Shown piece by piece: positions 1 to 64,000 of a stretch of 64,000 bases of DNA. The translations under genes were made by a program, and so were the position numbers. The stretch comes from Lachnospiraceae bacterium (GTDB lineage: Bacteria > Bacillota > Clostridia > Lachnospirales > Lachnospiraceae): contig JAILBX010000165.1 in the NCBI GenBank assembly GCA_024680675.1, forward strand, positions 1 through 64,000, given 5' to 3'. Each line of letters starts with the position of its first letter. The stretch's first letter is position 1. Below the pieces are notes generated by a model. The model did no database searches. It was not told the DNA's origin and was given only the letters and a program-made list of their open reading frames with translations.

Positions 1-166
1 ATGTCAACCTCGCAAATTTCTTCGCAATTTGCTCGTTATAAATCAGATTGCTTCGCAATCCCGCAGGTACCGGGCTTGAACCCAGCACCTGCGAAAAGCT
101 TCTCCCACCACCTGAAGGTGGTGGGTTATCTTTTTGATTTATATATGCAGGCGGATAAGTCTGCAT
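1..166 (-). CDS. Possible partial leftward ORF downstream of the SOS promoter
   Basis: From an ATG at 166 the minus strand stays open to the window edge (about 55 codons, starting MQTYPP). It lies just downstream of a consensus leftward promoter that contains a LexA box. AGAAGG touches the ATG with no spacing, so the ribosome site is poor. The frame runs through the hairpin cluster, where several frames are open by chance, including one on the plus strand. No family is recognised. It may simply be noncoding. Confidence 0.15.
   Translation of the reverse strand, partial: MQTYPPAYINQKDNPPPSGGGRSFSQVLGSSPVPAGLRSNLIYNEQIAKKFARLT
12..139. repeat. Cluster of four consecutive hairpins; possible IS200/IS605-type end or structured RNA
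   Basis: Four inverted repeats lie head to tail. Arms are at 12-18/26-32, 46-51/55-60 (GATTGC-TTC-GCAATC), 62-68/87-93 with an inner GGG/CCC pairing, and a 9-10 bp GC-rich stem at 104-113/116-125 followed by TTATCTTTTT. The first two share the string CTTCGCAAT. The last hairpin could terminate rightward transcription. Dense hairpins of this kind are known at the ends of IS200/IS605 elements and in their TnpB-associated RNAs, but no transposase is visible because the window starts here. It could also be a repeated palindromic element. The rest of the 1-402 gap holds the LexA boxes and promoter listed separately. Confidence 0.4.
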
Positions 167-172
167 CCTTCT

Positions 173-184
173 GAACATTTGTTC
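173..184. promoter_or_regulatory. LexA (SOS) box 1
   Basis: GAACATTTGTTC is a perfect 12 bp palindrome matching the Firmicutes SOS box core (GAAC-N4-GTTC). It sits about 15 bp downstream of the leftward -10 element, where bound LexA would block the divergent transcript. Confidence 0.75.
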
Positions 185-198
185 GATTTCTTGTTTAT

Positions 199-227
199 AT
201 AATACGAACATATATTCGATTTGTCAA
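199..227 (-). promoter_or_regulatory. Leftward sigma-A promoter with LexA box in its spacer
   Basis: On the minus strand TTGACA (222-227) and TATTAT (199-204) are separated by exactly 17 bp. LexA box 2 fills the spacer. The transcript would start near 192 and run left through the hairpin cluster and out of the window, so its gene is not seen. Confidence 0.7.
205..218. promoter_or_regulatory. LexA (SOS) box 2
   Basis: CGAACATATATTCG matches the CGAAC-N4-GTTCG consensus with one change. It lies between the -35 and -10 of the leftward promoter, a classic repression position. Confidence 0.7.
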
Positions 228-291
228 GCATATCTTTTTATTTTTCACCGGCCTTATAAAAGCTGCCAAAGGTATTTTTGACAGCGCCAAT

Positions 292-305
292 CGAATATAT
301 GTTTG
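292..305. promoter_or_regulatory. LexA (SOS) box 3, lexA autoregulation
   Basis: CGAATATATGTTTG is a two-mismatch LexA box about 100 bp before the lexA start. A -10-like TATGATAAT at 321-329 follows, so this box probably overlaps the -35 region of the lexA promoter. The -35 itself is not convincing. Confidence 0.55.
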
Positions 306-402
306 CTTTTTTGCTTGCGATATGATAATATTTCAATATGAACAAAGGATAAAGACCTGCTTAACAGGCTTTAAGATCATATATATAGGAGGGAAAAAAG
401 CT

Positions 403-1017
403 ATGCCATCTGATAAGATCACCCCGAAACAAAAACAGGTACTTGAATATATAAAGGAAGAAATTTTAAAAAGGGGATATCCCCCGGCAGTAAGGGAAAT
501 ATGTGAAGCTGTTGGTCTAAAATCCACCTCAAGCGTCCATGCCCATCTGGAAAGCCTTGAAAATAAAGGCTATATTAAAAGAGACCCTTCCAAACCCAGA
601 GCAATAGAGATAGTTGATGACAGCTTTCAGATGATAAGACAGGAAATGACATCAATACCCATGGTCGGTACCGTTGCTGCAGGCATGCCTATACTTGCAG
701 AGCAGAATATTGACGGCTATTTCCCTCTTCCTGTGGATATGGTTCCGAATAACGAAAGCTTTGTATTAAAGGTCAAAGGGGAATCAATGATAAATGCAGG
801 GATCTTTGACAAGGATCTGATCTTTGTTGAATGTGTAAATACTGCAAAAAACGGAGACATTGTCGTTGCCCTTATTGATGATTCCGCCACTGTAAAAACC
901 TTCTATGCCGAAGAGGGACACTACAGGCTTCAACCGGAAAATGATAATATGGATCCTATAATAGTTAAGGAAGTGAAAATACTGGGTAAGGTATTTGGTG
1001 TTTTCAGAAAAATGTGA
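403..1017 (+). CDS. lexA: LexA SOS repressor / self-cleaving protease
   Basis: Represses SOS genes until RecA filaments trigger its self-cleavage. The 204-residue product has an N-terminal winged helix-turn-helix (about residues 5-65) and a C-terminal S24 peptidase domain. The cleavage bond is Ala93-Gly94 in VAAGMP, the catalytic serine is Ser128 in GESM and the lysine is Lys165 in ATVK. The ATG at 403 follows AGGAGGG at 388-394, so the track's longer start at 322 is wrong. Three LexA boxes lie upstream, as expected for autoregulation. It is the only gene on the plus strand in the left 54 kb and converges on rsfS. Confidence 0.97.
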   Translation: MPSDKITPKQKQVLEYIKEEILKRGYPPAVREICEAVGLKSTSSVHAHLESLENKGYIKRDPSKPRAIEIVDDSFQMIRQEMTSIPMVGTVAAGMPILAEQNIDGYFPLPVDMVPNNESFVLKVKGESMINAGIFDKDLIFVECVNTAKNGDIVVALIDDSATVKTFYAEEGHYRLQPENDNMDPIIVKEVKILGKVFGVFRKM

Positions 1018-1032
1018 TAATTTAATAAAAAA

Positions 1033-1074
1033 ACAGAGCCGTAATTTTTCTTTTACGACTCTGTTTATATTTTT
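1033..1074. terminator. Bidirectional terminator between lexA and rsfS
   Basis: ACAGAG-C-CGTAA pairs with TTACG-A-CTCTGT, with A-rich sequence before and T-rich sequence after. It can stop both lexA (+) and the rsfS operon (-). Confidence 0.8.
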
Positions 1075-1099
1075 ACATAAATGAATGAAAATCCTTATT

Positions 1100-1450
1100 T
1101 CAGCTGAAGGCCGATCTTTCAACTCTTTTACTGTCTCCCCATATCCTTTCAAGATCATAAAAGCTTCTGCTCTCCTCATCGAATATATGAATTATAACAT
1201 CCTGATAATCCATAAGTATCCAACCGGAATCAGAACGACCCTCCATGGCTCTTATATTGATCTCTTCCTTATGAAGCTTTTCAATGATCTCCTCAACCAT
1301 TGCCTCTGTTTGATTCTTATTCATGCAAGAAGCAATAATAAAGTAATCTGCCAGTATAGAGATGTCTTTAATATCAAGTACAACTACATCCTTTCCTTTT
1401 TTGTCATCAATTGCTTTTAATGCAATGCTTATAAGCTTTTTACAATCCAT
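1100..1450 (-). CDS. rsfS: Ribosome silencing factor RsfS
   Basis: Binds ribosomal protein L14 and blocks subunit joining when nutrients are scarce. The 116-residue length and the DxSxLADYFIIASC-type core with the later SGWILMDYxDVIIHIF segment are typical of the RsfS/DUF143 family. It is the last gene of the obgE-yhbY-nadD-yqeK-rsfS series. A 123 bp gap before it contains a possible stem-loop (ATCCCC at 1467-1472 with GGGGAT at 1494-1499) just ahead of its AAGGAG ribosome site. A LytR/LCP gene sometimes found between yqeK and rsfS in relatives is absent here. Confidence 0.95.
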   Translation of the reverse strand: MDCKKLISIALKAIDDKKGKDVVVLDIKDISILADYFIIASCMNKNQTEAMVEEIIEKLHKEEINIRAMEGRSDSGWILMDYQDVIIHIFDEESRSFYDLERIWGDSKRVERSAFS

Positions 1451-1573
1451 TTTTTCTCCTTATCACATCCCCGCATAAACCCTCCCTAAGAGTGGGGATT
1501 AAAGGGGCCGGGTTAAATAATATGCCTAAATTAAGAGACAATTTTTTCTCTTTCAAAAACAGGATCATCTCTC

Positions 1574-2161
1574 CTAACGATAATAGTCATAGGTTTTTTG
1601 AGTTATCTCATCCACAGGCATCTTATTTGAATCCAAATACTCAATAACACTCTTAAGGGTTAACTTCAATGCCTCATTCAGATCCTTAAAGGCCAGCTTT
1701 CTTATTTCCGAAAGATTCGGTGCCTGATTTCTGTATGGCTCCATAAAATCCGCAATATATATGATCTTTTCAAGAAGAGTCATTCCCGGACGTCCTGTAG
1801 TATGAAATTCGATAGCCGATAAAACATCCTTATCCTTTACTTTATACTTGTTTTCTGCCAGATATGCCCCATACCTGGCATGCAAAAGAGCAGGATTTTT
1901 TTCCTCAACACTGTTTATGCTTATATTTTTTTTCCTGCAGTGCTTTAACAGCTCCTCATCCGATAAATGCTTTGCACAATCGTGAAGAAGTCCGGCCAGC
2001 ATGGTGTCATACAAGGGTGCATTATAAACCATAGCCAGACAGGCGGCTGTATGAGCCACGGAAACCGTATGTCTGTAACGGGACTCCTTTAGATTCTTTC
2101 TTAGTTCTTCATCAATCTCCTTTAGCTTTTCAAGCTCCTCTTTTCCAAGATTTGATTTCAT
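1574..2161 (-). CDS. yqeK: YqeK family HD-domain hydrolase (symmetrical Ap4A hydrolase type)
   Basis: HD superfamily phosphohydrolase of the YqeK family, whose characterised members split diadenosine tetraphosphate to ADP. About 195 residues with the metal-binding pattern RHTVSVAHTA near the start, LLHDCAKH in the middle and a later H-x-D set around EFHTTGRPG. The ATG at 2161 has GAGGGC in front; the track start at 2212 is a TTG with no ribosome site. It follows nadD directly, as in many Firmicutes. Confidence 0.92.
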   Translation of the reverse strand: MKSNLGKEELEKLKEIDEELRKNLKESRYRHTVSVAHTAACLAMVYNAPLYDTMLAGLLHDCAKHLSDEELLKHCRKKNISINSVEEKNPALLHARYGAYLAENKYKVKDKDVLSAIEFHTTGRPGMTLLEKIIYIADFMEPYRNQAPNLSEIRKLAFKDLNEALKLTLKSVIEYLDSNKMPVDEITQKTYDYYR

Positions 2162-2233
2162 TTTCAAGCCCTCTGTTCTTCTTTTTGTCAACCTGTATGA
2201 GCAGATTTCCAAAAAAGATTATACAATAGAGCC

Positions 2234-2851
2234 TTATCCTTCGCAAGAAGAAGAAGTGTAGACTTTATTCTCTGTAATATAATCATTCACCTTATCCGGC
2301 AAAAAGAAGCGCACGCTTTTTCCTTCTTTTATCCGCTCTCTTATGGCAGTTGAAGAAATATCTATTCTGGGGCTGTGTATAAGATGGATCCTTGCCCGGT
2401 ATCCTTCTTTAAGCTCCTTGATCTTCTCCTCGATCCCCTGAGACTTATCCCTGTCTCTTACTGCCACAAGTATATCCGCATACTTAAAGATAAGCTCAGG
2501 ATGGAACCAGCTTTCCATGGAAAAAAGAGAATCTTCTCCTATTATAAAAAACAGCTCATCCTTTGGATATATCCTTTTAAAATATTCAAGGGTCTCACAG
2601 GTGTAGGTGTTCCCCTCCTTTTTTATCTCATAATCACTGAATTCAAAATGATCCTCCCCCTCAATAGCGAGCATAACCATTTTCGCTCTTTCCTCCCGGG
2701 AAAGTACAAAATCCCGCGACTTTAAATAGGATAGCCCCGTAGGCATTATAAGCAGCTTGTCAAGCTCATATTCCTCAAGAGCGTATTGTCCGATTATAAG
2801 ATGTCCGTTATGAATAGGGTTAAAGGTACCCCCTAAAATTCCCAGCTTCAT
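2234..2851 (-). CDS. nadD: Nicotinate-nucleotide adenylyltransferase
   Basis: Makes deamido-NAD from nicotinate mononucleotide and ATP. The nucleotidyltransferase signature GGTFNPIHNGHL is near residue 10 and the second ATP-binding signature ISSTAIRERI is in the C-terminal quarter. About 205 residues, normal length. The ATG at 2851 is preceded by AGGTGG, which overlaps the GTG that the track used as start, so the shorter form is preferred. The gap from yhbY is 9 bp. Confidence 0.95.
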   Translation of the reverse strand: MKLGILGGTFNPIHNGHLIIGQYALEEYELDKLLIMPTGLSYLKSRDFVLSREERAKMVMLAIEGEDHFEFSDYEIKKEGNTYTCETLEYFKRIYPKDELFFIIGEDSLFSMESWFHPELIFKYADILVAVRDRDKSQGIEEKIKELKEGYRARIHLIHSPRIDISSTAIRERIKEGKSVRFFLPDKVNDYITENKVYTSSSCEG

Positions 2852-2860
2852 TTTATCCAC

Positions 2861-3151
2861 CTATAATGGAAGCAGTATCTTAGGCTTCTTCTTATCGGGT
2901 CTGTAAAAAACGATCTTTCTGCCGATGACCTGTACAAGCTCAGAGTGAGTTCTTTCGGCTATAACCTCAGCTACAGCCCTTGGATCCTCAAGACAGTTTT
3001 TAAGGACAGCGGCTTTTATCAATTCTCTTGCACTAAGCGCTTCATCCACGGAATTCACCACCTCCGGAGAGGCTCCCGATTTACCTATATGAACTACAAC
3101 CTCCAGATTTGAAGCAAGACCTTTAAGATAGGCTCTCTGTTTACTGTTCAT
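2861..3151 (-). CDS. yhbY: YhbY/CRM-domain ribosome assembly RNA-binding protein
   Basis: A single CRM (CRS1-YhbY) domain of 96 residues associated with pre-50S particles. The loop IGKSGASPEVV corresponds to the conserved GxxG loop that contacts RNA, and KAAVLKNC is typical of the family. It sits between obgE and nadD, so its role in 50S maturation fits the neighbouring GTPase. Confidence 0.93.
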   Translation of the reverse strand: MNSKQRAYLKGLASNLEVVVHIGKSGASPEVVNSVDEALSARELIKAAVLKNCLEDPRAVAEVIAERTHSELVQVIGRKIVFYRPDKKKPKILLPL

Positions 3152-3201
3152 CCTTTTCTCCTTATAGATAAGTATAAATAATTTATATTCCTTAGTTCAG
3201 A

Positions 3202-4494
3202 TCAATTATCATAAAACTCAAAGGAGTGTCCATAAATCTGTACAGTATCTCCCTCATTTATGCCAAGCTCCTTAAGATCATCAATTATACCGTTTTCATG
3301 CATAAACTTTTGGAAGAATACAAATCCCTTTTCTGCTTCCAGGTTTGTATAGCCAAGCATCTTTTCGATCTTTGGCCCTTCAACTCTATATACCTTATAT
3401 TTGGGATCATATTCAACAGTAAAGGGTTCGTCTCCCTCCTCATTACGCCTGATGGTAAATTCCTGTTCAAATACAAGGGGTTTTTCATCTATCTCATCAA
3501 GCATTGATCTGACATGGCTTAACAATTCCTTAAGTCCCTTACCGGAAACAGCAGAAATGGGAAAAACCCTGATACCCTTATTTTCGAATTCATCTTTAAG
3601 CTTTTTAGTTACCAAAAGAGCCTCATCCTCTGTTAAAGCATCCAGCTTGTTTGCTGCAATTACCTGAGGCCGCTTAGACAGTGCCTCATCATAGTTTTCA
3701 AGCTCCTTGTTTATCTTATAAATATCATCAATGGGATCACGGCCCTCGACGGAAGCAGCATCCACTATATGTATCATAACTCTTGTTCTTTCTATATGTC
3801 TCAGAAAGTCTGTTCCAAGTCCGACACCATTTGCTGCTCCCTCAATAAGTCCCGGAATGTCTGCTATCACAAAACCCTCTATATCCTCATAATCCACCAC
3901 CCCAAGATGAGGACTTAAGGTAGTAAAAGGATAATTGGCAATTTCAGGTCTTGCATTGGATACTCTGCTTAAGAGGGTGGACTTTCCCACATTCGGAAAG
4001 CCTAAGAGTCCCACATCGGCAATTACCTTAAGCTCTAAAAGCAGCTCCATTTCGATACCCTTCTGACCGGGCTTGGCATATTGAGGTGCCTGCATGGTGG
4101 ATGTGGCATAGTGCTGGTTGCCGCTTCCTCCTCTTCCTCCCTTAAGAAGGATCACCCTTTTGTTATCTCCTGACATATCTATAATAACCTTGCCGCTTTC
4201 AGGATCCTTTAAGACAGTTCCTGCCGGAACTTTTAAGGTTATATCCTCTCCGTCCTTCCCTCTGCAGTTACGTTTTTTCCCATCTTCCCCGTTTTCAGCG
4301 CAATATTTCCTTTTATGTTTGTAGTCAACAAGGGTATTTTTTCCATCGTCAACCTCTATTATCACATCTCCGCCTTTTCCGCCATCTCCTCCATCAGGGC
4401 CTCCGTTTGGAACATACTTTTCCCTTCTGAAGGATACGTGACCGTCTCCGCCCTTACCGCTTTTTACAAATATCCTTGCTCTGTCTGCGAACAT
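3202..4494 (-). CDS. obgE: Obg family GTPase, 50S assembly and stress control
   Basis: Essential GTPase in late 50S assembly. The 430-residue protein has the glycine-rich Obg fold (1-158, with runs such as GGDGGKGGDV), a G domain (P-loop GFPNVGKST, switch region with FTTLSPHLG, G3 DIPGLIEGA, G4 NKLD) and a C-terminal OCT domain (about 350-430) found in Gram-positive Obg. The ribosome site AGGAGG precedes the ATG. A strong terminator separates it from rpmA upstream, so it may be transcribed by read-through or from a promoter I could not identify in the 120 bp gap. Confidence 0.97.
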   Translation of the reverse strand: MFADRARIFVKSGKGGDGHVSFRREKYVPNGGPDGGDGGKGGDVIIEVDDGKNTLVDYKHKRKYCAENGEDGKKRNCRGKDGEDITLKVPAGTVLKDPESGKVIIDMSGDNKRVILLKGGRGGSGNQHYATSTMQAPQYAKPGQKGIEMELLLELKVIADVGLLGFPNVGKSTLLSRVSNARPEIANYPFTTLSPHLGVVDYEDIEGFVIADIPGLIEGAANGVGLGTDFLRHIERTRVMIHIVDAASVEGRDPIDDIYKINKELENYDEALSKRPQVIAANKLDALTEDEALLVTKKLKDEFENKGIRVFPISAVSGKGLKELLSHVRSMLDEIDEKPLVFEQEFTIRRNEEGDEPFTVEYDPKYKVYRVEGPKIEKMLGYTNLEAEKGFVFFQKFMHENGIIDDLKELGINEGDTVQIYGHSFEFYDN

Positions 4495-4566
4495 AAAACC
4501 TCCTGTAAACCTACTGCATCAACAAAATAATTCCTTCTTTAAAACCCATCCTTCTGACAAAGTTAG

Positions 4567-4596
4567 AAAAAAGGCTCTAAACCAAGGTTTAGAGCC
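4567..4596 (-). terminator. Intrinsic terminator after rpmA
   Basis: Perfect 11 bp stem GGCTCTAAACC/GGTTTAGAGCC with a 2 nt centre, followed on the minus strand by six Ts. It ends the rplU-prp-rpmA transcript. Confidence 0.92.
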
Positions 4597-4617
4597 TGAA
4601 ATTCTTAAGATCTGATC

Positions 4618-4902
4618 TTACTTTTCTACCGGATAAACAGATGCCTGCTTCCTGTCTCTTCCAAGTCTTTCAAAACGAACCACTCCGTCAACAAGAGCAA
4701 ATAAGGTATCATCTCCCCCTCTTCCAACATTGGTTCCGGGATGGATCTTAGTACCTCTCTGTCTGTATAATATATTTCCGGCTTTAACAAACTGACCGTC
4801 AGCCCTCTTTGCACCTAATCTCTTTGATTCGGAATCTCTACCGTTCTTTGTAGAACCGACTCCCTTCTTATGCGCGAAATATTGAAGGTTTAACTCGAAC
4901 AT
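4618..4902 (-). CDS. rpmA: 50S ribosomal protein L27 with Prp-cleaved N-terminal extension
   Basis: L27 reaches the peptidyl-transferase centre with its N terminus. This 94-residue form begins [14 protein letters not shown]: the first nine residues are the Firmicutes-specific extension that the protease Prp removes after the FxxxLQxF-type site, exposing AHKKG. The gene for that protease lies 4 bp upstream, so substrate and processing enzyme are co-transcribed. The body ([17 protein letters not shown] and later HPGTNVGRG) is typical. Confidence 0.98.
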
Positions 4903-4906
4903 TTCT

Positions 4907-5224
4907 TTACACCTCCTTAAAATTTAGTTCCAAAAAATCTACATACTGTTCTCTGATCTGGCTAAGCCCCATTACCAGGGTGTCCATTAAAAGCTTTCCC
5001 TTATCATCAAGCCCCAAAGGAAACTCCAGGATTATCTCCCCTTTATCACTTCCCTTGATCTTGTTTTCGGTAAGAGCTTCTATGGCATTTGCAGTGTTTA
5101 TAACAAGAATGGACACAGCTGCACAAACAATATCTCTTCCATGCTCACTATACTCTGCATGACCTTTACATCTGAAATATAAATAGTCTCCCTTATTGCT
5201 TTTGCCGACCGTAGCACTGATCAT
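4907..5224 (-). CDS. prp: Ribosomal-processing cysteine protease Prp
   Basis: Removes the N-terminal extension of L27. About 105 residues with the two conserved catalytic segments: [12 protein letters not shown] (histidine) and VCAAVSIL (cysteine). The ATG at 5224 has AGGTGG nine bases in front. The track start at 5245 is a TTG that overlaps the end of rplU and is not needed. It sits between rplU and rpmA, the invariant Firmicutes arrangement. Confidence 0.95.
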
Positions 5225-5241
5225 ATTACTTTTCCACCTGA

Positions 5242-5547
5242 TCAAGCATTGATCTTTTCAATCTTTACTTCGGTGTATGCTTGTCTATGACCGTTTTTCT
5301 TGTGATATCCGCTCTTTCTCTTATACTTGTAAACAATGATCTTTTTACCACGACCATTATTAAGTACTGTAGCGTCAACACTTGCACCTGATACATCGCT
5401 TCCTACAAGAAGCTTATCATTTGAAACGGCAAGAACATTGTCAAAGGTAACCTTTTCTCCGGACTCAACACCAAGCTTTTCAACCTTGATAACATCCCCT
5501 TCAGAAACCTTATACTGCTTTCCGCCTGTTGCAATAATTGCGTACAT
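5242..5547 (-). CDS. rplU: 50S ribosomal protein L21
   Basis: Binds 23S rRNA in the 50S subunit. The 101-residue product starts [14 protein letters not shown] and ends with the [14 protein letters not shown] segment typical of L21. First gene of the rplU-prp-rpmA operon. The ribosome site is GGAGG. A consensus promoter and a roughly 75 nt leader precede it, consistent with autogenous control through an L21 leader RNA. Confidence 0.98.
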
Positions 5548-5622
5548 TGGGCACCTCCTATTTTATTTACTCGCTAGCTTCGGCGGCATAAAATGCACTT
5601 AATACCCCACTAAGCGGCATAC
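5548..5622 (-). ncRNA. Candidate L21 leader RNA
   Basis: The 5' untranslated region between the promoter and rplU in the position of the Firmicutes L21 leader family. It has small pairable segments (GCCGC/GCGGC-like around CTTAGTGGGG and TTATGCCGCCGAAGC). The class is inferred from position and partial resemblance only; I could not score it against a covariance model. Confidence 0.5.
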
Positions 5623-5628
5623 TCGTAG

Positions 5629-5657
5629 AGTATAACACGAAGATTTTAACTTGTCAA
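5629..5657 (-). promoter_or_regulatory. Promoter of rplU-prp-rpmA
   Basis: Minus-strand TTGACA (5652-5657), 17 bp spacer, TATACT (5629-5634). It overlaps the last codons of the upstream glycosyltransferase-like gene. Confidence 0.88.
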
Positions 5658-6869
5658 AACCTTTTTGGAAGATCTTTCCTTAATAAAGCTGCTCCAATCC
5701 ATGATCAAAGAATATATCATAATGATATATATAGGCGTAAAGATGAAAAAGTTAGCATCAAAGCCGCTTATCAGACCATAGACCGGAATAGTAAAGGTAA
5801 GTCCAAAAAGCACAGAATATAGCTTATTTTGCTCTTCTTCCTTATTCCTGAAAAAAAGGATCAGGGGAATTATCATATATACGGAAGTATATCTGTAGCT
5901 GTAGGGCACATACAAGGCCATTATACCTGCCGGATAAAGAGCATATTTCCACTTCTCTTTTGTTATGAACATAGTAAGCACACAGATCAGTAAATAAAGA
6001 TTTTCTATCAGCTTAAAGATCCATACAAAGCTTGCCGAGCTTTCATATTGACCTAAAATATCGGAAATAAAAAGAAGGTAATTTCTTATATTGGTAAAGC
6101 TTCTATAGCCCTGATTTTCAAAGAAGAACAATATCTTTATATACTGTATAAGACCCTGAAGGCCTCCGCAGAAAATAAAGGGCAGGAAAAAAACCAGCAG
6201 ACCGTATATTACAAGTCTGAAGGTTTCCTTATATCTTTTTTCAACCACATACACCATGCCCACGATAGCAGGATATACCTTTATCCCTGCGGCCATGGCA
6301 ATAAGTATAAGGGCGGCTTCCCTTAATACGGGATTCTTTGAATCCTTTAAATAAAGGGCGGCCAAAACCAGTACAGCCGTAAAAAAGGAAATATTTCCTC
6401 TCTCGATAGCTCCTGCCATCATAGGGGCTGATAAAACTATAGCCGTTACCAGTAAAAATCTTTTACCGTCAGAATACATAGCCAGGATTTTATCTACTAT
6501 CAGCTTGAAAAGTAAAATAACAAGAAGGGTAAGGATTATATATACCAGCATGTTATACTGATAATCCCTGGCTTCTCTCCATTCGTTGACCCCAAAATCC
6601 TTTGGATCTATCCTGTATAAGAGATAATACAAAAGATAGGCAAAGGGTGGAAAGGTTGCATCCTGTGTATTAAAGTAAAAGTTCTGCATATCGGAAGCAA
6701 AGGCTATGTGTCTGAAGTGATCCGTATAAGCATAGTCAAAGTTATTCTCCATGGCAAGCCATTCTGCCCCAAAACCTCCCGAAAAAAGGAGTATAAGCAA
6801 AAACAGTATAGTCCCTGTAAAGGAAATTATTAAAAACAGGCTCATGGAATCAATTTTTTTTGTCTTCAT
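5646..6869 (-). CDS. Polytopic membrane glycosyltransferase, GT87-like (GT-C fold)
   Basis: About 407 residues with roughly ten hydrophobic segments. An acidic-aromatic extracytoplasmic loop after the first helix ([12 protein letters not shown]) and the pair ERGNISFF and [10 protein letters not shown] resemble the GT87/DUF2029 family of polyprenyl-phosphate-sugar transferases. The start is uncertain: an ATG at 6869 and a GTG at 6878 both lie inside the end of the preceding FAD oxidoreductase gene, and neither has a strong ribosome site. The overlap implies translational coupling and a shared glycan-related job, which is inference. Confidence 0.65.
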
Positions 6870-8403
6870 GGTATTCACTTTCTGTATTTACACTCCACAC
6901 AGCTTCTTTATCCTTGCTTCCCGACATTATACATTTTACCGCTTCAAATGATGTAAGCATGGAATGATCGATATTATTATATCTGTGTTGTCCGTTCCTT
7001 CCCACCGGGTAAAGATTATCAATCCCCATAAGATAGTCCTTAACCTTGTAAAATTCATCATAGGTATCAAAATAGGCGGGATATGCTTTTTTTACTTTTT
7101 CCATATGGAAATCGAGAACCTCAGCTTTAGAATCAATAAGTCCAAGCTTTATCATCTCATTAATGGCAAATTCCGAAAATTCAGCTTCTGTCATATTCCA
7201 AAATTCATCACCCTCGTTAACAAAATACTCAAGTCCCAGCCATAAAGACTCATAAAGATCCTTTACCATATAGGGTGACCAGTTATTATATATCTGGATA
7301 CGTCCAAGTCTTACATTCCTGTCCTGAACATATATCCAGCAGTCAGGAACAATATTTCCAATGGTTTTTAGCTTTGTTTTGTTCTTAAGCTTAAGCTTCT
7401 TTACAAGAACTCCAAGAGTCATATAATCCCTGTAGGGAAGACCCTTTGCAACTCTTTTAATATCTTCAGGCACATTATCGAGACCTGTCACAAGATCCTT
7501 TATGGGCATAGATGAGATCACAATATCAGCTGTCAGGGACTTTTCCTCCCCTTCAGACTGATAGATCACCTCCTTTATAACTCCCTCTTCCAGCTTAAAG
7601 GATGAGACTTTAGAATCCATTATAATGCTGCCGCCCATTTTCTTTATTTCCTCAGCAACCCTTTCCCAGAGCTGACCGGGTCCAAGCTTTGGGTATTTGA
7701 ATTCCTCTATAAGGGAGGTTTCAACCTCTTTCTTTCCTTTGTTTTTTGCCTTAAGAAAAACGTTCTTAAGGACTGCCAGTACAGACAGCCCTTTAACCCT
7801 CTGGGCTCCCCAGGAGGCATCTATTTCCGATGGATGTCTTCCCCAAAGATTTTCAGTATAATACTCAAAAAACATAGAGTATAATCTTCTTCCGAAACGG
7901 TTTATGTAAAAGTTTTCAAGATTATCCTCAGGCAGCTTATGGATCAGGGAATATAAATAACTCATTCCCACAAGAAATGTATTTTTTAATCCCATATTTT
8001 TAAAGGTTTCCGCCTTCAGGGATATGGGATAATCGTAAAAGCTGTTATCAAAAAGAATTCTTGAAACTCTTCTCCTTAAAAGCATTACCCCATCCTCTCT
8101 TTCGGGATCGGGTCCCTGCCTCTTAAGCTCAGGTTTTCTGTTAATGATCAGATCATCTTTAGAGGGCTTACCCTGCATGGGAAGAATATTTTCCCACCAG
8201 TCATTTACCTCATCTACCTTTGAAAAAAAGCGATGACCTCCCATATCCATCCTGTTACCCTTATAATTAACTGTTTTGGATATTCCGCCGATCTCTTTGC
8301 TTTCCTCAAGGATCATGACCTCATATTCGTCAGTTTTTTTTAATAATTCATAAGCGGCAGTAAGCCCTGCCGGACCTGCTCCGATAATAACTGCTTTTTT
8401 CAT
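6850..8403 (-). CDS. FAD-dependent amine-oxidase-like oxidoreductase (UDP-galactopyranose-mutase-like)
   Basis: 517 residues. The N-terminal FAD-binding Rossmann motif is [16 protein letters not shown], followed by the GG-doublet segment (EEIGGISKT-like) and MGGHRFFSK, a pattern shared by UDP-galactopyranose mutases and protoporphyrinogen-oxidase-like proteins. The C-terminal [15 protein letters not shown] carries conserved flavin-contact residues. The substrate is unknown. The overlapping membrane glycosyltransferase gene suggests modification of a lipid-linked or nucleotide sugar. It belongs to a family often annotated only as NAD(P)/FAD-dependent oxidoreductase. Confidence 0.75.
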
Positions 8404-8436
8404 TATAAATAGCCTCGTATCCTTCCAAATTCTTTT

Positions 8437-9351
8437 TTATCCTTCTTTCAGTATATCCAAAAGTTTAAGAAAGTAGTCCGGAAGTTTAGTGTCTATCATT
8501 ATTCTTTCTTTGCTTGATGGATGGGTAAAACCCAGGGTTTTTGCATGGAGTGTCTGTCCCTGAAGCCTGAAGGGCCAGCTGCATTTTGCATACAGCTCAT
8601 CTCCAAGCAGGGGATGACCTATTGAGGACATATGTACTCTTATCTGATGAGTCCTGCCTGTTTCAAGAACACATTTCACATATGTATATCTGCCAAAACG
8701 CTCTAAAACCTCAAAATTTGTTACTGCTTCCTTTCCTCTTTCATAATCCACAGCCATCTTCTTGCGGTCCCTTTTGTCTCTGCCTATGGGGCAGGATATC
8801 CTTCCCTTGTCTTCCTTTATATTGCCTGCAACAATTGCAGCGTATTCCCTGTCTATGCTGTGCTCCTTAAGCTGGGCAGCTATGCTTTCATGAGCCTTGT
8901 CATTTTTACAGGCTATGACAGCGCCTGTGGTGTCCTTGTCAATACGATGAACTATGCCGGGTCTCAATACTCCGTTTATACCTGAAAGGTCCTTACAATG
9001 GTACATAAGAGCATTAACCAGAGTATTTGAATAATGTCCCGGAGCAGGATGAACCACCATGCCCTTTGGCTTATTCACAACTATAACATCATTATCCTCA
9101 TATAAGATATCCAGTTCTATATTTTCAGGGACTATGTCCGGGATCAGATCATCAGGAACAGAAAAAGCCACCCTGTCTCCGGTCTTTACAAGAGTGCTGC
9201 TTTTACAGGCTTTTTCATTTACAAAGACCAGTCCATCCTTTATCAGCTTCTGAATATAGGATCTGGATAATTCCTCATAATTTTCGGAAATACACTTATC
9301 TATCCTTAAAGGCAGCTCATCGGAATCTGCCTTAAAAAAATATTCCTTCAC
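8437..9351 (-). CDS. rluD: RluA/RluD family 23S rRNA pseudouridine synthase
   Basis: 304 residues: an N-terminal S4 RNA-binding domain (about 15-80) and the catalytic domain with GIVHRIDKDTTGAV, whose Asp is the nucleophile. The later RTHQIRVHMSSIGHPLLGD motif is conserved. The S4 domain and position beside lspA match the Gram-positive YlyB/RluD-like protein, so large-subunit rRNA is the likely substrate. The exact uridine is not predictable. The gap to lspA is 15 bp. Confidence 0.88.
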   Translation of the reverse strand: MKEYFFKADSDELPLRIDKCISENYEELSRSYIQKLIKDGLVFVNEKACKSSTLVKTGDRVAFSVPDDLIPDIVPENIELDILYEDNDVIVVNKPKGMVVHPAPGHYSNTLVNALMYHCKDLSGINGVLRPGIVHRIDKDTTGAVIACKNDKAHESIAAQLKEHSIDREYAAIVAGNIKEDKGRISCPIGRDKRDRKKMAVDYERGKEAVTNFEVLERFGRYTYVKCVLETGRTHQIRVHMSSIGHPLLGDELYAKCSWPFRLQGQTLHAKTLGFTHPSSKERIMIDTKLPDYFLKLLDILKEG

Positions 9352-9366
9352 TTGACCTCCCGCAGA

Positions 9367-9912
9367 TCAGCTTGCATTTTTATCCGAGCTCTTTTTTAAG
9401 GAAACATAAGAATTTAATTCCAAAAGCTCCTCTTCACTCATTTTAAAGATCATATAGGCCCCAAGTATAATAACCCCGCAGGTTACATACATATCAGCAA
9501 CATTAAACACAGGAAAATTAATGATCCTTATATAAATAAAATCCACCACATAGGACTGAAAAACTCTGTCTATCATATTACCAAGGCCCCCTGCGGCAAC
9601 AAATATCAACATAACCCTGATCAGTCTGTACTTACTCACTGCAGGTATCCTCACAAGAAGATATCCCACAAAAGCTATAACCAGAAAAGCTATTATGATA
9701 AAGAAGGCCCTCTGGCCCTGAAAAAGTCCAAAGGCAGCCCCTTTATTTCCTCCGGGAAGATAATAAAACTCCAAAACTCCCTTTATCAGACTAAAGGGCT
9801 CCTTATCCATAAGATATATGACTGCCAGCTTCTTTGTAAACTGATCAATAATTATCAAAATGATCAAGGCTATAATATCAATGATCAAAAACCTTCTATT
9901 ATCCTTATTCAC
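9367..9912 (-). CDS. lspA: Lipoprotein signal peptidase (signal peptidase II)
   Basis: Membrane aspartyl protease that cleaves prolipoproteins before the lipidated cysteine. 181 residues with four membrane helices. The family motifs are present: NKGAAFG, GGLGNMIDR (first catalytic Asp) and FNVADMYVT (second catalytic Asp). A short charged tail follows helix four. One likely substrate, the D,D-carboxypeptidase lipoprotein, is encoded 5 kb upstream. Confidence 0.95.
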   Translation of the reverse strand: MNKDNRRFLIIDIIALIILIIIDQFTKKLAVIYLMDKEPFSLIKGVLEFYYLPGGNKGAAFGLFQGQRAFFIIIAFLVIAFVGYLLVRIPAVSKYRLIRVMLIFVAAGGLGNMIDRVFQSYVVDFIYIRIINFPVFNVADMYVTCGVIILGAYMIFKMSEEELLELNSYVSLKKSSDKNAS

Positions 9913-9915
9913 CCT

Positions 9916-11016
9916 TTAATCCTCAAAATCAAACTTAAGCTCTGTTAAAGCAGCCCTCATTTCATCCTCTGTAACATCTCTTTCTATAAAAGCTTTGCCT
10001 ATTTTTTTCAACAGCACAAACTTTAGTCCCTTACCGTCATTTTTCTTATCCTTTCCGGTAAAAGAAACTATGGCATCTATATCCGGCTCCTCTATGGATA
10101 TGGGGAGATTAAAGGGTACGAACATATCCCTGATCTCATAATAATCCTCCATAGAAATAAGCTCTCTCTTATAAGAAATAAAGGCGGCAGCTACGGATCC
10201 AAGAGCCACGCACTCTCCATGAGCATATTTAAAATCATAATATTTTTCAATGGCATGACCTAAGGTGTGACCAAAATTAAGCAGAGCCCTGTCCCCTTTT
10301 TCATAAGGATCCTTTTCAACTATCCCTTTCTTTATATTCAGGCTCTTATAGATCAGTTCACAAAGGTATTCATATTCCTTATCATTGATCTCATTAAAAT
10401 TATTTATCAGCCATTCATAAAAAAAGCCATCCCTGATAAGACCGGCCTTTAAAACCTCCGCAAGACCTGAAGCGTACTGTTTATCGGGCAGGGTGTTTAA
10501 TGTTTCCGTATTTATATAAACAAGCCTTGGCATATAAAAGGCACCTACCATGTTTTTATATTCATCAAGATCCACTCCCACCTTTCCGCCAATACTTGAA
10601 TCTACCTGGGATAAAAGTGTTGTGGGAAGCTGGACAAAGGCTATGCCTCTTAAATATGTGGCAGCCATAAATCCCGCCATATCACCGGTGACACCGCCTC
10701 CTAAAGCCACAATAAGATCATTCCTTTTAAAGCCCTTTTCTATAAGAAAAGTATAGCCCTTCCTTATAGTATCCAGATTTTTTGAAGCCTCTCCCGCCTC
10801 AAAAACAAAGCTTTCAACAGCGCTGAAGCATTCCCTTAATACAGCTCTGACCTTATCTCCGTAAAGAGGGTCCACATTGCTGTCGGTAACTATACAAGCC
10901 TTACAGTCAGCTTCAAAGAGAAGCTGTAACTCCTCCTTGAGAAGGCTGTAATCCTTTTCTATCAAAATATCATAGCATTTTTTATTATTAAGCTTGATCT
11001 CAATTCTGTTTTCCAT
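9916..11016 (-). CDS. aroB: 3-dehydroquinate synthase
   Basis: Second step of the shikimate pathway, DAHP to 3-dehydroquinate, NAD and metal dependent. 366 residues, normal length. Visible motifs: GGGVTGDMAGFMAATYLRG, PTTLLSQVDSSIGGKVG (substrate loop) and the metal-binding NFGHTLGHAIE. The ribosome site GGAGAG precedes the ATG. No other aro gene is in the window; it is placed with lspA and may be a separate transcription unit since the sepF terminator lies just upstream. Confidence 0.96.
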   Translation of the reverse strand: MENRIEIKLNNKKCYDILIEKDYSLLKEELQLLFEADCKACIVTDSNVDPLYGDKVRAVLRECFSAVESFVFEAGEASKNLDTIRKGYTFLIEKGFKRNDLIVALGGGVTGDMAGFMAATYLRGIAFVQLPTTLLSQVDSSIGGKVGVDLDEYKNMVGAFYMPRLVYINTETLNTLPDKQYASGLAEVLKAGLIRDGFFYEWLINNFNEINDKEYEYLCELIYKSLNIKKGIVEKDPYEKGDRALLNFGHTLGHAIEKYYDFKYAHGECVALGSVAAAFISYKRELISMEDYYEIRDMFVPFNLPISIEEPDIDAIVSFTGKDKKNDGKGLKFVLLKKIGKAFIERDVTEDEMRAALTELKFDFED

Positions 11017-11062
11017 ATAATAATCTCTCCGAAATAATCTCTGATTCCTGCCTCTTTATCAT

Positions 11063-11097
11063 AAAAAAGACCTCCTGCCATATAAGCAGAAAGGCCT
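11063..11097 (-). terminator. Terminator after sepF
   Basis: Imperfect GC-rich stem (AGGCCTTTCTGC with GCAGGAGGTCT) and a run of six Ts on the minus strand. It closes the four-gene unit that begins with the small P-loop gene. Confidence 0.75.
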
Positions 11098-11124
11098 GTC
11101 ATAAAGTTCAAGATTTGCTTATAA

Positions 11125-11652
11125 TCAAAATCTGTTCTGAAGTGCGGCTGCAGTAGGTGCATCAAAAGCCCCCGAAAGCAGTTCCTGAAAATCTCCGGAT
11201 ATATCAACACTCTTAGGTGTTATTATAAAGATATGATTGGAAATCTTTTGAAGATTGCCTCCGATAGCATAGGTGGAGCCTGAAGCAAAATCAATTATCC
11301 TCTGTGCAACATCCATATCCAGACCTTCCATATTAAGCACTACCGTACAATTATCCAAAAGCGTATCCGTAATCTCTCTTGACTCATCAACGCTGGAAGG
11401 CTTAACCACAACAACAGAATTTCCGCTGGATGTGGTACGGGAGTTTCTTCTCCCTCCGGTTATCTTGGTAATCTTTCGAGATACTTTATTTTCCGGCTCA
11501 AGGTCATCATCTATCGTAGCCGAACGAATGGATCTTTTGTTACTTTTTCTTGAATGAACGTCAAGATCATCCTCTTCATCAAAGTACTCATCATCATCAA
11601 AATCATCATCATTGACTCTGATAGAGTCCAATAACTTATCAAAAATTGCCAT
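11125..11652 (-). CDS. sepF: Cell division protein SepF
   Basis: Binds FtsZ and the membrane and helps form the septal ring in Gram-positives. 175 residues: a short N-terminal membrane-targeting helix (MAIFDKLLDSI), an acidic and basic low-complexity linker (about 15-80), then the SepF domain (about 85-165) with VVLNMEGLDMDVAQRIIDFASG and the IIFITPKSV-type end. It follows yggS (20 bp gap) as in Bacillus, where these genes sit in the division cluster. Confidence 0.94.
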   Translation of the reverse strand: MAIFDKLLDSIRVNDDDFDDDEYFDEEDDLDVHSRKSNKRSIRSATIDDDLEPENKVSRKITKITGGRRNSRTTSSGNSVVVVKPSSVDESREITDTLLDNCTVVLNMEGLDMDVAQRIIDFASGSTYAIGGNLQKISNHIFIITPKSVDISGDFQELLSGAFDAPTAAALQNRF

Positions 11653-11672
11653 AATAAAAATCTCCTCTTCCC

Positions 11673-12365
11673 TTATTGATCATATACCCTCTCTCCAAAT
11701 ATGGAAGTTCCAACGCGAACGCAACCGGCCCCTTCCCTGATCGCTACCGCATAGTCTCCGGACATACCCATTGACAAACATTCCATAGATACATTATCAA
11801 TGTTTTTTCCATTGATGTCAATAGATAATTCCCTTAATTTACAAAAGATAGTGGAATTTTCCTCCGGATCATCTACATATGGTGCAACTGTCATAAGACC
11901 CTTCACCATAATATTGGGCAGTAAAGCCAGCTCCCTTATAAGCTCAAGAGTGTCTTCATAAGCCACTCCGAACTTACTTTCCTCTTTTGAAACGTTTACC
12001 TCAATAAGTATCGGCACCTTTACATTTTTCTTAAGAGCTTCCTTGGAAATTTCTTTTCCAAGCTTTAAAGAATCCACACTGTGTATCATATAGACCTTAT
12101 CCACTATGTACTTAACCTTATTGGTCTGTAAATGACCTATCATGTGCCATCTGATATCTCCCGGAAGCTTGTCATACTTATCAAGTATTTCCTGGACCTT
12201 ATTCTCTCCAAAGTCCCTTACCCCCTCATCATAAACTTCCTTAATGAGTTCTACGGGCTTTGTTTTGGAAACTGCTATCAGTGTTACATCTTTTTCGTCT
12301 CTCTTACTTTCCTCACAGGCTTTTTTTATATTATCCCTTACGATTTTAAGATTATCTTTTACCAT
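11673..12365 (-). CDS. yggS: YggS/PLPBP family pyridoxal-phosphate homeostasis protein
   Basis: A 230-residue alanine-racemase-like TIM barrel that binds PLP without known catalysis and buffers vitamin B6. The PLP lysine is in LIAVSKTKPVE and the conserved FGENKVQE, HMIGHLQTNK and LSMGMSGDYAVAIREGA segments are all present. Its placement before sepF is conserved across Firmicutes. Confidence 0.95.
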   Translation of the reverse strand: MVKDNLKIVRDNIKKACEESKRDEKDVTLIAVSKTKPVELIKEVYDEGVRDFGENKVQEILDKYDKLPGDIRWHMIGHLQTNKVKYIVDKVYMIHSVDSLKLGKEISKEALKKNVKVPILIEVNVSKEESKFGVAYEDTLELIRELALLPNIMVKGLMTVAPYVDDPEENSTIFCKLRELSIDINGKNIDNVSMECLSMGMSGDYAVAIREGAGCVRVGTSIFGERVYDQ

Positions 12366-12374
12366 TTAAATGCC

Positions 12375-13994
12375 TCACTTTTTCATTTCATATATGAGAT
12401 CGTTTTCATTTACTGTTGAACCGTCCAGAACTATATGATCATAAACTGAAAGTCCATATTCAGTGTTAGACTTGACTATGGCATATTCATCATTTTGATA
12501 GAGGATGGTTATCTGCTTGAAATCCGCATATCCCTTATTTATATTATAAACACCGATAAGAGTTCCCTGTTTACTGATGGGGTATTTCTCTCCTCCTCCC
12601 GGATCAACTACATAATCTCCTATTTTAAAGTCATTCTCATCCACATAGTACTCTTCCTCGGTTCTGTTGTATATGGTGGTTTTTACATACTCGCTTGAAA
12701 GGCTTCCATCTTCTAAATAGGTTTCTCTTAAAAAGCCCACATCATCCGAATTTCCTCCACCATTGGTAGAATACCTTATGGGAATAAGGAAAAATGCTTT
12801 TTCAACAATAGCGGAATTGGGAATTTTAAGTCCCTCTTCCGAATTTGACAAAAGCTCTATATCAAGATACCTGTCAGAAGCAAAGGTTATCATAGAGTTA
12901 TTAAAATCCAGTCTTGCAAAGATCTGACCATTCTGTCTCAAAATAGTTATATATGCCCAGGAGGTATAATTATTCCTTAAGAATCTTACTTCTATTACGT
13001 TTTTTGCTTCTAACTCCTTACATTTTTCCTCATCTATCTGAATGACTATTGACCAGTCCTCGCTTGTTATAAGCTTATACACAGTATCTCCATCTGCAAC
13101 CAGCTCATTGCTGTGATACTGAACTTTTTCATATTTTGATTTATCCAGCATGTCCGTTGTGACCTGCTCAGGCCTTACGGACTCATAGCCGTCATGAGAA
13201 TAGACTATAACTCCCGAATCGGTTGAATATCCAAAATCCACGGAATCAGCCAGGCTTGAAGCAGATAAAGCATCTATGCTTGACAAAACCTTATAGTTTG
13301 CCAGCTTTAAGACTGTTCCCTCAATATCAAATTTAAAGTTATAGGTATCCAAAAAATTTTCAGGAGAAAAGCTTGAAGAAAAGCCTGATATCTGAGATTT
13401 TAAATTGCTCATATCCTCGTTGGAAAGATTTATCTCATCATCTCTTCCCGTATCATTTAACATTTCCGATATCTCTCCGGAGGAATCCACGGTATAAACC
13501 ATTGAGTTTTTGGCAACCTTTTCCCCTTCTCTTGCATAATAATTTATATAGCCGGAATAGTCCGTTGCTACCTCCGCCTCTTCCCTTAATACTATGCCTG
13601 TGTAGGTGTTGTTTACTGCAAGAGATCCAAGCTGAACCTCATAAGGCGTTACGGGTTCGCTTCTGAAATAGCTTGATACAATGACTACAATATAAATAAA
13701 GAGTAACCCGAAAATTATTATCCCCGGATTCAGATTAATGGGGGCTCTGTACCTGACCACCTTGTTATTGGCAGGCCGGGGAGCACGGTTTTGTCTGTTG
13801 GAAGCGCCTGTGTAGTTTCCCTGACTTCTGCTGTTACTGTTCCTCGTATTTGGATTTCTTCTGTAATAATCTACGGTATTGCTTTCGGCATTTCGCCTTC
13901 TGCTATTGTTACTTCCACCGCCTCTGTTTTTGTCTCTTTTGCTTCTTTGATTATTACTTCGATCATTCCCACGGTTATTACTGTAGTTTGCCAT
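12375..13994 (-). CDS. HlyD-like membrane-anchored adaptor with Asn/Arg-rich cytoplasmic tail
   Basis: About 539 residues from the ATG at 13994 (the track start at 14090 adds 32 residues; both lack a strong ribosome site). A low-complexity, Asn/Arg/Ser-rich N terminus of about 75 residues is followed by one membrane helix (LNPGIIIFGLLFIYIVVIV) and an extracytoplasmic region. The first part, TYTGIVLREEAEVATDYSGYINYYAREGEKV, resembles a biotinyl-lipoyl-like hairpin of HlyD adaptors. No transporter is adjacent. Its position with yggS and sepF suggests an envelope or division role rather than efflux, which is inference. Confidence 0.6.
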   Translation of the reverse strand: MANYSNNRGNDRSNNQRSKRDKNRGGGSNNSRRRNAESNTVDYYRRNPNTRNSNSRSQGNYTGASNRQNRAPRPANNKVVRYRAPINLNPGIIIFGLLFIYIVVIVSSYFRSEPVTPYEVQLGSLAVNNTYTGIVLREEAEVATDYSGYINYYAREGEKVAKNSMVYTVDSSGEISEMLNDTGRDDEINLSNEDMSNLKSQISGFSSSFSPENFLDTYNFKFDIEGTVLKLANYKVLSSIDALSASSLADSVDFGYSTDSGVIVYSHDGYESVRPEQVTTDMLDKSKYEKVQYHSNELVADGDTVYKLITSEDWSIVIQIDEEKCKELEAKNVIEVRFLRNNYTSWAYITILRQNGQIFARLDFNNSMITFASDRYLDIELLSNSEEGLKIPNSAIVEKAFFLIPIRYSTNGGGNSDDVGFLRETYLEDGSLSSEYVKTTIYNRTEEEYYVDENDFKIGDYVVDPGGGEKYPISKQGTLIGVYNINKGYADFKQITILYQNDEYAIVKSNTEYGLSVYDHIVLDGSTVNENDLIYEMKK

Positions 13995-14156
13995 ATATTT
14001 AAATCTTTTCCCAACATTAAATAAGAATGAATAGCAGATCCTGACATTTATTAACCAGCCTTTTGAACTGCCGTTCATTCTTATTTTCATTCTAAATAAG
14101 TTACACCCTCCAAAGCCCTTTATTAAAGAGCCCGGAAAGGAATTTGTTGATCCCGA

Positions 14157-14579
14157 TTATAATGAAACTATAACCATTTTCTTCAGATAATCTGAAAGTT
14201 CTGACTCACTTAATGAAATACTGATAATAAAATCAACAGTAAACTGGTTAGATATCTTGTCCATTTTCTTTATCAGTCCCTCAAGATCATTCTTGTCATT
14301 AACAAAAGCAACATCTAAAAAACTGTCAAAATATACCTGCGCAAGATCATGATCCTGGGATACTATTCCGCATATAAACCCTACAAACTCGTCTGTAGAA
14401 GTCAGTGGAAATTCAGAAGCATTGATCAAACGTATCTTATTTTTCAATTCATACATATGCTTTGAATTTTTATCCAGATATACAACGTTTCCCGTAGTGG
14501 TCGAAACGGCATTGTTAACGCTGTCAAGCAGATGCTTAGTCTTTCCTTTGCCCTTTTCACCAACAATTAACTGTATCAT
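14157..14579 (-). CDS. Small P-loop protein of unknown function
   Basis: 140 residues beginning MIQLIVGEKGKGKTKHLLD, a clear Walker A motif at residues 7-14. A VVYLDK strand follows, but I see no obvious Walker B with a catalytic glutamate: VDFIISISLSESEL is the nearest late hydrophobic strand. It is shorter than any standard P-loop ATPase family I recognise. First gene of a unit with an HlyD-like protein, yggS and sepF, with its own strong promoter and an AAGGAGG ribosome site. A nucleotide-dependent role in division is possible but unproven. Confidence 0.6.
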   Translation of the reverse strand: MIQLIVGEKGKGKTKHLLDSVNNAVSTTTGNVVYLDKNSKHMYELKNKIRLINASEFPLTSTDEFVGFICGIVSQDHDLAQVYFDSFLDVAFVNDKNDLEGLIKKMDKISNQFTVDFIISISLSESELSDYLKKMVIVSL

Positions 14580-14634
14580 TGTAATATCCTCCTTTTTATT
14601 GTTTTCAAAAAAAGATCAAACCGTCTTTTCTGAT

Positions 14635-14663
14635 ATTATACGTAATATATACTTTTTTTTCAA
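14635..14663 (-). promoter_or_regulatory. Promoter of the P-loop/HlyD-like/yggS/sepF unit
   Basis: Minus-strand TTGAAA (14658-14663), 17 bp A/T-rich spacer, perfect TATAAT (14635-14640). Confidence 0.85.
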
Positions 14664-14769
14664 TACAAAACTGGGCTTACTTGTCCCTGAATAAATCTGA
14701 GACTTTCCAATATCACCATCTAAGGCTGCATATGTAAAGACCTCTTTCTGTGATCTGCTGTCTTTAATA

Positions 14770-15738
14770 TTAATCTGCTTCTTTTTTCAGCAGCCTGCTC
14801 ATCTGCTCATAAAGCTGTTCTCTGTCACCTGCATTTAAGACAACCGATATGTATGGATTTGCATTTATATCATTTGACAAAAGTATCAAACAGGATCCCG
14901 CTGCATCCGTTGTACCTGTTTTTCCTCCTATCACTATAACATTTTCGGGAACTTCCGTCCCTCCGTTAAGATAGGAGTTGGTATTTGTTATGGTTTTGGT
15001 CTTTGTCTGTCCCCCTGCAGAGAAATATTGAAGCTCGTGCTCTTTACAGCCTATGATCTCAAGAAATTTCTCATACTTCATCGCTTCATTAAATATCAGA
15101 TAAAGATCATAGACGGTAGTATAATGCTCCTCATCCGTAAGTCCATGAGGGTTCTTAAAGTTGGTATTTGTAGCTCCAAGGTCATGGGCTTCCCTTGTCA
15201 TTAAGAGAGCAAAATCCTCTACGGAGCCTGAAATATATTCAGCTATAAGTACACCTACGTCGTTAGCCGAATAAATGAGAAGGGCATACAGAGCCTCCTC
15301 AAGGGTCATCTTATCCCCCTCGGAAAGCTTAAGAAGCTGGGCTCCGGACTCTGTGATATTGACATTGGGAGAGGCTATAAGAGTATCGTCAAGCTTTCCG
15401 TATTTAAGTGCCAGCAAAGCAGTCATAACCTTTGTAAGGCTGGCCGGATTCATCACCTTATTTGCATTTTTTGCAACGATGGTAGTGGATTTGCTTATAT
15501 CAAACAATCCCGATGCCTCCGATAAGGAAAGATCCAGACCCCCGCTTATATTCTCCGATACTACACAAAGATCCTCGGCAAAGGCCCTGGCTGTTATATC
15601 CTTATTGGGAGCACCTATGGTATATGATGGATTTGATGAATTAACATCATAAGCCCTGTCAAGCTTCCCGCCACAGGCTGTCAGAAGCAGGCAAAAAGCC
15701 ATTACCAAGGGTATAGCAAATTTACTTATACATTTCAC
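14770..15738 (-). CDS. D-alanyl-D-alanine carboxypeptidase, predicted lipoprotein (peptidase S11)
   Basis: Trims the terminal D-Ala of peptidoglycan pentapeptides. The GTG at 15738 has GAGGGG in front and yields a lipoprotein signal ending LLLTAC, so the mature protein would be lipid-anchored on Cys. The track's 15837 start, inside mgsA, is rejected. Penicillin-binding motifs are complete: SLTK (SxxK), YSAND (SxN) and GGKTGTT (KTG). About 322 residues; the usual C-terminal PBP5 beta domain is short or missing. The start overlaps the end of mgsA by 17 bp. Confidence 0.9.
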
Positions 15739-16117
15739 GCCATTCCATATCCCCTCTATCCAATGACTTAACCAAGAGCTCTGCTGTAGCCAGATTAGTT
15801 GCCAGAGGTATGTTATGTATGTCGCACAAACGTACAATATACCCTATATCCGGCTCATGAGACTTAGGCGTCAAGGGATCTCTTAAAAAGATCATCAAGT
15901 CGATATCATTTTGCTCTATCTGAGCACCGATCTGTTGTTCTCCCCCCAGATGACCTGCGAGAAATTTGTGGACAGAAAGATTCGTGACTTCTTCTATCAA
16001 ACGACCGGTAGTACCTGTGGCATACAGCTCATTCTTGCTTAATATGCCCTTATAAGCTATGCAAAAGTTCTGCATAAGTTTCTTTTTGGAATCATGAGCA
16101 ATAAGCCCAATATTCAT
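15722..16117 (-). CDS. mgsA: Methylglyoxal synthase family protein (Asp-to-Glu at the catalytic base position)
   Basis: Converts dihydroxyacetone phosphate to methylglyoxal in a phosphate-releasing glycolytic bypass. 131 residues from the ATG at 16117, which has AGGAGG upstream. The phosphate-binding TGTTG and the SHEPD histidine/aspartate motif are present. The segment normally written GPLGGDQQ reads GHLGGEQQ, so the residue equivalent to the E. coli catalytic base Asp71 is Glu60. Activity is therefore uncertain. It lies between rodA and the carboxypeptidase gene, an arrangement I recall from related Lachnospiraceae. Confidence 0.85.
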
Positions 16118-16168
16118 ATGAAACCCTCCTCCTGATTTTTTTGTCCCAAGGAATGCAGACATATATAC

Positions 16169-17275
16169 TTAAAAATCCAGGCTTTGAAGCTTCACGTTTA
16201 ACACTACCCCCATACCTATGAGCAGACTTATAAGCGAGGTCTGTCCATAACTGAAAAACGGAAGCGGAAGTCCTGTATCCGGAAGTATCATGGTTGTAAC
16301 ACCGATATTAATAAAGGTTTGAAAGCCTACCAGACCTGCCATGCCCCCTGCGATGATCATGCCGGCAGTATCCTTTGCGGTCCAGGCGATTATAATGCAT
16401 TGAAGCACAATTATAAACAACAGGATAATTATACCACAACAGCCCACAAAACCCAATTCTTCCCCTGCTATGGAAAAAATAAAATCCGTCTGAGCCTCCG
16501 ATATAAAGTTACCGTTCTTTACAGAACTGATAACGTTATTGTTAAGCCCCTTTCCCGTAAGCTGTCCCGAACCTATGGCAGTGATCGAATTAAGCTGCTG
16601 GTATGCTTCCGTTGAGGCATATTGTTCTGGCTGCAGCCAGGCAAGTATCCTCTTTTGCTGATAATCATTAAGGATAGACTGATCGGGCTGCATTACAAAG
16701 TTCAGAAAGATGATGACAGATGGTACTATCACTACTATTACAGGTATTATAACCTTAAAGCTTAAGCCCCCTATCAGCATTACGGTAGCAAATATAGCCA
16801 GGATCATAATTGACGTAGAAAGATCCGGCTGATCAAATATAAGATAAAAGGGCGGCAGGATAAGAAGCACGCTCAACAAAAGAAAGCGCAGGGTATTGAT
16901 GTTATCTTTATGCTTCATGATAAACTGTGCATAAAATAAAATCAATAAAATTTTAACCAACTCAGAGGGCTGAAATCTAAGTCCCATAAAGACAAACCAC
17001 CTTGAAGCTCCACCTCCTGAGGCTCCATAAAGCTTTACAGCGATCAAAAGAGCAATGGCAATGCCATAGATGGCTATGTAAAACTTCAATATGATATGGT
17101 AATCAATAAAGGACAAAATCATCATGACGATCACGCCTATGACAAGACCCTGCACCTGATTTACCTGCAATTCCTCCTTGGCGCTTCCTATGAGTAAAAC
17201 ACCCAGTATGGATGCCATTATGCAGCTTAAAACAAGAAAAAAACCATATTTTCCAAAATCGTAATTTTCAAACAT
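16169..17275 (-). CDS. rodA: RodA/FtsW-type SEDS peptidoglycan glycosyltransferase
   Basis: Polymerises lipid II during elongation together with the class B PBP encoded nearby. 368 residues with about ten membrane helices. SEDS signatures are visible: RWFVFMGLRFQPSELVK, the long extracellular loop with QPEQ and NSITAIGSGQLTGKGL, and the C-terminal LPLPFFSYGQTS. The neighbourhood of mreBCD and PBP2 favours RodA over FtsW. It follows minC after a 10 bp gap; minD and minE, which might be expected between them, are not there. Confidence 0.93.
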   Translation of the reverse strand: MFENYDFGKYGFFLVLSCIMASILGVLLIGSAKEELQVNQVQGLVIGVIVMMILSFIDYHIILKFYIAIYGIAIALLIAVKLYGASGGGASRWFVFMGLRFQPSELVKILLILFYAQFIMKHKDNINTLRFLLLSVLLILPPFYLIFDQPDLSTSIMILAIFATVMLIGGLSFKVIIPVIVVIVPSVIIFLNFVMQPDQSILNDYQQKRILAWLQPEQYASTEAYQQLNSITAIGSGQLTGKGLNNNVISSVKNGNFISEAQTDFIFSIAGEELGFVGCCGIIILLFIIVLQCIIIAWTAKDTAGMIIAGGMAGLVGFQTFINIGVTTMILPDTGLPLPFFSYGQTSLISLLIGMGVVLNVKLQSLDF

Positions 17276-17285
17276 TTTTTTTCCT

Positions 17286-17957
17286 TTATATCTGAAGCTT
17301 GTCTATTGTTTCAGACGTGATCTCCTCTACCAGAAGCTCTTCATCCTTTACAAAAACTATCTTGGGATTGGCCTTTGATTTAAAAAGTCCTCTTTTAGCA
17401 AAAATATTCATGGATTTTTCCCCAATGCATATCTTTACGGGCCTTAGGTCAAGAGCCACAACAAAGCTGGATTCATTTCCCTTTACTCCGGCTCTTGCTG
17501 TCCCATAAAGAGTACCAAGTATTATTATGTTGCCCTCAGAGATCACCTCTGCTCCCGGATTAACATCCCCTAGAATGATAAGATCCGTATCTGCCTCCAC
17601 TACCTCAGAAGCCCTTATGGGACCCTTATAAAACTTTGAAAGCATCTTATCCTGATCTCCTATAAATCTTGTTCCGGCTTTTATATACTGCTGGCTTTTT
17701 TCGCTTTCTCCCTTTCCTACTGTACAAAGAACAGTCAGCTCGGAATTATCGGCTATGGCATCCACCAGAAGCCTTTCCTCTTCCTCCATAAGCTCCCTTC
17801 CTTCAAAGGAGATCACAAGCTTTGTTTTACCGAAAAATTTTGATGACTCTCTGAACTTTTTCCCCAATGCCAGATAAAGCTCATCAAAGGGTATATCCGG
17901 ATCCAATATAACAGACAGACCCTTTGGATAATTTTTTATTACTACAGGATTTTTCAT
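17286..17957 (-). CDS. minC: Septum-site determining protein MinC, without minD/minE
   Basis: FtsZ antagonist. 223 residues from the ATG at 17957, which follows GAGGAG; the track start at 17975 contains that ribosome site. The N-terminal domain (1-95) precedes a beta-helical C domain (about 105-195) with DTDLIILGDVNPGAEVISEG and GNIIILGTLYGTARAG. The motif that contacts MinD, RSGQ in E. coli and B. subtilis, reads RASE at 115-118. No minD or minE follows; rodA comes next. The sequence beyond residue 195 is a longer tail than usual. Confidence 0.92.
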   Translation of the reverse strand: MKNPVVIKNYPKGLSVILDPDIPFDELYLALGKKFRESSKFFGKTKLVISFEGRELMEEEERLLVDAIADNSELTVLCTVGKGESEKSQQYIKAGTRFIGDQDKMLSKFYKGPIRASEVVEADTDLIILGDVNPGAEVISEGNIIILGTLYGTARAGVKGNESSFVVALDLRPVKICIGEKSMNIFAKRGLFKSKANPKIVFVKDEELLVEEITSETIDKLQI

Positions 17958-17975
17958 TTTCTTCACTCCTCTCAT

Positions 17976-20852
17976 TTAGTCTTCAACGATTTCCGTAGTA
18001 TTTGAATCCGCAACACCGCTTAAGAGTGTTTCTTCATCTTCCAGCTTAAAGTAATACTTAAATATATCTCCGCCTAAGGAGGCTGCATTGGCAGAGGTAT
18101 ATCCATAGGCGATCCTTATGGCCAGGGAAAGCTCGGGATCCTCATAAGGAGCATAGCCCACAAAGAGAGCATGGTTTGTTCTTGACTTTGAGGATTGGGC
18201 TGTTCCGGTTTTTCCCGCTATGGACAGGTTGATATTCCTTAAGGATGCAGTCTTTAAGGCTACCAGTCTCATTCCGCTCTTTATATTATTCCAGGTGCTT
18301 CCCTGAATATCGATAATATTTCTGACTCTGGGTTTAACCTCCTCTATGACCGTGCCGTCGGGCTTGGTTACCTTTGAAATAAGGGTAAGCTTATAACAGA
18401 TGCCTCCGTTGGCAATAGTATTTACATATCTTGCAATACCTATAGTGGTATAGTTGTGGGAACCCTGACCGATAGCCGAATCAATAGGCAGGGTGTCGGA
18501 AAACTTAGGCTCGTTCTCTTCCATTTCAATCCCCGTCTTTTCGGTAAGGCCAAACATATCTGCGTATTTTTTCAGCTTCTCAAGGCCTCCGCTTTCATCA
18601 TAGCTTGTGGTCTTTCCATTGGTTGCCAGCCTGTAACCTACCTCATAGAAAAAGGAGTTACAGGAGTTTTCTATGGCATGCATAACGTCAAGATTACCAT
18701 GGGCTGCGGGATAGGCCCAGCAGGTCTTTTCTATATCCAGGCTTTCTATCTTATACTTGCCGTCACATCTTATGGTTTCCCCCACATTTATTACCCCTTC
18801 TTCAAGTCCCGTAACGGCGCTGACCATTTTAAAGGTGGATCCGGGAGCCGTCATCTGCTGGGTGGCATTATTATACATGGGGCTTGAAAGATCTAACATC
18901 AGTTTTGCGTAATAGTCCGAATCTATGGTATTTGTAAGTCTGTTGGCATCAAAGCCCGGATATGTTACGCAGGCTAAAACCTCTCCGCTCATGTTCATGA
19001 CAACACAGGAGCCGGAACAGGGATCCAGGGCTAACTGCGAGGGAGTTATCTCAATGTTTGATATTTTATTTATAATATAATCATAGGGAGTCTTTACTCC
19101 TGACTCCACCTCATTCTTCTCCCCGGCAGTGGCGTAAATAACATTCTGTTCAAAAAGGATCATACATATCTGTTTTCCACTGACCATATTGTCCTTTATC
19201 ATGTACTTATAAAGCTTTTTGGAAAACATATTGTCGTCTCTAAGCTCATCGCATATAAAATCAACCAGCTTTTCATATATTTCTCCTGTATCGGAATACT
19301 GCTTTTCTGTGGTAAATTTAGTTATATCTATCCAGTTTTGGGACAGGCAGTAATTAAGGTATTCCTTCAAGGAGATAGTCTCATCTATAGCCCAGGATAC
19401 ATAGGTCTGATCCTCTTTATCGACCTCGGAAGAAATTATGACTCCGAGATTTGAAGTATTGAGATGGGATACTATATAGCTTTCATATACCTGGTATTCC
19501 TGTGTCAGCTCCTTATAGGGGGTATTACCGTTAAGAAGTTCATTTCTGATCTGATTAATGGCATCCTCCTGCTTCACAAGAAAAGCCGCCTGTACCTCTC
19601 TCTCATATACATGGGCATCCTCTTCTGCAAATTTCTTGATATCTATAACATTGTTGTTTATAAGGGCATAGTAAACGTCATCAATGGGTATCATCATAAG
19701 CGATGACTTCACTTCGGAATTATCATAGGTTTTTGAGTTTACTATCTTTGAAACAAGAATACCTGCAAGCTTCTGCTCAAGCATATTATAAACCGCGCTT
19801 TGCAGTTCCGAATCAATTGAAAGATAAATATCATTTCCGGCAACAGGATCCAGATGGGTTGAGGTCTCAAGTATCTTACCCACATTGTCGGTAAACACCA
19901 CATCCTTTCCCTTTGTTCCCTGAAGCTGTTCTTCCATGGTCTTCTCAATACCTGCCTTACCCACGGTATCTGTCATGGTATATTCATGCTTTGACTCTTT
20001 TAACTCCTCCAGATCCTCTGTTGAGGCATTACCCACGTAACCGAGAATATGCCCCATATATTCCGAATCATTGTACCTCCTCATGAGATTTTCTTTTATG
20101 TCTATACCCTGGAGCTTTGACTTGTTTTCCATAATAGCAGCCACTGTCTCCTGGGATACATCATCAGCTATTACAGTAGCCAGATATTTCTGGTAGCTGG
20201 TGGTTGACATGGTATATCTTACAGTGATTATCTTAAGTATCTCCTCATCTGTAAGACCCTTTCCCGGAACAAAAACCCTTACACCCTGATCGTTATACTC
20301 ATAATCTCCTATACCATACCTTTCTCTGGAGCATAAAAGATCTATGATATCCTTGGGTGTAGAGTTCCTTTCATGCACACTCAGATCGTCTGTATTTTTA
20401 TAACCGTAAATATCCGCCAGAAACCTGACAAGCCTGGTGCCCGTTAAAGTGTACTCATAATTACCGTCTTCATCCAGGACTATATTAAAATCATTTATAA
20501 CGCTGTCTCCGTTTTTTTCAATTATTTCTATGGCTTTAAGTATAGTCGAATTAAGATTGGAATTCTTATTGGAGGAGGATTCATAATTATCTTCAACAGT
20601 AACCGAATAAGCAAGCTCATTATAGGCAAGGAGCTTGCCGTTTCTGTCGTAGATCTTTCCCCTTGCGGAATCCAGTGTTATCTCTTTTTTTATCTTTAAA
20701 GTAAAATTATTGAGATACTCCTCACCGTTTATTATCTGCAGAACAAAAAGACGTCTGATCAGAACAAAAAAAAGAACGACGATTATACAGAGCAGTAGAA
20801 AAAGTCTGGACACTATTATGTTTTTTATAAAATCCTTGATCTCATTAAACAA
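17976..20852 (-). CDS. mrdA: Class B penicillin-binding protein 2 with a large internal insert
   Basis: Elongasome transpeptidase. 958 residues, longer than the usual 600-750. Order: one membrane helix (about 16-40), dimerisation domain (about 50-350), an insert of roughly 250 helical residues (about 362-610), then the transpeptidase domain. Catalytic motifs are STFK (672-675), SCN (730-732) and KTGTA (881-885). The start is a TTG 8 bp after the mreD stop, with the ribosome site AAGGAG inside the mreD end. It belongs to the mreC-mreD-PBP2-minC-rodA series and pairs functionally with RodA. Confidence 0.92.
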   Translation of the reverse strand: MFNEIKDFIKNIIVSRLFLLLCIIVVLFFVLIRRLFVLQIINGEEYLNNFTLKIKKEITLDSARGKIYDRNGKLLAYNELAYSVTVEDNYESSSNKNSNLNSTILKAIEIIEKNGDSVINDFNIVLDEDGNYEYTLTGTRLVRFLADIYGYKNTDDLSVHERNSTPKDIIDLLCSRERYGIGDYEYNDQGVRVFVPGKGLTDEEILKIITVRYTMSTTSYQKYLATVIADDVSQETVAAIMENKSKLQGIDIKENLMRRYNDSEYMGHILGYVGNASTEDLEELKESKHEYTMTDTVGKAGIEKTMEEQLQGTKGKDVVFTDNVGKILETSTHLDPVAGNDIYLSIDSELQSAVYNMLEQKLAGILVSKIVNSKTYDNSEVKSSLMMIPIDDVYYALINNNVIDIKKFAEEDAHVYEREVQAAFLVKQEDAINQIRNELLNGNTPYKELTQEYQVYESYIVSHLNTSNLGVIISSEVDKEDQTYVSWAIDETISLKEYLNYCLSQNWIDITKFTTEKQYSDTGEIYEKLVDFICDELRDDNMFSKKLYKYMIKDNMVSGKQICMILFEQNVIYATAGEKNEVESGVKTPYDYIINKISNIEITPSQLALDPCSGSCVVMNMSGEVLACVTYPGFDANRLTNTIDSDYYAKLMLDLSSPMYNNATQQMTAPGSTFKMVSAVTGLEEGVINVGETIRCDGKYKIESLDIEKTCWAYPAAHGNLDVMHAIENSCNSFFYEVGYRLATNGKTTSYDESGGLEKLKKYADMFGLTEKTGIEMEENEPKFSDTLPIDSAIGQGSHNYTTIGIARYVNTIANGGICYKLTLISKVTKPDGTVIEEVKPRVRNIIDIQGSTWNNIKSGMRLVALKTASLRNINLSIAGKTGTAQSSKSRTNHALFVGYAPYEDPELSLAIRIAYGYTSANAASLGGDIFKYYFKLEDEETLLSGVADSNTTEIVED

Positions 20853-20860
20853 ACCCGCAT

Positions 20861-21364
20861 TCAGCTCCTTTTTTCAAAGCTTTCAAGCCACTCATTGATC
20901 AAAAGAATACCCCTGTATATGATTATGGTTATAACCACCGTATATACGATCTCAGGTAATATAACATAGAGCAGATAATGTAAAAAATTGAGTCTTCCTC
21001 TTAATAAAAAAAGGAAAATATAGCATAAAAGACAATAAATGATCTCACTTGTAGAGATAAGTATCATGGGCAGCTTAATATCCTCGGGATAAAAGATAGC
21101 TCTGAAGATACCGTTTATATAGCCGATAAAAAGATAGATCAGAGCATAAAAGCCTATAATATCTCCAAAAAAAATATCCACCAGGAGACCACAGACAAAG
21201 CCTATTACCATCCCTTCCTTTCTTCCTCTCATAAAGCCAAAGGAGGAAGTTATTATTATAAGGATATTGGGTACGATCCCGGCTATTGCGAGCCATCTGA
21301 AAACTGTGCTCTGCAACAAAAATGCAACGATTATTAAAACTCCAACTATAGCAACTCTGCGCAT
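20861..21364 (-). CDS. mreD: Rod shape-determining protein MreD
   Basis: Integral membrane component of the elongasome. 167 residues, about five helices, with the conserved FGFMRGRKEGMVIGFVCGLLVDIF segment. It sits 1 bp after mreC and 8 bp before PBP2, so these three are translationally linked. Confidence 0.9.
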   Translation of the reverse strand: MRRVAIVGVLIIVAFLLQSTVFRWLAIAGIVPNILIIITSSFGFMRGRKEGMVIGFVCGLLVDIFFGDIIGFYALIYLFIGYINGIFRAIFYPEDIKLPMILISTSEIIYCLLCYIFLFLLRGRLNFLHYLLYVILPEIVYTVVITIIIYRGILLINEWLESFEKRS

Positions 21365-21365
21365 A

Positions 21366-22220
21366 CTATTTTCCCTGTTTCAAATCTGTTATTACCAAAA
21401 CTGTATTTAAATGCTTAAAATCAACAACCGGAGTCAGGTAACCGGATTTTGTCAGATTATTGGAATCCTCCTTTATTTCGGTTATATATCCCACTGTTAT
21501 ATTTGGAAGGTACTTATCGGATATAGTTGAGGTTACTATCTGGTCTCCTGTCACAACCTTATTTTCCGAGTCTATGAGCTGGCTGAACCTTATATTTCCG
21601 TCATTCATAAGATTAAGGTCACCTGACACGATAAGATTATCAGAGGTAGACATGACCATACCCGATAAGTTGGTCTCATCATCTATTATGGACTTAACAC
21701 TGGCCCAGTTAGGTCCCACCTCCGTGACTATCCCCACCAGTCCCGAACCGGCCATAACATTCATATCCACACTTATGCCGTCATTGGCTCCCTTGTCAAT
21801 AATGAAATTTGAAAACCAGTTTCCCGTATCCTTACCGATTACCCTTGCTCCTACCTTCTTATAATCCGAATATCTTTCATCCAACGCAAACAACTCCCTA
21901 AGCTCAGACAGCTCATATCTGTCAGCCTGGAGATCGTTCATTCCGATAGAAAGCTCATCAACCTTTGCTTTCAGTTCACTGTTTTCTTTTTGCAGATCCT
22001 TTATGGTATTAAGACTGTCGGTTCTGTCATTCAGCCATTCTCCTGCCTTGCTGATCCCTTTTTGAAAGGGAACTATAACATAACCCACAACAGAATTTAA
22101 AGGCACCGACATTACATCCGTGGCAAATGAGATCACCATCATAACTACACAGAGCATGCTTAATGCCAGTAAAACGTACCTGCTTGGTATTGAAAATTTA
22201 TGCCTATGGTTTTTTGCCAT
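21366..22220 (-). CDS. mreC: Rod shape-determining protein MreC
   Basis: Membrane-anchored scaffold that activates PBP2/RodA. 284 residues: an N-terminal membrane helix (about 14-36), a coiled coil (about 70-105, LQKENSELKAKVDEL) and the beta-barrel domain with KVGARVIGKDTGNWFSNFIIDKGANDGI. Conserved GLVGIV is present. First gene of the mreCD-PBP2-minC-rodA series. A terminator-like hairpin separates it from mreB upstream. Confidence 0.95.
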   Translation of the reverse strand: MAKNHRHKFSIPSRYVLLALSMLCVVMMVISFATDVMSVPLNSVVGYVIVPFQKGISKAGEWLNDRTDSLNTIKDLQKENSELKAKVDELSIGMNDLQADRYELSELRELFALDERYSDYKKVGARVIGKDTGNWFSNFIIDKGANDGISVDMNVMAGSGLVGIVTEVGPNWASVKSIIDDETNLSGMVMSTSDNLIVSGDLNLMNDGNIRFSQLIDSENKVVTGDQIVTSTISDKYLPNITVGYITEIKEDSNNLTKSGYLTPVVDFKHLNTVLVITDLKQGK

Positions 22221-22284
22221 TTTCCCCTTTTTCCATCCCCTTCTGAATATTTCCGTTGAAAATCAATGTAATTTCCCTTAAGTG

Positions 22285-22304
22285 AAAAAAGCCCTAAGGC
22301 TTTT
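22285..22304 (-). terminator. Terminator-like hairpin between mreB and mreC
   Basis: AAAAGCC-CTAA-GGCTTTT, with T-rich flank on the minus strand. It may attenuate rather than abolish read-through from mreB into mreC, as no clear promoter is seen in front of mreC. Confidence 0.65.
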
Positions 22305-22318
22305 CTCTGTGCAAAGCT

Positions 22319-23323
22319 TTACATTTCATACATTGAATAAGCTACCTTCTTAAAATTATCATTGTTAATGATATGTGAAATGCCGTAGGCAACAGAGCCC
22401 TCTCCGTTAGATGAAAAATTGACCCTGAGTCCCGTGCTTCTGGCTATCAATTCATGAAGATTTCCTATGGATGCCGAACCTCCCGTCAGAAAGATACCCT
22501 TTTTATATATATCTGCGGCAAGCTCGGGAGGGGTTCTTTCCAGTATTACCTTAACGTTGTCAATTATATTTTCAAAATGCTCCGACATACATTTTTCAAC
22601 CAGATCCGTAGGTATATTTCTTTCCACAGGCAGACCTGTCACGATATCTCTTCCATATACCACCGCATCTGAGTTTGTAGCCTTTAACTCAGGAAGAGCT
22701 ATCTTTACCCTCTCTGCGGTTTTCATTCCGATAAGCAGGTTATATTCCTTTCGGATCACATTCTTTATAGAGTCATCAAACTTCTTCCCGCCTATTTTTA
22801 TAAGCTTACTTAAAACGATGCCTCCAAGGGATATTATGGATATCTCTGTGGTCTCATAGCCTATATTGACCACCAGCACGCCTGACAGATTCATTACATC
22901 CACATCCAGTCCTATGGCATCGGCAATGGCTTTTTCAACCACATATATCCTTTTTGCCTTGACATTACTTTCCTTTACAAGGTCATAAAAGGCTCTTCTT
23001 TCAACATCAGTGATATCCGTAGGAACAGAAATATAGTAATCGGCGTTTCTTAGATTTCCATCCATTTCATCCAATATAAAATTCTTAAGGAGAACCTGCA
23101 TGTTGTGAATATCTGCAATAACACCGTTTATTAAGGGATATGAGACCACGATGTTGGAAGGTGCCTTTTCATACATGGTAAAGGCATCGTCACCGTATGC
23201 AAAAATATTGTGTCTGTTTTGAATAGCGATTATGTTCTTATGTGATGATATGGTTTCTTTAAAACCATTGTATATCTTTATATTATATGTACCTAAATCG
23301 ATACCAAATGCATTTATGGACAA
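22319..23323 (-). CDS. mreB: Actin-like rod shape protein MreB
   Basis: Bacterial actin that guides the elongasome under the membrane. 334 residues. The start is TTG at 23323: GGAG lies 7 bp before it. Actin-fold motifs are seen: phosphate 1 FGIDLGTYNIKIY, connect/phosphate 2 VLVVNIGYETTEISI and adenosine motif FLTGGSASIGNL. It is more divergent than typical MreB (DLGTYN instead of DLGTANT), so it may be an MreB/Mbl paralogue. It lies between radC and mreC, the classic order. Confidence 0.88.
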   Translation of the reverse strand: MSINAFGIDLGTYNIKIYNGFKETISSHKNIIAIQNRHNIFAYGDDAFTMYEKAPSNIVVSYPLINGVIADIHNMQVLLKNFILDEMDGNLRNADYYISVPTDITDVERRAFYDLVKESNVKAKRIYVVEKAIADAIGLDVDVMNLSGVLVVNIGYETTEISIISLGGIVLSKLIKIGGKKFDDSIKNVIRKEYNLLIGMKTAERVKIALPELKATNSDAVVYGRDIVTGLPVERNIPTDLVEKCMSEHFENIIDNVKVILERTPPELAADIYKKGIFLTGGSASIGNLHELIARSTGLRVNFSSNGEGSVAYGISHIINNDNFKKVAYSMYEM

Positions 23324-23376
23324 AGCTATACTCCTTCAACCTTACAATATAAAAGCACTGACAAGATGCCTATCAG

Positions 23377-24078
23377 TTAAAGATAGCCACACTCCTTAAG
23401 GCTGACATATGACTCACTACCGATGATAATATGATCTAAAAGATCAATGTCCATAAGAATTCCGGCATTTTTTACTTTTTTGGTTACTTCAACATCATCT
23501 ATGGAGGGCTTTGGATCACCTCCGGGATGATTGTGTAACAATACTATATTTACCGCGGATCTGCTTAAGGCTGTCTTAAATATCTCTCTTGTGGATATAA
23601 GGGCTTTATTTACCGTGCCCTTGCTCAAAACATCATCCGCTATATACTTATTTGCACCGTTTAAACTTAAAAGTCTGACCTCCTCATGCTGCAGAAATCT
23701 CATATCTTCCATAAACCTTGCAGCAATAAGAGAAGGACTGTTAAGACTCTCCTTATCATTAAAGGTCAGCCTGTTTGACCTTTTTGACAGTTCGGCAATA
23801 CATTTTACCGTTATGGCTTTGACTCTTCCTATACCCGGTATCCTCATAAGCTCTTCAATGCTTTTCTTATGGATAGCATAAAGGCTGTAACTGCCGTCTG
23901 AAAGTCTAAGTATCTCTCTGGATATATCTATACTGGTATGCTCCCTGTCTCCGGTTCTTAATAAAACTGCAAGCAGTTCACTGTCGCTTAGTGACCCGGC
24001 TCCGAATCTGAAGCATTTCTCATAGGGTCTTTCATCAGGTGGCAACGATCTTATCGTGCTATGTACTTTACTTTCCAA
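23377..24078 (-). CDS. radC: RadC family JAB-domain protein
   Basis: The JAB/MPN metal-binding motif LLHNHPGGDPKPSIDD is complete and is preceded by a helix-hairpin-helix-like region (about 35-90, with IPGIGRVKAITVKC). The role in DNA repair is unproven for the family. The start is taken as TTG at 24078, 8 bp after GGAGG (24087-24091), because the track start at 24150 contains a consensus promoter. This gives about 233 residues, a usual length. It precedes mreB as in many Firmicutes. Confidence 0.9.
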   Translation of the reverse strand: MESKVHSTIRSLPPDERPYEKCFRFGAGSLSDSELLAVLLRTGDREHTSIDISREILRLSDGSYSLYAIHKKSIEELMRIPGIGRVKAITVKCIAELSKRSNRLTFNDKESLNSPSLIAARFMEDMRFLQHEEVRLLSLNGANKYIADDVLSKGTVNKALISTREIFKTALSRSAVNIVLLHNHPGGDPKPSIDDVEVTKKVKNAGILMDIDLLDHIIIGSESYVSLKECGYL

Positions 24079-24121
24079 ATAAATGTCCTCCACATCTTTG
24101 GACGTGCGGATAGACATAATG

Positions 24122-24150
24122 ATGATAGCATAACTTAATGATAAATTCAA
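24122..24150 (-). promoter_or_regulatory. Promoter of radC
   Basis: Minus-strand TTGAAT (24145-24150), 17 bp, TATCAT (24122-24127). The start of transcription would fall near 24115, giving a leader of about 37 nt before the TTG. Confidence 0.65.
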
Positions 24151-24253
24151 TCAGCTGGTAATTATTTACCTTTATAATTTATCTGACGGCCTCCAGGGGA
24201 CTTAACCCGGCAGCTTCTTAAGCTTAAGTATGATTAAAGCAAAAAGCCCAAGC

Positions 24254-25456
24254 TTAATCAAAATACGATCCAAAGAGATCATCTGCCCCATTTAAACGGT
24301 TATGACAATCTATTGCATAAATTACCGTACCTGAATATTCTTTGAAAAAATAACCGCTTGTAACAGCTATGCACCTTCCTCTTTGGTCAAAAACGGGGCT
24401 TCCGCTTTGCCCCTCAACAGAGCATCTGTCAAAGGCAAGATAATACATATCAGAATAATTTCCCTCAGACATTTCATATGCATTAAAGCCGAGAAATATG
24501 GTCGGTGACAATATACTGGACTTTTTGTACCAATAATTGGACAGTATGAAGAGCTCATCTCCCACATTTAAAGCATCATAATGTGATACATGATAGTTTA
24601 TCTCTTTAAGCTCAACCAAAAGCTTTGCAGGCAGGGTCATTAAATCTATCCTGAACATGGCAAGATCCGATCCTTCCTCCCTGTCCGCAACCATGTCTAT
24701 GATACAGTCAATACTACTTCCGTCATAAAAGGTCATCTTCACCTTACAGCCATTTAAAACCTCAAGCACATGTTTTGCAGACAAAAAGTAAATGTATTCC
24801 GGCGTTATCCTGTATATGCAGGCCTCGCCGGTATACTGATCCCAGCCCGGGATATTTGAGCTTTTGTCACCGAATATATTTACCGAGCAGGAGTTTACCA
24901 GCCTTATGGCCCTCTCCTTATCAGCTTCATCAAGAATATCATAGGTGAAATAGCCCATGTCACAGATTATGGACAGATTCTCATAAAAGCCCTCATAGTA
25001 ACCCTCTTCGAGCTCTGTCAATGTCCTTTTATAAATGGATTCACAGTATTTTTCATAACTGTCCTTATAATCCTTCAAAGCCAGATACATAGCTGAAGCC
25101 TTATCATAATCCCCCTTTTTAAGGATCTCACCTGCTATGCAGTAGTTACATTCATCTATCATTAAGGAAGAATCCTTATAGCCGTTAAGACCCTTAAAAA
25201 TATTTTGGGCCTCCTTATACATACCGGCCTCAAGCCTTGCAAGAGCATACCTGTAGCTGTACTCAAGGATCAATTCCTTACTGTCTTTTACCTCCGGGAT
25301 TTTTTTAAGCTCCGCTATGGCCTCTTCATATCTTCCCGCTTCTCCTTTTATATTGGCCTTTGTGTAGATCACGGCTGGATATAAAAGAAATATGAATATG
25401 AAGGAAAAGAGAAGCATAGTCAGGATTTCTGTAATAAAGATTTTTTTGTCATCCAA
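24254..25456 (-). CDS. Membrane-anchored TPR protein with extracytoplasmic trypsin-like protease domain
   Basis: 400 residues. One N-terminal membrane helix (about 8-31), helical repeats resembling TPRs (about 38-165, e.g. GRYEEAIAELKKI, GDYDKASAMYLAL), then a serine-protease fold (about 190-395). The triad can be assigned as His229 (FLSAKHVL), Asp264 (SDLAMFRI) and Ser351 in GQSGSPVFD. It lacks a PDZ domain, so it is not a standard HtrA. It overlaps the end of the Met-gamma-lyase-like gene by 8 bp and is the last member of the long his-mutSL unit. Substrate unknown. Confidence 0.78.
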   Translation of the reverse strand: MDDKKIFITEILTMLLFSFIFIFLLYPAVIYTKANIKGEAGRYEEAIAELKKIPEVKDSKELILEYSYRYALARLEAGMYKEAQNIFKGLNGYKDSSLMIDECNYCIAGEILKKGDYDKASAMYLALKDYKDSYEKYCESIYKRTLTELEEGYYEGFYENLSIICDMGYFTYDILDEADKERAIRLVNSCSVNIFGDKSSNIPGWDQYTGEACIYRITPEYIYFLSAKHVLEVLNGCKVKMTFYDGSSIDCIIDMVADREEGSDLAMFRIDLMTLPAKLLVELKEINYHVSHYDALNVGDELFILSNYWYKKSSILSPTIFLGFNAYEMSEGNYSDMYYLAFDRCSVEGQSGSPVFDQRGRCIAVTSGYFFKEYSGTVIYAIDCHNRLNGADDLFGSYFD

Positions 25457-26732
25457 AAGATATCAGCCCCTCATCCTTCATACATTGCAACGATCTCATT
25501 ATTCCAAGCTTGGCATGGGGCCAGGTCAGACCCCCTTGAAAATAAACAGAATACGGTTCCTTCAAGGGCCCGTCGGCAGACAGCTCTATGGAAGCACCTG
25601 ACACGAAGGCACCTGCAGCCATTATCACCTTTGCATCATAGCCCGGCATATCCCAGGGCTCCGGAGTTACAAAGGAATCTACAGGGGCGGCAAATTGTAT
25701 TCCCCTGCAGAAAGCCTTGAGACCCTCTGCACTCTTAAGGGTTACTGCCTGTATTATATCCGCCCTTTTTTCCTCTCCTCTTGGCAGAACAAAAAAGCCC
25801 AGCCTTTCATAGGCATTAGCTGCAAATATAGCCCCCTTTAATGCAGAGGCCACAACTGTAGGAGCGAGAAAAAGTCCCTGATAAAACTCCCTGTTTACGG
25901 AAAGAGAGGCGCCTACCTCCTTGCCAAGTCCCGGAGAAGTAAGCCTGTAGGCAGCGTTTTCCACACACTCTTTTTTCCCCACTATATAGCCTCCCATGGA
26001 AGCAAGTCCTCCTCCGGGATTTTTTATCAGGGAACCTACTATCATATCAGCTCCAAGCTCTAAGGGCTCCTTTTCCTCAACAAACTCTCCGTAGCAGTTA
26101 TCGACCATACAGATAAGCCCGGGCTTTATACCCTTTATAAAGCTTATGAGCTCTCCTATCTTCTCAACGGAAAAGGAAGGTCTTGTCTGATAGCCCTTTG
26201 ACCTCTGTATTGTAACCAGCTTTGTTTTTTCGTTAATGGCCTTTCTTATTCCCTCAAAGTCAAAATCTTTATTATCAATAAGATCAACCTGCCTGTAGCT
26301 TATGCCGTATTCCTTAAGGGAGCCCTTTGATTCCCTTATGCCTATAACCTCCTCTAAGGTGTCATAAGGCTTTCCAACCGGAGACAAGAGCTCATCACCG
26401 GGTCTCAAATTTGACATAAGAGCCAGAGCCAGGGCATGGGTGCCACAGCTTATCTGAGCTCTTACAAGGGCATCCTCTCCTTTAAATATTGAGGCATAAA
26501 CCTTTTCCAGTGTATCTCTTCCCAGATCATTGTAGCCATAACCGCTGCTCCCCTGAAAACAGGCCTCTGAAACCCTGTTTTCCTGAAAGGCTTTTATCAC
26601 CTTAAGCTGGTTATATTCCGCCATCTCATCAATTTGATCAAATCTCTCCTTTAAGCCCTTTAAAAGCTCCTCTGAAAAGCTTAAGGTATCACTGTCTATC
26701 TTTAACTCTCTGTATAATTTTTCTTTATCCAT
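25449..26732 (-). CDS. ynbB: Methionine gamma-lyase family / YnbB-like PLP protein
   Basis: 427 residues of the fold-type I PLP family once called aluminium resistance protein. QRSKGYQTRPS carries the probable PLP lysine, and MVDNCYGEFVE supplies the cofactor aspartate segment. SCGTHALALALMSNLRPGDELL matches the family. The reaction is not established; lyase activity on sulfur amino acids is inferred from homology. Its location behind miaA and mutL is conserved, as ynbB in Bacillus is also near miaA. Confidence 0.88.
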   Translation of the reverse strand: MDKEKLYRELKIDSDTLSFSEELLKGLKERFDQIDEMAEYNQLKVIKAFQENRVSEACFQGSSGYGYNDLGRDTLEKVYASIFKGEDALVRAQISCGTHALALALMSNLRPGDELLSPVGKPYDTLEEVIGIRESKGSLKEYGISYRQVDLIDNKDFDFEGIRKAINEKTKLVTIQRSKGYQTRPSFSVEKIGELISFIKGIKPGLICMVDNCYGEFVEEKEPLELGADMIVGSLIKNPGGGLASMGGYIVGKKECVENAAYRLTSPGLGKEVGASLSVNREFYQGLFLAPTVVASALKGAIFAANAYERLGFFVLPRGEEKRADIIQAVTLKSAEGLKAFCRGIQFAAPVDSFVTPEPWDMPGYDAKVIMAAGAFVSGASIELSADGPLKEPYSVYFQGGLTWPHAKLGIMRSLQCMKDEGLISFG

Positions 26733-27668
26733 TTATCCCTTTTGAACACTTTCTGATATGTGTTTCGCAATCCTTTCATCATCAAAATCATAATCCTCTT
26801 TATTTAAAAAGATAACATCCCTCTCTCTTTTAAACCAGGTTATCTGTCTTTTGGCATAATGTCTTGAATTTTTCTTTATAGCTTCAACCGCTTCTGCCAG
26901 TTCTGTCTCTCCCATAAGGTAAGAGTAGAGCTCCTTATATCCGATGCCCTGCATGGCAGTTGAATCTCTGGGGATCCCTCTGTCCTTTAAATATCTCACT
27001 TCATCCAGAAGCCCCATATCCATCATCTTATCAACCCTTTGATCTATCCTTTTATACAGAAGCTCTCTCTCCATATTTATGACATAGTACTTAAAATCAT
27101 ACTCTGACAGCTTTTGTCTCTGTATCCTGTTATGCTCCGAAAGCATTTGTCCGCTTTCTCTGTAAAACTCCAAAGCCCTTATCACTCTTTTAACATTATT
27201 TTCATGCACCTCATTTGCATAATCGGGATCCACTTCCTTTAGAAGCTTATGGAGAAAGGCGGGTCCTTTACTTAATGCAAGCTCTGACAGCTCCTTTCTG
27301 TAGCTGTCATCCCCTTTGTTTTCTTCAAAATCCACGTCATATAAAAGGGCCTGGATATAAAAGCCTGTGCCCCCTGCTATGATGGGAATATTTCCCCTTT
27401 CATATATTCCCTCCACCGCCTCCCCAGCCAGTTTTTTAAAGAGATATACATTAAATTCCTCCTTTGGATCAAGTATATCAATAAGATGATGTCTTACCTT
27501 CCTCATCTCTTCCTTTTTAACCTTGGCACTGCCAATATCCATGGATCTGTATACCTGCATTGAATCGGCGGATACTATCTCCCCTCCGATCCTTAAGGCT
27601 GTCCTTATCGATATTTCTGTCTTACCTGCCGCTGTTGGCCCGGTGATTATTATAAGCTTTTTATCCAT
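26733..27668 (-). CDS. miaA: tRNA dimethylallyltransferase
   Basis: Adds the isopentenyl group to A37 of tRNAs reading UNN codons. 311 residues. Walker A GPTAAGKTEIS, the DSMQVYRSMDIGSAK segment, the GGTGFYIQALL motif and the tRNA-binding IKKNSRHYAKRQITWFKR are all present. It starts 1 bp after mutL stops. Confidence 0.97.
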   Translation of the reverse strand: MDKKLIIITGPTAAGKTEISIRTALRIGGEIVSADSMQVYRSMDIGSAKVKKEEMRKVRHHLIDILDPKEEFNVYLFKKLAGEAVEGIYERGNIPIIAGGTGFYIQALLYDVDFEENKGDDSYRKELSELALSKGPAFLHKLLKEVDPDYANEVHENNVKRVIRALEFYRESGQMLSEHNRIQRQKLSEYDFKYYVINMERELLYKRIDQRVDKMMDMGLLDEVRYLKDRGIPRDSTAMQGIGYKELYSYLMGETELAEAVEAIKKNSRHYAKRQITWFKRERDVIFLNKEDYDFDDERIAKHISESVQKG

Positions 27669-27669
27669 A

Positions 27670-29565
27670 TCAGACTATCCGTTTAAACATCTTTTCGATT
27701 TCGTTTTTTCTGAATTTTACTATCACAGGTCTGCCATGGGGACAATGATAGGGATTTTCAAGAGTCATAAGCTCATCTATCAGGACCTCTGCCTCCTTTT
27801 GAGATATCCTCTGATTACCCTTTATGGCCCCTTTACAGGATATGGTGGCGATCCTGTGAAGAATATCACTTACATCTGTACTTATATGCTCTTTTTCAAG
27901 AAGATCCAGTATATCGTGAAAATATTCCTCAGCAGTAAGTCCCCAAAGCTCTGTGGGAACTGCTCTGATGGAATATTCGTTACCCCCGAAGCTTTCTATA
28001 TCAAAGCCGCATTGTAAGAAATGATCATAATAGTTTTCCAGAATATTTTCCTCAGCCTTTGACAGGGTCACTATGACCGGTGGATTTATAAGCTGGGAGC
28101 ATATATTGTTTTCATGAAGCTGCTTTACAAGCCTCTCATATCTTATTTTTTCGTGAGCAGCATGCTGATCTATTATAAAGAGTTCATCAAAAAGCTCTAT
28201 CATCCAATAGGTATCAAAAAGCTGACCTATGATCTTATATTTTCTTTTTGAATCAGCCGTCAAAAATCTGTCATCATCAAGGATAGAGATCTGTTTTATA
28301 TCACTCAGCCTGTCAAACTCTTCCTTTACGGGATCCAAAGCCACTGTGTTTTTCTCTGTATTATCGCTAATGTAATCCCCTTTTCCCTCACTTAAGATGG
28401 TATGGGAAGCCTCTGAAGGCCAGGCTTCAAAGTCCCTTGGAGCAGGCTTTTCCCTAAAATCCTCCTCCCTTGTCTCTAAAAACTCCTTTGCTCTTGCTGC
28501 TCTTTCAAAGGGTTCAGGAAGAGGCTTGGAGATTTCGGGCTTTTTCTCCTCCTCTTTTATATCAACGATCATCTCCGCCTTTTTCAAAGTGTCCCTTATA
28601 CCGGTCACTATACAGTCGTATAATTCCATTGAATTAATAAATCTTACTTCCATTTTTGCCGGATGAACATTCACATCCAGCATATCGGGATCTATCTCAA
28701 AATATAAAAGCACGAAGGGATACTTGTGAAGCATGAGATAAGGCTTATAGGCTTCATCCAGAGCCTTCTTTATAAGGGAGCTCTTTATATATCTTTTATT
28801 TACATAATAGATCTCAAGGTTGTGATTACTCCTGCAAAGGACAGGTTTTCCCACATATCCCCTTATGGAAACCTTCCCTTTGGAAAAACTGATGGGCAGC
28901 ATGTTGTCCATAATATCCCGTCCGTATATGGAATATACCACATCCAGGGCTTTACTGTTACCATAGGATTGAAGCTTTACATTGCCGTTCACTGTGTATT
29001 TAAAGGATATATCGGTATTGGCCAGCATTGCCTTTTCCATATAGTCGGAAACATATCCCCCCTCTGTCTGGGGACTTTTTAAAAATTTCTTTCTTGCCGG
29101 AGTATTATAAAAAAGATTTCTGACTATAAAGGTTGTCCCCTCAGGTACTCCGGCCTCATCAAAGGCTGTTTCCCTGGAGCCTTCAATACAGTATCTTGTA
29201 CCGATAAGCTGATCCTTAGTCTTAGTCAAAAGCTCAACCTGTGAGACAGCCGCTATACTGGAAAGAGCCTCGCCCCTAAAGCCAAGACTTTTTATGCTTA
29301 AAAGATCCTCTGCTTTTTCTATCTTACTTGTAGTATGTCTTAAGAAGGCCCTTTTGATCTGACTTTTTTCTATACCCTCTCCGTTGTCTGTAACCCTGAT
29401 ATAGGAAATACCGCCATCCTTGATCTCTACGGAAATTGCTGTGGCTTTGGCATCAATAGCATTTTCCACAAGCTCCTTAATAACACTCTTTGGCCCCTCG
29501 ACCACCTCTCCCGCAGCTATCCTGTCAATTGTTTTATCATCAAGAATATTTATAGTACCGGCCAT
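27670..29565 (-). CDS. mutL: DNA mismatch repair protein MutL with endonuclease motif
   Basis: About 631 residues: N-terminal GHKL ATPase (ELVENAIDA, DNGEGI, TRGFRGEALSSI-type motifs), a variable linker (about 330-440) and a C-terminal dimerisation domain with DQHAAHEKIRYE, the metal-binding motif of nicking MutL proteins, plus CPHGRP near the end. Endonuclease-type MutL is expected in organisms without MutH. The ATG at 29565 has a GGGGG site within the mutS stop region. It is coupled to mutS. Confidence 0.96.
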   Translation of the reverse strand: MAGTINILDDKTIDRIAAGEVVEGPKSVIKELVENAIDAKATAISVEIKDGGISYIRVTDNGEGIEKSQIKRAFLRHTTSKIEKAEDLLSIKSLGFRGEALSSIAAVSQVELLTKTKDQLIGTRYCIEGSRETAFDEAGVPEGTTFIVRNLFYNTPARKKFLKSPQTEGGYVSDYMEKAMLANTDISFKYTVNGNVKLQSYGNSKALDVVYSIYGRDIMDNMLPISFSKGKVSIRGYVGKPVLCRSNHNLEIYYVNKRYIKSSLIKKALDEAYKPYLMLHKYPFVLLYFEIDPDMLDVNVHPAKMEVRFINSMELYDCIVTGIRDTLKKAEMIVDIKEEEKKPEISKPLPEPFERAARAKEFLETREEDFREKPAPRDFEAWPSEASHTILSEGKGDYISDNTEKNTVALDPVKEEFDRLSDIKQISILDDDRFLTADSKRKYKIIGQLFDTYWMIELFDELFIIDQHAAHEKIRYERLVKQLHENNICSQLINPPVIVTLSKAEENILENYYDHFLQCGFDIESFGGNEYSIRAVPTELWGLTAEEYFHDILDLLEKEHISTDVSDILHRIATISCKGAIKGNQRISQKEAEVLIDELMTLENPYHCPHGRPVIVKFRKNEIEKMFKRIV

Positions 29566-29570
29566 ATGGC

Positions 29571-32225
29571 TTACCCCCATCTGTTATTAATAGTATTCTT
29601 TATACGGTTAAGTGTATTAAGGGCGTCCATAGGCGTCATATGATCTACATCCATTTCCTTAAGTTCATTGATTATATCATCATCCTTCACCGTATCAAAG
29701 AGAGACATCTGGGACAGGTCAAGCTCATCCAGCTTTTTTACCTGCTTTTTCTTTTTACCGCTTCCCTCGCTGCTGTTGATCCTTATGCCATAGGTTATAT
29801 CATTCTCCGATAACTCCTGTGACAATTCATTGGCTCTGTCGATAACCGTATCCGGAACCCCCGCCAGCTTGGCCACCTGGATACCGTAGCTTCTGTCGGC
29901 GCCTCCCTTAACTATCTTTCTGAGGAAAACTATATCATCCCCCTGTTCCTTTACTGCAACACAGTAATTATTTACAGAATCTATCTTTCCCTCAAGCTCG
30001 GTAAGCTCATGATAATGGGTGGCAAATAAGGCCTTAGAGCCCAAAAGCCTGGTATTTGCAATATATTCTATAACGGCCCAGGCTATTGAAAGACCGTCAA
30101 AGGTAGATGTACCCCTTCCTATCTCATCCAGGATAAGAAGACTTTTTGAACTTGCATTTCTTAAAATATTGGCCACCTCAGACATTTCCACCATAAAGGT
30201 ACTCTGACCGCTTGAGAGATCATCCGAGGCTCCCACCCTTGTAAATATCCTGTCAACGAGTCCGATATTTGCCTCCCTTGCGGGAACAAAGCTTCCTATC
30301 TGAGCCATAAGAACAATAAGGGCAGTCTGCCTCATATAAGTGGACTTTCCTGCCATATTGGGCCCGGTTATGACATTAACCCTGTTCTTTGAATTATCAA
30401 GGTAGGTATCATTATCAATAAAAAGATCATGCTCTATCATCCTTTCAACCACAGGATGTCTTCCGCATTTTATATCTATAATGCCTTTTTCATTAAGCCT
30501 TGGCCTGACATATGAATTTTTCTTTGCCACATGGGCAAGAGAGGCAAAGGCATCAAGCCTTGCTATGATTTTAGCACTTTTCTGTATCCTGTCTATCTGA
30601 GCCGCTATCTGATTTCTGATATCCGAAAAGAGATCATACTCAAGGGAAAAAAGCCTGTCTTCGGAGTTTAAGATCATATCCTCAAGCTCCTTAAGCTTGT
30701 TTGTTGTATATCTTTCGGCATTGGTCAGGGTCTGTTTTCTTATATAATCATCCGGCACAAGATCTATATTTGATTTGGTAACCTCAAAATAATAACCAAA
30801 GACCTTATTATACTTGATCCTTAAATTTTTAATCCCCGTTCTTTCCCTGTCATCCTCTTCAAGCTTTGCAAGCCACTTCTTCCCCTCGGTCTTTGCCTGC
30901 CTTAAGGAATCCACTGTTTCATTATAGCCCTTCTTTATAATTCCCCCCTCTTTTATCTGTATGGGGGGCTCCTCTTCTATAGCACTGTCAATAAGAGCAT
31001 AGATATCATCCAGGCTGTCCAGCTCTTCAAAAAGCTTTTTAAGCTCCTTCCCCCTTGTGTCCTCTATAAGTCCCTTTATGGGCGGCAGCATGGACAGAGA
31101 TTGTCTGAAGGCTATAAGATCTCTGGGATTTGCCGACCTGTAATTGACCTTGCACATAAGTCTCTCAAGATCATAGATGGGAGTAAGATACTCCCTAAGC
31201 TCCTCCCTTAATACATCATTCTTATAGAGATCGTCTACAGTCTCAAGTCTTTCCTCTATTTTATCCCTGCTTAAAAGAGGCTGTTCAATAAAGCTTCTTA
31301 TCTGTCTTGCTCCCATTGCTGTTCTTGTTTTATCAAGGACGCCAAAAAGAGAGCCCTTCTTTTGCTTGTCTCTCATGGTTTCCGTAAGCTCTAAATTCCT
31401 TCTGGTGGCGGAATCAAGAAGCATGTAGGAGTTTGTACTCAGTCTCTTGATGCTCCTTATATTATCCAAGGATGCCCCTATCTGAGTTTCCGATATATAT
31501 TTGAGGAGAGCTCCTGCGGCTATTGTAACCACATCCCCCTCTGTGAGTCCAAGACCCTCTAAATTTAAAAGCTTAAAATGCTCCTTTAGAGTCCTTGAGC
31601 ACATGGAATCTTCAAAATACCAGCTTTCAAGCGAATATATTGCAAAGGAAAGCTTATACTTTAGCTCATCTATATTTACGTCCCTGCACATAAAGGGCTC
31701 ATTACAGACTATTTCAGCGGGTTCAAACCTGTAGATCTCATCCTCAAGCTTCTTTTCCGTATCTACTTCGGTAACAATAAACTCCCCTGTGGTTATGTCA
31801 CACAGGGAGATTCCATAGGTATCCGCCATACAGACTATGGCCATAAGATAATTGTTTTTTGATCCGTCCATGGAGGCGATATCAAGATTGGTACCCTTTG
31901 TGACGATCCTTGTTACCTCTCTCTTAACCAGACCTTTTGCTTCCTTTGGATCCTCCACCTGGTCACATATAGCCACCTTATATCCTTTTTCAACAAGTCT
32001 GTTTATATAGCTGTCAACAGAATGAAAGGGTACTCCACACATGGGAGCCCTTTCTTTAAGTCCGCAGCTTTTTCCTGTAAGTGTAAGCTCTAATTCCTTA
32101 GATACCGTGATAGCATCCTGAAAAAACATCTCATAAAAATCACCCAGTCTGTAAAAAAGGATGCAATCCTTATATTCTTCCTTTGTTGCAAGATACTTCT
32201 GCATCATTGGTGATAATTCTTCCAT
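29571..32225 (-). CDS. mutS: DNA mismatch repair protein MutS
   Basis: Recognises mismatches. 884 residues from the ATG at 32225, preceded by GAGG; the track adds 12 residues. The mismatch-binding segment YRLGDFYEMFFQDA (FYE motif) is near residue 30, Walker A GPNMAGKSTYMRQ in the ATPase domain, Walker B LLILDEIGRGTSTFDG and a signature FMVEMSEVANIL follow. Shortly before the end is a basic stretch GKKKKQVKK. 5 bp separate it from mutL. Confidence 0.97.
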   Translation of the reverse strand: MEELSPMMQKYLATKEEYKDCILFYRLGDFYEMFFQDAITVSKELELTLTGKSCGLKERAPMCGVPFHSVDSYINRLVEKGYKVAICDQVEDPKEAKGLVKREVTRIVTKGTNLDIASMDGSKNNYLMAIVCMADTYGISLCDITTGEFIVTEVDTEKKLEDEIYRFEPAEIVCNEPFMCRDVNIDELKYKLSFAIYSLESWYFEDSMCSRTLKEHFKLLNLEGLGLTEGDVVTIAAGALLKYISETQIGASLDNIRSIKRLSTNSYMLLDSATRRNLELTETMRDKQKKGSLFGVLDKTRTAMGARQIRSFIEQPLLSRDKIEERLETVDDLYKNDVLREELREYLTPIYDLERLMCKVNYRSANPRDLIAFRQSLSMLPPIKGLIEDTRGKELKKLFEELDSLDDIYALIDSAIEEEPPIQIKEGGIIKKGYNETVDSLRQAKTEGKKWLAKLEEDDRERTGIKNLRIKYNKVFGYYFEVTKSNIDLVPDDYIRKQTLTNAERYTTNKLKELEDMILNSEDRLFSLEYDLFSDIRNQIAAQIDRIQKSAKIIARLDAFASLAHVAKKNSYVRPRLNEKGIIDIKCGRHPVVERMIEHDLFIDNDTYLDNSKNRVNVITGPNMAGKSTYMRQTALIVLMAQIGSFVPAREANIGLVDRIFTRVGASDDLSSGQSTFMVEMSEVANILRNASSKSLLILDEIGRGTSTFDGLSIAWAVIEYIANTRLLGSKALFATHYHELTELEGKIDSVNNYCVAVKEQGDDIVFLRKIVKGGADRSYGIQVAKLAGVPDTVIDRANELSQELSENDITYGIRINSSEGSGKKKKQVKKLDELDLSQMSLFDTVKDDDIINELKEMDVDHMTPMDALNTLNRIKNTINNRWG

Positions 32226-32232
32226 AGAAACC

Positions 32233-32943
32233 TCACTCTGTTTCAAGGCCCATATCTTCAAGGGATACTATATTGCCATCCTCTATGGTATAGATCTGCT
32301 CCCTTGTGATCATAAGCGCATATTTATCCAGATCCTTTTTCTCTTTATCGTATAAAGCCTTTAATAAAAGCTCAGGCTTGGTATTATCCACGCTTCCACA
32401 GGATAATCTAAGCCTGATAAGATATCCGTTTTCATCTTCAAGACATTGATACTTATGTATAAAGGGTTTTATATCAAGCTCTTTTTCACTCTTTTTAGTC
32501 TTTTTTAAAACCCTGATCTCATCCTCATTTAGAAGCTCATCCAGCTTTTTCTTAAGATCAAAATCAGCTTCATAACCCTCTCGAAACCTGATGGAATAGT
32601 CTGCCAGAGCCACGCTTGCCATGGCATTCTTTGCCTTTTCTTTAAGCTCTCTATAGGAAAGAATGGATATTCCTTCCACTGAATTTGAATTTAACATGAA
32701 AAGAGCCTGTTTTGAGGGTATGCTTCTTTCCGTCTCAATATCCAGATACTCTCCATAGCTTTCAAGACCTGTGGAAAGAGGAAGGGCAAAGGACATCTTC
32801 TGGTGGGGGCTAAAGCCCTCGGAATAACATATGGGAATATTACTCCTTCTCATAAGCTGCTGGAAGAAATGCATAACATCCAAATGCCCTAAAAACTTCA
32901 TAGATCCTGTTTTTGAAAACCTTATCCTTACCTTAATGCTCAT
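32233..32943 (-). CDS. Radical-SAM-associated protein, DUF2344
   Basis: 236 residues beginning with the family pattern FSKTGSMKFLGHLDVMHFFQQLMRR and SEGFSPHQKMSFALPLSTG. DUF2344/TIGR03936 proteins are nearly always encoded with, or fused to, the B12-binding radical SAM protein found here just upstream and overlapping by 11 bp. Function unknown; a tRNA or rRNA modification partner has been suggested by context elsewhere. Confidence 0.85.
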   Translation of the reverse strand: MSIKVRIRFSKTGSMKFLGHLDVMHFFQQLMRRSNIPICYSEGFSPHQKMSFALPLSTGLESYGEYLDIETERSIPSKQALFMLNSNSVEGISILSYRELKEKAKNAMASVALADYSIRFREGYEADFDLKKKLDELLNEDEIRVLKKTKKSEKELDIKPFIHKYQCLEDENGYLIRLRLSCGSVDNTKPELLLKALYDKEKKDLDKYALMITREQIYTIEDGNIVSLEDMGLETE

Positions 32944-34804
32944 AGCAGATACCTCCGCCGTAGCTCCTTGCTCCGCAGCCGGAACACTTTTCCCTGCAAT
33001 TTGGAGTAACCGATCCCTTCTTTGCCTGCTCCCATTCCCTTATGAGGAAATCTTTTGTAACCCCTGCATCAATATGATCCCAGGGAAGGACCTCATTAAT
33101 ATCTCTTTCCCTTGATACATAGAAATCCATTGAAATACCTTCTTCTTCAAAGGCCTGCAGCCAGCGTTCCTCATTAAAGGTCTCACTCCAGGCGTCAAAA
33201 ACCGCCCCTTTTTTATAAGCATTAATTAAAACAGACGCTAATCTTCTGTCTCCTCTGGCAAAAACCCCCTCCAGCCTGCTTACATCAGCCTCATGCCAGT
33301 TATATTTTATACTCTTGTAGTTTAGCTGTTCCTTCATGGCCTGGTTTACTGTACGGGCTTTATTTAAAAAATCCTCCTTAGAGTCCATTTTGGCCCATTG
33401 GAAGGGTGTAAAGGGCTTTGGAACAAAGAAGGAAGAGCTGGCTACTATCTGCACCCTGCCATGTCTTTCCTCCTTTGGGATCAGATCATAATAAAGTCTT
33501 GCTATCTTATCGGAAAGTATGGCTATGTCCCTTATATCCTCCTCAGTCTCCGTGGGAAGGCCCAGCATAAAATAAAGCTTTATCCTGGTCCAGCCGCCTA
33601 AAAAGGCCTCTCTGCAGCCGGAGAGGATATCATCCTCAGTCAGACCCTTATTGATAACATCTCTCATCCTTTGAGAACCGGCCTCCGGTGCAAAGGTAAG
33701 AGAGCTTTTTCTGATATCCTGAACCTTGCTCATTACATCCAGTGAAAAGGCGTCTACTCTTAATGAAGGAAGAGAAATATTTAACTTGGCATCCCTTCCG
33801 TAATCTATTAGAAAATCCACAAGCTCCGGCAGTTTTGAATAATCACTTGAGCTTAAGGAGCTAAGGGATATCTCCTCCTGACCGGTGTTTTTTATCATCT
33901 CCACCGCATATTTTTTTAAGGACTCCAGTGATCTTTCTCTTAATGGTCTGTATATCATACCCGCCTGACAAAATCTGCAGCCCCTTATACAGCCCCTCAT
34001 GATCTCAAGAACTATACGGTCCTGAGTAACCTTCATAAAGGGTACCACAGGCTTTTTAGGGTAATATGTGTCTGAAAGGTTTATTACAAGCTCTCTTTTT
34101 ATCCTTGATGGAATATCATCATAAAGGGGCTTTACGCTCTCTATCATAGAGTTTAAGGAATCCGACTCATAAAGCACCTCATAAAGTGATGGCACGTAAA
34201 GACCCGGGATCTTTGCCGCTTCATGTAAAAAGCTTTTACGGTCAAAGCCCTTAGCCTTCATTTTTTCATAAAGATCAAAAAGCTCCCTGTATCTTGTTTC
34301 ACCTTCCCCTATATAAACAATATCAAAAAAATCTGCAATCGGCTCCGGATTATAGGTACAGGGACCGCCGCAGATAATTATAGGATCATCATCTTTTCTG
34401 TCCCTTGAATAAAAAGGGATCATTGCAAGATCCAGTATCTGTAAAACGTTGGTATAACACATCTCATACTGGAGAGTTATACCGATAAAATCAAAATCCT
34501 TAACAGCATCCTGGGACTCGAGAGCAAAAAGGGGTATCTTCCTTTCCTTCATAATCCTTGAAAGATCGATCCAGGGGGAATATACCCTTTCACACCATAC
34601 ATCCTCAAAGCTGTTAAACATATCATATAATATCTTTATACCAAGATGAGACATTCCGATCTCGTAGAGGTCCGGAAAGCACATTGCATAACGCAGCTTT
34701 ATCTTTTCCTTATCCTTTACTATGCTGTTAACCTCATTGCCTATATACCTTACGGGTTTGTCCACCTCTAAGAGTATCTCATCACTTAAAGCAAGTTTTC
34801 TCAT
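32933..34804 (-). CDS. B12-binding radical SAM protein (TIGR03960 type)
   Basis: 623 residues. An N-terminal cobalamin-binding-like domain (about 50-180, LYEIGMSHLGIKILY, IICGGPCTYNPEPIADFFD) precedes a radical SAM core with MRGCIRGCRFCQAG, whose three Cys bind the 4Fe-4S cluster. A C-terminal cysteine-rich tail (NCREKCSGCGARSYGGG) may hold another metal. Physiological substrate unknown. It is always next to its DUF2344 partner in this lineage. Confidence 0.88.
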   Translation of the reverse strand: MRKLALSDEILLEVDKPVRYIGNEVNSIVKDKEKIKLRYAMCFPDLYEIGMSHLGIKILYDMFNSFEDVWCERVYSPWIDLSRIMKERKIPLFALESQDAVKDFDFIGITLQYEMCYTNVLQILDLAMIPFYSRDRKDDDPIIICGGPCTYNPEPIADFFDIVYIGEGETRYRELFDLYEKMKAKGFDRKSFLHEAAKIPGLYVPSLYEVLYESDSLNSMIESVKPLYDDIPSRIKRELVINLSDTYYPKKPVVPFMKVTQDRIVLEIMRGCIRGCRFCQAGMIYRPLRERSLESLKKYAVEMIKNTGQEEISLSSLSSSDYSKLPELVDFLIDYGRDAKLNISLPSLRVDAFSLDVMSKVQDIRKSSLTFAPEAGSQRMRDVINKGLTEDDILSGCREAFLGGWTRIKLYFMLGLPTETEEDIRDIAILSDKIARLYYDLIPKEERHGRVQIVASSSFFVPKPFTPFQWAKMDSKEDFLNKARTVNQAMKEQLNYKSIKYNWHEADVSRLEGVFARGDRRLASVLINAYKKGAVFDAWSETFNEERWLQAFEEEGISMDFYVSRERDINEVLPWDHIDAGVTKDFLIREWEQAKKGSVTPNCREKCSGCGARSYGGGICYEH

Positions 34805-34807
34805 ATT

Positions 34808-36091
34808 CTACCTGTTCTTTAATTCCGTGGTTATGTCGCTCCACTCAAGATTACATTCTGCCATCAGCACCATCATATGATAAAGGAAATCGGCCATTTC
34901 ATATTTGACCTCTTCCTTATCGGGATTTTTTGCGGCAATAACTATCTCAGTTGCTTCTTCTCCAACCTTCTTTAATATCTTATCCATTCCCTTTTCAAAA
35001 AGGTAGTTGGTGTAGGAGCCCTCCTTGGGATTTTCCCTTCGATCCTTTATTATATCAAAGACATCCTCAAAAACCTTCATAGGGTTCTGACTGTCATAAT
35101 CCTTTTTCAAAACCTCATTGAAGAAGCAGCTGTAGGATCCTGTATGACAGGCAGCGCCCACCTGCTTAACCTTGACAAGTATGGTGTCCATATCACAGTC
35201 CCCGTACATCTCCTTAAGATACTGATAATGTCCGCTTTCCTCTCCCTTTATCCAAAGCTTCTGCCTGCTTCTTGAATAATAGGTCATTATAGAGCTTTTA
35301 ATGGTCATATCATAGGCTTCTTCATTCATATAGGCCACCATAAGGACCTGATCCGTCAGATGATCGCAGACCACTACCGGCACAAGACCGTCCGCTCCCT
35401 TTTTAAAATCCGAAAAGCAGTATTTCGCCTTAAAGATATTGGTATCTATCCCCATTTCCTTAAGCTCGACCTTATATTTTTGGATTTCATTAAGATTTGA
35501 ATTTATTATTTCTCCGCAAACCCCTGCAACCGAAGGATTTAAAAGGAGTTTTTTTAAGGTTTTAACCGGCTCCCTTTGGTCAAAGGAATCCAAAAGACAG
35601 TAAATATTAAGTCCCTTATATTCTCCCTCTAACTCGTTGCCAAGGTAGATCACTCCGCTGCAATACTCTCTTATGGAATCCACATTATCAAGTATCTGGG
35701 CATCCACATCCGCACATACAAAAATACAGTCCTTGGAAAATCTTTTACTCACCTCTCCCATGAGCTCTACATTGCTCTGCTTTAAAAGATTCAGCGCAAC
35801 ATGGGAGCAGCCGGCATATTTAAGCTTTTTAACGTCTTCAGACCTCTTTATGTTTCCGGCGCCTATAAGAGGAATATCTGTGCTTCTTGATATCTCTCTT
35901 ATAATATCAAGATTTTTTTCATGCTCCTTATCCGAAGCCGAAAGATCAAAGATAAGCAGCATATCACCGCCCAGTCTGTTCATTTTCTTTGCATAGGAAA
36001 CCGGATCATCATCAATGATCCTTGTATCCTTAAAGCCGGCTACTGCCTTTTCATCCTTCAAAAATATAGAGGGAATAAGATTTTTAACCAT
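34808..36091 (-). CDS. hisIE: HisIE with an N-terminal HisF/HisA-like TIM barrel
   Basis: Three blocks in 427 residues. Residues 1-215 resemble HisF (PVSYAKKMNRLGGDMLLIFDLSAS, IPLIGAGNIKRSEDV), but the first catalytic Asp of HisF (CLDV) is replaced: the segment reads IPSIFLKDE. Residues 222-326 are phosphoribosyl-AMP cyclohydrolase (DCDMD, GAACHTGSYSC). Residues 335-427 are phosphoribosyl-ATP pyrophosphatase (VGEEATEIVIAAKN). HisI and HisE look active. The barrel is probably a pseudoenzyme or has a changed role. Confidence 0.9.
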   Translation of the reverse strand: MVKNLIPSIFLKDEKAVAGFKDTRIIDDDPVSYAKKMNRLGGDMLLIFDLSASDKEHEKNLDIIREISRSTDIPLIGAGNIKRSEDVKKLKYAGCSHVALNLLKQSNVELMGEVSKRFSKDCIFVCADVDAQILDNVDSIREYCSGVIYLGNELEGEYKGLNIYCLLDSFDQREPVKTLKKLLLNPSVAGVCGEIINSNLNEIQKYKVELKEMGIDTNIFKAKYCFSDFKKGADGLVPVVVCDHLTDQVLMVAYMNEEAYDMTIKSSIMTYYSRSRQKLWIKGEESGHYQYLKEMYGDCDMDTILVKVKQVGAACHTGSYSCFFNEVLKKDYDSQNPMKVFEDVFDIIKDRRENPKEGSYTNYLFEKGMDKILKKVGEEATEIVIAAKNPDKEEVKYEMADFLYHMMVLMAECNLEWSDITTELKNR

Positions 36092-36093
36092 AT

Positions 36094-36681
36094 TTAAAGA
36101 CTTCCTTTCGTTGATAAAACATCACTTATCCTCTGATCTACCTGACTTGCCTCATCAAGTGCCTTTGCAAAGGCCTTGAAGCTTGCCTCTGCTATGTGAT
36201 GGGAATTTAAGCCGGAAAGCACCTTTATATGAATATTCATCATGGCTGAATAGGAAAGAGCATAGAAAAACTCCCTGATAAGCTCTGTATCCAGCTCTCC
36301 TATCCTTTCTGTGGGATAGACTGCTTCATATGAAAGATAGGGTCTGTTGCAAAGATCCACAGCGCAGAGAACCAGAGCATCATCCATGGGCAGGATAAAG
36401 CTTCCGTATCTTTTTATTCCCTTCTTATCCCCAATGGCCTCCTTTATGGCCTCTCCCAAAACGATACCGCAATCTTCAACGGTGTGATGTCCATCCACCC
36501 TAAGATCCCCGTCTATCTTAATGTCCAGATCAAAAAAGCCATGTCTTGCAAAGCCCTCCAGCATATGATCAAAAAAACCTATGCCGGTATCAATATTGCT
36601 TTTTCCGCTTCCATCAAGGTTTATACCTGCCTTGATCCTTGTCTCTTTGGTATTTCTTTCCCTATTGGATATTCTGTCCAT
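36094..36681 (-). CDS. hisB: Imidazoleglycerol-phosphate dehydratase
   Basis: Sixth step of histidine synthesis. About 195 residues. The diagnostic metal-binding repeats are seen: GFFDHMLEGFARHG, DGHHTVEDCGI and LNSHHIAEASFKA. The ATG at 36681 follows GGGAG; the track's 36693 start is the ATG of that ribosome-site segment. It is the dehydratase-only form with no phosphatase domain. It is 2 bp from hisIE. Confidence 0.96.
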   Translation of the reverse strand: MDRISNRERNTKETRIKAGINLDGSGKSNIDTGIGFFDHMLEGFARHGFFDLDIKIDGDLRVDGHHTVEDCGIVLGEAIKEAIGDKKGIKRYGSFILPMDDALVLCAVDLCNRPYLSYEAVYPTERIGELDTELIREFFYALSYSAMMNIHIKVLSGLNSHHIAEASFKAFAKALDEASQVDQRISDVLSTKGSL

Positions 36682-36738
36682 TTTAACTCCCATTTAATAT
36701 AAATACTTGATAATTTGTTTAGAAATAACACTTAACCT

Positions 36739-38028
36739 TTATTCAAATCTTACCTTTATCGAATTTGCATGGGCGGTAAGACCCTCGGATATGGCAAAAG
36801 CTTCTATATCCGACGCCACTTCTTCAAGAGCCTTTCTTGAATATGATATGATACTGGACTTTTTAATGAAGGCATCTACAGACAGGGGAGAGAAAAATTT
36901 TGCTGTCCCATTTGTGGGAAGCACATGATTTGGTCCTGCAAAATAATCTCCAAGTGGCTCAGAGGAATTTTCTCCCAAAAATATGGCTCCTGCATTCCTG
37001 ACCCTTGTCATTATCTCAAAGGGATCCTCTGTAACTATCTCAAGATGTTCACTGGCTATTTCGTTTACTGCCAAAACAGCATCATCCATATTATCAGCTA
37101 TTAATATATATCCGTAATTATCCAGGGACTTTTGTATGATGTCCTTTCTTTCAAGCTTATTTACAAATTCTTCGACCTCTTTATCAACCCTTTGGGCCAG
37201 AGTCCTGTCTGTTGTTATCAGGATGGCGGAAGCAAGCTGATCATGCTCAGCCTGAGAAAGAAGATCCGCTGCAATGTACCTGGGATTTGCGCTGGAATCC
37301 GCCAGTACCAGTATTTCACTTGGTCCGGCTATGGAATCTATGGAAACAGAGCCGAAAACCTGCTTTTTTGCAAGGGCAACAAATATATTTCCGGGTCCAA
37401 CTATCTTATCAACCTTTGGTATTGTAGCTGTTCCGTAGGCCAGAGCCCCTATAGCCTGAGCTCCTCCCACCTTATAGATTTCCTTTACTCCCGCTATCTT
37501 TGCGGCTACCAGGGTTTGAGGACTTACCTTACCCTTTTTATCCGCCGGAGTAGTCATTATTATCCTGTCTACTCCCGCAACCACAGCAGGCAGAACACAC
37601 ATAAGAGTAGAGCTTGGATAGGCTGCCTTGCCACCGGGAACGTAGACACCTGCTTTTTCTATGGGAGTTACCTTCTGACCAAGTATAGTCCCATCCTCCC
37701 TTGCTTCAAACCATGAGTTTTGAAGCTGCTTTTCATGATAGCTTCGAATATTTGAAGCTGCTTTTTCCATAACGGCGATAAGCTTCTTATCATAAGCGGC
37801 ATATGCCTCTTCTATCTCCTCTTCACTGACCCTTAGCTCATCTATGGAAATAGAGTTTCCGTCAAACTTATTGCTATAGCTGATGACGGCTTCATCGCCC
37901 TTTTCCTTAACATCCTTCAGTATGTCCTTTACTGTTTTTTCATATTCATCATACTGATCGGGACTCCTCTTTAAAAGCTCCTTCAAGAGGCTCTTCTTAG
38001 TCTCATTGGTAAGTTCAATTATTCTCAT
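36739..38028 (-). CDS. hisD: Histidinol dehydrogenase
   Basis: Final two oxidations to histidine, NAD and zinc dependent. 429 residues. Family landmarks include PGGKAAYPSSTLMCVLPA, GPGNIFVALAKKQVFG, IAGPSEILVLAD, AADLLSQAEHD and SEHLEIVTEDP. It overlaps the 3' end of hisG by 14 bp. Confidence 0.97.
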   Translation of the reverse strand: MRIIELTNETKKSLLKELLKRSPDQYDEYEKTVKDILKDVKEKGDEAVISYSNKFDGNSISIDELRVSEEEIEEAYAAYDKKLIAVMEKAASNIRSYHEKQLQNSWFEAREDGTILGQKVTPIEKAGVYVPGGKAAYPSSTLMCVLPAVVAGVDRIIMTTPADKKGKVSPQTLVAAKIAGVKEIYKVGGAQAIGALAYGTATIPKVDKIVGPGNIFVALAKKQVFGSVSIDSIAGPSEILVLADSSANPRYIAADLLSQAEHDQLASAILITTDRTLAQRVDKEVEEFVNKLERKDIIQKSLDNYGYILIADNMDDAVLAVNEIASEHLEIVTEDPFEIMTRVRNAGAIFLGENSSEPLGDYFAGPNHVLPTNGTAKFFSPLSVDAFIKKSSIISYSRKALEEVASDIEAFAISEGLTAHANSIKVRFE

Positions 38029-38662
38029 CTATCTTCACCTTCAGATCATTTATTAGTTTCTTTATCCTTTTATACTCAAGCCTCATACTGACCTGATTCA
38101 CTATCATCCTTGCTGAAAGAGGACATACCTCCTCCAATATTGACAAGCCGTTTTCCCTGAGAGTGGAACCGGTTTCCACTATATCCACTATTACATGGGA
38201 TAAGCCTACTATGGGAGCAAGCTCAATTGATCCGTTCAGCTTGATTATATCTATTGTCTGACTTTTGACATTATAAAAATAGTCCTTTGCGATCTTAGGA
38301 TATTTTGTTGCCACCTTGATCATTTCATGGTGCATAAGAAGCTCCTTTGAGGATTCCGGTCCGCAGACACACATCCTGCATTTTCCAAATCCAAGATCCA
38401 AAACCTCATAATTGCTCCTGTCTTCCTCCATTATTATATCCTTGCCCACTATACCTATGTCCGCTGCCCCGTATTCCACATAGGTGGGTACATCCGGTCC
38501 CTTGGCCAGAAAAAACCTAAGCTTTAAATCTTCATTGGTAAATAAGAGCTTTCTGCTGCTTTTATCCTGCATTTCCTCACAGGAGATACCGATCTTTTCC
38601 AAAAGCTCCAAAGTTTTATTTGCAAGTCTTCCCTTAGTAAGGGCAAAAGTTAAATATCTCAA
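38015..38662 (-). CDS. hisG: ATP phosphoribosyltransferase, short HisG
   Basis: First step of histidine synthesis. The TTG at 38662 is preceded by GGAGG at 7 bp spacing and gives a 215-residue protein starting (M)RYLTFALTKGRL, exactly the family's usual N terminus. The track's longer form starts upstream of the ribosome site. The short form lacks the C-terminal regulatory domain, so it needs HisZ, which is encoded directly upstream. Confidence 0.96.
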   Translation of the reverse strand: MRYLTFALTKGRLANKTLELLEKIGISCEEMQDKSSRKLLFTNEDLKLRFFLAKGPDVPTYVEYGAADIGIVGKDIIMEEDRSNYEVLDLGFGKCRMCVCGPESSKELLMHHEMIKVATKYPKIAKDYFYNVKSQTIDIIKLNGSIELAPIVGLSHVIVDIVETGSTLRENGLSILEEVCPLSARMIVNQVSMRLEYKRIKKLINDLKVKIDENN

Positions 38663-38714
38663 AACCATTCCTCCAAGACTCACCCCGGGGTGATAGTAAA
38701 TTCATATTAATAAA

Positions 38715-39689
38715 TCAAATAACATTTAAAAGCCTGTCAACCACAACAGCAAAGCCTATAGCCGCAGCCTTTTTTCCAAACTTTTCCAAAAGATTATCAT
38801 ATCTCCCGCCCTTGACTATGGCATCTCCGGTACCATAGGTATAGGCGCTAAAGACCATACCTGTATAGTAATTATATTTGGAAAGCATGCCAAGATCAAA
38901 GCAGACATATTCATCCAGACCTTTATTTTTAAGGATCCCGTAAACCTCCTCAAGCCTTAGTATGGCTTCCTTTGATCTTTCATTGTTAATATTGGCCCTT
39001 GTGCTTTCTATCTCATCAATAGAACCGAACATATCTCCGATCTTAAGTATATTTTCCTTTCCCGACTCCTTTATATCAAGCTCTTCAAGGATCTCCTTTA
39101 CCATAAAAAAGTTCTTGTTGGATATAAGCTTTCTAAGCTTCATTTCATCTTCATTGCTTATTCCGTATTCATTGCAAAGTCCTTTAAAATACTCCACATT
39201 CCCTATGGTTATCTGAAATTCCTCAAGTCCCAAGGATTTAAGGGCTGATATAACAGTTTCTATGATATCCGCATCAGCCTGAGAACTGTCATCATTAATA
39301 AGCTCGGCTCCTATCTGGGTTGTTTCCTTTAACCTTCCCTGATAGTCAGAGGTATTTGTAAAGGTTGATCCGCAGTAGGAAAACTTCAGGGGATCACTTG
39401 CATCCATATGATACTTTGCGACGCATCTGGCTATTGAAGGGGTAAAGTCAGGCCTCAATACCAGAGTATTACCATCCTTATCAAAGAACTTAAAGAGCTC
39501 ATTAGAAGGTGTTGTCCCTATATCACTGGAAAAGACATCAAAAAACTCAAAGCTTGGGGTATTGATATCTTCATATCCCTTTTTATGTAATATATCCAAA
39601 AGCCTCACCTGAAGCTCAAGCTTTTTTTTCAGCTCATCTCCGTAGATATCTCTGACACCCTCAGGTGTATGTAATATTTTCTTATCCAT
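38715..39689 (-). CDS. hisZ: ATP phosphoribosyltransferase regulatory subunit
   Basis: HisRS-like paralogue that assembles with short HisG. About 324 residues from the ATG at 39689, which has AGGAG in front. It starts with the LHTPEGVRDIYGDE motif, then the class II-like motif 2 RPDFTPSIARCVA. It lacks the anticodon-binding domain, as expected for HisZ. First gene of the his-mutSL unit. Confidence 0.93.
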   Translation of the reverse strand: MDKKILHTPEGVRDIYGDELKKKLELQVRLLDILHKKGYEDINTPSFEFFDVFSSDIGTTPSNELFKFFDKDGNTLVLRPDFTPSIARCVAKYHMDASDPLKFSYCGSTFTNTSDYQGRLKETTQIGAELINDDSSQADADIIETVISALKSLGLEEFQITIGNVEYFKGLCNEYGISNEDEMKLRKLISNKNFFMVKEILEELDIKESGKENILKIGDMFGSIDEIESTRANINNERSKEAILRLEEVYGILKNKGLDEYVCFDLGMLSKYNYYTGMVFSAYTYGTGDAIVKGGRYDNLLEKFGKKAAAIGFAVVVDRLLNVI

Positions 39690-39774
39690 CACTACTCCTG
39701 TCTTTCTATCAAATGAAGGCGGCATCTTTCAAGGGTATTTTTAATTTCTGTTATCCCTTTATAACACGCCGATA

Positions 39775-39804
39775 ATTATAACTAGTATCAATGTTTATTG
39801 TCAA
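39775..39804 (-). promoter_or_regulatory. Strong promoter of the his-mutSL unit
   Basis: Minus-strand TTGACA (39799-39804), 18 bp spacer, TATAAT (39775-39780), both perfect. Transcription should begin near 39768, leaving a leader of about 80 nt to hisZ. That is too short for a T-box, so no histidine-specific riboswitch is visible. Confidence 0.85.
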
Positions 39805-39831
39805 TAAGAGCCCGTAAAAGAGCTAAGCCTT

Positions 39832-40371
39832 TTAAGTAGTCTCCCTCTCTGTCAGATCCTTACTCACAAGGTCAAGATAGGGAACTAAGATCCCCTGCTT
39901 TGGTATGATCTCGTATCCCTCCTCAAGCTCCTCAAATCTAAAGCTCTTCCTTCCCCCTTCCTTCATCCTTTCCCAGAATTCCAGAAGCTTTTTAAACCTT
40001 AAATAATAAAAGAAATTCCGGTGGGAATAATAGATCAGAAAAAAAGCCACTCCCTCCTGCTCCTCAAAGGATCTCATAAACTCCACCTGATGTTCATGGA
40101 TGTTTGCAAGAGCAAAGGTATCTACCGCACATTCCTTGGCATCAAAGCATACCGGAACCCCCTGGGCAACTCCGATATAATCCACCGTACTCTTCTGATC
40201 AAAGTAGGCCAGGGTTATATGTCTTGAATTTTTGTCAATACTTATAGGTGTTATGGGAGTAGGTATCTTCTGTATGAGACAAAGCTTGTTTTCCAGATAC
40301 TTTTCATTGCTTCTGTTTATGATCTCTTCCAGTGTAGAGCCCCTTAAGCCCCTTGAATTCCATGTTGCCAT
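39832..40371 (-). CDS. recU: Holliday junction resolvase RecU
   Basis: Resolves Holliday junctions in Gram-positives. About 179 residues. The start is ATG at 40371, with GAGGTGG just before it. Nuclease core: NSRGLRGSTLEEIINRSN, STVDYIGVAQGVPVCFDAKE, and the later IYYSHRNFFYYL. The metal ligands Asp and Glu-x-Lys can be placed in VDYIG and FDAKE. In Bacillus recU is beside pbp1A; here it follows a pseudouridine synthase. Confidence 0.93.
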   Translation of the reverse strand: MATWNSRGLRGSTLEEIINRSNEKYLENKLCLIQKIPTPITPISIDKNSRHITLAYFDQKSTVDYIGVAQGVPVCFDAKECAVDTFALANIHEHQVEFMRSFEEQEGVAFFLIYYSHRNFFYYLRFKKLLEFWERMKEGGRKSFRFEELEEGYEIIPKQGILVPYLDLVSKDLTERETT

Positions 40372-40391
40372 ATCCACCTCATATAAAAGCT

Positions 40392-41378
40392 CTATATAAC
40401 TTTATATTCTTCATATCCAAAGAGAGTCTTAAAGCTCTCAGGAAGCTTTGCTACTATCCTTTTCCCTCCAAACTCCACTGATTCCCCTTTAAAGGGGGGA
40501 AGTATCAATTCCATGGAATGAAGAAGCTGGCTGTCAATACCATAGACTTTTTTTAACCTTCTGTTTATTTCCACATCACCGTATTTATTATCCCCTAATA
40601 AAGGGTGTCCTATATGGGACAGATGCGCTCTTATCTGATGAGACTTTCCGGTAATGAGTCTTACTCTTAAAAGACTGCCCTCTGATCCCTCCCATATCCT
40701 TTCATACCTTGTCTCAATAGGGCTTAAGCCTTCCCTGTACTCATCATAAATAAAAGCCCTGTTTGCTTTTTCATCCTTTCTGTAAAAGCTTTTTAGGGTC
40801 TCCTTCTCTTTGGTATTTCCCTTTACCCCCGCAAGGTAATATTTTTCTATACTCCTGCTTTTTATGGCATCACTCAGCAATCTGAAGGACTTATAATTTT
40901 TTGCGAACAATATAAGTCCCGAAGTATTTCTGTCAAGCCGGTTGCATATGGAAGGAGTAAAGTTTCCAAAGCTTTCACAGGCCTTTTCCTTACAATAGGC
41001 AAGACATAGATCATTTATGGATACTAAACCCGATCCGTCCCTCTGGGATAAGATACCCTTTGGCTTATCAACCACCAGAATATCCTTATCCTCATAACAG
41101 ATAAGAAGATCCTCTATGCTTACTTTTTTATCTGCAGGATCATAAGCTCTGTTATTTTTTTCAGTAAACTTCTTATATGTTTCTTCAGAAAAAAAGAAGG
41201 AGATCACATCATCCTCATTAAGTATCTCTCTCCCCTGAGCCTTTTTTGAATTCAGAGTTATATTCTTCTTTCTAAGCATCTTATATATAAAACCATCGCC
41301 GGCATTAACAAGATGCTTCTTCAGATACTTAAAAAGCTGCTGACCTTCATCCTCTTTTAAGACCTTTACAGCTATCAT
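40392..41378 (-). CDS. RluA family pseudouridine synthase
   Basis: 328 residues: an N-terminal S4-like stretch (about 10-75, NAGDGFIYKMLRKKNITLN), an unusual linker, then the catalytic domain with CNRLDRNTSGLILFAK; the Asp is the nucleophile. KSHQIRAHLSHIGHPLLGDNKYG is the second family signature. Most like RluC-type enzymes acting on 23S rRNA. The first residue of the HRLD motif is Asn rather than His, which is tolerated in other members. It overlaps the membrane hypothetical by 4 bp. Confidence 0.88.
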   Translation of the reverse strand: MIAVKVLKEDEGQQLFKYLKKHLVNAGDGFIYKMLRKKNITLNSKKAQGREILNEDDVISFFFSEETYKKFTEKNNRAYDPADKKVSIEDLLICYEDKDILVVDKPKGILSQRDGSGLVSINDLCLAYCKEKACESFGNFTPSICNRLDRNTSGLILFAKNYKSFRLLSDAIKSRSIEKYYLAGVKGNTKEKETLKSFYRKDEKANRAFIYDEYREGLSPIETRYERIWEGSEGSLLRVRLITGKSHQIRAHLSHIGHPLLGDNKYGDVEINRRLKKVYGIDSQLLHSMELILPPFKGESVEFGGKRIVAKLPESFKTLFGYEEYKVI

Positions 41379-41944
41379 AATATCACAGCCCTTATACTAT
41401 CAAACAATTCACTGTTATCATCCTTTTCCTTTTTCAGATTAAGGCACATATCCCCCGCTCTTTTTAAAAAGGCTTCTTCCTGGTTATAGATCTTCAGGCT
41501 GAAAGAAGTGTCTTTTAGGATATTTTTTTTGATATATGCTTCAAGATCGGAAATACTTTTATTATCTGTCTGAGAATAAGCTATTATATTTTTGCATTTG
41601 CACAAGAGAGCATCCACCTGGTAGGTTTTTTCATAGGTTGTAAAGATAAGATCATACATGATATCACTATCTCCCCCTTGTTTTTCCACCTTTTTATAGA
41701 AATCCTCAGGAATCTTTTTTGCCCTTAAAAACATTATAAGATTTACGGCGCTCTTGCTTGCAGGCAGAAGACTTAAAACAGCAAAGACAGACCAGACGCT
41801 TTTTGTGGTTTTAAGAGTCAGATAACCTAAGAGATATATTCCCACAGCCAGCAAAAACATGAGAGCTGTCCTGACTATCGCCATCCTTCTACTGTCTCTT
41901 ATATAAAATTGCTTTCCCTTTATAGGCTTCTTTAAAAAATTCAT
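41375..41944 (-). CDS. Conserved hypothetical membrane protein
   Basis: 189 residues with two membrane helices near the start (about 25-45 and 48-66) and a cytoplasmic mixed alpha/beta C-terminal region. No motif is recognised. It overlaps the pseudouridine synthase start (ATGA-type overlap) and lies after the HAD gene, so it is co-transcribed with both. Similar small proteins are recalled from other Lachnospiraceae but no function is known. Confidence 0.7.
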   Translation of the reverse strand: MNFLKKPIKGKQFYIRDSRRMAIVRTALMFLLAVGIYLLGYLTLKTTKSVWSVFAVLSLLPASKSAVNLIMFLRAKKIPEDFYKKVEKQGGDSDIMYDLIFTTYEKTYQVDALLCKCKNIIAYSQTDNKSISDLEAYIKKNILKDTSFSLKIYNQEEAFLKRAGDMCLNLKKEKDDNSELFDSIRAVIL

Positions 41945-41968
41945 TTTTAACCTCAGTTTATGGGGCTG

Positions 41969-42613
41969 CTAAATCTCTTTAAAGCTGTAAATATAGTAGT
42001 CGGCAAGCTCCTTCTTCCTATCCTCTTCCTCGCTTGAAAAACGATCATGGATACAACAGACCTTCATTCCCGCTGCCTTCCCGGCCTTTATCCCATCTAC
42101 AAGATCCTCAAAAACCAGGCATTCACTTGCTTGTAAGGACAGATTTTTCGCTGCCATAAGATAAACATCCGGTGCCGGTTTTCCCTGAATATCACTGCGT
42201 CCGGATATGATCACATCAAAAAAATCCCTTATTCCGTTACTTTTTAAACAAGTTTCAGTAAGATGAAGGGAATTACTGGTGGCTATACCCATTTTTATTT
42301 CATTGTCCTTAAGTTTATGTAAAAAATCAAGAACTCCGTCCTTTAAAGGAACCTCTTTTGCATACTTGTTTTCAGCCATTAAATTCCAGCAGCTCATTAT
42401 CTCTTCAAGACTTTCCGAAAGGCTGTATCTTTCTTTAAAAAATACAGCAGTCTCATAGAAGGTCTTCCCACCGATCATCTGTTGAAGACCCTCCTCCATT
42501 TCCAAGCCATGCATGGACAAAAATTCAATATCTATCTGCTTCCACATCCACATGGAATCAACCAGGGTTCCGTCAAGGTCAAAGATCACGCCCTTTATAT
42601 CTTTTAACATCAA
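41969..42613 (-). CDS. HAD superfamily phosphatase, beta-phosphoglucomutase-like
   Basis: 214 residues with all four HAD motifs: FDLDGTLVDS (I), TSNS (II), the Lys in GKPAPDVY (III) and FEDLVDGIKAGKAAG (IV). The cap insertion after motif I is class C1. Substrate cannot be predicted. The start codon overlaps the pepD stop in ATGA. Confidence 0.85.
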   Translation of the reverse strand: MMLKDIKGVIFDLDGTLVDSMWMWKQIDIEFLSMHGLEMEEGLQQMIGGKTFYETAVFFKERYSLSESLEEIMSCWNLMAENKYAKEVPLKDGVLDFLHKLKDNEIKMGIATSNSLHLTETCLKSNGIRDFFDVIISGRSDIQGKPAPDVYLMAAKNLSLQASECLVFEDLVDGIKAGKAAGMKVCCIHDRFSSEEEDRKKELADYYIYSFKEI

Positions 42614-44070
42614 TTACTCTTCAAAGCCTCCAGGACAGCCACTATAAAGTCATAGCTGTGCTGAATAGAGCTTATGCTTACTCTCTCCTTTGTTGTGTTG
42701 ACATTGTCCACATCAACTCCCATTACCACCACATCCATGTCTCTTATCTTATCCGTTATCACTCCGCACTCAAGACTGTCATGGGTACCTCTTTCAATAA
42801 GGTGCTTACCATAAGCCTTAAAATAAGTATCGCTGAAAATCTCTCTGAGCTTTGAATATCTTGCATACTCCCAGGAGTGATAGTTTTCCTCTACTATATA
42901 GCTTCCCCCTATGGTCTCCGTAAGATACTGAAGCTTGTCGCTTAAGGCATGCTTTTCCGAGGTAAGCTGACTTCTGATGCTTATATGAACAACAAACTCA
43001 TTTTTTACAAGCTCTATTATGCCTGTATTCAGTGAAGTCTGTACTATATTCTGCATTTTGGGACAAAGCTTTACGATACCGTCGGGAATGGTCATAAGTA
43101 AAAAGATCACCCTCTGCTTTAGTCTGTCCTTGATACACTGGCAGGTATCCTCACCCTTATTTTCGCAATATATAGTCAGATTATCCTCTATCTGGTAATA
43201 CTCCTTCTGAAGATCTCTGTCAAAATCAGCAACTATATCCTCCAAAGCATTTATATTCTCTTCTTTTATAAGAATGGAGGCCTTGGCCTCTCTTGGGATG
43301 CTGTCATACTGCATGCCACCCTTTATATAAAAGAGATCAAATTTCATGTGAAGATCGATGGAGTGGAGAAGTCTCCCCAGTATTATATTTGCATTTCCTC
43401 TGTACTGGTCGATCTCAAGACCTGAATGTCCCCCTGAAAGTCCGCAGATCACAAGATCGTAAACAACACCTGTCTTCTCCTTATATCTGACGGGAACCTT
43501 ACACAAGACCTTCCTGCTTCCCGCACTGCTGTTAAGGATCTCCCTCTCCCTGTAATGATCGAAGCTTATAAGCCTGCGGGAGGTGATCAGCTTGGTATCA
43601 AGGCCAAGTACACCACTCATTTTAGGGTATCTGTCACAGGTAAAAAGTGCCTCGATCTTTGGATGCTTTAGCTTCTTATCTGAAAGAATGGATAAGATAT
43701 AGGACATTCCAACCCCGTCAAGAGCTCCCAGTGAGGATCCCTTTGAATATATATAGTCATCGATTATGGACAATAAAAGTCCCTCTTTGTTCAGGTCTCT
43801 TTTTGCATCATAATCATAGCTGTCCTCAATAAACATATCCATATGAGCCTGAAGCAATACAGCTGCCTCTCCTTCGTAGCCTTCAGAGGCATCCTTATAG
43901 ATAAAGATATTTCCTGCTTCATCCTCTTTGCAGAAAAGTTCATTCTTTTTTGCAAAGTCTTTCAAATATTCTTTTAGCTTTAAAAGATTATTGGAGCCAT
44001 GGGGTATATTGCAAATATCCTCGAAATATCTGAACAACTCCAATGGCTCCAGTTTTTCCAAAACATTCAT
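42610..44070 (-). CDS. pepD: Aminoacyl-histidine dipeptidase (M20 family, PepD)
   Basis: Cytosolic di-zinc dipeptidase. 486 residues. Metal and catalytic motifs: QAHMDMF (His, Asp), SLGALDGVGMS, CDRYPKMSG and the GLSGGHSGLEI lid. Near the C terminus is RGTHDSLECG, which contributes a metal ligand. Normal PepD length. It lies directly downstream of a coiled-coil gene with no gap. Confidence 0.9.
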   Translation of the reverse strand: MNVLEKLEPLELFRYFEDICNIPHGSNNLLKLKEYLKDFAKKNELFCKEDEAGNIFIYKDASEGYEGEAAVLLQAHMDMFIEDSYDYDAKRDLNKEGLLLSIIDDYIYSKGSSLGALDGVGMSYILSILSDKKLKHPKIEALFTCDRYPKMSGVLGLDTKLITSRRLISFDHYREREILNSSAGSRKVLCKVPVRYKEKTGVVYDLVICGLSGGHSGLEIDQYRGNANIILGRLLHSIDLHMKFDLFYIKGGMQYDSIPREAKASILIKEENINALEDIVADFDRDLQKEYYQIEDNLTIYCENKGEDTCQCIKDRLKQRVIFLLMTIPDGIVKLCPKMQNIVQTSLNTGIIELVKNEFVVHISIRSQLTSEKHALSDKLQYLTETIGGSYIVEENYHSWEYARYSKLREIFSDTYFKAYGKHLIERGTHDSLECGVITDKIRDMDVVVMGVDVDNVNTTKERVSISSIQHSYDFIVAVLEALKSN

Positions 44071-44796
44071 TTATTTCTCCTTAAAGGGGTTTTTTATAAG
44101 ATCCACAGAAGAATTATTATTTCCTTTAGATGACTTTCTTGAAAGGATCCCTTCCTTCTTTGGAACTGTTTGATCACTGCTGCCTGCAAGATTCTCCACA
44201 TTAGCGGCAAGGCTCTGATTTTCCTGTTCAATTGACTGAAGATCCTCTTCAAGCTCAACCTGTGGATAGAGATCCGCTCTGTTCTTGTCAATGATATCTC
44301 CGCATCTTCTGAGATCTCTCAAAAGTCCGCCGTATTTATCATCTGCAATAGATATGGCTCCGTTCACTATATTCTGAAGCTCTATAAGCATATCATCTAT
44401 ATACTTCATTGCAGACTCTCTTATATTGTTGGCATCCATCACAGCCTGGTCTACAGTGTGCTGAGCCTGCTCATTGGCACTTCTGCATATCTCATCCGCT
44501 CTGGCATAAGCCTGCTGCATTATCTCATGCTCACTTATCATGTGATTTGTATTGGCTGTAGCCTCTGCTATCATGGCATCAGCCTTGGCTCTGGCATCAT
44601 TAAGTATAGCTTCTTTATTGCTTATTATCTTCTGATATCTTTTTATCTCATCGGGAGTCTTTGTTTTAAGCTCTCTTAAATACTCCTCTAATCTCTCTCT
44701 TTCAACCACTATATTGGTGCTGGAAAACTTCTGATATTTACAGCTGTCAATAAAATCTTCCATCTCTTCGATTATCATTTCAATTTTTGTACTCAT
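44071..44796 (-). CDS. Coiled-coil cytoplasmic protein, possible DivIVA- or V-ATPase-subunit-like
   Basis: From the ATG at 44796 (ribosome site AGGGGG) it is about 241 residues and has no membrane helix. A long coiled coil spans about 30-150 with an alanine-rich heptad pattern (DARAKADAMIAEATA). The C terminus ends GNNNSS...IKNPFKEK, polar and disordered. The upstream ORF extension is rejected. The ATPase-subunit and DivIVA resemblance is only at the level of coiled coil. A gap of 109 bp to coaD holds no clear promoter. Confidence 0.7.
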   Translation of the reverse strand: MSTKIEMIIEEMEDFIDSCKYQKFSSTNIVVERERLEEYLRELKTKTPDEIKRYQKIISNKEAILNDARAKADAMIAEATANTNHMISEHEIMQQAYARADEICRSANEQAQHTVDQAVMDANNIRESAMKYIDDMLIELQNIVNGAISIADDKYGGLLRDLRRCGDIIDKNRADLYPQVELEEDLQSIEQENQSLAANVENLAGSSDQTVPKKEGILSRKSSKGNNNSSVDLIKNPFKEK

Positions 44797-44905
44797 ACAT
44801 TTTACCCCCTGTTGACTCCGGTCAAACATATTTCTGCAATATTCCACTCCCCTTAGGGTCAAGACTCCCTTTTGAACCTTTAGCGTAATCCCTCAAAGCA
44901 GGCAG

Positions 44906-45394
44906 CTAGCCCACCGAGTTAAACTTTGCATAAGTAAGATCCGCTACCGGTTTTGGCACAAAAGCCGAAATATCCCCACCAAAGCTGGCCACTTCCTTTA
45001 CCGTTGAGGATGAAAGATAGGCATATCTTAAGTCCGTATTGAGGAAGATAGTATCGATCTTTGAATCTGCCAGCTTTCTGTTTGTCTGAGACATCTGGAG
45101 TTCATACTCAAAATCAGTCACGGCACGAAGTCCCCTCACTATGACCGGTGCCTCAAACTCCTTGCATGCATTTACCAGTAGTCCACTGTAGCTTGTTACC
45201 CTTACATTACTGAATTCTCCGGTAAGATCCTCTAATATATTAACACGTTCCTCCACTGAAAACAACGGAGTCTTAACCTTATTATCCAGCACTGCAACGA
45301 TCAGCTCATCAAAAATATTTGCAGCCCTTTTTATTATATCCATATGTCCCATTGTAACCGGATCAAAGCTTCCCGGGTAGATTGCCTTTCTCAT
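44906..45394 (-). CDS. coaD: Phosphopantetheine adenylyltransferase
   Basis: Penultimate step of coenzyme A synthesis. 162 residues. Nucleotidyltransferase motifs: [34 protein letters not shown] and [16 protein letters not shown]. It follows rsmD after 19 bp, as in most bacteria. Confidence 0.98.
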
Positions 45395-45413
45395 ATCTTT
45401 ACTCCACTTTCCT

Positions 45414-45968
45414 TTACTTTTTTCTTATGAATACATGCTTGTTATTCTTATACTCTTTTATCCTGAAGGCCTCAAAGCCCAGCTCTTCAAGGTAATCGCT
45501 TTCACATTCCCTTTCTGTTTCAAGTACAATGATATGCTCCTTTTCAAGAAGTCCTGAAAGGGCCAGATATCTTAGAGCATCCTCTTCCAGACCCTTTCCG
45601 TAAGGGGGGTCCATAAAGATCAGATCAAAGGTCTCGCTGCCTTCAAGGATCCTCATTGCTGATACTGCATCCTTTTGAATGATCCTGCTTTTTGACTCAT
45701 AAGCACAGGTTTTTATGTTTTTCTCTATACAGGCAGCTGCTTCTTTGGAATTTTCAACAAAAACAGCCTTCTTAGCTCCCCTGCTCAGAGCCTCAAGGCC
45801 AAGAGCTCCGCTTCCGCTGAAAAGATCAAGGACTTTTGAATCGGCATAAATATAGGGAGCCAAAATATTAAAAAGAGTTTCTTTTATCTTATCCTGAGTA
45901 GGTCTTGTGGAAAGACCAAGAGGAGCCACCAGCTTAAGACTCCTTTTTTCACCTGCTATAATTCTCAT
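45414..45968 (-). CDS. rsmD: 16S rRNA (guanine-N2)-methyltransferase RsmD
   Basis: Methylates G966 of 16S rRNA. 184 residues. SAM-binding [20 protein letters not shown] and the catalytic FMDPPYGKG (DPPY type) are clear. The N-terminal [16 protein letters not shown] and [15 protein letters not shown] are typical of RsmD. It sits with coaD. Confidence 0.96.
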
Positions 45969-45978
45969 ATCACTCCTC

Positions 45979-48234
45979 TTATTTTATACGGATCTTAGTT
46001 CCCTTTCCGTCTCTTTTTGACAGCTTGAGTTTTGAAAGATCAACCGCTTTTCCATCTACCATAACCTCTTCCTCACAGCCGTAAGCATAGAGATAGGCCT
46101 TCTCTACCAGATCATTTTCCGAAAGCTTCATTCCCCTGACCCCCAGAGCACTCTTTTTCTTAAAGGGTACTTCGTCTAAAAGGAACTTTATATAAAAACC
46201 CTCTTTGCTTCTAAGTATGACCACATCCTCTGCCACAATAGGGGAAACGCTTATCACCATGTCCCCATCTGACAGACCGCTGGCATTTACGGATCTTTTC
46301 ACCACATCAAACTCGCTGCCCTCCACCTGCTTCATCATAGACTTCTGTGTGATAAAGCAGAGCTTTTGACTAATAAGTCTCTCCAGGGAGCTTACATAAA
46401 TATATCTTTCCTTCTGACTGTTATAATTGCTGACATTGTCGATGGGCACTCCCTTATCTCTTAGTTTTCCCATTGGAAGATCCATTACCTTTAATGAATG
46501 CATCTGTCCGCTGTCAGTAAAGACACATATCTTACCGGTATTCATAACGGAAAATACATATTTGTTTTCATTATCCACAGTCTCTTTGTTTCTTTCATAG
46601 GTCTGAAGGTCTATGGTCCTTGCATATCCGAAGCGATCCATAAGAAATATCACCTCAGACTCTTCAATCTTCTTTTCCTCAAATACAGCTTCCCCGGCAT
46701 TGGTGATCTCTGTTTTTCTCTCAGTGGCATATTCCTTTTTAAAGCCGTCAAGACTTCGTATTATGACCTTGTCCATAGACTTTGGGTTAGTAAGAATATC
46801 CTTGTAATTATCTATATTTTTAAGGGTCTGATCATGCTCCTTCATAAGAGCCTCTATTTCAAGTCCTATAAGCCTGTAAAGTCTCATATCCAGAATGGCC
46901 TTTGCCTGCTTTTCGGTGAACCTAAGCTGCTCCGCCATTTTTCTTGATATCCTGGATTTAAAATTTATTCCCTCGGTTTTTCCCTCAACCAGACAGGCCT
47001 TAGCCATTTTCAGATCCTTGGAGCCCCTTAATATCTCTATTATAAGGTCTATCACATCACAGGCATGGATAAGACCTTCCTGAATTTCCTTTTTTTCAAG
47101 CTCCTTTTCCAGCAGGGTCCTGTACTTTCTTCTGAGCAGCTCTCTCTGGAAATCCACATGGTATCTGATGATATCCCTAAGGCCAAGGGTCTCGGGTCTT
47201 CCGTCACATACCGCCAGCATATTTACTCCAAAGGTATCCTCAAGCTTAGTCTTTTTATAAAGAAGATTCTTTACATTCTCAATGTCAGCATCCTTCTTAA
47301 GTTCGATGACTATCCTTATTCCTTCTTTTGAGGACTGGTTTGATATATCAACTATATCATTGGTTTTCTTTGTCTCTATAAGAGAAACTATATCCAGTAA
47401 AAATTTGGAGATGTTGGCTCCTATCATGGTATAGGGGATCTCTGTTATGACCAGACGTTCACGACCTCCCTTAACCTTCTCGCTTTCTACCCTTCCTCTT
47501 ATCTTTATCTTGCCGCTGCCGCTTTCATATACAGACCATAGCTCGTCTTTATTTACAACTATACCGCCTGTGGGAAAATCGGGCCCCTTAAGGTACTCCA
47601 AAAGCTCAAGAGTGGAAATTTCAGGGTTTAACATATATGCTTTTACTGTATCTATAACCTCTCCAACGTTATGGGGCGGCATATTGGTAGCCATTCCTAC
47701 GGCTATTCCCTCTGTGCCGTTTATCAAAAGGTTTGGCAGTCTTGCAGGTAATACCGAGGGTTCCTTTTCAGTTTCATCAAAGTTTGGGACAAAGTCCACC
47801 ACATCCTTATCAAGATCTGCAAGAAGAACCTCCTGGGAAAACTTTTGAAGTCTTGCTTCAGTATACCTCATGGCCGCCGCGCCATCGCCTTCAATGGAGC
47901 CAAAGTTTCCATGACCATCCACCAGGGGCATACCCTTTTTAAAATCCTGAGCCATTACAACCAGGGCATCATAAATCGAGGAATCCCCATGGGGATGATA
48001 CTTACCCATGGTATCCCCTACTATCCTTGCTGACTTTCTATAGGGACTGTCATATTTTATGCCAAGCTCATGCATATCATAAAGAGTCCTTCTCTGTACC
48101 GGTTTAAGTCCGTCCCTTACATCCGGAAGAGCTCTTGATATTATTACGCTCATAGCATAATCTATATAGGATTTTTGCATGACCTCCGAAAACTCGGTCT
48201 TTATTATCTGTTCATCTTCGGTAATCTCAGGCAT
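45979..48234 (-). CDS. parC: Topoisomerase IV subunit A-like (type II topoisomerase A)
   Basis: DNA-cleaving subunit. 751 residues. The active Tyr is in AAAMRYTEARL; quinolone-region positions in KYHPHGDSSIYD are the susceptible Ser and Asp. The C-terminal beta-pinwheel has GVRGMKLSENDL-type repeats but no QRRGGRG-like GyrA box, which favours ParC over GyrA. It is 56 bp after parE. A dnaA-dnaN-gyrBA locus elsewhere would be the main gyrase. Confidence 0.85.
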   Translation of the reverse strand: MPEITEDEQIIKTEFSEVMQKSYIDYAMSVIISRALPDVRDGLKPVQRRTLYDMHELGIKYDSPYRKSARIVGDTMGKYHPHGDSSIYDALVVMAQDFKKGMPLVDGHGNFGSIEGDGAAAMRYTEARLQKFSQEVLLADLDKDVVDFVPNFDETEKEPSVLPARLPNLLINGTEGIAVGMATNMPPHNVGEVIDTVKAYMLNPEISTLELLEYLKGPDFPTGGIVVNKDELWSVYESGSGKIKIRGRVESEKVKGGRERLVITEIPYTMIGANISKFLLDIVSLIETKKTNDIVDISNQSSKEGIRIVIELKKDADIENVKNLLYKKTKLEDTFGVNMLAVCDGRPETLGLRDIIRYHVDFQRELLRRKYRTLLEKELEKKEIQEGLIHACDVIDLIIEILRGSKDLKMAKACLVEGKTEGINFKSRISRKMAEQLRFTEKQAKAILDMRLYRLIGLEIEALMKEHDQTLKNIDNYKDILTNPKSMDKVIIRSLDGFKKEYATERKTEITNAGEAVFEEKKIEESEVIFLMDRFGYARTIDLQTYERNKETVDNENKYVFSVMNTGKICVFTDSGQMHSLKVMDLPMGKLRDKGVPIDNVSNYNSQKERYIYVSSLERLISQKLCFITQKSMMKQVEGSEFDVVKRSVNASGLSDGDMVISVSPIVAEDVVILRSKEGFYIKFLLDEVPFKKKSALGVRGMKLSENDLVEKAYLYAYGCEEEVMVDGKAVDLSKLKLSKRDGKGTKIRIK

Positions 48235-48290
48235 TTAAAATAACTTCCTTTCCTTGCATCAGTCGGGTTATTTTTCGATCCTTATACTCA

Positions 48291-50210
48291 TCAGGCATCT
48301 ATATCCGCATCATGGGCATGCCTGTATATAAAATCTCTTCTTGGCGGCACTTCATTACCCATAAGCAGCTCTGTAGTGGTGGATGCAAGTCTTGCATCCT
48401 CAATCTCCACAAGCTTAAGGCGTCTTCTTTCCGGATCCAGGGTGGTTTCCCACAGCTGTTCCGCATCCATTTCCCCAAGACCCTTATATCTTTGAAGAGT
48501 AAAATTCTTATGACTTTTTCTGTATACCGAAAGAGCCTTATCATCATAAAGATATTCTTCGCTCCCTCTTTGAGGAAGAGCTTTATATAAAGGAGGCATG
48601 GCGATATAAACATGACCCTCGTATATAAGCTCAGGCATAAATCTGTAAAACAGGGTCAAAAGCAGGGTGGATATATGAGCCCCGTCCACATCGGCATCTG
48701 CCATTATTATTATCTTGTCGTATCTTAGCTTGCTTATATCAAAATCATTTCCGTAGCCTTCGGAAAAACCGCAGCCAAAGGCATTTATCATGGTTTTTAT
48801 CTCTGCATTCGCCAAAACCTTATCTATAGTTGCCTTTTCCACATTCAGGATCTTACCCCTTATGGGAAGTATGGCCTGATACATCCTGTTTCTGGCAGTC
48901 TTTGCGGATCCTCCGGCGGAATCTCCCTCTACAATAAATATCTCACATTTTTTTGCATCCTTGCTTTCACAGTTGGCAAGCTTACCGTTGGAATCAAAGG
49001 AGTATTTCTGCTTAGTCAGCATGTTGGTCTTGGCCTTTTCCTCCGACTTTCTTATCTTGGCGGCCTTTTCAGCACAGGATAAGATCTTTTTAAGCTCATC
49101 TATATTTCTGTCAAAGTAAAGAGTAAGTTCATCACCCGTAATCTTTGAAACAGCCTTGGCAGCATCCTGATTATCAAGCTTGGTCTTTGTCTGCCCTTCA
49201 AATCTGGGATCCGGATGCTTTATTGAAACAACTGCAGTCATTCCGTTTCTTATATCTGCTCCGGTAAAATTGGCATCCTTATCCTTCAGTATATTAAGCT
49301 CCCTTGCATAGCTGTTCATTACTGTGGTAAACATGGTCTTAAAACCGGTTAAATGAGTTCCTCCTTCGGAATTGTATATATTATTACAAAATCCCAAAAC
49401 ATTCTCATGAAACTCATTAACATACTGAAAGGCAACTTCAATCTCTATTCCCTCAGCCTCTCCTTTAAAATAAACAGGCTGACTGACTTCCTCATCATTT
49501 TTATTGATATCTTTAACAAAACCCACAATACCGTCGGGTTCGTTAAAGATCATTTCCTCCGGGCTTTCACCCCTTAGATCCTTAAATACTATTGTAAGCT
49601 TAGGATTAAGATAAGCCGTTTCATGTAAGCGGCTTTTTATATCCTCTTCCTTAAAGCGTGTTTTTTCAAATATCTGATCATCCGGCAGAAAGTTTATCTT
49701 TGTTCCCGTACCCCTGGCATTACCAATAACAGGCAAAAGACCATTCTCAAGCTCCAGTACCGGCTTTCCCCTGTTATATCTGTCATGGTAGACCTTACCC
49801 TCTCTTCTGACCTCAATATCCAGATAAGCTGACAGGGCATTGACCACGGAGGATCCCACACCATGAAGGCCGCCGCTGGTCTTGTAGGCGGAATCATCAA
49901 ACTTACCGCCTGCATGAAGGGTAGTAAAGACCACCCTTTCCGCACTGACACCCTTTTCATGCATGCCTACAGGTATTCCTCTTCCGTTATCGCTTATGGT
50001 GGCAGATCCGTCCTTTTCCAGGGTCACGTTTATTTTGTCACAATAACCTGCCAAATGTTCATCAACTGAATTATCTACGATTTCATATATGAGATGATTT
50101 AAGCCCTTTGTTGTTACTGAACCTATATACATTCCGGGTCTTTTTCTGACTGCTTCAAGACCTTCAAGTACAGTAATACTTCCGGCATCATATGTTTCTG
50201 CTTTTGCCAT
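48291..50210 (-). CDS. parE: Topoisomerase IV subunit B-like (type II topoisomerase ATPase)
   Basis: 639 residues. GHKL ATPase domain (EIVDNSVDEHLAG, DNGRGIP, GLHGVGSSVVNALS), transducer and Toprim domain (EGDSAGGSAK, DADVDGAHI) and the C-terminal QRYKGLGEMDAEQLWETTLD. Together with parC this is a full type II topoisomerase. GyrB is also possible, but the partner lacking a GyrA box argues for ParE. Its promoter has a DnaA box nearby. Confidence 0.87.
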   Translation of the reverse strand: MAKAETYDAGSITVLEGLEAVRKRPGMYIGSVTTKGLNHLIYEIVDNSVDEHLAGYCDKINVTLEKDGSATISDNGRGIPVGMHEKGVSAERVVFTTLHAGGKFDDSAYKTSGGLHGVGSSVVNALSAYLDIEVRREGKVYHDRYNRGKPVLELENGLLPVIGNARGTGTKINFLPDDQIFEKTRFKEEDIKSRLHETAYLNPKLTIVFKDLRGESPEEMIFNEPDGIVGFVKDINKNDEEVSQPVYFKGEAEGIEIEVAFQYVNEFHENVLGFCNNIYNSEGGTHLTGFKTMFTTVMNSYARELNILKDKDANFTGADIRNGMTAVVSIKHPDPRFEGQTKTKLDNQDAAKAVSKITGDELTLYFDRNIDELKKILSCAEKAAKIRKSEEKAKTNMLTKQKYSFDSNGKLANCESKDAKKCEIFIVEGDSAGGSAKTARNRMYQAILPIRGKILNVEKATIDKVLANAEIKTMINAFGCGFSEGYGNDFDISKLRYDKIIIMADADVDGAHISTLLLTLFYRFMPELIYEGHVYIAMPPLYKALPQRGSEEYLYDDKALSVYRKSHKNFTLQRYKGLGEMDAEQLWETTLDPERRRLKLVEIEDARLASTTTELLMGNEVPPRRDFIYRHAHDADIDA

Positions 50211-50272
50211 AAACCTTCACCCCTGATAAAATAAACTAAATTGTTTTTACTCCCATCATAAAAACACATTAC

Positions 50273-50300
50273 AGTTTACCACATTTTGTAGAAAAATCAA
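50273..50300 (-). promoter_or_regulatory. Promoter of parE-parC
   Basis: Minus-strand TTGATT (50295-50300), 16 bp, extended TGG-TAAACT (50273-50278). Transcription would start near 50266. Confidence 0.6.
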
Positions 50301-50303
50301 GAT

Positions 50304-50312
50304 TTATCCACA
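50304..50312 (+). promoter_or_regulatory. Perfect DnaA box in the parE promoter region
   Basis: TTATCCACA matches the strongest DnaA box exactly and lies 4 bp upstream of the parE -35. It is the only perfect one noticed in the intergenic DNA, so it points to DnaA regulation rather than an origin. Confidence 0.6.
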
Positions 50313-50353
50313 ACAAGTTGTACGTAAAGGCTTTTTTGTCCGAAAACAGAAAA

Positions 50354-52372
50354 TTAAAGACTGTAAAAAACATCTCTTTCAGATATTTTTTCAAGCTTTT
50401 CAAGTATTGGTCTGTTTTTTTCAAGCTTAAGCTCCCTGTCCTCCTTTAACAGCTTCTCCACATCCTCCGAAGCCTTCTTCAATATAGCAGCATCGGTATA
50501 TATATCCCCCAGCTTAAACTTCATATCCCCGCTCTGTCTTATACCGAAGAAATCCCCCGGGCCCCTTAATTTAAGATCCTCTCTTGCTATGTAAAATCCG
50601 TCAGTGGATTCTGCAAGGATACCAAGACGTTTTCTGCTGTCCTCATTATCCTTGCCGTCAACGAAAACGCAATAGCTCTGAGCCTCTCCTCTTCCTATTC
50701 TTCCCCTTAGCTGGTGAAGCTGGGCAAGACCGAATCTTTCTGAATTTTCAACCACCATAAAGGTAGCATTAGGCACATTGACTCCCACCTCAACTACTGT
50801 AGTTGAAACCAGTATATTAATGGAATTATTATAAAAATCCTCCATTATATCCTGTTTTTCTTTGGCCTTTAGCCTGCCGTGAAGGCACTCTATCCTTACT
50901 TCATGTCCAAAGCTTTGTCTTAAAACTTCCGTATAATTGATAACGTCTTTGGCCTCCACCCCCTCACTTTCTTCTACCAGGGGACATATTATATATGCCT
51001 GGTGGCCAAGCTTTAGCTCTTCTTTTATATATTTTATTATGAGAGAGTTTTTCCTTTCATTTACAACACAGCTCTTTATCTTAAGCCTTCTTGAAGGTAT
51101 TTCATCAATTACCGAAATATCCAGATCTCCATATAGTATCATGGCAAGGGTTCTTGGTATTGGAGTGGCGCTCATAACAAGAACATGAGGCACATTATCC
51201 ATGTTTTTATTTACAAGAGCATCTCTTTGTTTTACCCCGAACCTGTGCTGTTCATCTGTGATCACCAGGGCAAGGTCACTGTATTCTGCCTTTTCCTGTA
51301 TAAGGGCATGAGTTCCGATTATTATATCCGCTTCCTTTGATCCTATCTTCTTATATATCCTCTTCTTTTCGGCAGCCTTCATTGAACCCGTAAGAAGAAG
51401 CACCTCTACCTTTAATCCGCTTTTTGATATCAGCTTTAAAAGGCCTTCATAATGCTGACCGGCAAGTATTTCAGTAGGTGCCATTATAGCGGCCTGATAG
51501 CCGTTTAAAGCCACCATAAGGGCTGCCAAAAAGGCTATTATCGTCTTTCCGCATCCTACATCTCCCTGAACCAGCCGGTTCATGGAAAGCCCTCTTGTAA
51601 GATCCCCTTCTATTTCCGAAAGGACCTTTAACTGGGCCTTTGTAAGCTCATAGGGAAGTTCAGCTATTATGTTCCTTATTTCCGGGACCGGGGATATACT
51701 GAAGTTATTCCTGGCCCTCATATTATCCTCTTTCAGTGCTCTTAACCTTAAAATATAGAAAAAGAACTCTTCATAAACAAATTTTTCTCTTGCCCTTCTT
51801 AGATCCTCCAGATCCTTAGGAAAATGCATGCTTCTGTAAAGATCTGTTTCCTCCATTCCCTTCAGCTGATCAAGAAGCTGTTTTACTCCCTTTTTAAGCA
51901 TCTGGTTTGTCAAACCCTTAACCAGCGGATAAACAGGCTGAAGAGTATTTTTTATCTCATCATACTGCTCTTTGGTAAAGATCAGGGCCTGATCAATACA
52001 TAATTGAGAACCCTTAAGATATATCTGTCCGTAAAAAATATATCTTCCCCCTACCTTCAGACTCTTGGATAAATAGGGCATATGAAACCATACGGCATTG
52101 ATAAGGGGATCTGAAGTTTTTAAAGGGCAGGAAGTTATGGTAAGCCTTCCTGCCCTTCTCATAAGGGGTCTTTTTAAAACAATGGCTTCAAAAGCTATGG
52201 TCTTGTCAAGCTCTTTAGCTGTTACCTCCAAGGCTTCCTCATATCTGACATAATCTCTCGGAAAGTAGCTTATAAGATCTTCGTAGGTCTTTATACCCGC
52301 CTTTTCAAAGAGAGCCGCTGTTTTTTCCCCTATTCCTTTTATATTTATAATATTACTGTCAAGTATACTCAT
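50354..52372 (-). CDS. recG: ATP-dependent DNA helicase RecG
   Basis: Branch-migrating helicase for stalled forks. 672 residues: an N-terminal wedge/OB domain (about 60-150), then RecA-like helicase domains with Walker A GDVGCGKT, motif II DEQHRFGV, motif III SATPIPRT and motif VI QLRGRIGRGEAQS. It overlaps the fakA stop by 4 bp. The fakA-recG pair is widespread in Firmicutes. Confidence 0.97.
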   Translation of the reverse strand: MSILDSNIINIKGIGEKTAALFEKAGIKTYEDLISYFPRDYVRYEEALEVTAKELDKTIAFEAIVLKRPLMRRAGRLTITSCPLKTSDPLINAVWFHMPYLSKSLKVGGRYIFYGQIYLKGSQLCIDQALIFTKEQYDEIKNTLQPVYPLVKGLTNQMLKKGVKQLLDQLKGMEETDLYRSMHFPKDLEDLRRAREKFVYEEFFFYILRLRALKEDNMRARNNFSISPVPEIRNIIAELPYELTKAQLKVLSEIEGDLTRGLSMNRLVQGDVGCGKTIIAFLAALMVALNGYQAAIMAPTEILAGQHYEGLLKLISKSGLKVEVLLLTGSMKAAEKKRIYKKIGSKEADIIIGTHALIQEKAEYSDLALVITDEQHRFGVKQRDALVNKNMDNVPHVLVMSATPIPRTLAMILYGDLDISVIDEIPSRRLKIKSCVVNERKNSLIIKYIKEELKLGHQAYIICPLVEESEGVEAKDVINYTEVLRQSFGHEVRIECLHGRLKAKEKQDIMEDFYNNSINILVSTTVVEVGVNVPNATFMVVENSERFGLAQLHQLRGRIGRGEAQSYCVFVDGKDNEDSRKRLGILAESTDGFYIAREDLKLRGPGDFFGIRQSGDMKFKLGDIYTDAAILKKASEDVEKLLKEDRELKLEKNRPILEKLEKISERDVFYSL

Positions 52373-54186
52373 TCTACCGAAACTACATAATAGTAAATTG
52401 GCTGGCCGCCGAAATGAAGCTCCACATCCAGATCGGGATACTTCTTTTCAACTGTATCAAGGAGTTCAGCCGCCACATCCTCATCTACTTCCGCTCCGTA
52501 ATATATGCTTATAAGTCCCGACTCATCATCAACCATTTTGTCCAGCATCTCAAGAGTCGTATCTTCCACGTTATTTCCCACAGCCAGTATATCACGGTCT
52601 CCTATACCCATTATATTTCCCTGCTTTATCTCTATGTCGGAAATGACAGTATCACGAACAGCATAGGTTACCTGGCCGGTCTTAACATTCCCTATTTCCT
52701 CTGTCATGGAATTTGTATTTTCTTCAACAGAAGCCTCCATAGAATAATTGATCAGAGCCGTTATTCCCTGCGGAATGGTCTTTGTGGGGATCACTATTAT
52801 GTTTTTATCCTCTACCAGATATTTCGCCTGTTCTGCAGCCATGATGATGTTTTTATTATTGGGAAGAATGAAGATATTTTCTGCATTCACCTCTTCAATA
52901 GCTTCAAGCATATCCTCAGTAGAAGGATTCATGGTCTGTCCGCCGGATATGATCCTGTCAACTCCAAGACCCTTAAAAATCTTTTCAAGACCTTCTCCTG
53001 TAGTCACGGAAATAAATCCCATCTTCTTTGCTTCTTCCTTAATAAAGGATGCTACGGGATCCTTCCTGCTTTTTTCTTCTTTAGCCTTGCCATCTGAAAG
53101 AGACTGGCCCTCATCCCCGGATTTTTTATCAGGAGACTTATCCATTTTATCCTCTGATGCTGCAGCCTTCTTTTCATTAACAGGAGTCTTTTCTTTAAAA
53201 GTCTCTGCTTTACTGTCACTGTCCTTCTTTGAAGCAGGACCTTCTATCTTTTCGGGTCTTTCAACAGGTCTTAAGTTATTTACCTCCACATCATAAACCA
53301 GACCGTAATCAATACCCTTCTGTATGGCAAGACCGGGGTCATTTGTCTTTATGAAGACACTGATGAGATTACTGTTTCTTCCGCTTGATACACTGTATTC
53401 CTCCCTGTCCCCGATGGAATCAAGATAGGTTTTAAAGTCATCATCATTCTTATTATTGAAAACATCCTTTACGTTAACAAAGAATCTTACACTGTAGCTG
53501 TATTTTATAAGAGGCTCGCTTTCTTCTTCCTCCTCATTGGATTCATCCTCAAAGGTAAGATCCACCTCCTTGCCGATAAGACAATCATAGATTCCCTTCA
53601 AAAACTCCAAAAGTCCCTGACCGCCGGAATCAACCACGCCTGCCTGCTTTAACACAGGAAGCATATCCGGTGTCTTCTCGAGAGTTTCTTCGGCAGCCTC
53701 GATCACAGCCAGAGCAAATTTTTCTACATCCTCTTCCTCTTTAACAAGCTGGGCAGCTCTGTCAGCGGCAGCCTTCGCCACCGTTAATATAGTACCTTCC
53801 TTAGGCTTCATTACGGCCTTATAGGCAGATTCCGTAGCCTTCTGAAAAGCATTGCTCAAAATAACAACATCTATCTCCTGCTGGGATTTTACCACCTTGG
53901 TAAAGCCTCTTATAAGCTGGGAAAGAATAACTCCCGAATTTCCTCTTGCTCCGCGCAGGGATCCGGATGACATTGCCTTACAAAGGACATCCATCTTTAC
54001 TTCTTCCAAGCTCAGCACTTCTCTCGCCGCTGACATTATGGTTAAAGTCATATTAGTCCCTGTATCCCCATCAGGAACAGGAAATACATTTAATTCATTT
54101 ATATAGGCTTTCTTGGCCTCCAATGCTTTTGCGCCTGCCAAAAAACACCTGGAAAGTGTCACGGCATCGATTGTTTTATTACCCAC
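52369..54186 (-). CDS. fakA: Fatty acid kinase subunit FakA (DAK2 domain, YloV)
   Basis: Phosphorylates fatty acids bound to FakB. 605 residues, about 50 more than usual. The N-terminal DhaL/DAK2 domain (1-200) has VPDGDTGTNM (ATP-Mg), GARGNSG and DSGGQGL motifs. The C-terminal FakA domain follows after a Lys/Ser/Glu/Asp-rich linker (about 305-375). The linker is not seen in characterised FakA. No fakB is in the window. Confidence 0.93.
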   Translation of the reverse strand: MGNKTIDAVTLSRCFLAGAKALEAKKAYINELNVFPVPDGDTGTNMTLTIMSAAREVLSLEEVKMDVLCKAMSSGSLRGARGNSGVILSQLIRGFTKVVKSQQEIDVVILSNAFQKATESAYKAVMKPKEGTILTVAKAAADRAAQLVKEEEDVEKFALAVIEAAEETLEKTPDMLPVLKQAGVVDSGGQGLLEFLKGIYDCLIGKEVDLTFEDESNEEEEESEPLIKYSYSVRFFVNVKDVFNNKNDDDFKTYLDSIGDREEYSVSSGRNSNLISVFIKTNDPGLAIQKGIDYGLVYDVEVNNLRPVERPEKIEGPASKKDSDSKAETFKEKTPVNEKKAAASEDKMDKSPDKKSGDEGQSLSDGKAKEEKSRKDPVASFIKEEAKKMGFISVTTGEGLEKIFKGLGVDRIISGGQTMNPSTEDMLEAIEEVNAENIFILPNNKNIIMAAEQAKYLVEDKNIIVIPTKTIPQGITALINYSMEASVEENTNSMTEEIGNVKTGQVTYAVRDTVISDIEIKQGNIMGIGDRDILAVGNNVEDTTLEMLDKMVDDESGLISIYYGAEVDEDVAAELLDTVEKKYPDLDVELHFGGQPIYYYVVSVE

Positions 54187-54199
54187 TTAGTCGTCCTCC

Positions 54200-54556
54200 T
54201 TAGTCGATAACCCGGACGCCTTCGACAAAAATATTTATGCGTCCTATTTTTAATCCGGTAAACTCTTCAACCTTATATTTCACACTGCTTATAAGATTAT
54301 CGCTTACGGCCTGTATACTGACTCCGTACACCACGATCACGTGAAAATCAAGTCTCAGCTTTCCATCAACCAGCTTAACTATTATCCCATGAGTCAGACT
54401 GTCTTTTTTAAGTAATTTAACTATACCGTCTTTCACATTAACAGCAGCCATTCCAACGATACCAAAACATTCCATTGCAACTGTTCCGGCATACTGAGCA
54501 ATAACTTCTGTATCAATGGATACGTTCTCGATCTTTGTACTAATACTACCCTTCAT
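54200..54556 (-). CDS. yloU: Asp23/Gls24 family envelope stress protein (YloU-like)
   Basis: 118 residues from the ATG at 54556, which follows GGAGG with 7 bp spacing; the GTG two codons earlier is too close to it. DUF322 pattern with the conserved VVYGVSIQAVSDNLISSVKYKVEEFTG segment. Asp23 proteins sit at the membrane in stationary phase. It is upstream of fakA, 13 bp apart, as yloU-yloV in Bacillus. Confidence 0.92.
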   Translation of the reverse strand: MKGSISTKIENVSIDTEVIAQYAGTVAMECFGIVGMAAVNVKDGIVKLLKKDSLTHGIIVKLVDGKLRLDFHVIVVYGVSIQAVSDNLISSVKYKVEEFTGLKIGRINIFVEGVRVID

Positions 54557-54598
54557 AGACACTCCTCCATATTATTATTTTAACAACAATACCTTCTT

Positions 54599-54627
54599 AC
54601 ATTACAACATTAAAAGAGCTTTTGCAA
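54599..54627 (-). promoter_or_regulatory. Promoter of yloU-fakA-recG
   Basis: Minus-strand TTGCAA (54622-54627), 17 bp, TAATGT (54599-54604). This 316 bp divergent gap between yloU and rpmB also holds the rpmB promoter and leader, and nothing else I recognise. Confidence 0.55.
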
Positions 54628-54763
54628 ATATTTAAATCTTTTTTTCATCCACAGGCTGATAATAGCTGCATTTTTGCACTCTTCCTTACATATTATAACT
54701 GTTCTGCCTTATTTATTCCACATCTGCCGGAAAAATTATATCCAAATCTTTTGTAATTTCCAC

Positions 54764-54792
54764 TTGCAATAAGCATTTCACGCTGATATAAT
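54764..54792 (+). promoter_or_regulatory. Promoter of rpmB
   Basis: TTGCAA (54764-54769), 17 bp, extended -10 TGATATAAT with perfect TATAAT (54787-54792). Transcription should start near 54799, leaving a leader of about 74 nt. Confidence 0.85.
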
Positions 54793-54817
54793 ACCTTTGT
54801 TGTGTAAAAAAATTTAT

Positions 54818-54850
54818 CTGTATTTTAATTTTCGGACGAAAATAATACAG
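54818..54850 (+). promoter_or_regulatory. Stem-loop in the rpmB leader
   Basis: CTGTATT pairs with AATACAG, then after a 3 nt bulge ATTTTC pairs with GAAAAT around a GGAC tetraloop, about 13 bp. The hairpin ends 10 nt before the GGAGG ribosome site and has no T-tract, so it is not a terminator. It could be an autoregulatory element for L28, which is not a well-characterised leader class. Confidence 0.5.
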
Positions 54851-54872
54851 CTGATATAAAGGAGGTGTAGAG

Positions 54873-55058
54873 ATGGCAAAGTGTGATATTTGCGGTAAGG
54901 GTATTCATTTTGGTAACAATGTCAGTCATTCACATAGAAGATCAAACAGAATTTTTAATTCAAATATCAGAAGAGTAAAGTGCAAGGTTAATGGTACTCC
55001 CAAGACCCTTCATGTATGTACTCGCTGTCTGAAGTCTGACAAAGTAGAAAGAGCATAA
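54873..55058 (+). CDS. rpmB: 50S ribosomal protein L28, zinc-ribbon form
   Basis: 61 residues. Two CxxC pairs, CDIC near the start and CTRC near the end, make this the zinc-binding (C+) type. The VSHSHRRSNRIFNSNIRRVK segment is typical. GGAGG precedes the ATG. The gene stands alone, with its own promoter and terminator, transcribed away from its neighbours. Confidence 0.97.
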   Translation: MAKCDICGKGIHFGNNVSHSHRRSNRIFNSNIRRVKCKVNGTPKTLHVCTRCLKSDKVERA

Positions 55059-55090
55059 AGCTTTATATTTGTTTATTATTCAGGATTTTA

Positions 55091-55126
55091 AAAATGTGGT
55101 CGCCTTTTGGCTGATCACATTTTTTT
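55091..55126 (+). terminator. Terminator of rpmB
   Basis: AATGTG/CACATT outer stem with GCC-TTTT-GGC inside and seven Ts afterwards. Confidence 0.8.
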
Positions 55127-55209
55127 GCCTTACAGGCAAAAAAAACGCCTTACCTGCGAAAAAAAGGACGCTTTACATGCGAAAAAAAAGGACGCCTTAA
55201 TATGCGTCC
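55127..55209 (-). repeat. Tandem array of terminator-like hairpins after the J-domain gene
   Basis: Read on the minus strand, four diverged units of about 20-24 bp follow each other. The first, GGACGC...GCGTCC plus eight Ts, holds the stop codon of the J-domain gene and is a proper terminator. The others (GCGTAAAG-type loops, CGC/GCG or GCC/GGC stems with following T runs) look like decayed copies. Together with the rpmB terminator they pack five stem-loops between two genes. Confidence 0.6.
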
Positions 55210-55721
55210 TTCAACCTTGCGAATTCCTGATTTATTATCTGTATTGCTCCGTTATCTCCTGAGAGATTATCCGGATGATATATCTTAAGAAGATCTCTGT
55301 AGCGCTTCTTCAAAGCAAGGAAATTATCAACTCCACTGAACAAAAGTCCCGGATCGATGACCTGACTCTGTCCAAAACTGCCTGAATTTCTGTTCTTCTT
55401 AAACTCTTCTTTTTCCTTTTCAAAAGCAGCCTTATCTCTGCAAAGCTCCTTAAAGCCATTTTCCAGAATAGCTAACTTCTTCTCAACTAACATTCTCTGA
55501 TAAGCAATGTTATCGGAGTAATCCTTTGGCTTTGCCCTGTTCTCCTCTGCGGCTTTTTGAAACATCTCCTTTTCAGCTGTAAAGCGCTTCTTTTCAGCCT
55601 CAAAGTCCTCTTTTTCCCGATCAAAATTAGCGCGATCAATCTCAAGCTTTTTGCTTTCCTGCATAAGCCAAAATCTAATACCGGCCAGATCCTCGGCCGT
55701 TATATTCTTTGCAATATCCAT
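55197..55721 (-). CDS. Coiled-coil protein with a C-terminal J domain
   Basis: 174 residues. A long charged coiled coil fills about 20-110 (EKEDFEAEKKRF, KAAFEKEKEEFKK), followed by a short linker and a J-domain (about 128-172) with KRYRDLLKIYHPDN; the HPD at 149-151 is intact. The normal DnaJ order, J domain first, is reversed. It may recruit DnaK to a coiled-coil partner. It has its own strong promoter and terminator. The stop codon lies inside the terminator stem. Confidence 0.82.
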   Translation of the reverse strand: MDIAKNITAEDLAGIRFWLMQESKKLEIDRANFDREKEDFEAEKKRFTAEKEMFQKAAEENRAKPKDYSDNIAYQRMLVEKKLAILENGFKELCRDKAAFEKEKEEFKKNRNSGSFGQSQVIDPGLLFSGVDNFLALKKRYRDLLKIYHPDNLSGDNGAIQIINQEFARLKDAY

Positions 55722-55815
55722 ATTTTTCCCCTTATTATGATTCCCTTATATACTACCCTTGATCATTTAATCATGTGCTTGTATCCTCTCCCCAGATAGA
55801 TACACCACATATAGT

Positions 55816-55844
55816 ACTATACACCCCTGCAAAAATTATGTCAA
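55816..55844 (-). promoter_or_regulatory. Promoter of the J-domain gene with overlapping palindrome
   Basis: Minus-strand TTGACA (55839-55844), 17 bp, TATAGT (55816-55821). The -10 lies in the 12 bp palindrome TATAGTACTATA (55810-55821), which could be an operator. Confidence 0.75.
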
Positions 55845-55850
55845 CCCTAA

Positions 55851-56088
55851 TTATGCCTTTTTCTTCATCCTTGTCTGACTGTTAAAGTTCATATCATTGA
55901 TATGCAAAAAGAAGATCTGTATTGACATCAATATTACAAATTCCAAAAAGATCAGATTTAATACTTTCCTGCTGTTAAATATGGTAAAGGTCATCATAAA
56001 AAGTGCAGTTGATATTGAAATCTCGTAAAGACTGGTTCCATGGATCCCATGATAAAAGACAAGAAAAGTCTTTCTTTATATCTTCCAC
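55851..56088 (-). pseudogene. Probably frameshifted small membrane protein gene
   Basis: A GTG at 56088 with AAGGTG in front opens a frame (VEDIKKDFSCLL...) that stops at 55975. The next frame has no start but encodes a continuous membrane-like stretch (SISTALFMMTFTIF, LIFLEFVILMSIQIFFLH) ending at 55851 with a basic tail RMKKKA. A single indel near the T-rich run at about 56050-56070 would join the two into one protein of about 75 residues. Whether the break is real or a sequencing error cannot be told. No family is recognised. Confidence 0.35.
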
Positions 56089-56171
56089 TTTATTCACCTT
56101 ATTATTATCTGAATACTGACAGAGCATTAAAAAGGCAGCAGCTTTATATATGCTCCTCTCAAAAGGTCACA

Positions 56172-56576
56172 TTATTCCTCAGGCTTGGTGTCATTATCGG
56201 GAAAAGCCTTATTGGCAGCCTCCTCATCCGAAACCAGCTGATTCTTTTTTGAAGCGTAATTATTTATTATATCCGGTATCATATCAAGGATCTTTGTAAG
56301 TCCGTCCTGGTTCTTGATATTTACGATCCTTGTAGTTCCATTGGCAATTATCAAAACAGCAGAAGGGGACATCTTTCCCGAAATACCACCTGCACCATTA
56401 TCCTTTTTTTCCCCTCTGAAATTTCCGGCTCCAACACCAAAGGAAACATCTACAAAGGGAATTATCGTAGCTCCGTTAACCTCCAGGGGTTCTCCCACCA
56501 CCGTCTTTGATGATAAAAAACCGTCCATTCCCGTTAACAGACTGTCCACTATCTGATTGAAATTTTTTTCAGCCAT
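56172..56576 (-). CDS. gerW: GerW/YtfJ family protein
   Basis: 134 residues. The family pattern VVGEPLEVNGATIIPFVDVSFGVGAG and GGISGKMSPSAVLIIANG is clear. YtfJ is needed for germination in Bacillus; in Lachnospiraceae the role outside sporulation is unknown. It follows the DUF2953 gene by 2 bp, the same pairing seen in spore formers. Confidence 0.88.
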   Translation of the reverse strand: MAEKNFNQIVDSLLTGMDGFLSSKTVVGEPLEVNGATIIPFVDVSFGVGAGNFRGEKKDNGAGGISGKMSPSAVLIIANGTTRIVNIKNQDGLTKILDMIPDIINNYASKKNQLVSDEEAANKAFPDNDTKPEE

Positions 56577-56578
56577 TA

Positions 56579-57610
56579 TTAAGCCTCCTTCTTAAATTCC
56601 TTAAGCATATTTCTAAATCCCTTATGGAAATATATTCTATAACCGATGAGCAGGAGGGTAAATACCCTGATCCTGCCTTTCATAAACAAGCTGTAATCAT
56701 TTATATCCCTTTCATAAGAGACGTCAACCAAAAGGCTTTCTCCCATAATGGGATATACTAAAGCTAAAAGAGATAAAAGAGAACCCAGTTGATAGGAATC
56801 TTCCCTTCCAAGCTTCAAAATAAGCTTCATCTTTCCGGGCTTTATATGTCTTAAAAGCTTCCCTCCCTCAATAAGGAGATTATTCAACTGCTCTCTGGTA
56901 TTTTCCTTTCCAAAAAAATTTATGTAATAATCCGCATTCTCCAAAAGCTTCTTCAGTCTTTGAGTAATTTTTTTTATTTTCTCTTCAAAATCCTTAAAGA
57001 ATTCAAGCAGTTTTGTTAAATACTCTCCTATCCTCTCTGCAAGGCCTTCTTCAGAGGCTCCCTCTTCTTCAGAGTCCTCATCTTCCGTATCCGTCCTTCT
57101 GGTATCATCATCAGTAAAGGAGCCTTCTTCCATCTCTCCCTCAGCTCTTTTTTTATCCTCCAGGAATTGATCACTTTCAGGATCATAGCTTTCTATCTTA
57201 TATTCCGCTTCTGAGTCGTTTGGGATCTCAGGATCCTCCTCTGCCGCTTCAGCTTCTCTCTCCTCTGCACTTAGATCCTCTGCCTTCTCCCCATCCCTTC
57301 TCCTGTCTTTAAGGCTCTTTTTCAGGGGCTTTTTTTCTCTGTCATCCGGCTTCTTTTTTATTGTAAAAAAAAGAACCTTTATACAGTAGCTTATCTCCCC
57401 TTCATACCTGAACACTGCCCTTATACTCTTAAGAAAGAAGGATACTCCCAAATTTATATAGAAAATTCCGGGGTCGGCAGTTCTTTCGGAATCCACCCTG
57501 TACCTTATGGGAACAAAGAGTATTATGGATAAAAGGAGCAGAAGGGTCAGTATCAGACATAACAAGACTATTCCTATGATTTTAAGTATTAGAAGTACCG
57601 TCTCTAACAT
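56579..57610 (-). CDS. DUF2953 membrane-associated protein
   Basis: 343 residues: one N-terminal membrane helix (about 5-32), a low-complexity acidic middle (about 100-200, rich in Glu/Asp) and the C-terminal DUF2953 domain with KLILKLGREDSYQLGSLLSLLALVYPIMG. In spore formers DUF2953 proteins accompany ytfJ. The acidic insert makes it longer than the Bacillus version. Confidence 0.8.
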   Translation of the reverse strand: MLETVLLILKIIGIVLLCLILTLLLLLSIILFVPIRYRVDSERTADPGIFYINLGVSFFLKSIRAVFRYEGEISYCIKVLFFTIKKKPDDREKKPLKKSLKDRRRDGEKAEDLSAEEREAEAAEEDPEIPNDSEAEYKIESYDPESDQFLEDKKRAEGEMEEGSFTDDDTRRTDTEDEDSEEEGASEEGLAERIGEYLTKLLEFFKDFEEKIKKITQRLKKLLENADYYINFFGKENTREQLNNLLIEGGKLLRHIKPGKMKLILKLGREDSYQLGSLLSLLALVYPIMGESLLVDVSYERDINDYSLFMKGRIRVFTLLLIGYRIYFHKGFRNMLKEFKKEA

Positions 57611-57717
57611 AAATCATCCCGCATTCCAAATTTATATTTTAATAAAAGTCCTCTTATCCTACGATCATGATCTGCTATCCGATCAAAAGATCCAAGGTCT
57701 TTGCAAAAGCTGCCGGC

Positions 57718-58059
57718 TTAAATCCTCTTCCCTCGAAAGGTTAGTCTCATCTTTACTTCCTGTCTGAGGTTTTTTACACTGCCCTTTTTTTCATACAGCT
57801 CCATAACTATATCCCTTACCAGAGCATAGCATTCTCCGGGGCTTTCAGCCACACCGATGATAAAATGCTTTCTCTTCCTGAAATTCTTTTGTTTAAACAT
57901 GGCCGCCGGAATAAGATCAAATACATCTTTTTCATTAGATGAAAGCTCGATAAAGGTAACTCCCACCATTCCCCGGCCTGTAAGGAGCTTAAATTTGATC
58001 TTGTCGATATCTTTCTTTGTTTTTTCTGTTAAAAAGAGTCTGTCCGCATATCTTATCAT
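57718..58059 (-). CDS. Conserved hypothetical protein
   Basis: 113 residues, basic, mixed alpha/beta, with no membrane segment or recognisable motif. The best-defined segment is HFIIGVAESPGECYALVRDIVMEL. It is the first gene of the unit leading to DUF2953 and gerW, with a promoter and a terminator-like hairpin upstream. I do not recognise it. Confidence 0.65.
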   Translation of the reverse strand: MIRYADRLFLTEKTKKDIDKIKFKLLTGRGMVGVTFIELSSNEKDVFDLIPAAMFKQKNFRKRKHFIIGVAESPGECYALVRDIVMELYEKKGSVKNLRQEVKMRLTFRGKRI

Positions 58060-58080
58060 AGAGCTGCACCCTTTCCCTTC

Positions 58081-58104
58081 AAAAAAGCCTGATCAAAGGC
58101 TTTC
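58081..58104 (-). promoter_or_regulatory. Terminator-like hairpin in the 5' leader (possible attenuator)
   Basis: AAAGCC-TTTGATCA-GGCTTT and further Ts on the minus strand, placed between the promoter at 58129-58158 and the start at 58059. This is the position of an attenuator, though no antiterminator pairing is obvious. Confidence 0.45.
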
Positions 58105-58128
58105 TATTCCGGATCATCCTGAAGACTA

Positions 58129-58158
58129 ATTATAGCATTTTCTCCTGTAGGCTTGCAA
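58129..58158 (-). promoter_or_regulatory. Promoter of the hypothetical/DUF2953/gerW unit
   Basis: Minus-strand TTGCAA (58153-58158), 18 bp, extended TGC-TATAAT (58129-58134). Confidence 0.75.
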
Positions 58159-58183
58159 GTTTTTAAAGATTTAACATAAATAC

Positions 58184-58243
58184 TTGTTGTGTTACTGAAA
58201 AACTGATAAAATGCTTGTGGTTTTTTTTAGAATAATGTAAAAT
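58184..58243 (+). promoter_or_regulatory. Two tandem promoters of the formate dehydrogenase operon
   Basis: P1: TTGTTG (58184-58189), 17 bp, extended TGA-TAAAAT (58207-58212). P2: TTGTGG (58215-58220), 17 bp, TAAAAT (58238-58243). A small GAGGTA/TACCTC hairpin follows at 58266-58287, before the ribosome site GGGGG. Confidence 0.6.
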
Positions 58244-58326
58244 TTATACAAAATGTGTGAAGTCTGAGGTATTTATTATTTTACCTCTATCAAAATTATT
58301 TTTAATTAAGCTTGGGGGTTATTCTT

Positions 58327-60159
58327 ATGTATCAGAAAACTGTGATCTACAAAAATGAAATGAACGAAAAAACCATGAGCTTCCTTAAAAGATATGTCAA
58401 GAGAGTTATAGGGAATCCGCCCGGCGTGTGTCCGATAGCGGTCCAGCTTTCTTTCCTTCAGAGTGCACATTCCCAAACCTGTGGTAAATGTGTTCCCTGT
58501 CGAGACGGTCTTGGGGAAGTTGAAATCATGCTTCAAAAAATAATGGAAGGAAAGGCCACTTCAAAAACCTTAGACGATATGATCGAATTGTGCCACATGA
58601 TAGAGGACACGGCAGATTGCGCCATAGGATATGAGGCTGCAAGAGTAGTTCTTGAAAGTATCGAATTGTTTAAGGACGAATATATGAGTCACATAAACAA
58701 TCACAGATGCCTTCCCGATGTAGGACAAAAGGTCCCCTGTATCTCCTACTGTCCCGCCCACGTGGACATACCTAACTATGTAGCTCTTATCGGTGAACAC
58801 AGATATGCTGATGCCATAAACTGTATCAGACTGGATAATCCTTTTCCCACAGCCTGTGCCTTCATATGTGAGCACCCCTGTGAGGAAAAATGTCGAAGAG
58901 ATCTTCTAGACAGCCCTATTAATATCCGCGGACTGAAGAAATTTGCGGTGGATCAGATTTCTGCCGATCAGGTAAAGGTTCCCGAGTGCAATGTGACGAC
59001 CGGAAAAAAGGTTGCTGTTATCGGAGGAGGCCCTTCAGGCCTTACTGCAGCCTACTATCTCTCTCTTATGGGTCATAAGGTTACAGTATTCGAAGAAAAG
59101 GAACATCTTGGGGGAATGCTTTATTACGGTATTCCTAACTATCGTCTTCCCAAGGACAGACTTGACCAGGATATTGCCGCTATTCTTTCAACCGGAAATA
59201 TCGAAATAAAATATAATACAAATATTCCTGATGATATAAGCATGGATACCGTTAGATCGGAATATGACGCCGTTTATATTTCTATCGGAGCCCAGGCCGG
59301 TAAGACTGTAAATGTTCCCGGTTCTGATGCCGACGGAGTTTATTCGGCTGTTGAAATGTTAGGAGAGATCGGCCGTGGCAACATCCCCGACTATACCGGA
59401 AAAAGGGTTGTTGTTGTTGGAGGCGGAAATGTGGCTATGGATGCTTCAAGAAGCGCCGTAAGATGTAACGCTGAAGAGGTTACAGTTATTTACAGAAGGC
59501 GTCAGGTTGATATGACTGCCCTTCCCTCCGAGATTCAGGGTGCCATCGAAGAAGGTGTTGAACTGCTTACATTGAATGCACCGGTATCTATTTCTGTTGA
59601 TAAGAAAAATAAGGTTAAGGGTTTCCGTATGCAGCCCCAGATCATTTCTCTCTACAGAAACGGTCAGCCCGGTGTAACTAAAGCCAATGCCGAAGAAAGA
59701 GAAATACCCTGCGAGGTTGTTCTTATGGCCATCGGCCAGGATATCGTATCCGGCCCCTTTAAAGAATATAACGTTGACGATAAAAGGAAGACCTTCAAAA
59801 CCGAATCCACAGCCAGAGTACCCGGATATGAAAATGTATTTGCAGGAGGCGACTGTGTCTTCGGACCGGCTACTGTTATTAAGGCTATCGGAGCCGGAAA
59901 GGTTGCCGCAATAAATATAGATAACTACCTAGGCTATCATCATAAGATATTGGGAGCCATTGATTACCCAGAGCCCAAGGCAAATGACCGTACCCATATA
60001 GGACGTGTTCATTTAACAGACCGCTCCGCCAGGGAAAGAAGGAAAAACTTTGATCCTGTGGAGAACGGAATGACCTATGACGAAGCTATGCAGGAATGCA
60101 GAAAATGTCTTCGCTGTGATCACTTTGGCTGCGGCGTAGTAGAAGGAGGCAGAATATGA
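58327..60159 (+). CDS. NuoF-tail/GltD-like flavoprotein (electron partner of formate dehydrogenase)
   Basis: 610 residues from the ATG at 58327. N-terminal NuoF-like 4Fe-4S motif TCGKCVPCRDG (C52, C55, C58) with C98, but no NADH/FMN domain. Then a GltD-like part: cysteine clusters CISYC (138-142) and CAFICEHPCEEKC, an FAD Rossmann motif VIGGGPSGLTAAYY and an NAD(P)H Rossmann motif VVVGGGNVAMDASRSA with YRRR. It resembles glutamate synthase small subunits and pyridine-nucleotide-linked diaphorases. The next gene starts inside its stop codon, so it probably feeds electrons to or from the FDH catalytic subunit, likely using NAD(P)H. Confidence 0.85.
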   Translation: MYQKTVIYKNEMNEKTMSFLKRYVKRVIGNPPGVCPIAVQLSFLQSAHSQTCGKCVPCRDGLGEVEIMLQKIMEGKATSKTLDDMIELCHMIEDTADCAIGYEAARVVLESIELFKDEYMSHINNHRCLPDVGQKVPCISYCPAHVDIPNYVALIGEHRYADAINCIRLDNPFPTACAFICEHPCEEKCRRDLLDSPINIRGLKKFAVDQISADQVKVPECNVTTGKKVAVIGGGPSGLTAAYYLSLMGHKVTVFEEKEHLGGMLYYGIPNYRLPKDRLDQDIAAILSTGNIEIKYNTNIPDDISMDTVRSEYDAVYISIGAQAGKTVNVPGSDADGVYSAVEMLGEIGRGNIPDYTGKRVVVVGGGNVAMDASRSAVRCNAEEVTVIYRRRQVDMTALPSEIQGAIEEGVELLTLNAPVSISVDKKNKVKGFRMQPQIISLYRNGQPGVTKANAEEREIPCEVVLMAIGQDIVSGPFKEYNVDDKRKTFKTESTARVPGYENVFAGGDCVFGPATVIKAIGAGKVAAINIDNYLGYHHKILGAIDYPEPKANDRTHIGRVHLTDRSARERRKNFDPVENGMTYDEAMQECRKCLRCDHFGCGVVEGGRI

Positions 60160-62846
60160 TGGTAAACGTTACGATCGATGGAGCAAAAGTCAATATCGAT
60201 GATAAATTAACTATTTTAGAGCTTGCGAAATTTATGGATATAAGGGTTCCCACCCTTTGCTATTTAAAAAATGTAAATGAGATCGGTGCCTGCAAGATGT
60301 GCGTTGTAGAGGTTGAGGGTTATGACCATCTGGTTACCTCCTGTAATACACGCATTAAAGATGGCATGGTTATACATACATCCAGTGAAAGGGTAATAAA
60401 AGCACGTAAACAGGTGCTTAATATGCTTTTGGCAAAGCATAATATACATTGTTTTTCATGTGCAAAATCAGGTGACTGTACCCTTCAGGATCTGTCCAAT
60501 GAATATGAAATAACAGAATCCTGCTATAAAACCAACTACTCAGAGTTACCTGCTAAAATGGAAAATCCTTTCCTGACCTACTATCCCGACCTTTGTATAA
60601 ATTGCCAGCGTTGTGTAAGTACCTGTAATAGGCTGGCCGGCAACGGTGTCCTTCATAATTCAAAGCTGGGAATAAGAACTCTCATCGACGCACCCTTTGG
60701 CCCGGATTGGAAAGAGACCGATTGCGAATCCTGCGGCAACTGTGCCCAGGTATGCCCTACCGGTGCTCTTGTGGCAAAAAACAAGAAGAAATATCAGCCG
60801 GGTAAAATAAAGAAGGTTCTTACAACCTGTCCTCATTGTGCCACCGGCTGTCAGTACTACCTTATCGTTAAGGACAATACCATTGTGGATGTTGAACCGG
60901 CAAACGGTCCCTCCAATAAAAATCTTCTTTGCGTTAAGGGACGCTTTGGATCCTTCAACTTTGTTCATTCTCCCGAGAGATTAAAATACCCTCTCATCAA
61001 AAACCATGAGACCGGAGAATTCGAAAGAGCCAGCTGGGATGAGGCAATGGATCTTATCGCCTCTAAATTTAACCAGATCAAAAAGGAATACGGACCTGAC
61101 TCACTGGCAGGTTTTGCATGCTCCCGTTCACCCAATGAAGATATCTACATGCTTCAAAAGATGGTACGTTGTGCCTTTGGTACAAATAATGTTGATAACT
61201 GTGCCCGTGTATGTCACTCCGCTTCTGTTCACGGTCTTGCCATGACCTTAGGCAGCGGTGCCATGACAAATCCCATTGCAGATATTACCAATGATGTGGA
61301 TGTTATCATGCTTGTGGGCTCAAATCCCGAGGAGGCTCATCCTGTTGTTGGAATGCAGATAAGACAGGCTATAGCAAGAGGCACCAGACTCATAGTTGTT
61401 GATCCAAGAGATATAGGACTCTCTAAACAGGCAGACGTTCATTTAAAGCTTAAACCCGGTACCAATGTAGCTTTTGCAAACGGTATGATGAATGTTTTCA
61501 TCAATGAAGGACTTGTGGATGAAGAATTTGTAAGAACAAGAACAGAGGGCTTTGAGGAGCTTAAAAAGATCGTTATGGATTACACTCCCGAAAAGGTAGC
61601 TGAGATCTGCCATATCGACCCCGATCACTTAAGAGAAGCTGCTCTTATGTATGCTAAAGCCAATAAGGCTCCTATCATTTACTGCCTGGGTGTTACAGAG
61701 CATTCAACGGGAACAGAAGGTGTTATGTCTATGTCCAATATGGCAATGATGGTTGGAAAGTTAGGCAGAAGCGGCTGTGGAGTAAACCCTCTTCGTGGTC
61801 AGAATAATGTGCAGGGTGCCTGTGACATGGGTGCTATGCCCGGTCATTTTTCCGGTTACCAGAAGATCACCGATGAAACTGCCATGAAGAAATTTGAAAA
61901 GGCATGGGGTGTTGAGTTAAACAAAAAACCCGGTATTTTCGCTACAGATGTATTTCCTGCAGCTATTAAGAAAGAGATCCGCGGACTCTTTATCTTCGGA
62001 GAAGATCCCATAGTAACTGACGCGGACACTAACCATATAAGACACGCATTGGAAAGTCTTGACTTCTTTGTTGTTGACGATCTCTTCATGACCGAAACAG
62101 CTAAGATGGCTGATGTTGTACTTCCCGGAGTAAGCTATGCCGAAAAAGAAGGAACCTTCTCCAATACCGAAAGACGTGTACAGAGAGTAAGAAAAGCCGT
62201 TACCCTTGAAGGCGAAATGAGACTTGATACAGATATATTTATTGACCTTATGAACAGAATGGGCTATCCACAGCCAAGACTGAGCAGCGAAGAGATAATG
62301 GATGAGATCGCCTCTCTTACTCCAAGCTTTGGCGGTATAAGTCACAGACGTCTTGATCATGAGGGCGGACTTCAGTGGCCTTGTCCCGATAAATATCATC
62401 CGGGAACTCCCATACTGCATGTAGGTAAATTCGCCCGTGGTCTTGGATGGTTCTACCCTGCTGAATACATTCCAAGTATGGAATTACCGGATGAGGAATA
62501 TCCTTTCATCCTTATGACAGGCAGAATTCTGTACCACTACAATACTCGTGCCATGACCGGAAAGACTCCGGGACTTATGGAAAGAGAAGGTCACTCCTTT
62601 ATCGAGCTGAACTCAGAGGATGCTGCGAGATTAGGAATCAAGAACGGTGAAATGGTACATGCCGTATCAAGACGAGGTGAGATCAATACCACTGCCCGTG
62701 TAGGTGACAAGGTATCTCCCGGGGAGACCTGGATGCCCTTCCATTTCCCCGACGGTAATGCTAATACTTTAACAAATGCCGCACTGGATAAATATGCAAG
62801 AATTCCTGAGTACAAGGTTTGTGCAATAAGGGTAGAAAAAATATAA
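60156..62846 (+). CDS. fdhF: Molybdenum/tungsten formate dehydrogenase catalytic subunit (Cys form)
   Basis: 896 residues. N-terminal 2Fe-2S domain (1-80), NuoG-type His/Cys 4Fe-4S motif (HNIHCFSCAKSGDC), two ferredoxin-type 4Fe-4S motifs (CINCQRCVSTC, CESCGNCAQVC) and the molybdopterin domain from about 222 (CPHCATGC). The active-site residue in NCARVCHSASV is Cys353, codon TGT, where E. coli FDH-H has selenocysteine. The start overlaps the upstream stop (ATGA) with GGAGG 6 bp away. Reversible formate/CO2 conversion is likely. Confidence 0.92.
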   Translation: MMVNVTIDGAKVNIDDKLTILELAKFMDIRVPTLCYLKNVNEIGACKMCVVEVEGYDHLVTSCNTRIKDGMVIHTSSERVIKARKQVLNMLLAKHNIHCFSCAKSGDCTLQDLSNEYEITESCYKTNYSELPAKMENPFLTYYPDLCINCQRCVSTCNRLAGNGVLHNSKLGIRTLIDAPFGPDWKETDCESCGNCAQVCPTGALVAKNKKKYQPGKIKKVLTTCPHCATGCQYYLIVKDNTIVDVEPANGPSNKNLLCVKGRFGSFNFVHSPERLKYPLIKNHETGEFERASWDEAMDLIASKFNQIKKEYGPDSLAGFACSRSPNEDIYMLQKMVRCAFGTNNVDNCARVCHSASVHGLAMTLGSGAMTNPIADITNDVDVIMLVGSNPEEAHPVVGMQIRQAIARGTRLIVVDPRDIGLSKQADVHLKLKPGTNVAFANGMMNVFINEGLVDEEFVRTRTEGFEELKKIVMDYTPEKVAEICHIDPDHLREAALMYAKANKAPIIYCLGVTEHSTGTEGVMSMSNMAMMVGKLGRSGCGVNPLRGQNNVQGACDMGAMPGHFSGYQKITDETAMKKFEKAWGVELNKKPGIFATDVFPAAIKKEIRGLFIFGEDPIVTDADTNHIRHALESLDFFVVDDLFMTETAKMADVVLPGVSYAEKEGTFSNTERRVQRVRKAVTLEGEMRLDTDIFIDLMNRMGYPQPRLSSEEIMDEIASLTPSFGGISHRRLDHEGGLQWPCPDKYHPGTPILHVGKFARGLGWFYPAEYIPSMELPDEEYPFILMTGRILYHYNTRAMTGKTPGLMEREGHSFIELNSEDAARLGIKNGEMVHAVSRRGEINTTARVGDKVSPGETWMPFHFPDGNANTLTNAALDKYARIPEYKVCAIRVEKI

Positions 62847-62867
62847 ACACATAATAGGAGGGAAGTT

Positions 62868-63509
62868 ATGCAGGATTACAAAAAGATTAATTATCCGACT
62901 AATAAGGACGTGGTTTTACGTTACATACCGGGGCATTTTATTACCCCTAACTCCCATGTAAATTATTACATGGATCTGACTGATATGAAGTCCAGACAAC
63001 GTGAAGCAAGAGCTACCGGTGAAGAGCTGGCTCAAAAATATATGGTTTCTGATCTTATAGATACCATATTATGTCTTAATGGTATGGAGGTTGTGGGCTC
63101 TTATCTTGCCAATAAGCTTACTAAGGCCGGAATGCTTTCTGCCAATACTCATCAGACCATCTATATCACCAGTCCGGAATATAATACCAGCGGACAGATG
63201 ATGTTCAGAGAAAATAACCAGCACATGATAAAGGGAAAAAGGGTTTTGATCCTTATCGATACGGCTACTACGGGAGCGACCTTAAAATCTGCTGTTGGAT
63301 CGGTCAGGTTCTATAAGGGGATTGTTGCCGGAGTTTCTGCTATCTTTACTGTTGCGGATAAGATCGAAGATATTTCCATAGATGCTTTATACACTACCAG
63401 AGATCTTCCCGACTATATCGGATATGCTTCGGATAACTGTGCAATGTGTAAAGCCGGAATACCTATAGACGCTTTTTGTAACGGTTTTGGCTACTCAACC
63501 CTTCAATAA
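62868..63509 (+). CDS. Orotate-phosphoribosyltransferase-like protein
   Basis: 213 residues. The PRPP-binding loop VLILIDTATTGATLKSAV is typical of type I phosphoribosyltransferases. The C terminus has CAMCKAGIPIDAFCNGFGYS with a CxxC, a feature I associate with a clostridial subfamily. GGAGGG precedes the ATG. True orotate PRTase (pyrE) is possible but the FDH context is not explained by pyrimidine synthesis. A nucleotide role in molybdopterin guanine dinucleotide supply is speculation. Confidence 0.75.
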   Translation: MQDYKKINYPTNKDVVLRYIPGHFITPNSHVNYYMDLTDMKSRQREARATGEELAQKYMVSDLIDTILCLNGMEVVGSYLANKLTKAGMLSANTHQTIYITSPEYNTSGQMMFRENNQHMIKGKRVLILIDTATTGATLKSAVGSVRFYKGIVAGVSAIFTVADKIEDISIDALYTTRDLPDYIGYASDNCAMCKAGIPIDAFCNGFGYSTLQ

Positions 63510-63537
63510 GGATCAGGAAGTAAAGAGCATTTACCAA

Positions 63538-63585
63538 TTACTTACAAAAAACCCTGTCAAAGACGACAGGGTTTTTTGTAAGTAA
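63538..63585. terminator. Bidirectional terminator with 21 bp perfect stem
   Basis: Arms of 21 bp (TTACTTACAAAAAACCCTGTC and its complement) around a 6 nt loop AAAGAC. It closes the FDH operon on the plus strand and the minus-strand ORF at 63602. Confidence 0.93.
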
Positions 63586-63601
63586 TAAACTTTAGAATAA
63601 A

Positions 63602-63994
63602 TCAATTGGTTTTCATGATCACATCTATGACAACATAATCACCGCGTATTCCAATACGAACATCCTCAGCTATACTGGCTACAATGGATTTTTCCAACTC
63701 ATCCCAGGCCACGGCCTTATCTGAATCCTCTTCAATATCTGTATCGATGGAATCCTTATAATTGGAAAGAGACCAGCACATGGTATTCATAAAATCAGAT
63801 GCTCCTATATCACCCGGCATACCCATGAGCATAGCCGGAGATGCTGCTGAAACCCAAGCCTGGCTCACATCGGCAGAAGGCATAAGAAATGCAAGCTCAA
63901 AAGCCTCTCTTATCTTTCCCATTACTCCCTTGACTGACTCATTCTTACCGGATTTGGATATAGCTAAAAGTTCCTCTCTCTTTTGAATATTCAT
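63602..63994 (-). CDS. Unrecognised protein, possibly truncated by the window edge
   Basis: 130 residues, mixed helical, no motif I know; AWVSAASPAMLMGMPGDIG and the acidic IDTDIEEDSDK are its most distinct parts. The ATG at 63994 is only 6 bp from the window end, so a ribosome site cannot be seen and the real start may lie further right. Its stop faces the shared terminator, which supports it being a real gene. Confidence 0.55.
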   Translation of the reverse strand: MNIQKREELLAISKSGKNESVKGVMGKIREAFELAFLMPSADVSQAWVSAASPAMLMGMPGDIGASDFMNTMCWSLSNYKDSIDTDIEEDSDKAVAWDELEKSIVASIAEDVRIGIRGDYVVIDVIMKTN

Positions 63995-64000
63995 AAAGGT

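Follow-up and report, generated by a model that had tools for sequence, protein, structure and literature searches.

The window analysed here (a stretch of 64,000 nucleotides, positions 1 to 64,000 of contig JAILBX010000165.1 of a Lachnospiraceae genome, GCA_024680675.1) contains a minC gene within an inherited elongasome operon, with mreB, mreC, mreD and pbp2 upstream and rodA, mgsA and dacA downstream, all of them co-directional (Table 1). The gene is complete and lies on the minus strand, which the first-pass annotation had left unstated, and its start codon at position 17957 is preceded by an AGGAG Shine-Dalgarno sequence. Two claims of that annotation hold: minD and minE are missing between minC and rodA, the stop codon of minC lying 10 nt before rodA, and the MinD-contact motif RSGQ is replaced by RASE. 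In Pfam searches the C-terminal domain of the encoded protein scores far above the cut-off (PF03775, 90.5 bits versus 33.2), and the N-terminal domain exceeds the cut-offs of two profiles (PF05209, 37.8 bits; PF22642, 40.3 bits); the NCBIfam equivalog model TIGR01222 yields 90 bits, just short of its cut-off of 95.25. The predicted structure aligns in Foldseek with full-length Thermotoga maritima MinC (1hf2) across both domains, its C-terminal beta-helix reaches target-normalised TM scores of 0.78-0.84 against chains of 4v02, 6riq and 5xdm, and it resembles the MinC C-domains of Aquifex aeolicus, Pseudomonas aeruginosa and Escherichia coli. By family the protein is MinC; the system around it is not MinCDE, because two defining parts of that system, MinD and MinE, were searched for and are absent. 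The PBP2 encoded upstream is long, with approximately 280 residues separating the dimerisation domain from the transpeptidase domain, and a long PBP2 is also found at the corresponding loci of the genus and its sisters.

Table 1. Features of the minC locus and related genes in the window
Feature	Position	Strand	Remark
sepF	11125..11652	minus	anchors FtsZ to the membrane; found at another place in the window
rodA	16169..17275	minus	FtsW/RodA/SpoVE family; directly downstream of minC
minC-rodA junction, 10 nt	17276..17285	minus	site of minD and minE in relatives; no gene in it here
minC, 223 aa	17286..17957	minus	start codon ATG at 17957, stop codon at 17286; carries both domains of MinC
MinC C-terminal loop, residues 181-199 (KSMNIFAKRGLFKSKANPK)	17361..17417	minus	hydrophobic-basic finger replacing the 'IARSPD' block
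Tyr151 of MinC	17505..17507	minus	invariant in 32/32 genus sequences
RASE, residues 115-118	17604..17615	minus	replaces the MinD-contact motif RSGQ
MinC N-terminal domain, residues 5-78	17724..17945	minus	Pfam profile match
pbp2/mrdA, 958 aa	17976..20852	minus	directly upstream of minC
mreD	20861-21364	minus	inherited elongasome operon holding minC
mreC	21366-22220	minus	inherited elongasome operon holding minC
mreB	22319-23323	minus	inherited elongasome operon holding minC

A search of the whole genome for minD and minE had been set beforehand as a possible refutation of an orphan MinC, and neither gene was found in the window genome. This genome (G000) is a MAG that is 85% complete and consists of 288 contigs, and the absence of the partners from it alone is therefore weak evidence. 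MinE has no match in it, and the best match to the MinD model is FlhG (105 bits versus a cut-off of 212.9), whose gene lies directly 3' of flhF, the only other match being a weak stretch of Ffh. The DivIVA profile PF05103 has no match in the window genome either; only weak partial coiled-coil matches were obtained in the genus, and DivIVA is also absent from the near relatives G039 and G042-G044.

The genus of the window genome (labelled g1) was surveyed in 37 species genomes, most of them MAGs; public records list it as uncultured Lachnospiraceae, mostly from the rumen (e.g. JAIKZD010000138, JAFSXN010000148, DGUG01000122). MinC is above the cut-off in 34 of these genomes, and the three without a clear minC are 59-85% complete. 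MinE was found in none of the 37, several of which are 97-99% complete, and a true MinD in a single one (G002). Here, a 5.9-kb contig (G002:C68, locus L051) of a MAG with 6% contamination carries a foreign-type minC-minD after a gene for an 837-aa protein, while the normal orphan minC of the same genome resides on another contig; this MinD is probably a contaminant, or else belongs to a recently acquired second min operon. The order pbp2-minC-rodA is present at every readable g1 locus. The gap between minC and rodA has a median of 9 nt in 31 g1 loci, compared with 1053-1508 nt in 63 MinDE-bearing Lachnospiraceae loci, and the operon order minC-minD-minE-rodA is found in more than 60 relatives. 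In a tree of MreC, MreD, PBP2, RodA and MgsA, g1 forms a single clade (support 100) whose neighbours all keep minCDE. As reconstructed from gene order and this tree, minD and minE were cleanly deleted once, at the base of the genus, from an mreBCD-pbp2-minCDE-rodA operon. Two FlhG genes of the genus (G010:C42:8640-9509 and G028:C159:9571-10332) contain one in-frame stop codon each, which may reflect a sequencing error or a broken gene.

Retention of MinC after loss of MinDE is rare, but it happened at least two times and probably three. Among 399 genomes of the phylum, MinC is above the cut-off in 331 and MinD in 340, and a comparison of both lists by hand left only the window genome and G149, a member of another class, with MinC above the cut-off and no MinD. 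G149 is a single case, in which minC again lies between pbp2 and rodA and VPGK takes the place of RSGQ. An orphan minC is also encoded by G070, which belongs to another genus (g35) of the family of the window genome; the order pbp2-minC-rodA is present and RSGQ is destroyed in 8/8 g35 genomes, with the search for MinD and MinE covering the whole of G070 and the other seven genomes being judged by the closed junction. A single loss shared by g1 and g35 is rejected, since constraining g1 and G070 to one clade lowers the log-likelihood by 142 (AU test, p=1.0e-4); on this phylogenetic evidence, the loss of MinDE in at least one other genus (g35) was a second, independent one. The survey also revealed about 12 phylum genomes with a match to the MinD model and no MinC, although some of these matches might represent other MinD-family ATPases. 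In G038 (L044), minD-minE lies between pbp2 and rodA without minC, and G039 harbours two complete min operons (L083, L084): the one at the ancestral site within the mre operon has a degenerate motif, RDNQ, and the other, located elsewhere, has RSGQ.

RSGQ of MinC and Asp154 of MinD are contact residues of the two proteins (PMC5548801). The RSGQ motif prevails in MinD-bearing relatives (78 of about 100); in its exact form it occurs in 0/32 sequences of genus g1 versus 73/90 of the other MinD-bearing relatives, and the site reads HAGQ, KAGE, RAGQ, RASE, RAGE, RAAE, RAGD, RAHE, RSHE or KSGE in g1 and is unrecognisable in g35. Taken by itself, this change does not demonstrate that MinD binding was lost, which qualifies the reasoning of the first-pass annotation, because A. 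aeolicus MinC, which was crystallised with MinD, has RAGQ and some MinD-bearing relatives show RDNQ, TNGQ or SNGE; RASE alone was consequently rejected as proof. The changes extend well beyond the motif. An 'IGDxIARSPD' block just C-terminal to the beta-helix, which is conserved in MinD-bearing relatives, is gone in both g1 and g35; R184 is retained in only 2/32 g1 and 0/8 g35 sequences versus 81/90 relatives, and most g1 sequences have lost Q175 and M171. At the same time, residue 151 has changed from Lys or Arg to Tyr in 32/32 g1 sequences, and it is Tyr or Phe in 5/8 sequences of g35 versus 0/5 of its sisters and 3/90 other MinD-bearing relatives. A finger in which Lys or Arg comes after two hydrophobic residues is present in 32/32 g1 (e.g. 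GLFKSK, GIFLRNK, AGFLRK, TIWKNK) and 8/8 g35 sequences (GFFKKK, GLFKKK) versus 0/5 g35 sisters and 3/90 other MinD-bearing relatives, the rarity elsewhere being descriptive because the pattern was defined after viewing the sequences. As the sequences of one genus share their history, 32/32 counts as one event, and the weight of the convergence is carried by the agreement of two independent lineages. On this basis, the aligned sequences argue firmly that the C-domain was changed convergently in g1 and g35; the MinC of G149 has no such finger.

Part of these changes is already present in the MinDE-bearing sisters of g1, where exact RSGQ is absent in 4/4, the finger present in 2/4 and Tyr151 present in 2/4. 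The finger and Tyr151 are therefore not simply caused by the loss of MinDE, and since these sisters already show part of the changes, the alignment suggests that the dependence of MinC on MinD had been weakened before minDE was deleted. By the strand pattern of the structural model, residues 115-118, 133-136, 151-152 and 172-173 form successive inter-strand turns of the beta-helix and may stack at one corner. There is a superficial similarity between the finger and the beginning of the tail that targets MinD to the membrane in these bacteria (GFFAKLAGLFKK). A classical amphipathic, MinD-like membrane helix is not supported, however, because a HeliQuest-type score of the loop does not separate the groups (mean 1.35 in g1 versus 1.32 in other relatives) and the loop is predicted to be disordered in both structure models (pLDDT below 50 at residues 189-194).

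Orphan MinC is under purifying selection, judging from substitution rates: between close g1 species the dN/dS of minC is 0.014-0.18, which is within the range seen for rodA from these genomes and for minC between MinD-bearing pairs. The C-domain beta-helix is kept in the orphans, as are the N-domain positions that are near-invariant in MinD-bearing relatives (K8, G13, F24, K34, F41, G53, R54, L56, C78), which constitute a family signature and bear on FtsZ binding indirectly. K8 presumably corresponds to Lys9 of E. coli MinC, beside Gly10; mutations of Gly10 abolish FtsZ inhibition.

We consider it most plausible, with a probability of about 0.68, that this MinC still functions as an antagonist of FtsZ, needs neither MinD nor MinE for it, and is placed via a rebuilt surface of its C-domain. 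That MinC works without MinD had already been proposed in the first-pass annotation, and the proposal is well supported by the genome- and genus-wide absence of MinD and MinE, by purifying selection and by loss of the motif in two further, independent orphan lineages. Sequence comparison shows that the features associated with MinD contact (RSGQ, the 'IARSPD' block, Q175) were released from constraint and that Tyr151 and the hydrophobic-basic finger were fixed as new features of the C-domain. According to the proposal, the N-domain would still bind FtsZ, and the C-domain dimer might be placed by its rebuilt surface either through direct contact with the membrane or through a new partner, but not via MinD. 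With MinDE and DivIVA missing, neither Min oscillation nor a DivIVA-anchored gradient would be expected, and MinC might restrain stray Z-ring assembly either all over the membrane or where a partner guides it. A more far-reaching and less probable version holds that MinC became self-sufficient twice independently, with the finger (GLFKSK, GFFKKK) and the aromatic residue 151 forming a new membrane docking site, which would provide MinC with a tether of its own and make MinDE dispensable.

Recruitment of MinC by a neighbouring elongasome protein (RodA, PBP2, MreC, MreD or MreB) or by SepF, which would couple elongation to division, was also suggested in the earlier annotation. In each of the three orphan lineages, minC runs in the same direction as pbp2 and rodA and lies close against them, which probably entails shared dosage and timing. 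However, more than 60 relatives that carry MinDE have minC at the identical place between these two genes, and this neighbourhood was thus inherited rather than acquired. Although orphan minC stayed there in three lineages, an ancestral gene order lends no specific support to recruitment by the elongasome, which we regard as rather unlikely. It is less likely still that FlhG, a MinD-like flagellar ATPase, replaces MinD as the membrane partner of MinC. FlhG is encoded in the window genome, in nearly all g1 genomes and in G070, and a contribution of FlhG to symmetrical division has been reported for Campylobacter jejuni, which lacks MinD (PMC12826062). Yet these FlhG proteins have Tyr at the residue aligned to Asp154 of MinD, a position reported to be critical for the binding of MinC (PMC5548801), and G149 keeps its orphan MinC with no FlhG match at all, both of which weaken FlhG as a general stand-in; moreover, the MinD-contact motif of MinC is lost, although its preservation might be expected if the partner were MinD-like.

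It is highly improbable that MinC is a functionless relic on its way to loss. A few genomes of the family lack any Min genes, and the three incomplete g1 genomes without a clear minC could be seen in the same light, but minC has stayed intact in 34 species since one ancient loss of MinDE, its low dN/dS rejects the relic explanation, and newly invariant residues such as Tyr151 require selection. Finally, the fragmentation of the window genome and the predominance of MAGs notwithstanding, we can hardly conceive that MinD and MinE are present and merely missing from the assemblies, a possibility rejected by the closed minDE slot at every readable g1 locus and by the lack of MinE in all 37 genomes, including the nearly complete ones.

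In the textbook view MinC is a passenger of MinD. Lineages that keep MinC without MinDE represent natural experiments on MinC alone and bear on the question whether MinD-mediated membrane recruitment is essential to the inhibitor, and the convergent changes point to residues 115-118, 151 and 184-195 as candidates for MinD-free recruitment. We found no description of lineages with MinC and without MinD in the open-licence papers searched, where DicB and FlhG were the only precedents found. Compared with the MinCDE system of E. coli and most Lachnospirales, the orphan MinC shares both domains, the fold and the N-domain signature, and its place in the operon is that seen in MinDE-bearing Lachnospiraceae; it differs in that the genome encodes neither MinD nor MinE, RSGQ and the 'IARSPD' block are lost, and Tyr151 and the finger are fixed. 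Like the MinCDJ-DivIVA system of Bacillus subtilis, it uses MinC without MinE, but in B. subtilis MinD is needed and is placed by MinJ and DivIVA, whereas the genome studied here lacks MinD, and neither it nor the genus yielded DivIVA. C. jejuni is not known to use MinC. It has in common with the present case that FlhG is present and division is controlled without MinD (PMC12826062); the difference is that MinC is kept here and that FlhG is missing from G149, one of the orphan cases. A precedent for recruitment of MinC independently of MinD is provided by the E. coli prophage protein DicB, which acts together with ZipA (PMC4967827); in that case an ordinary MinC is commandeered by a phage protein, whereas in the lineages described here no counterpart of DicB or ZipA was identified, MinD is absent and MinC itself has been altered.
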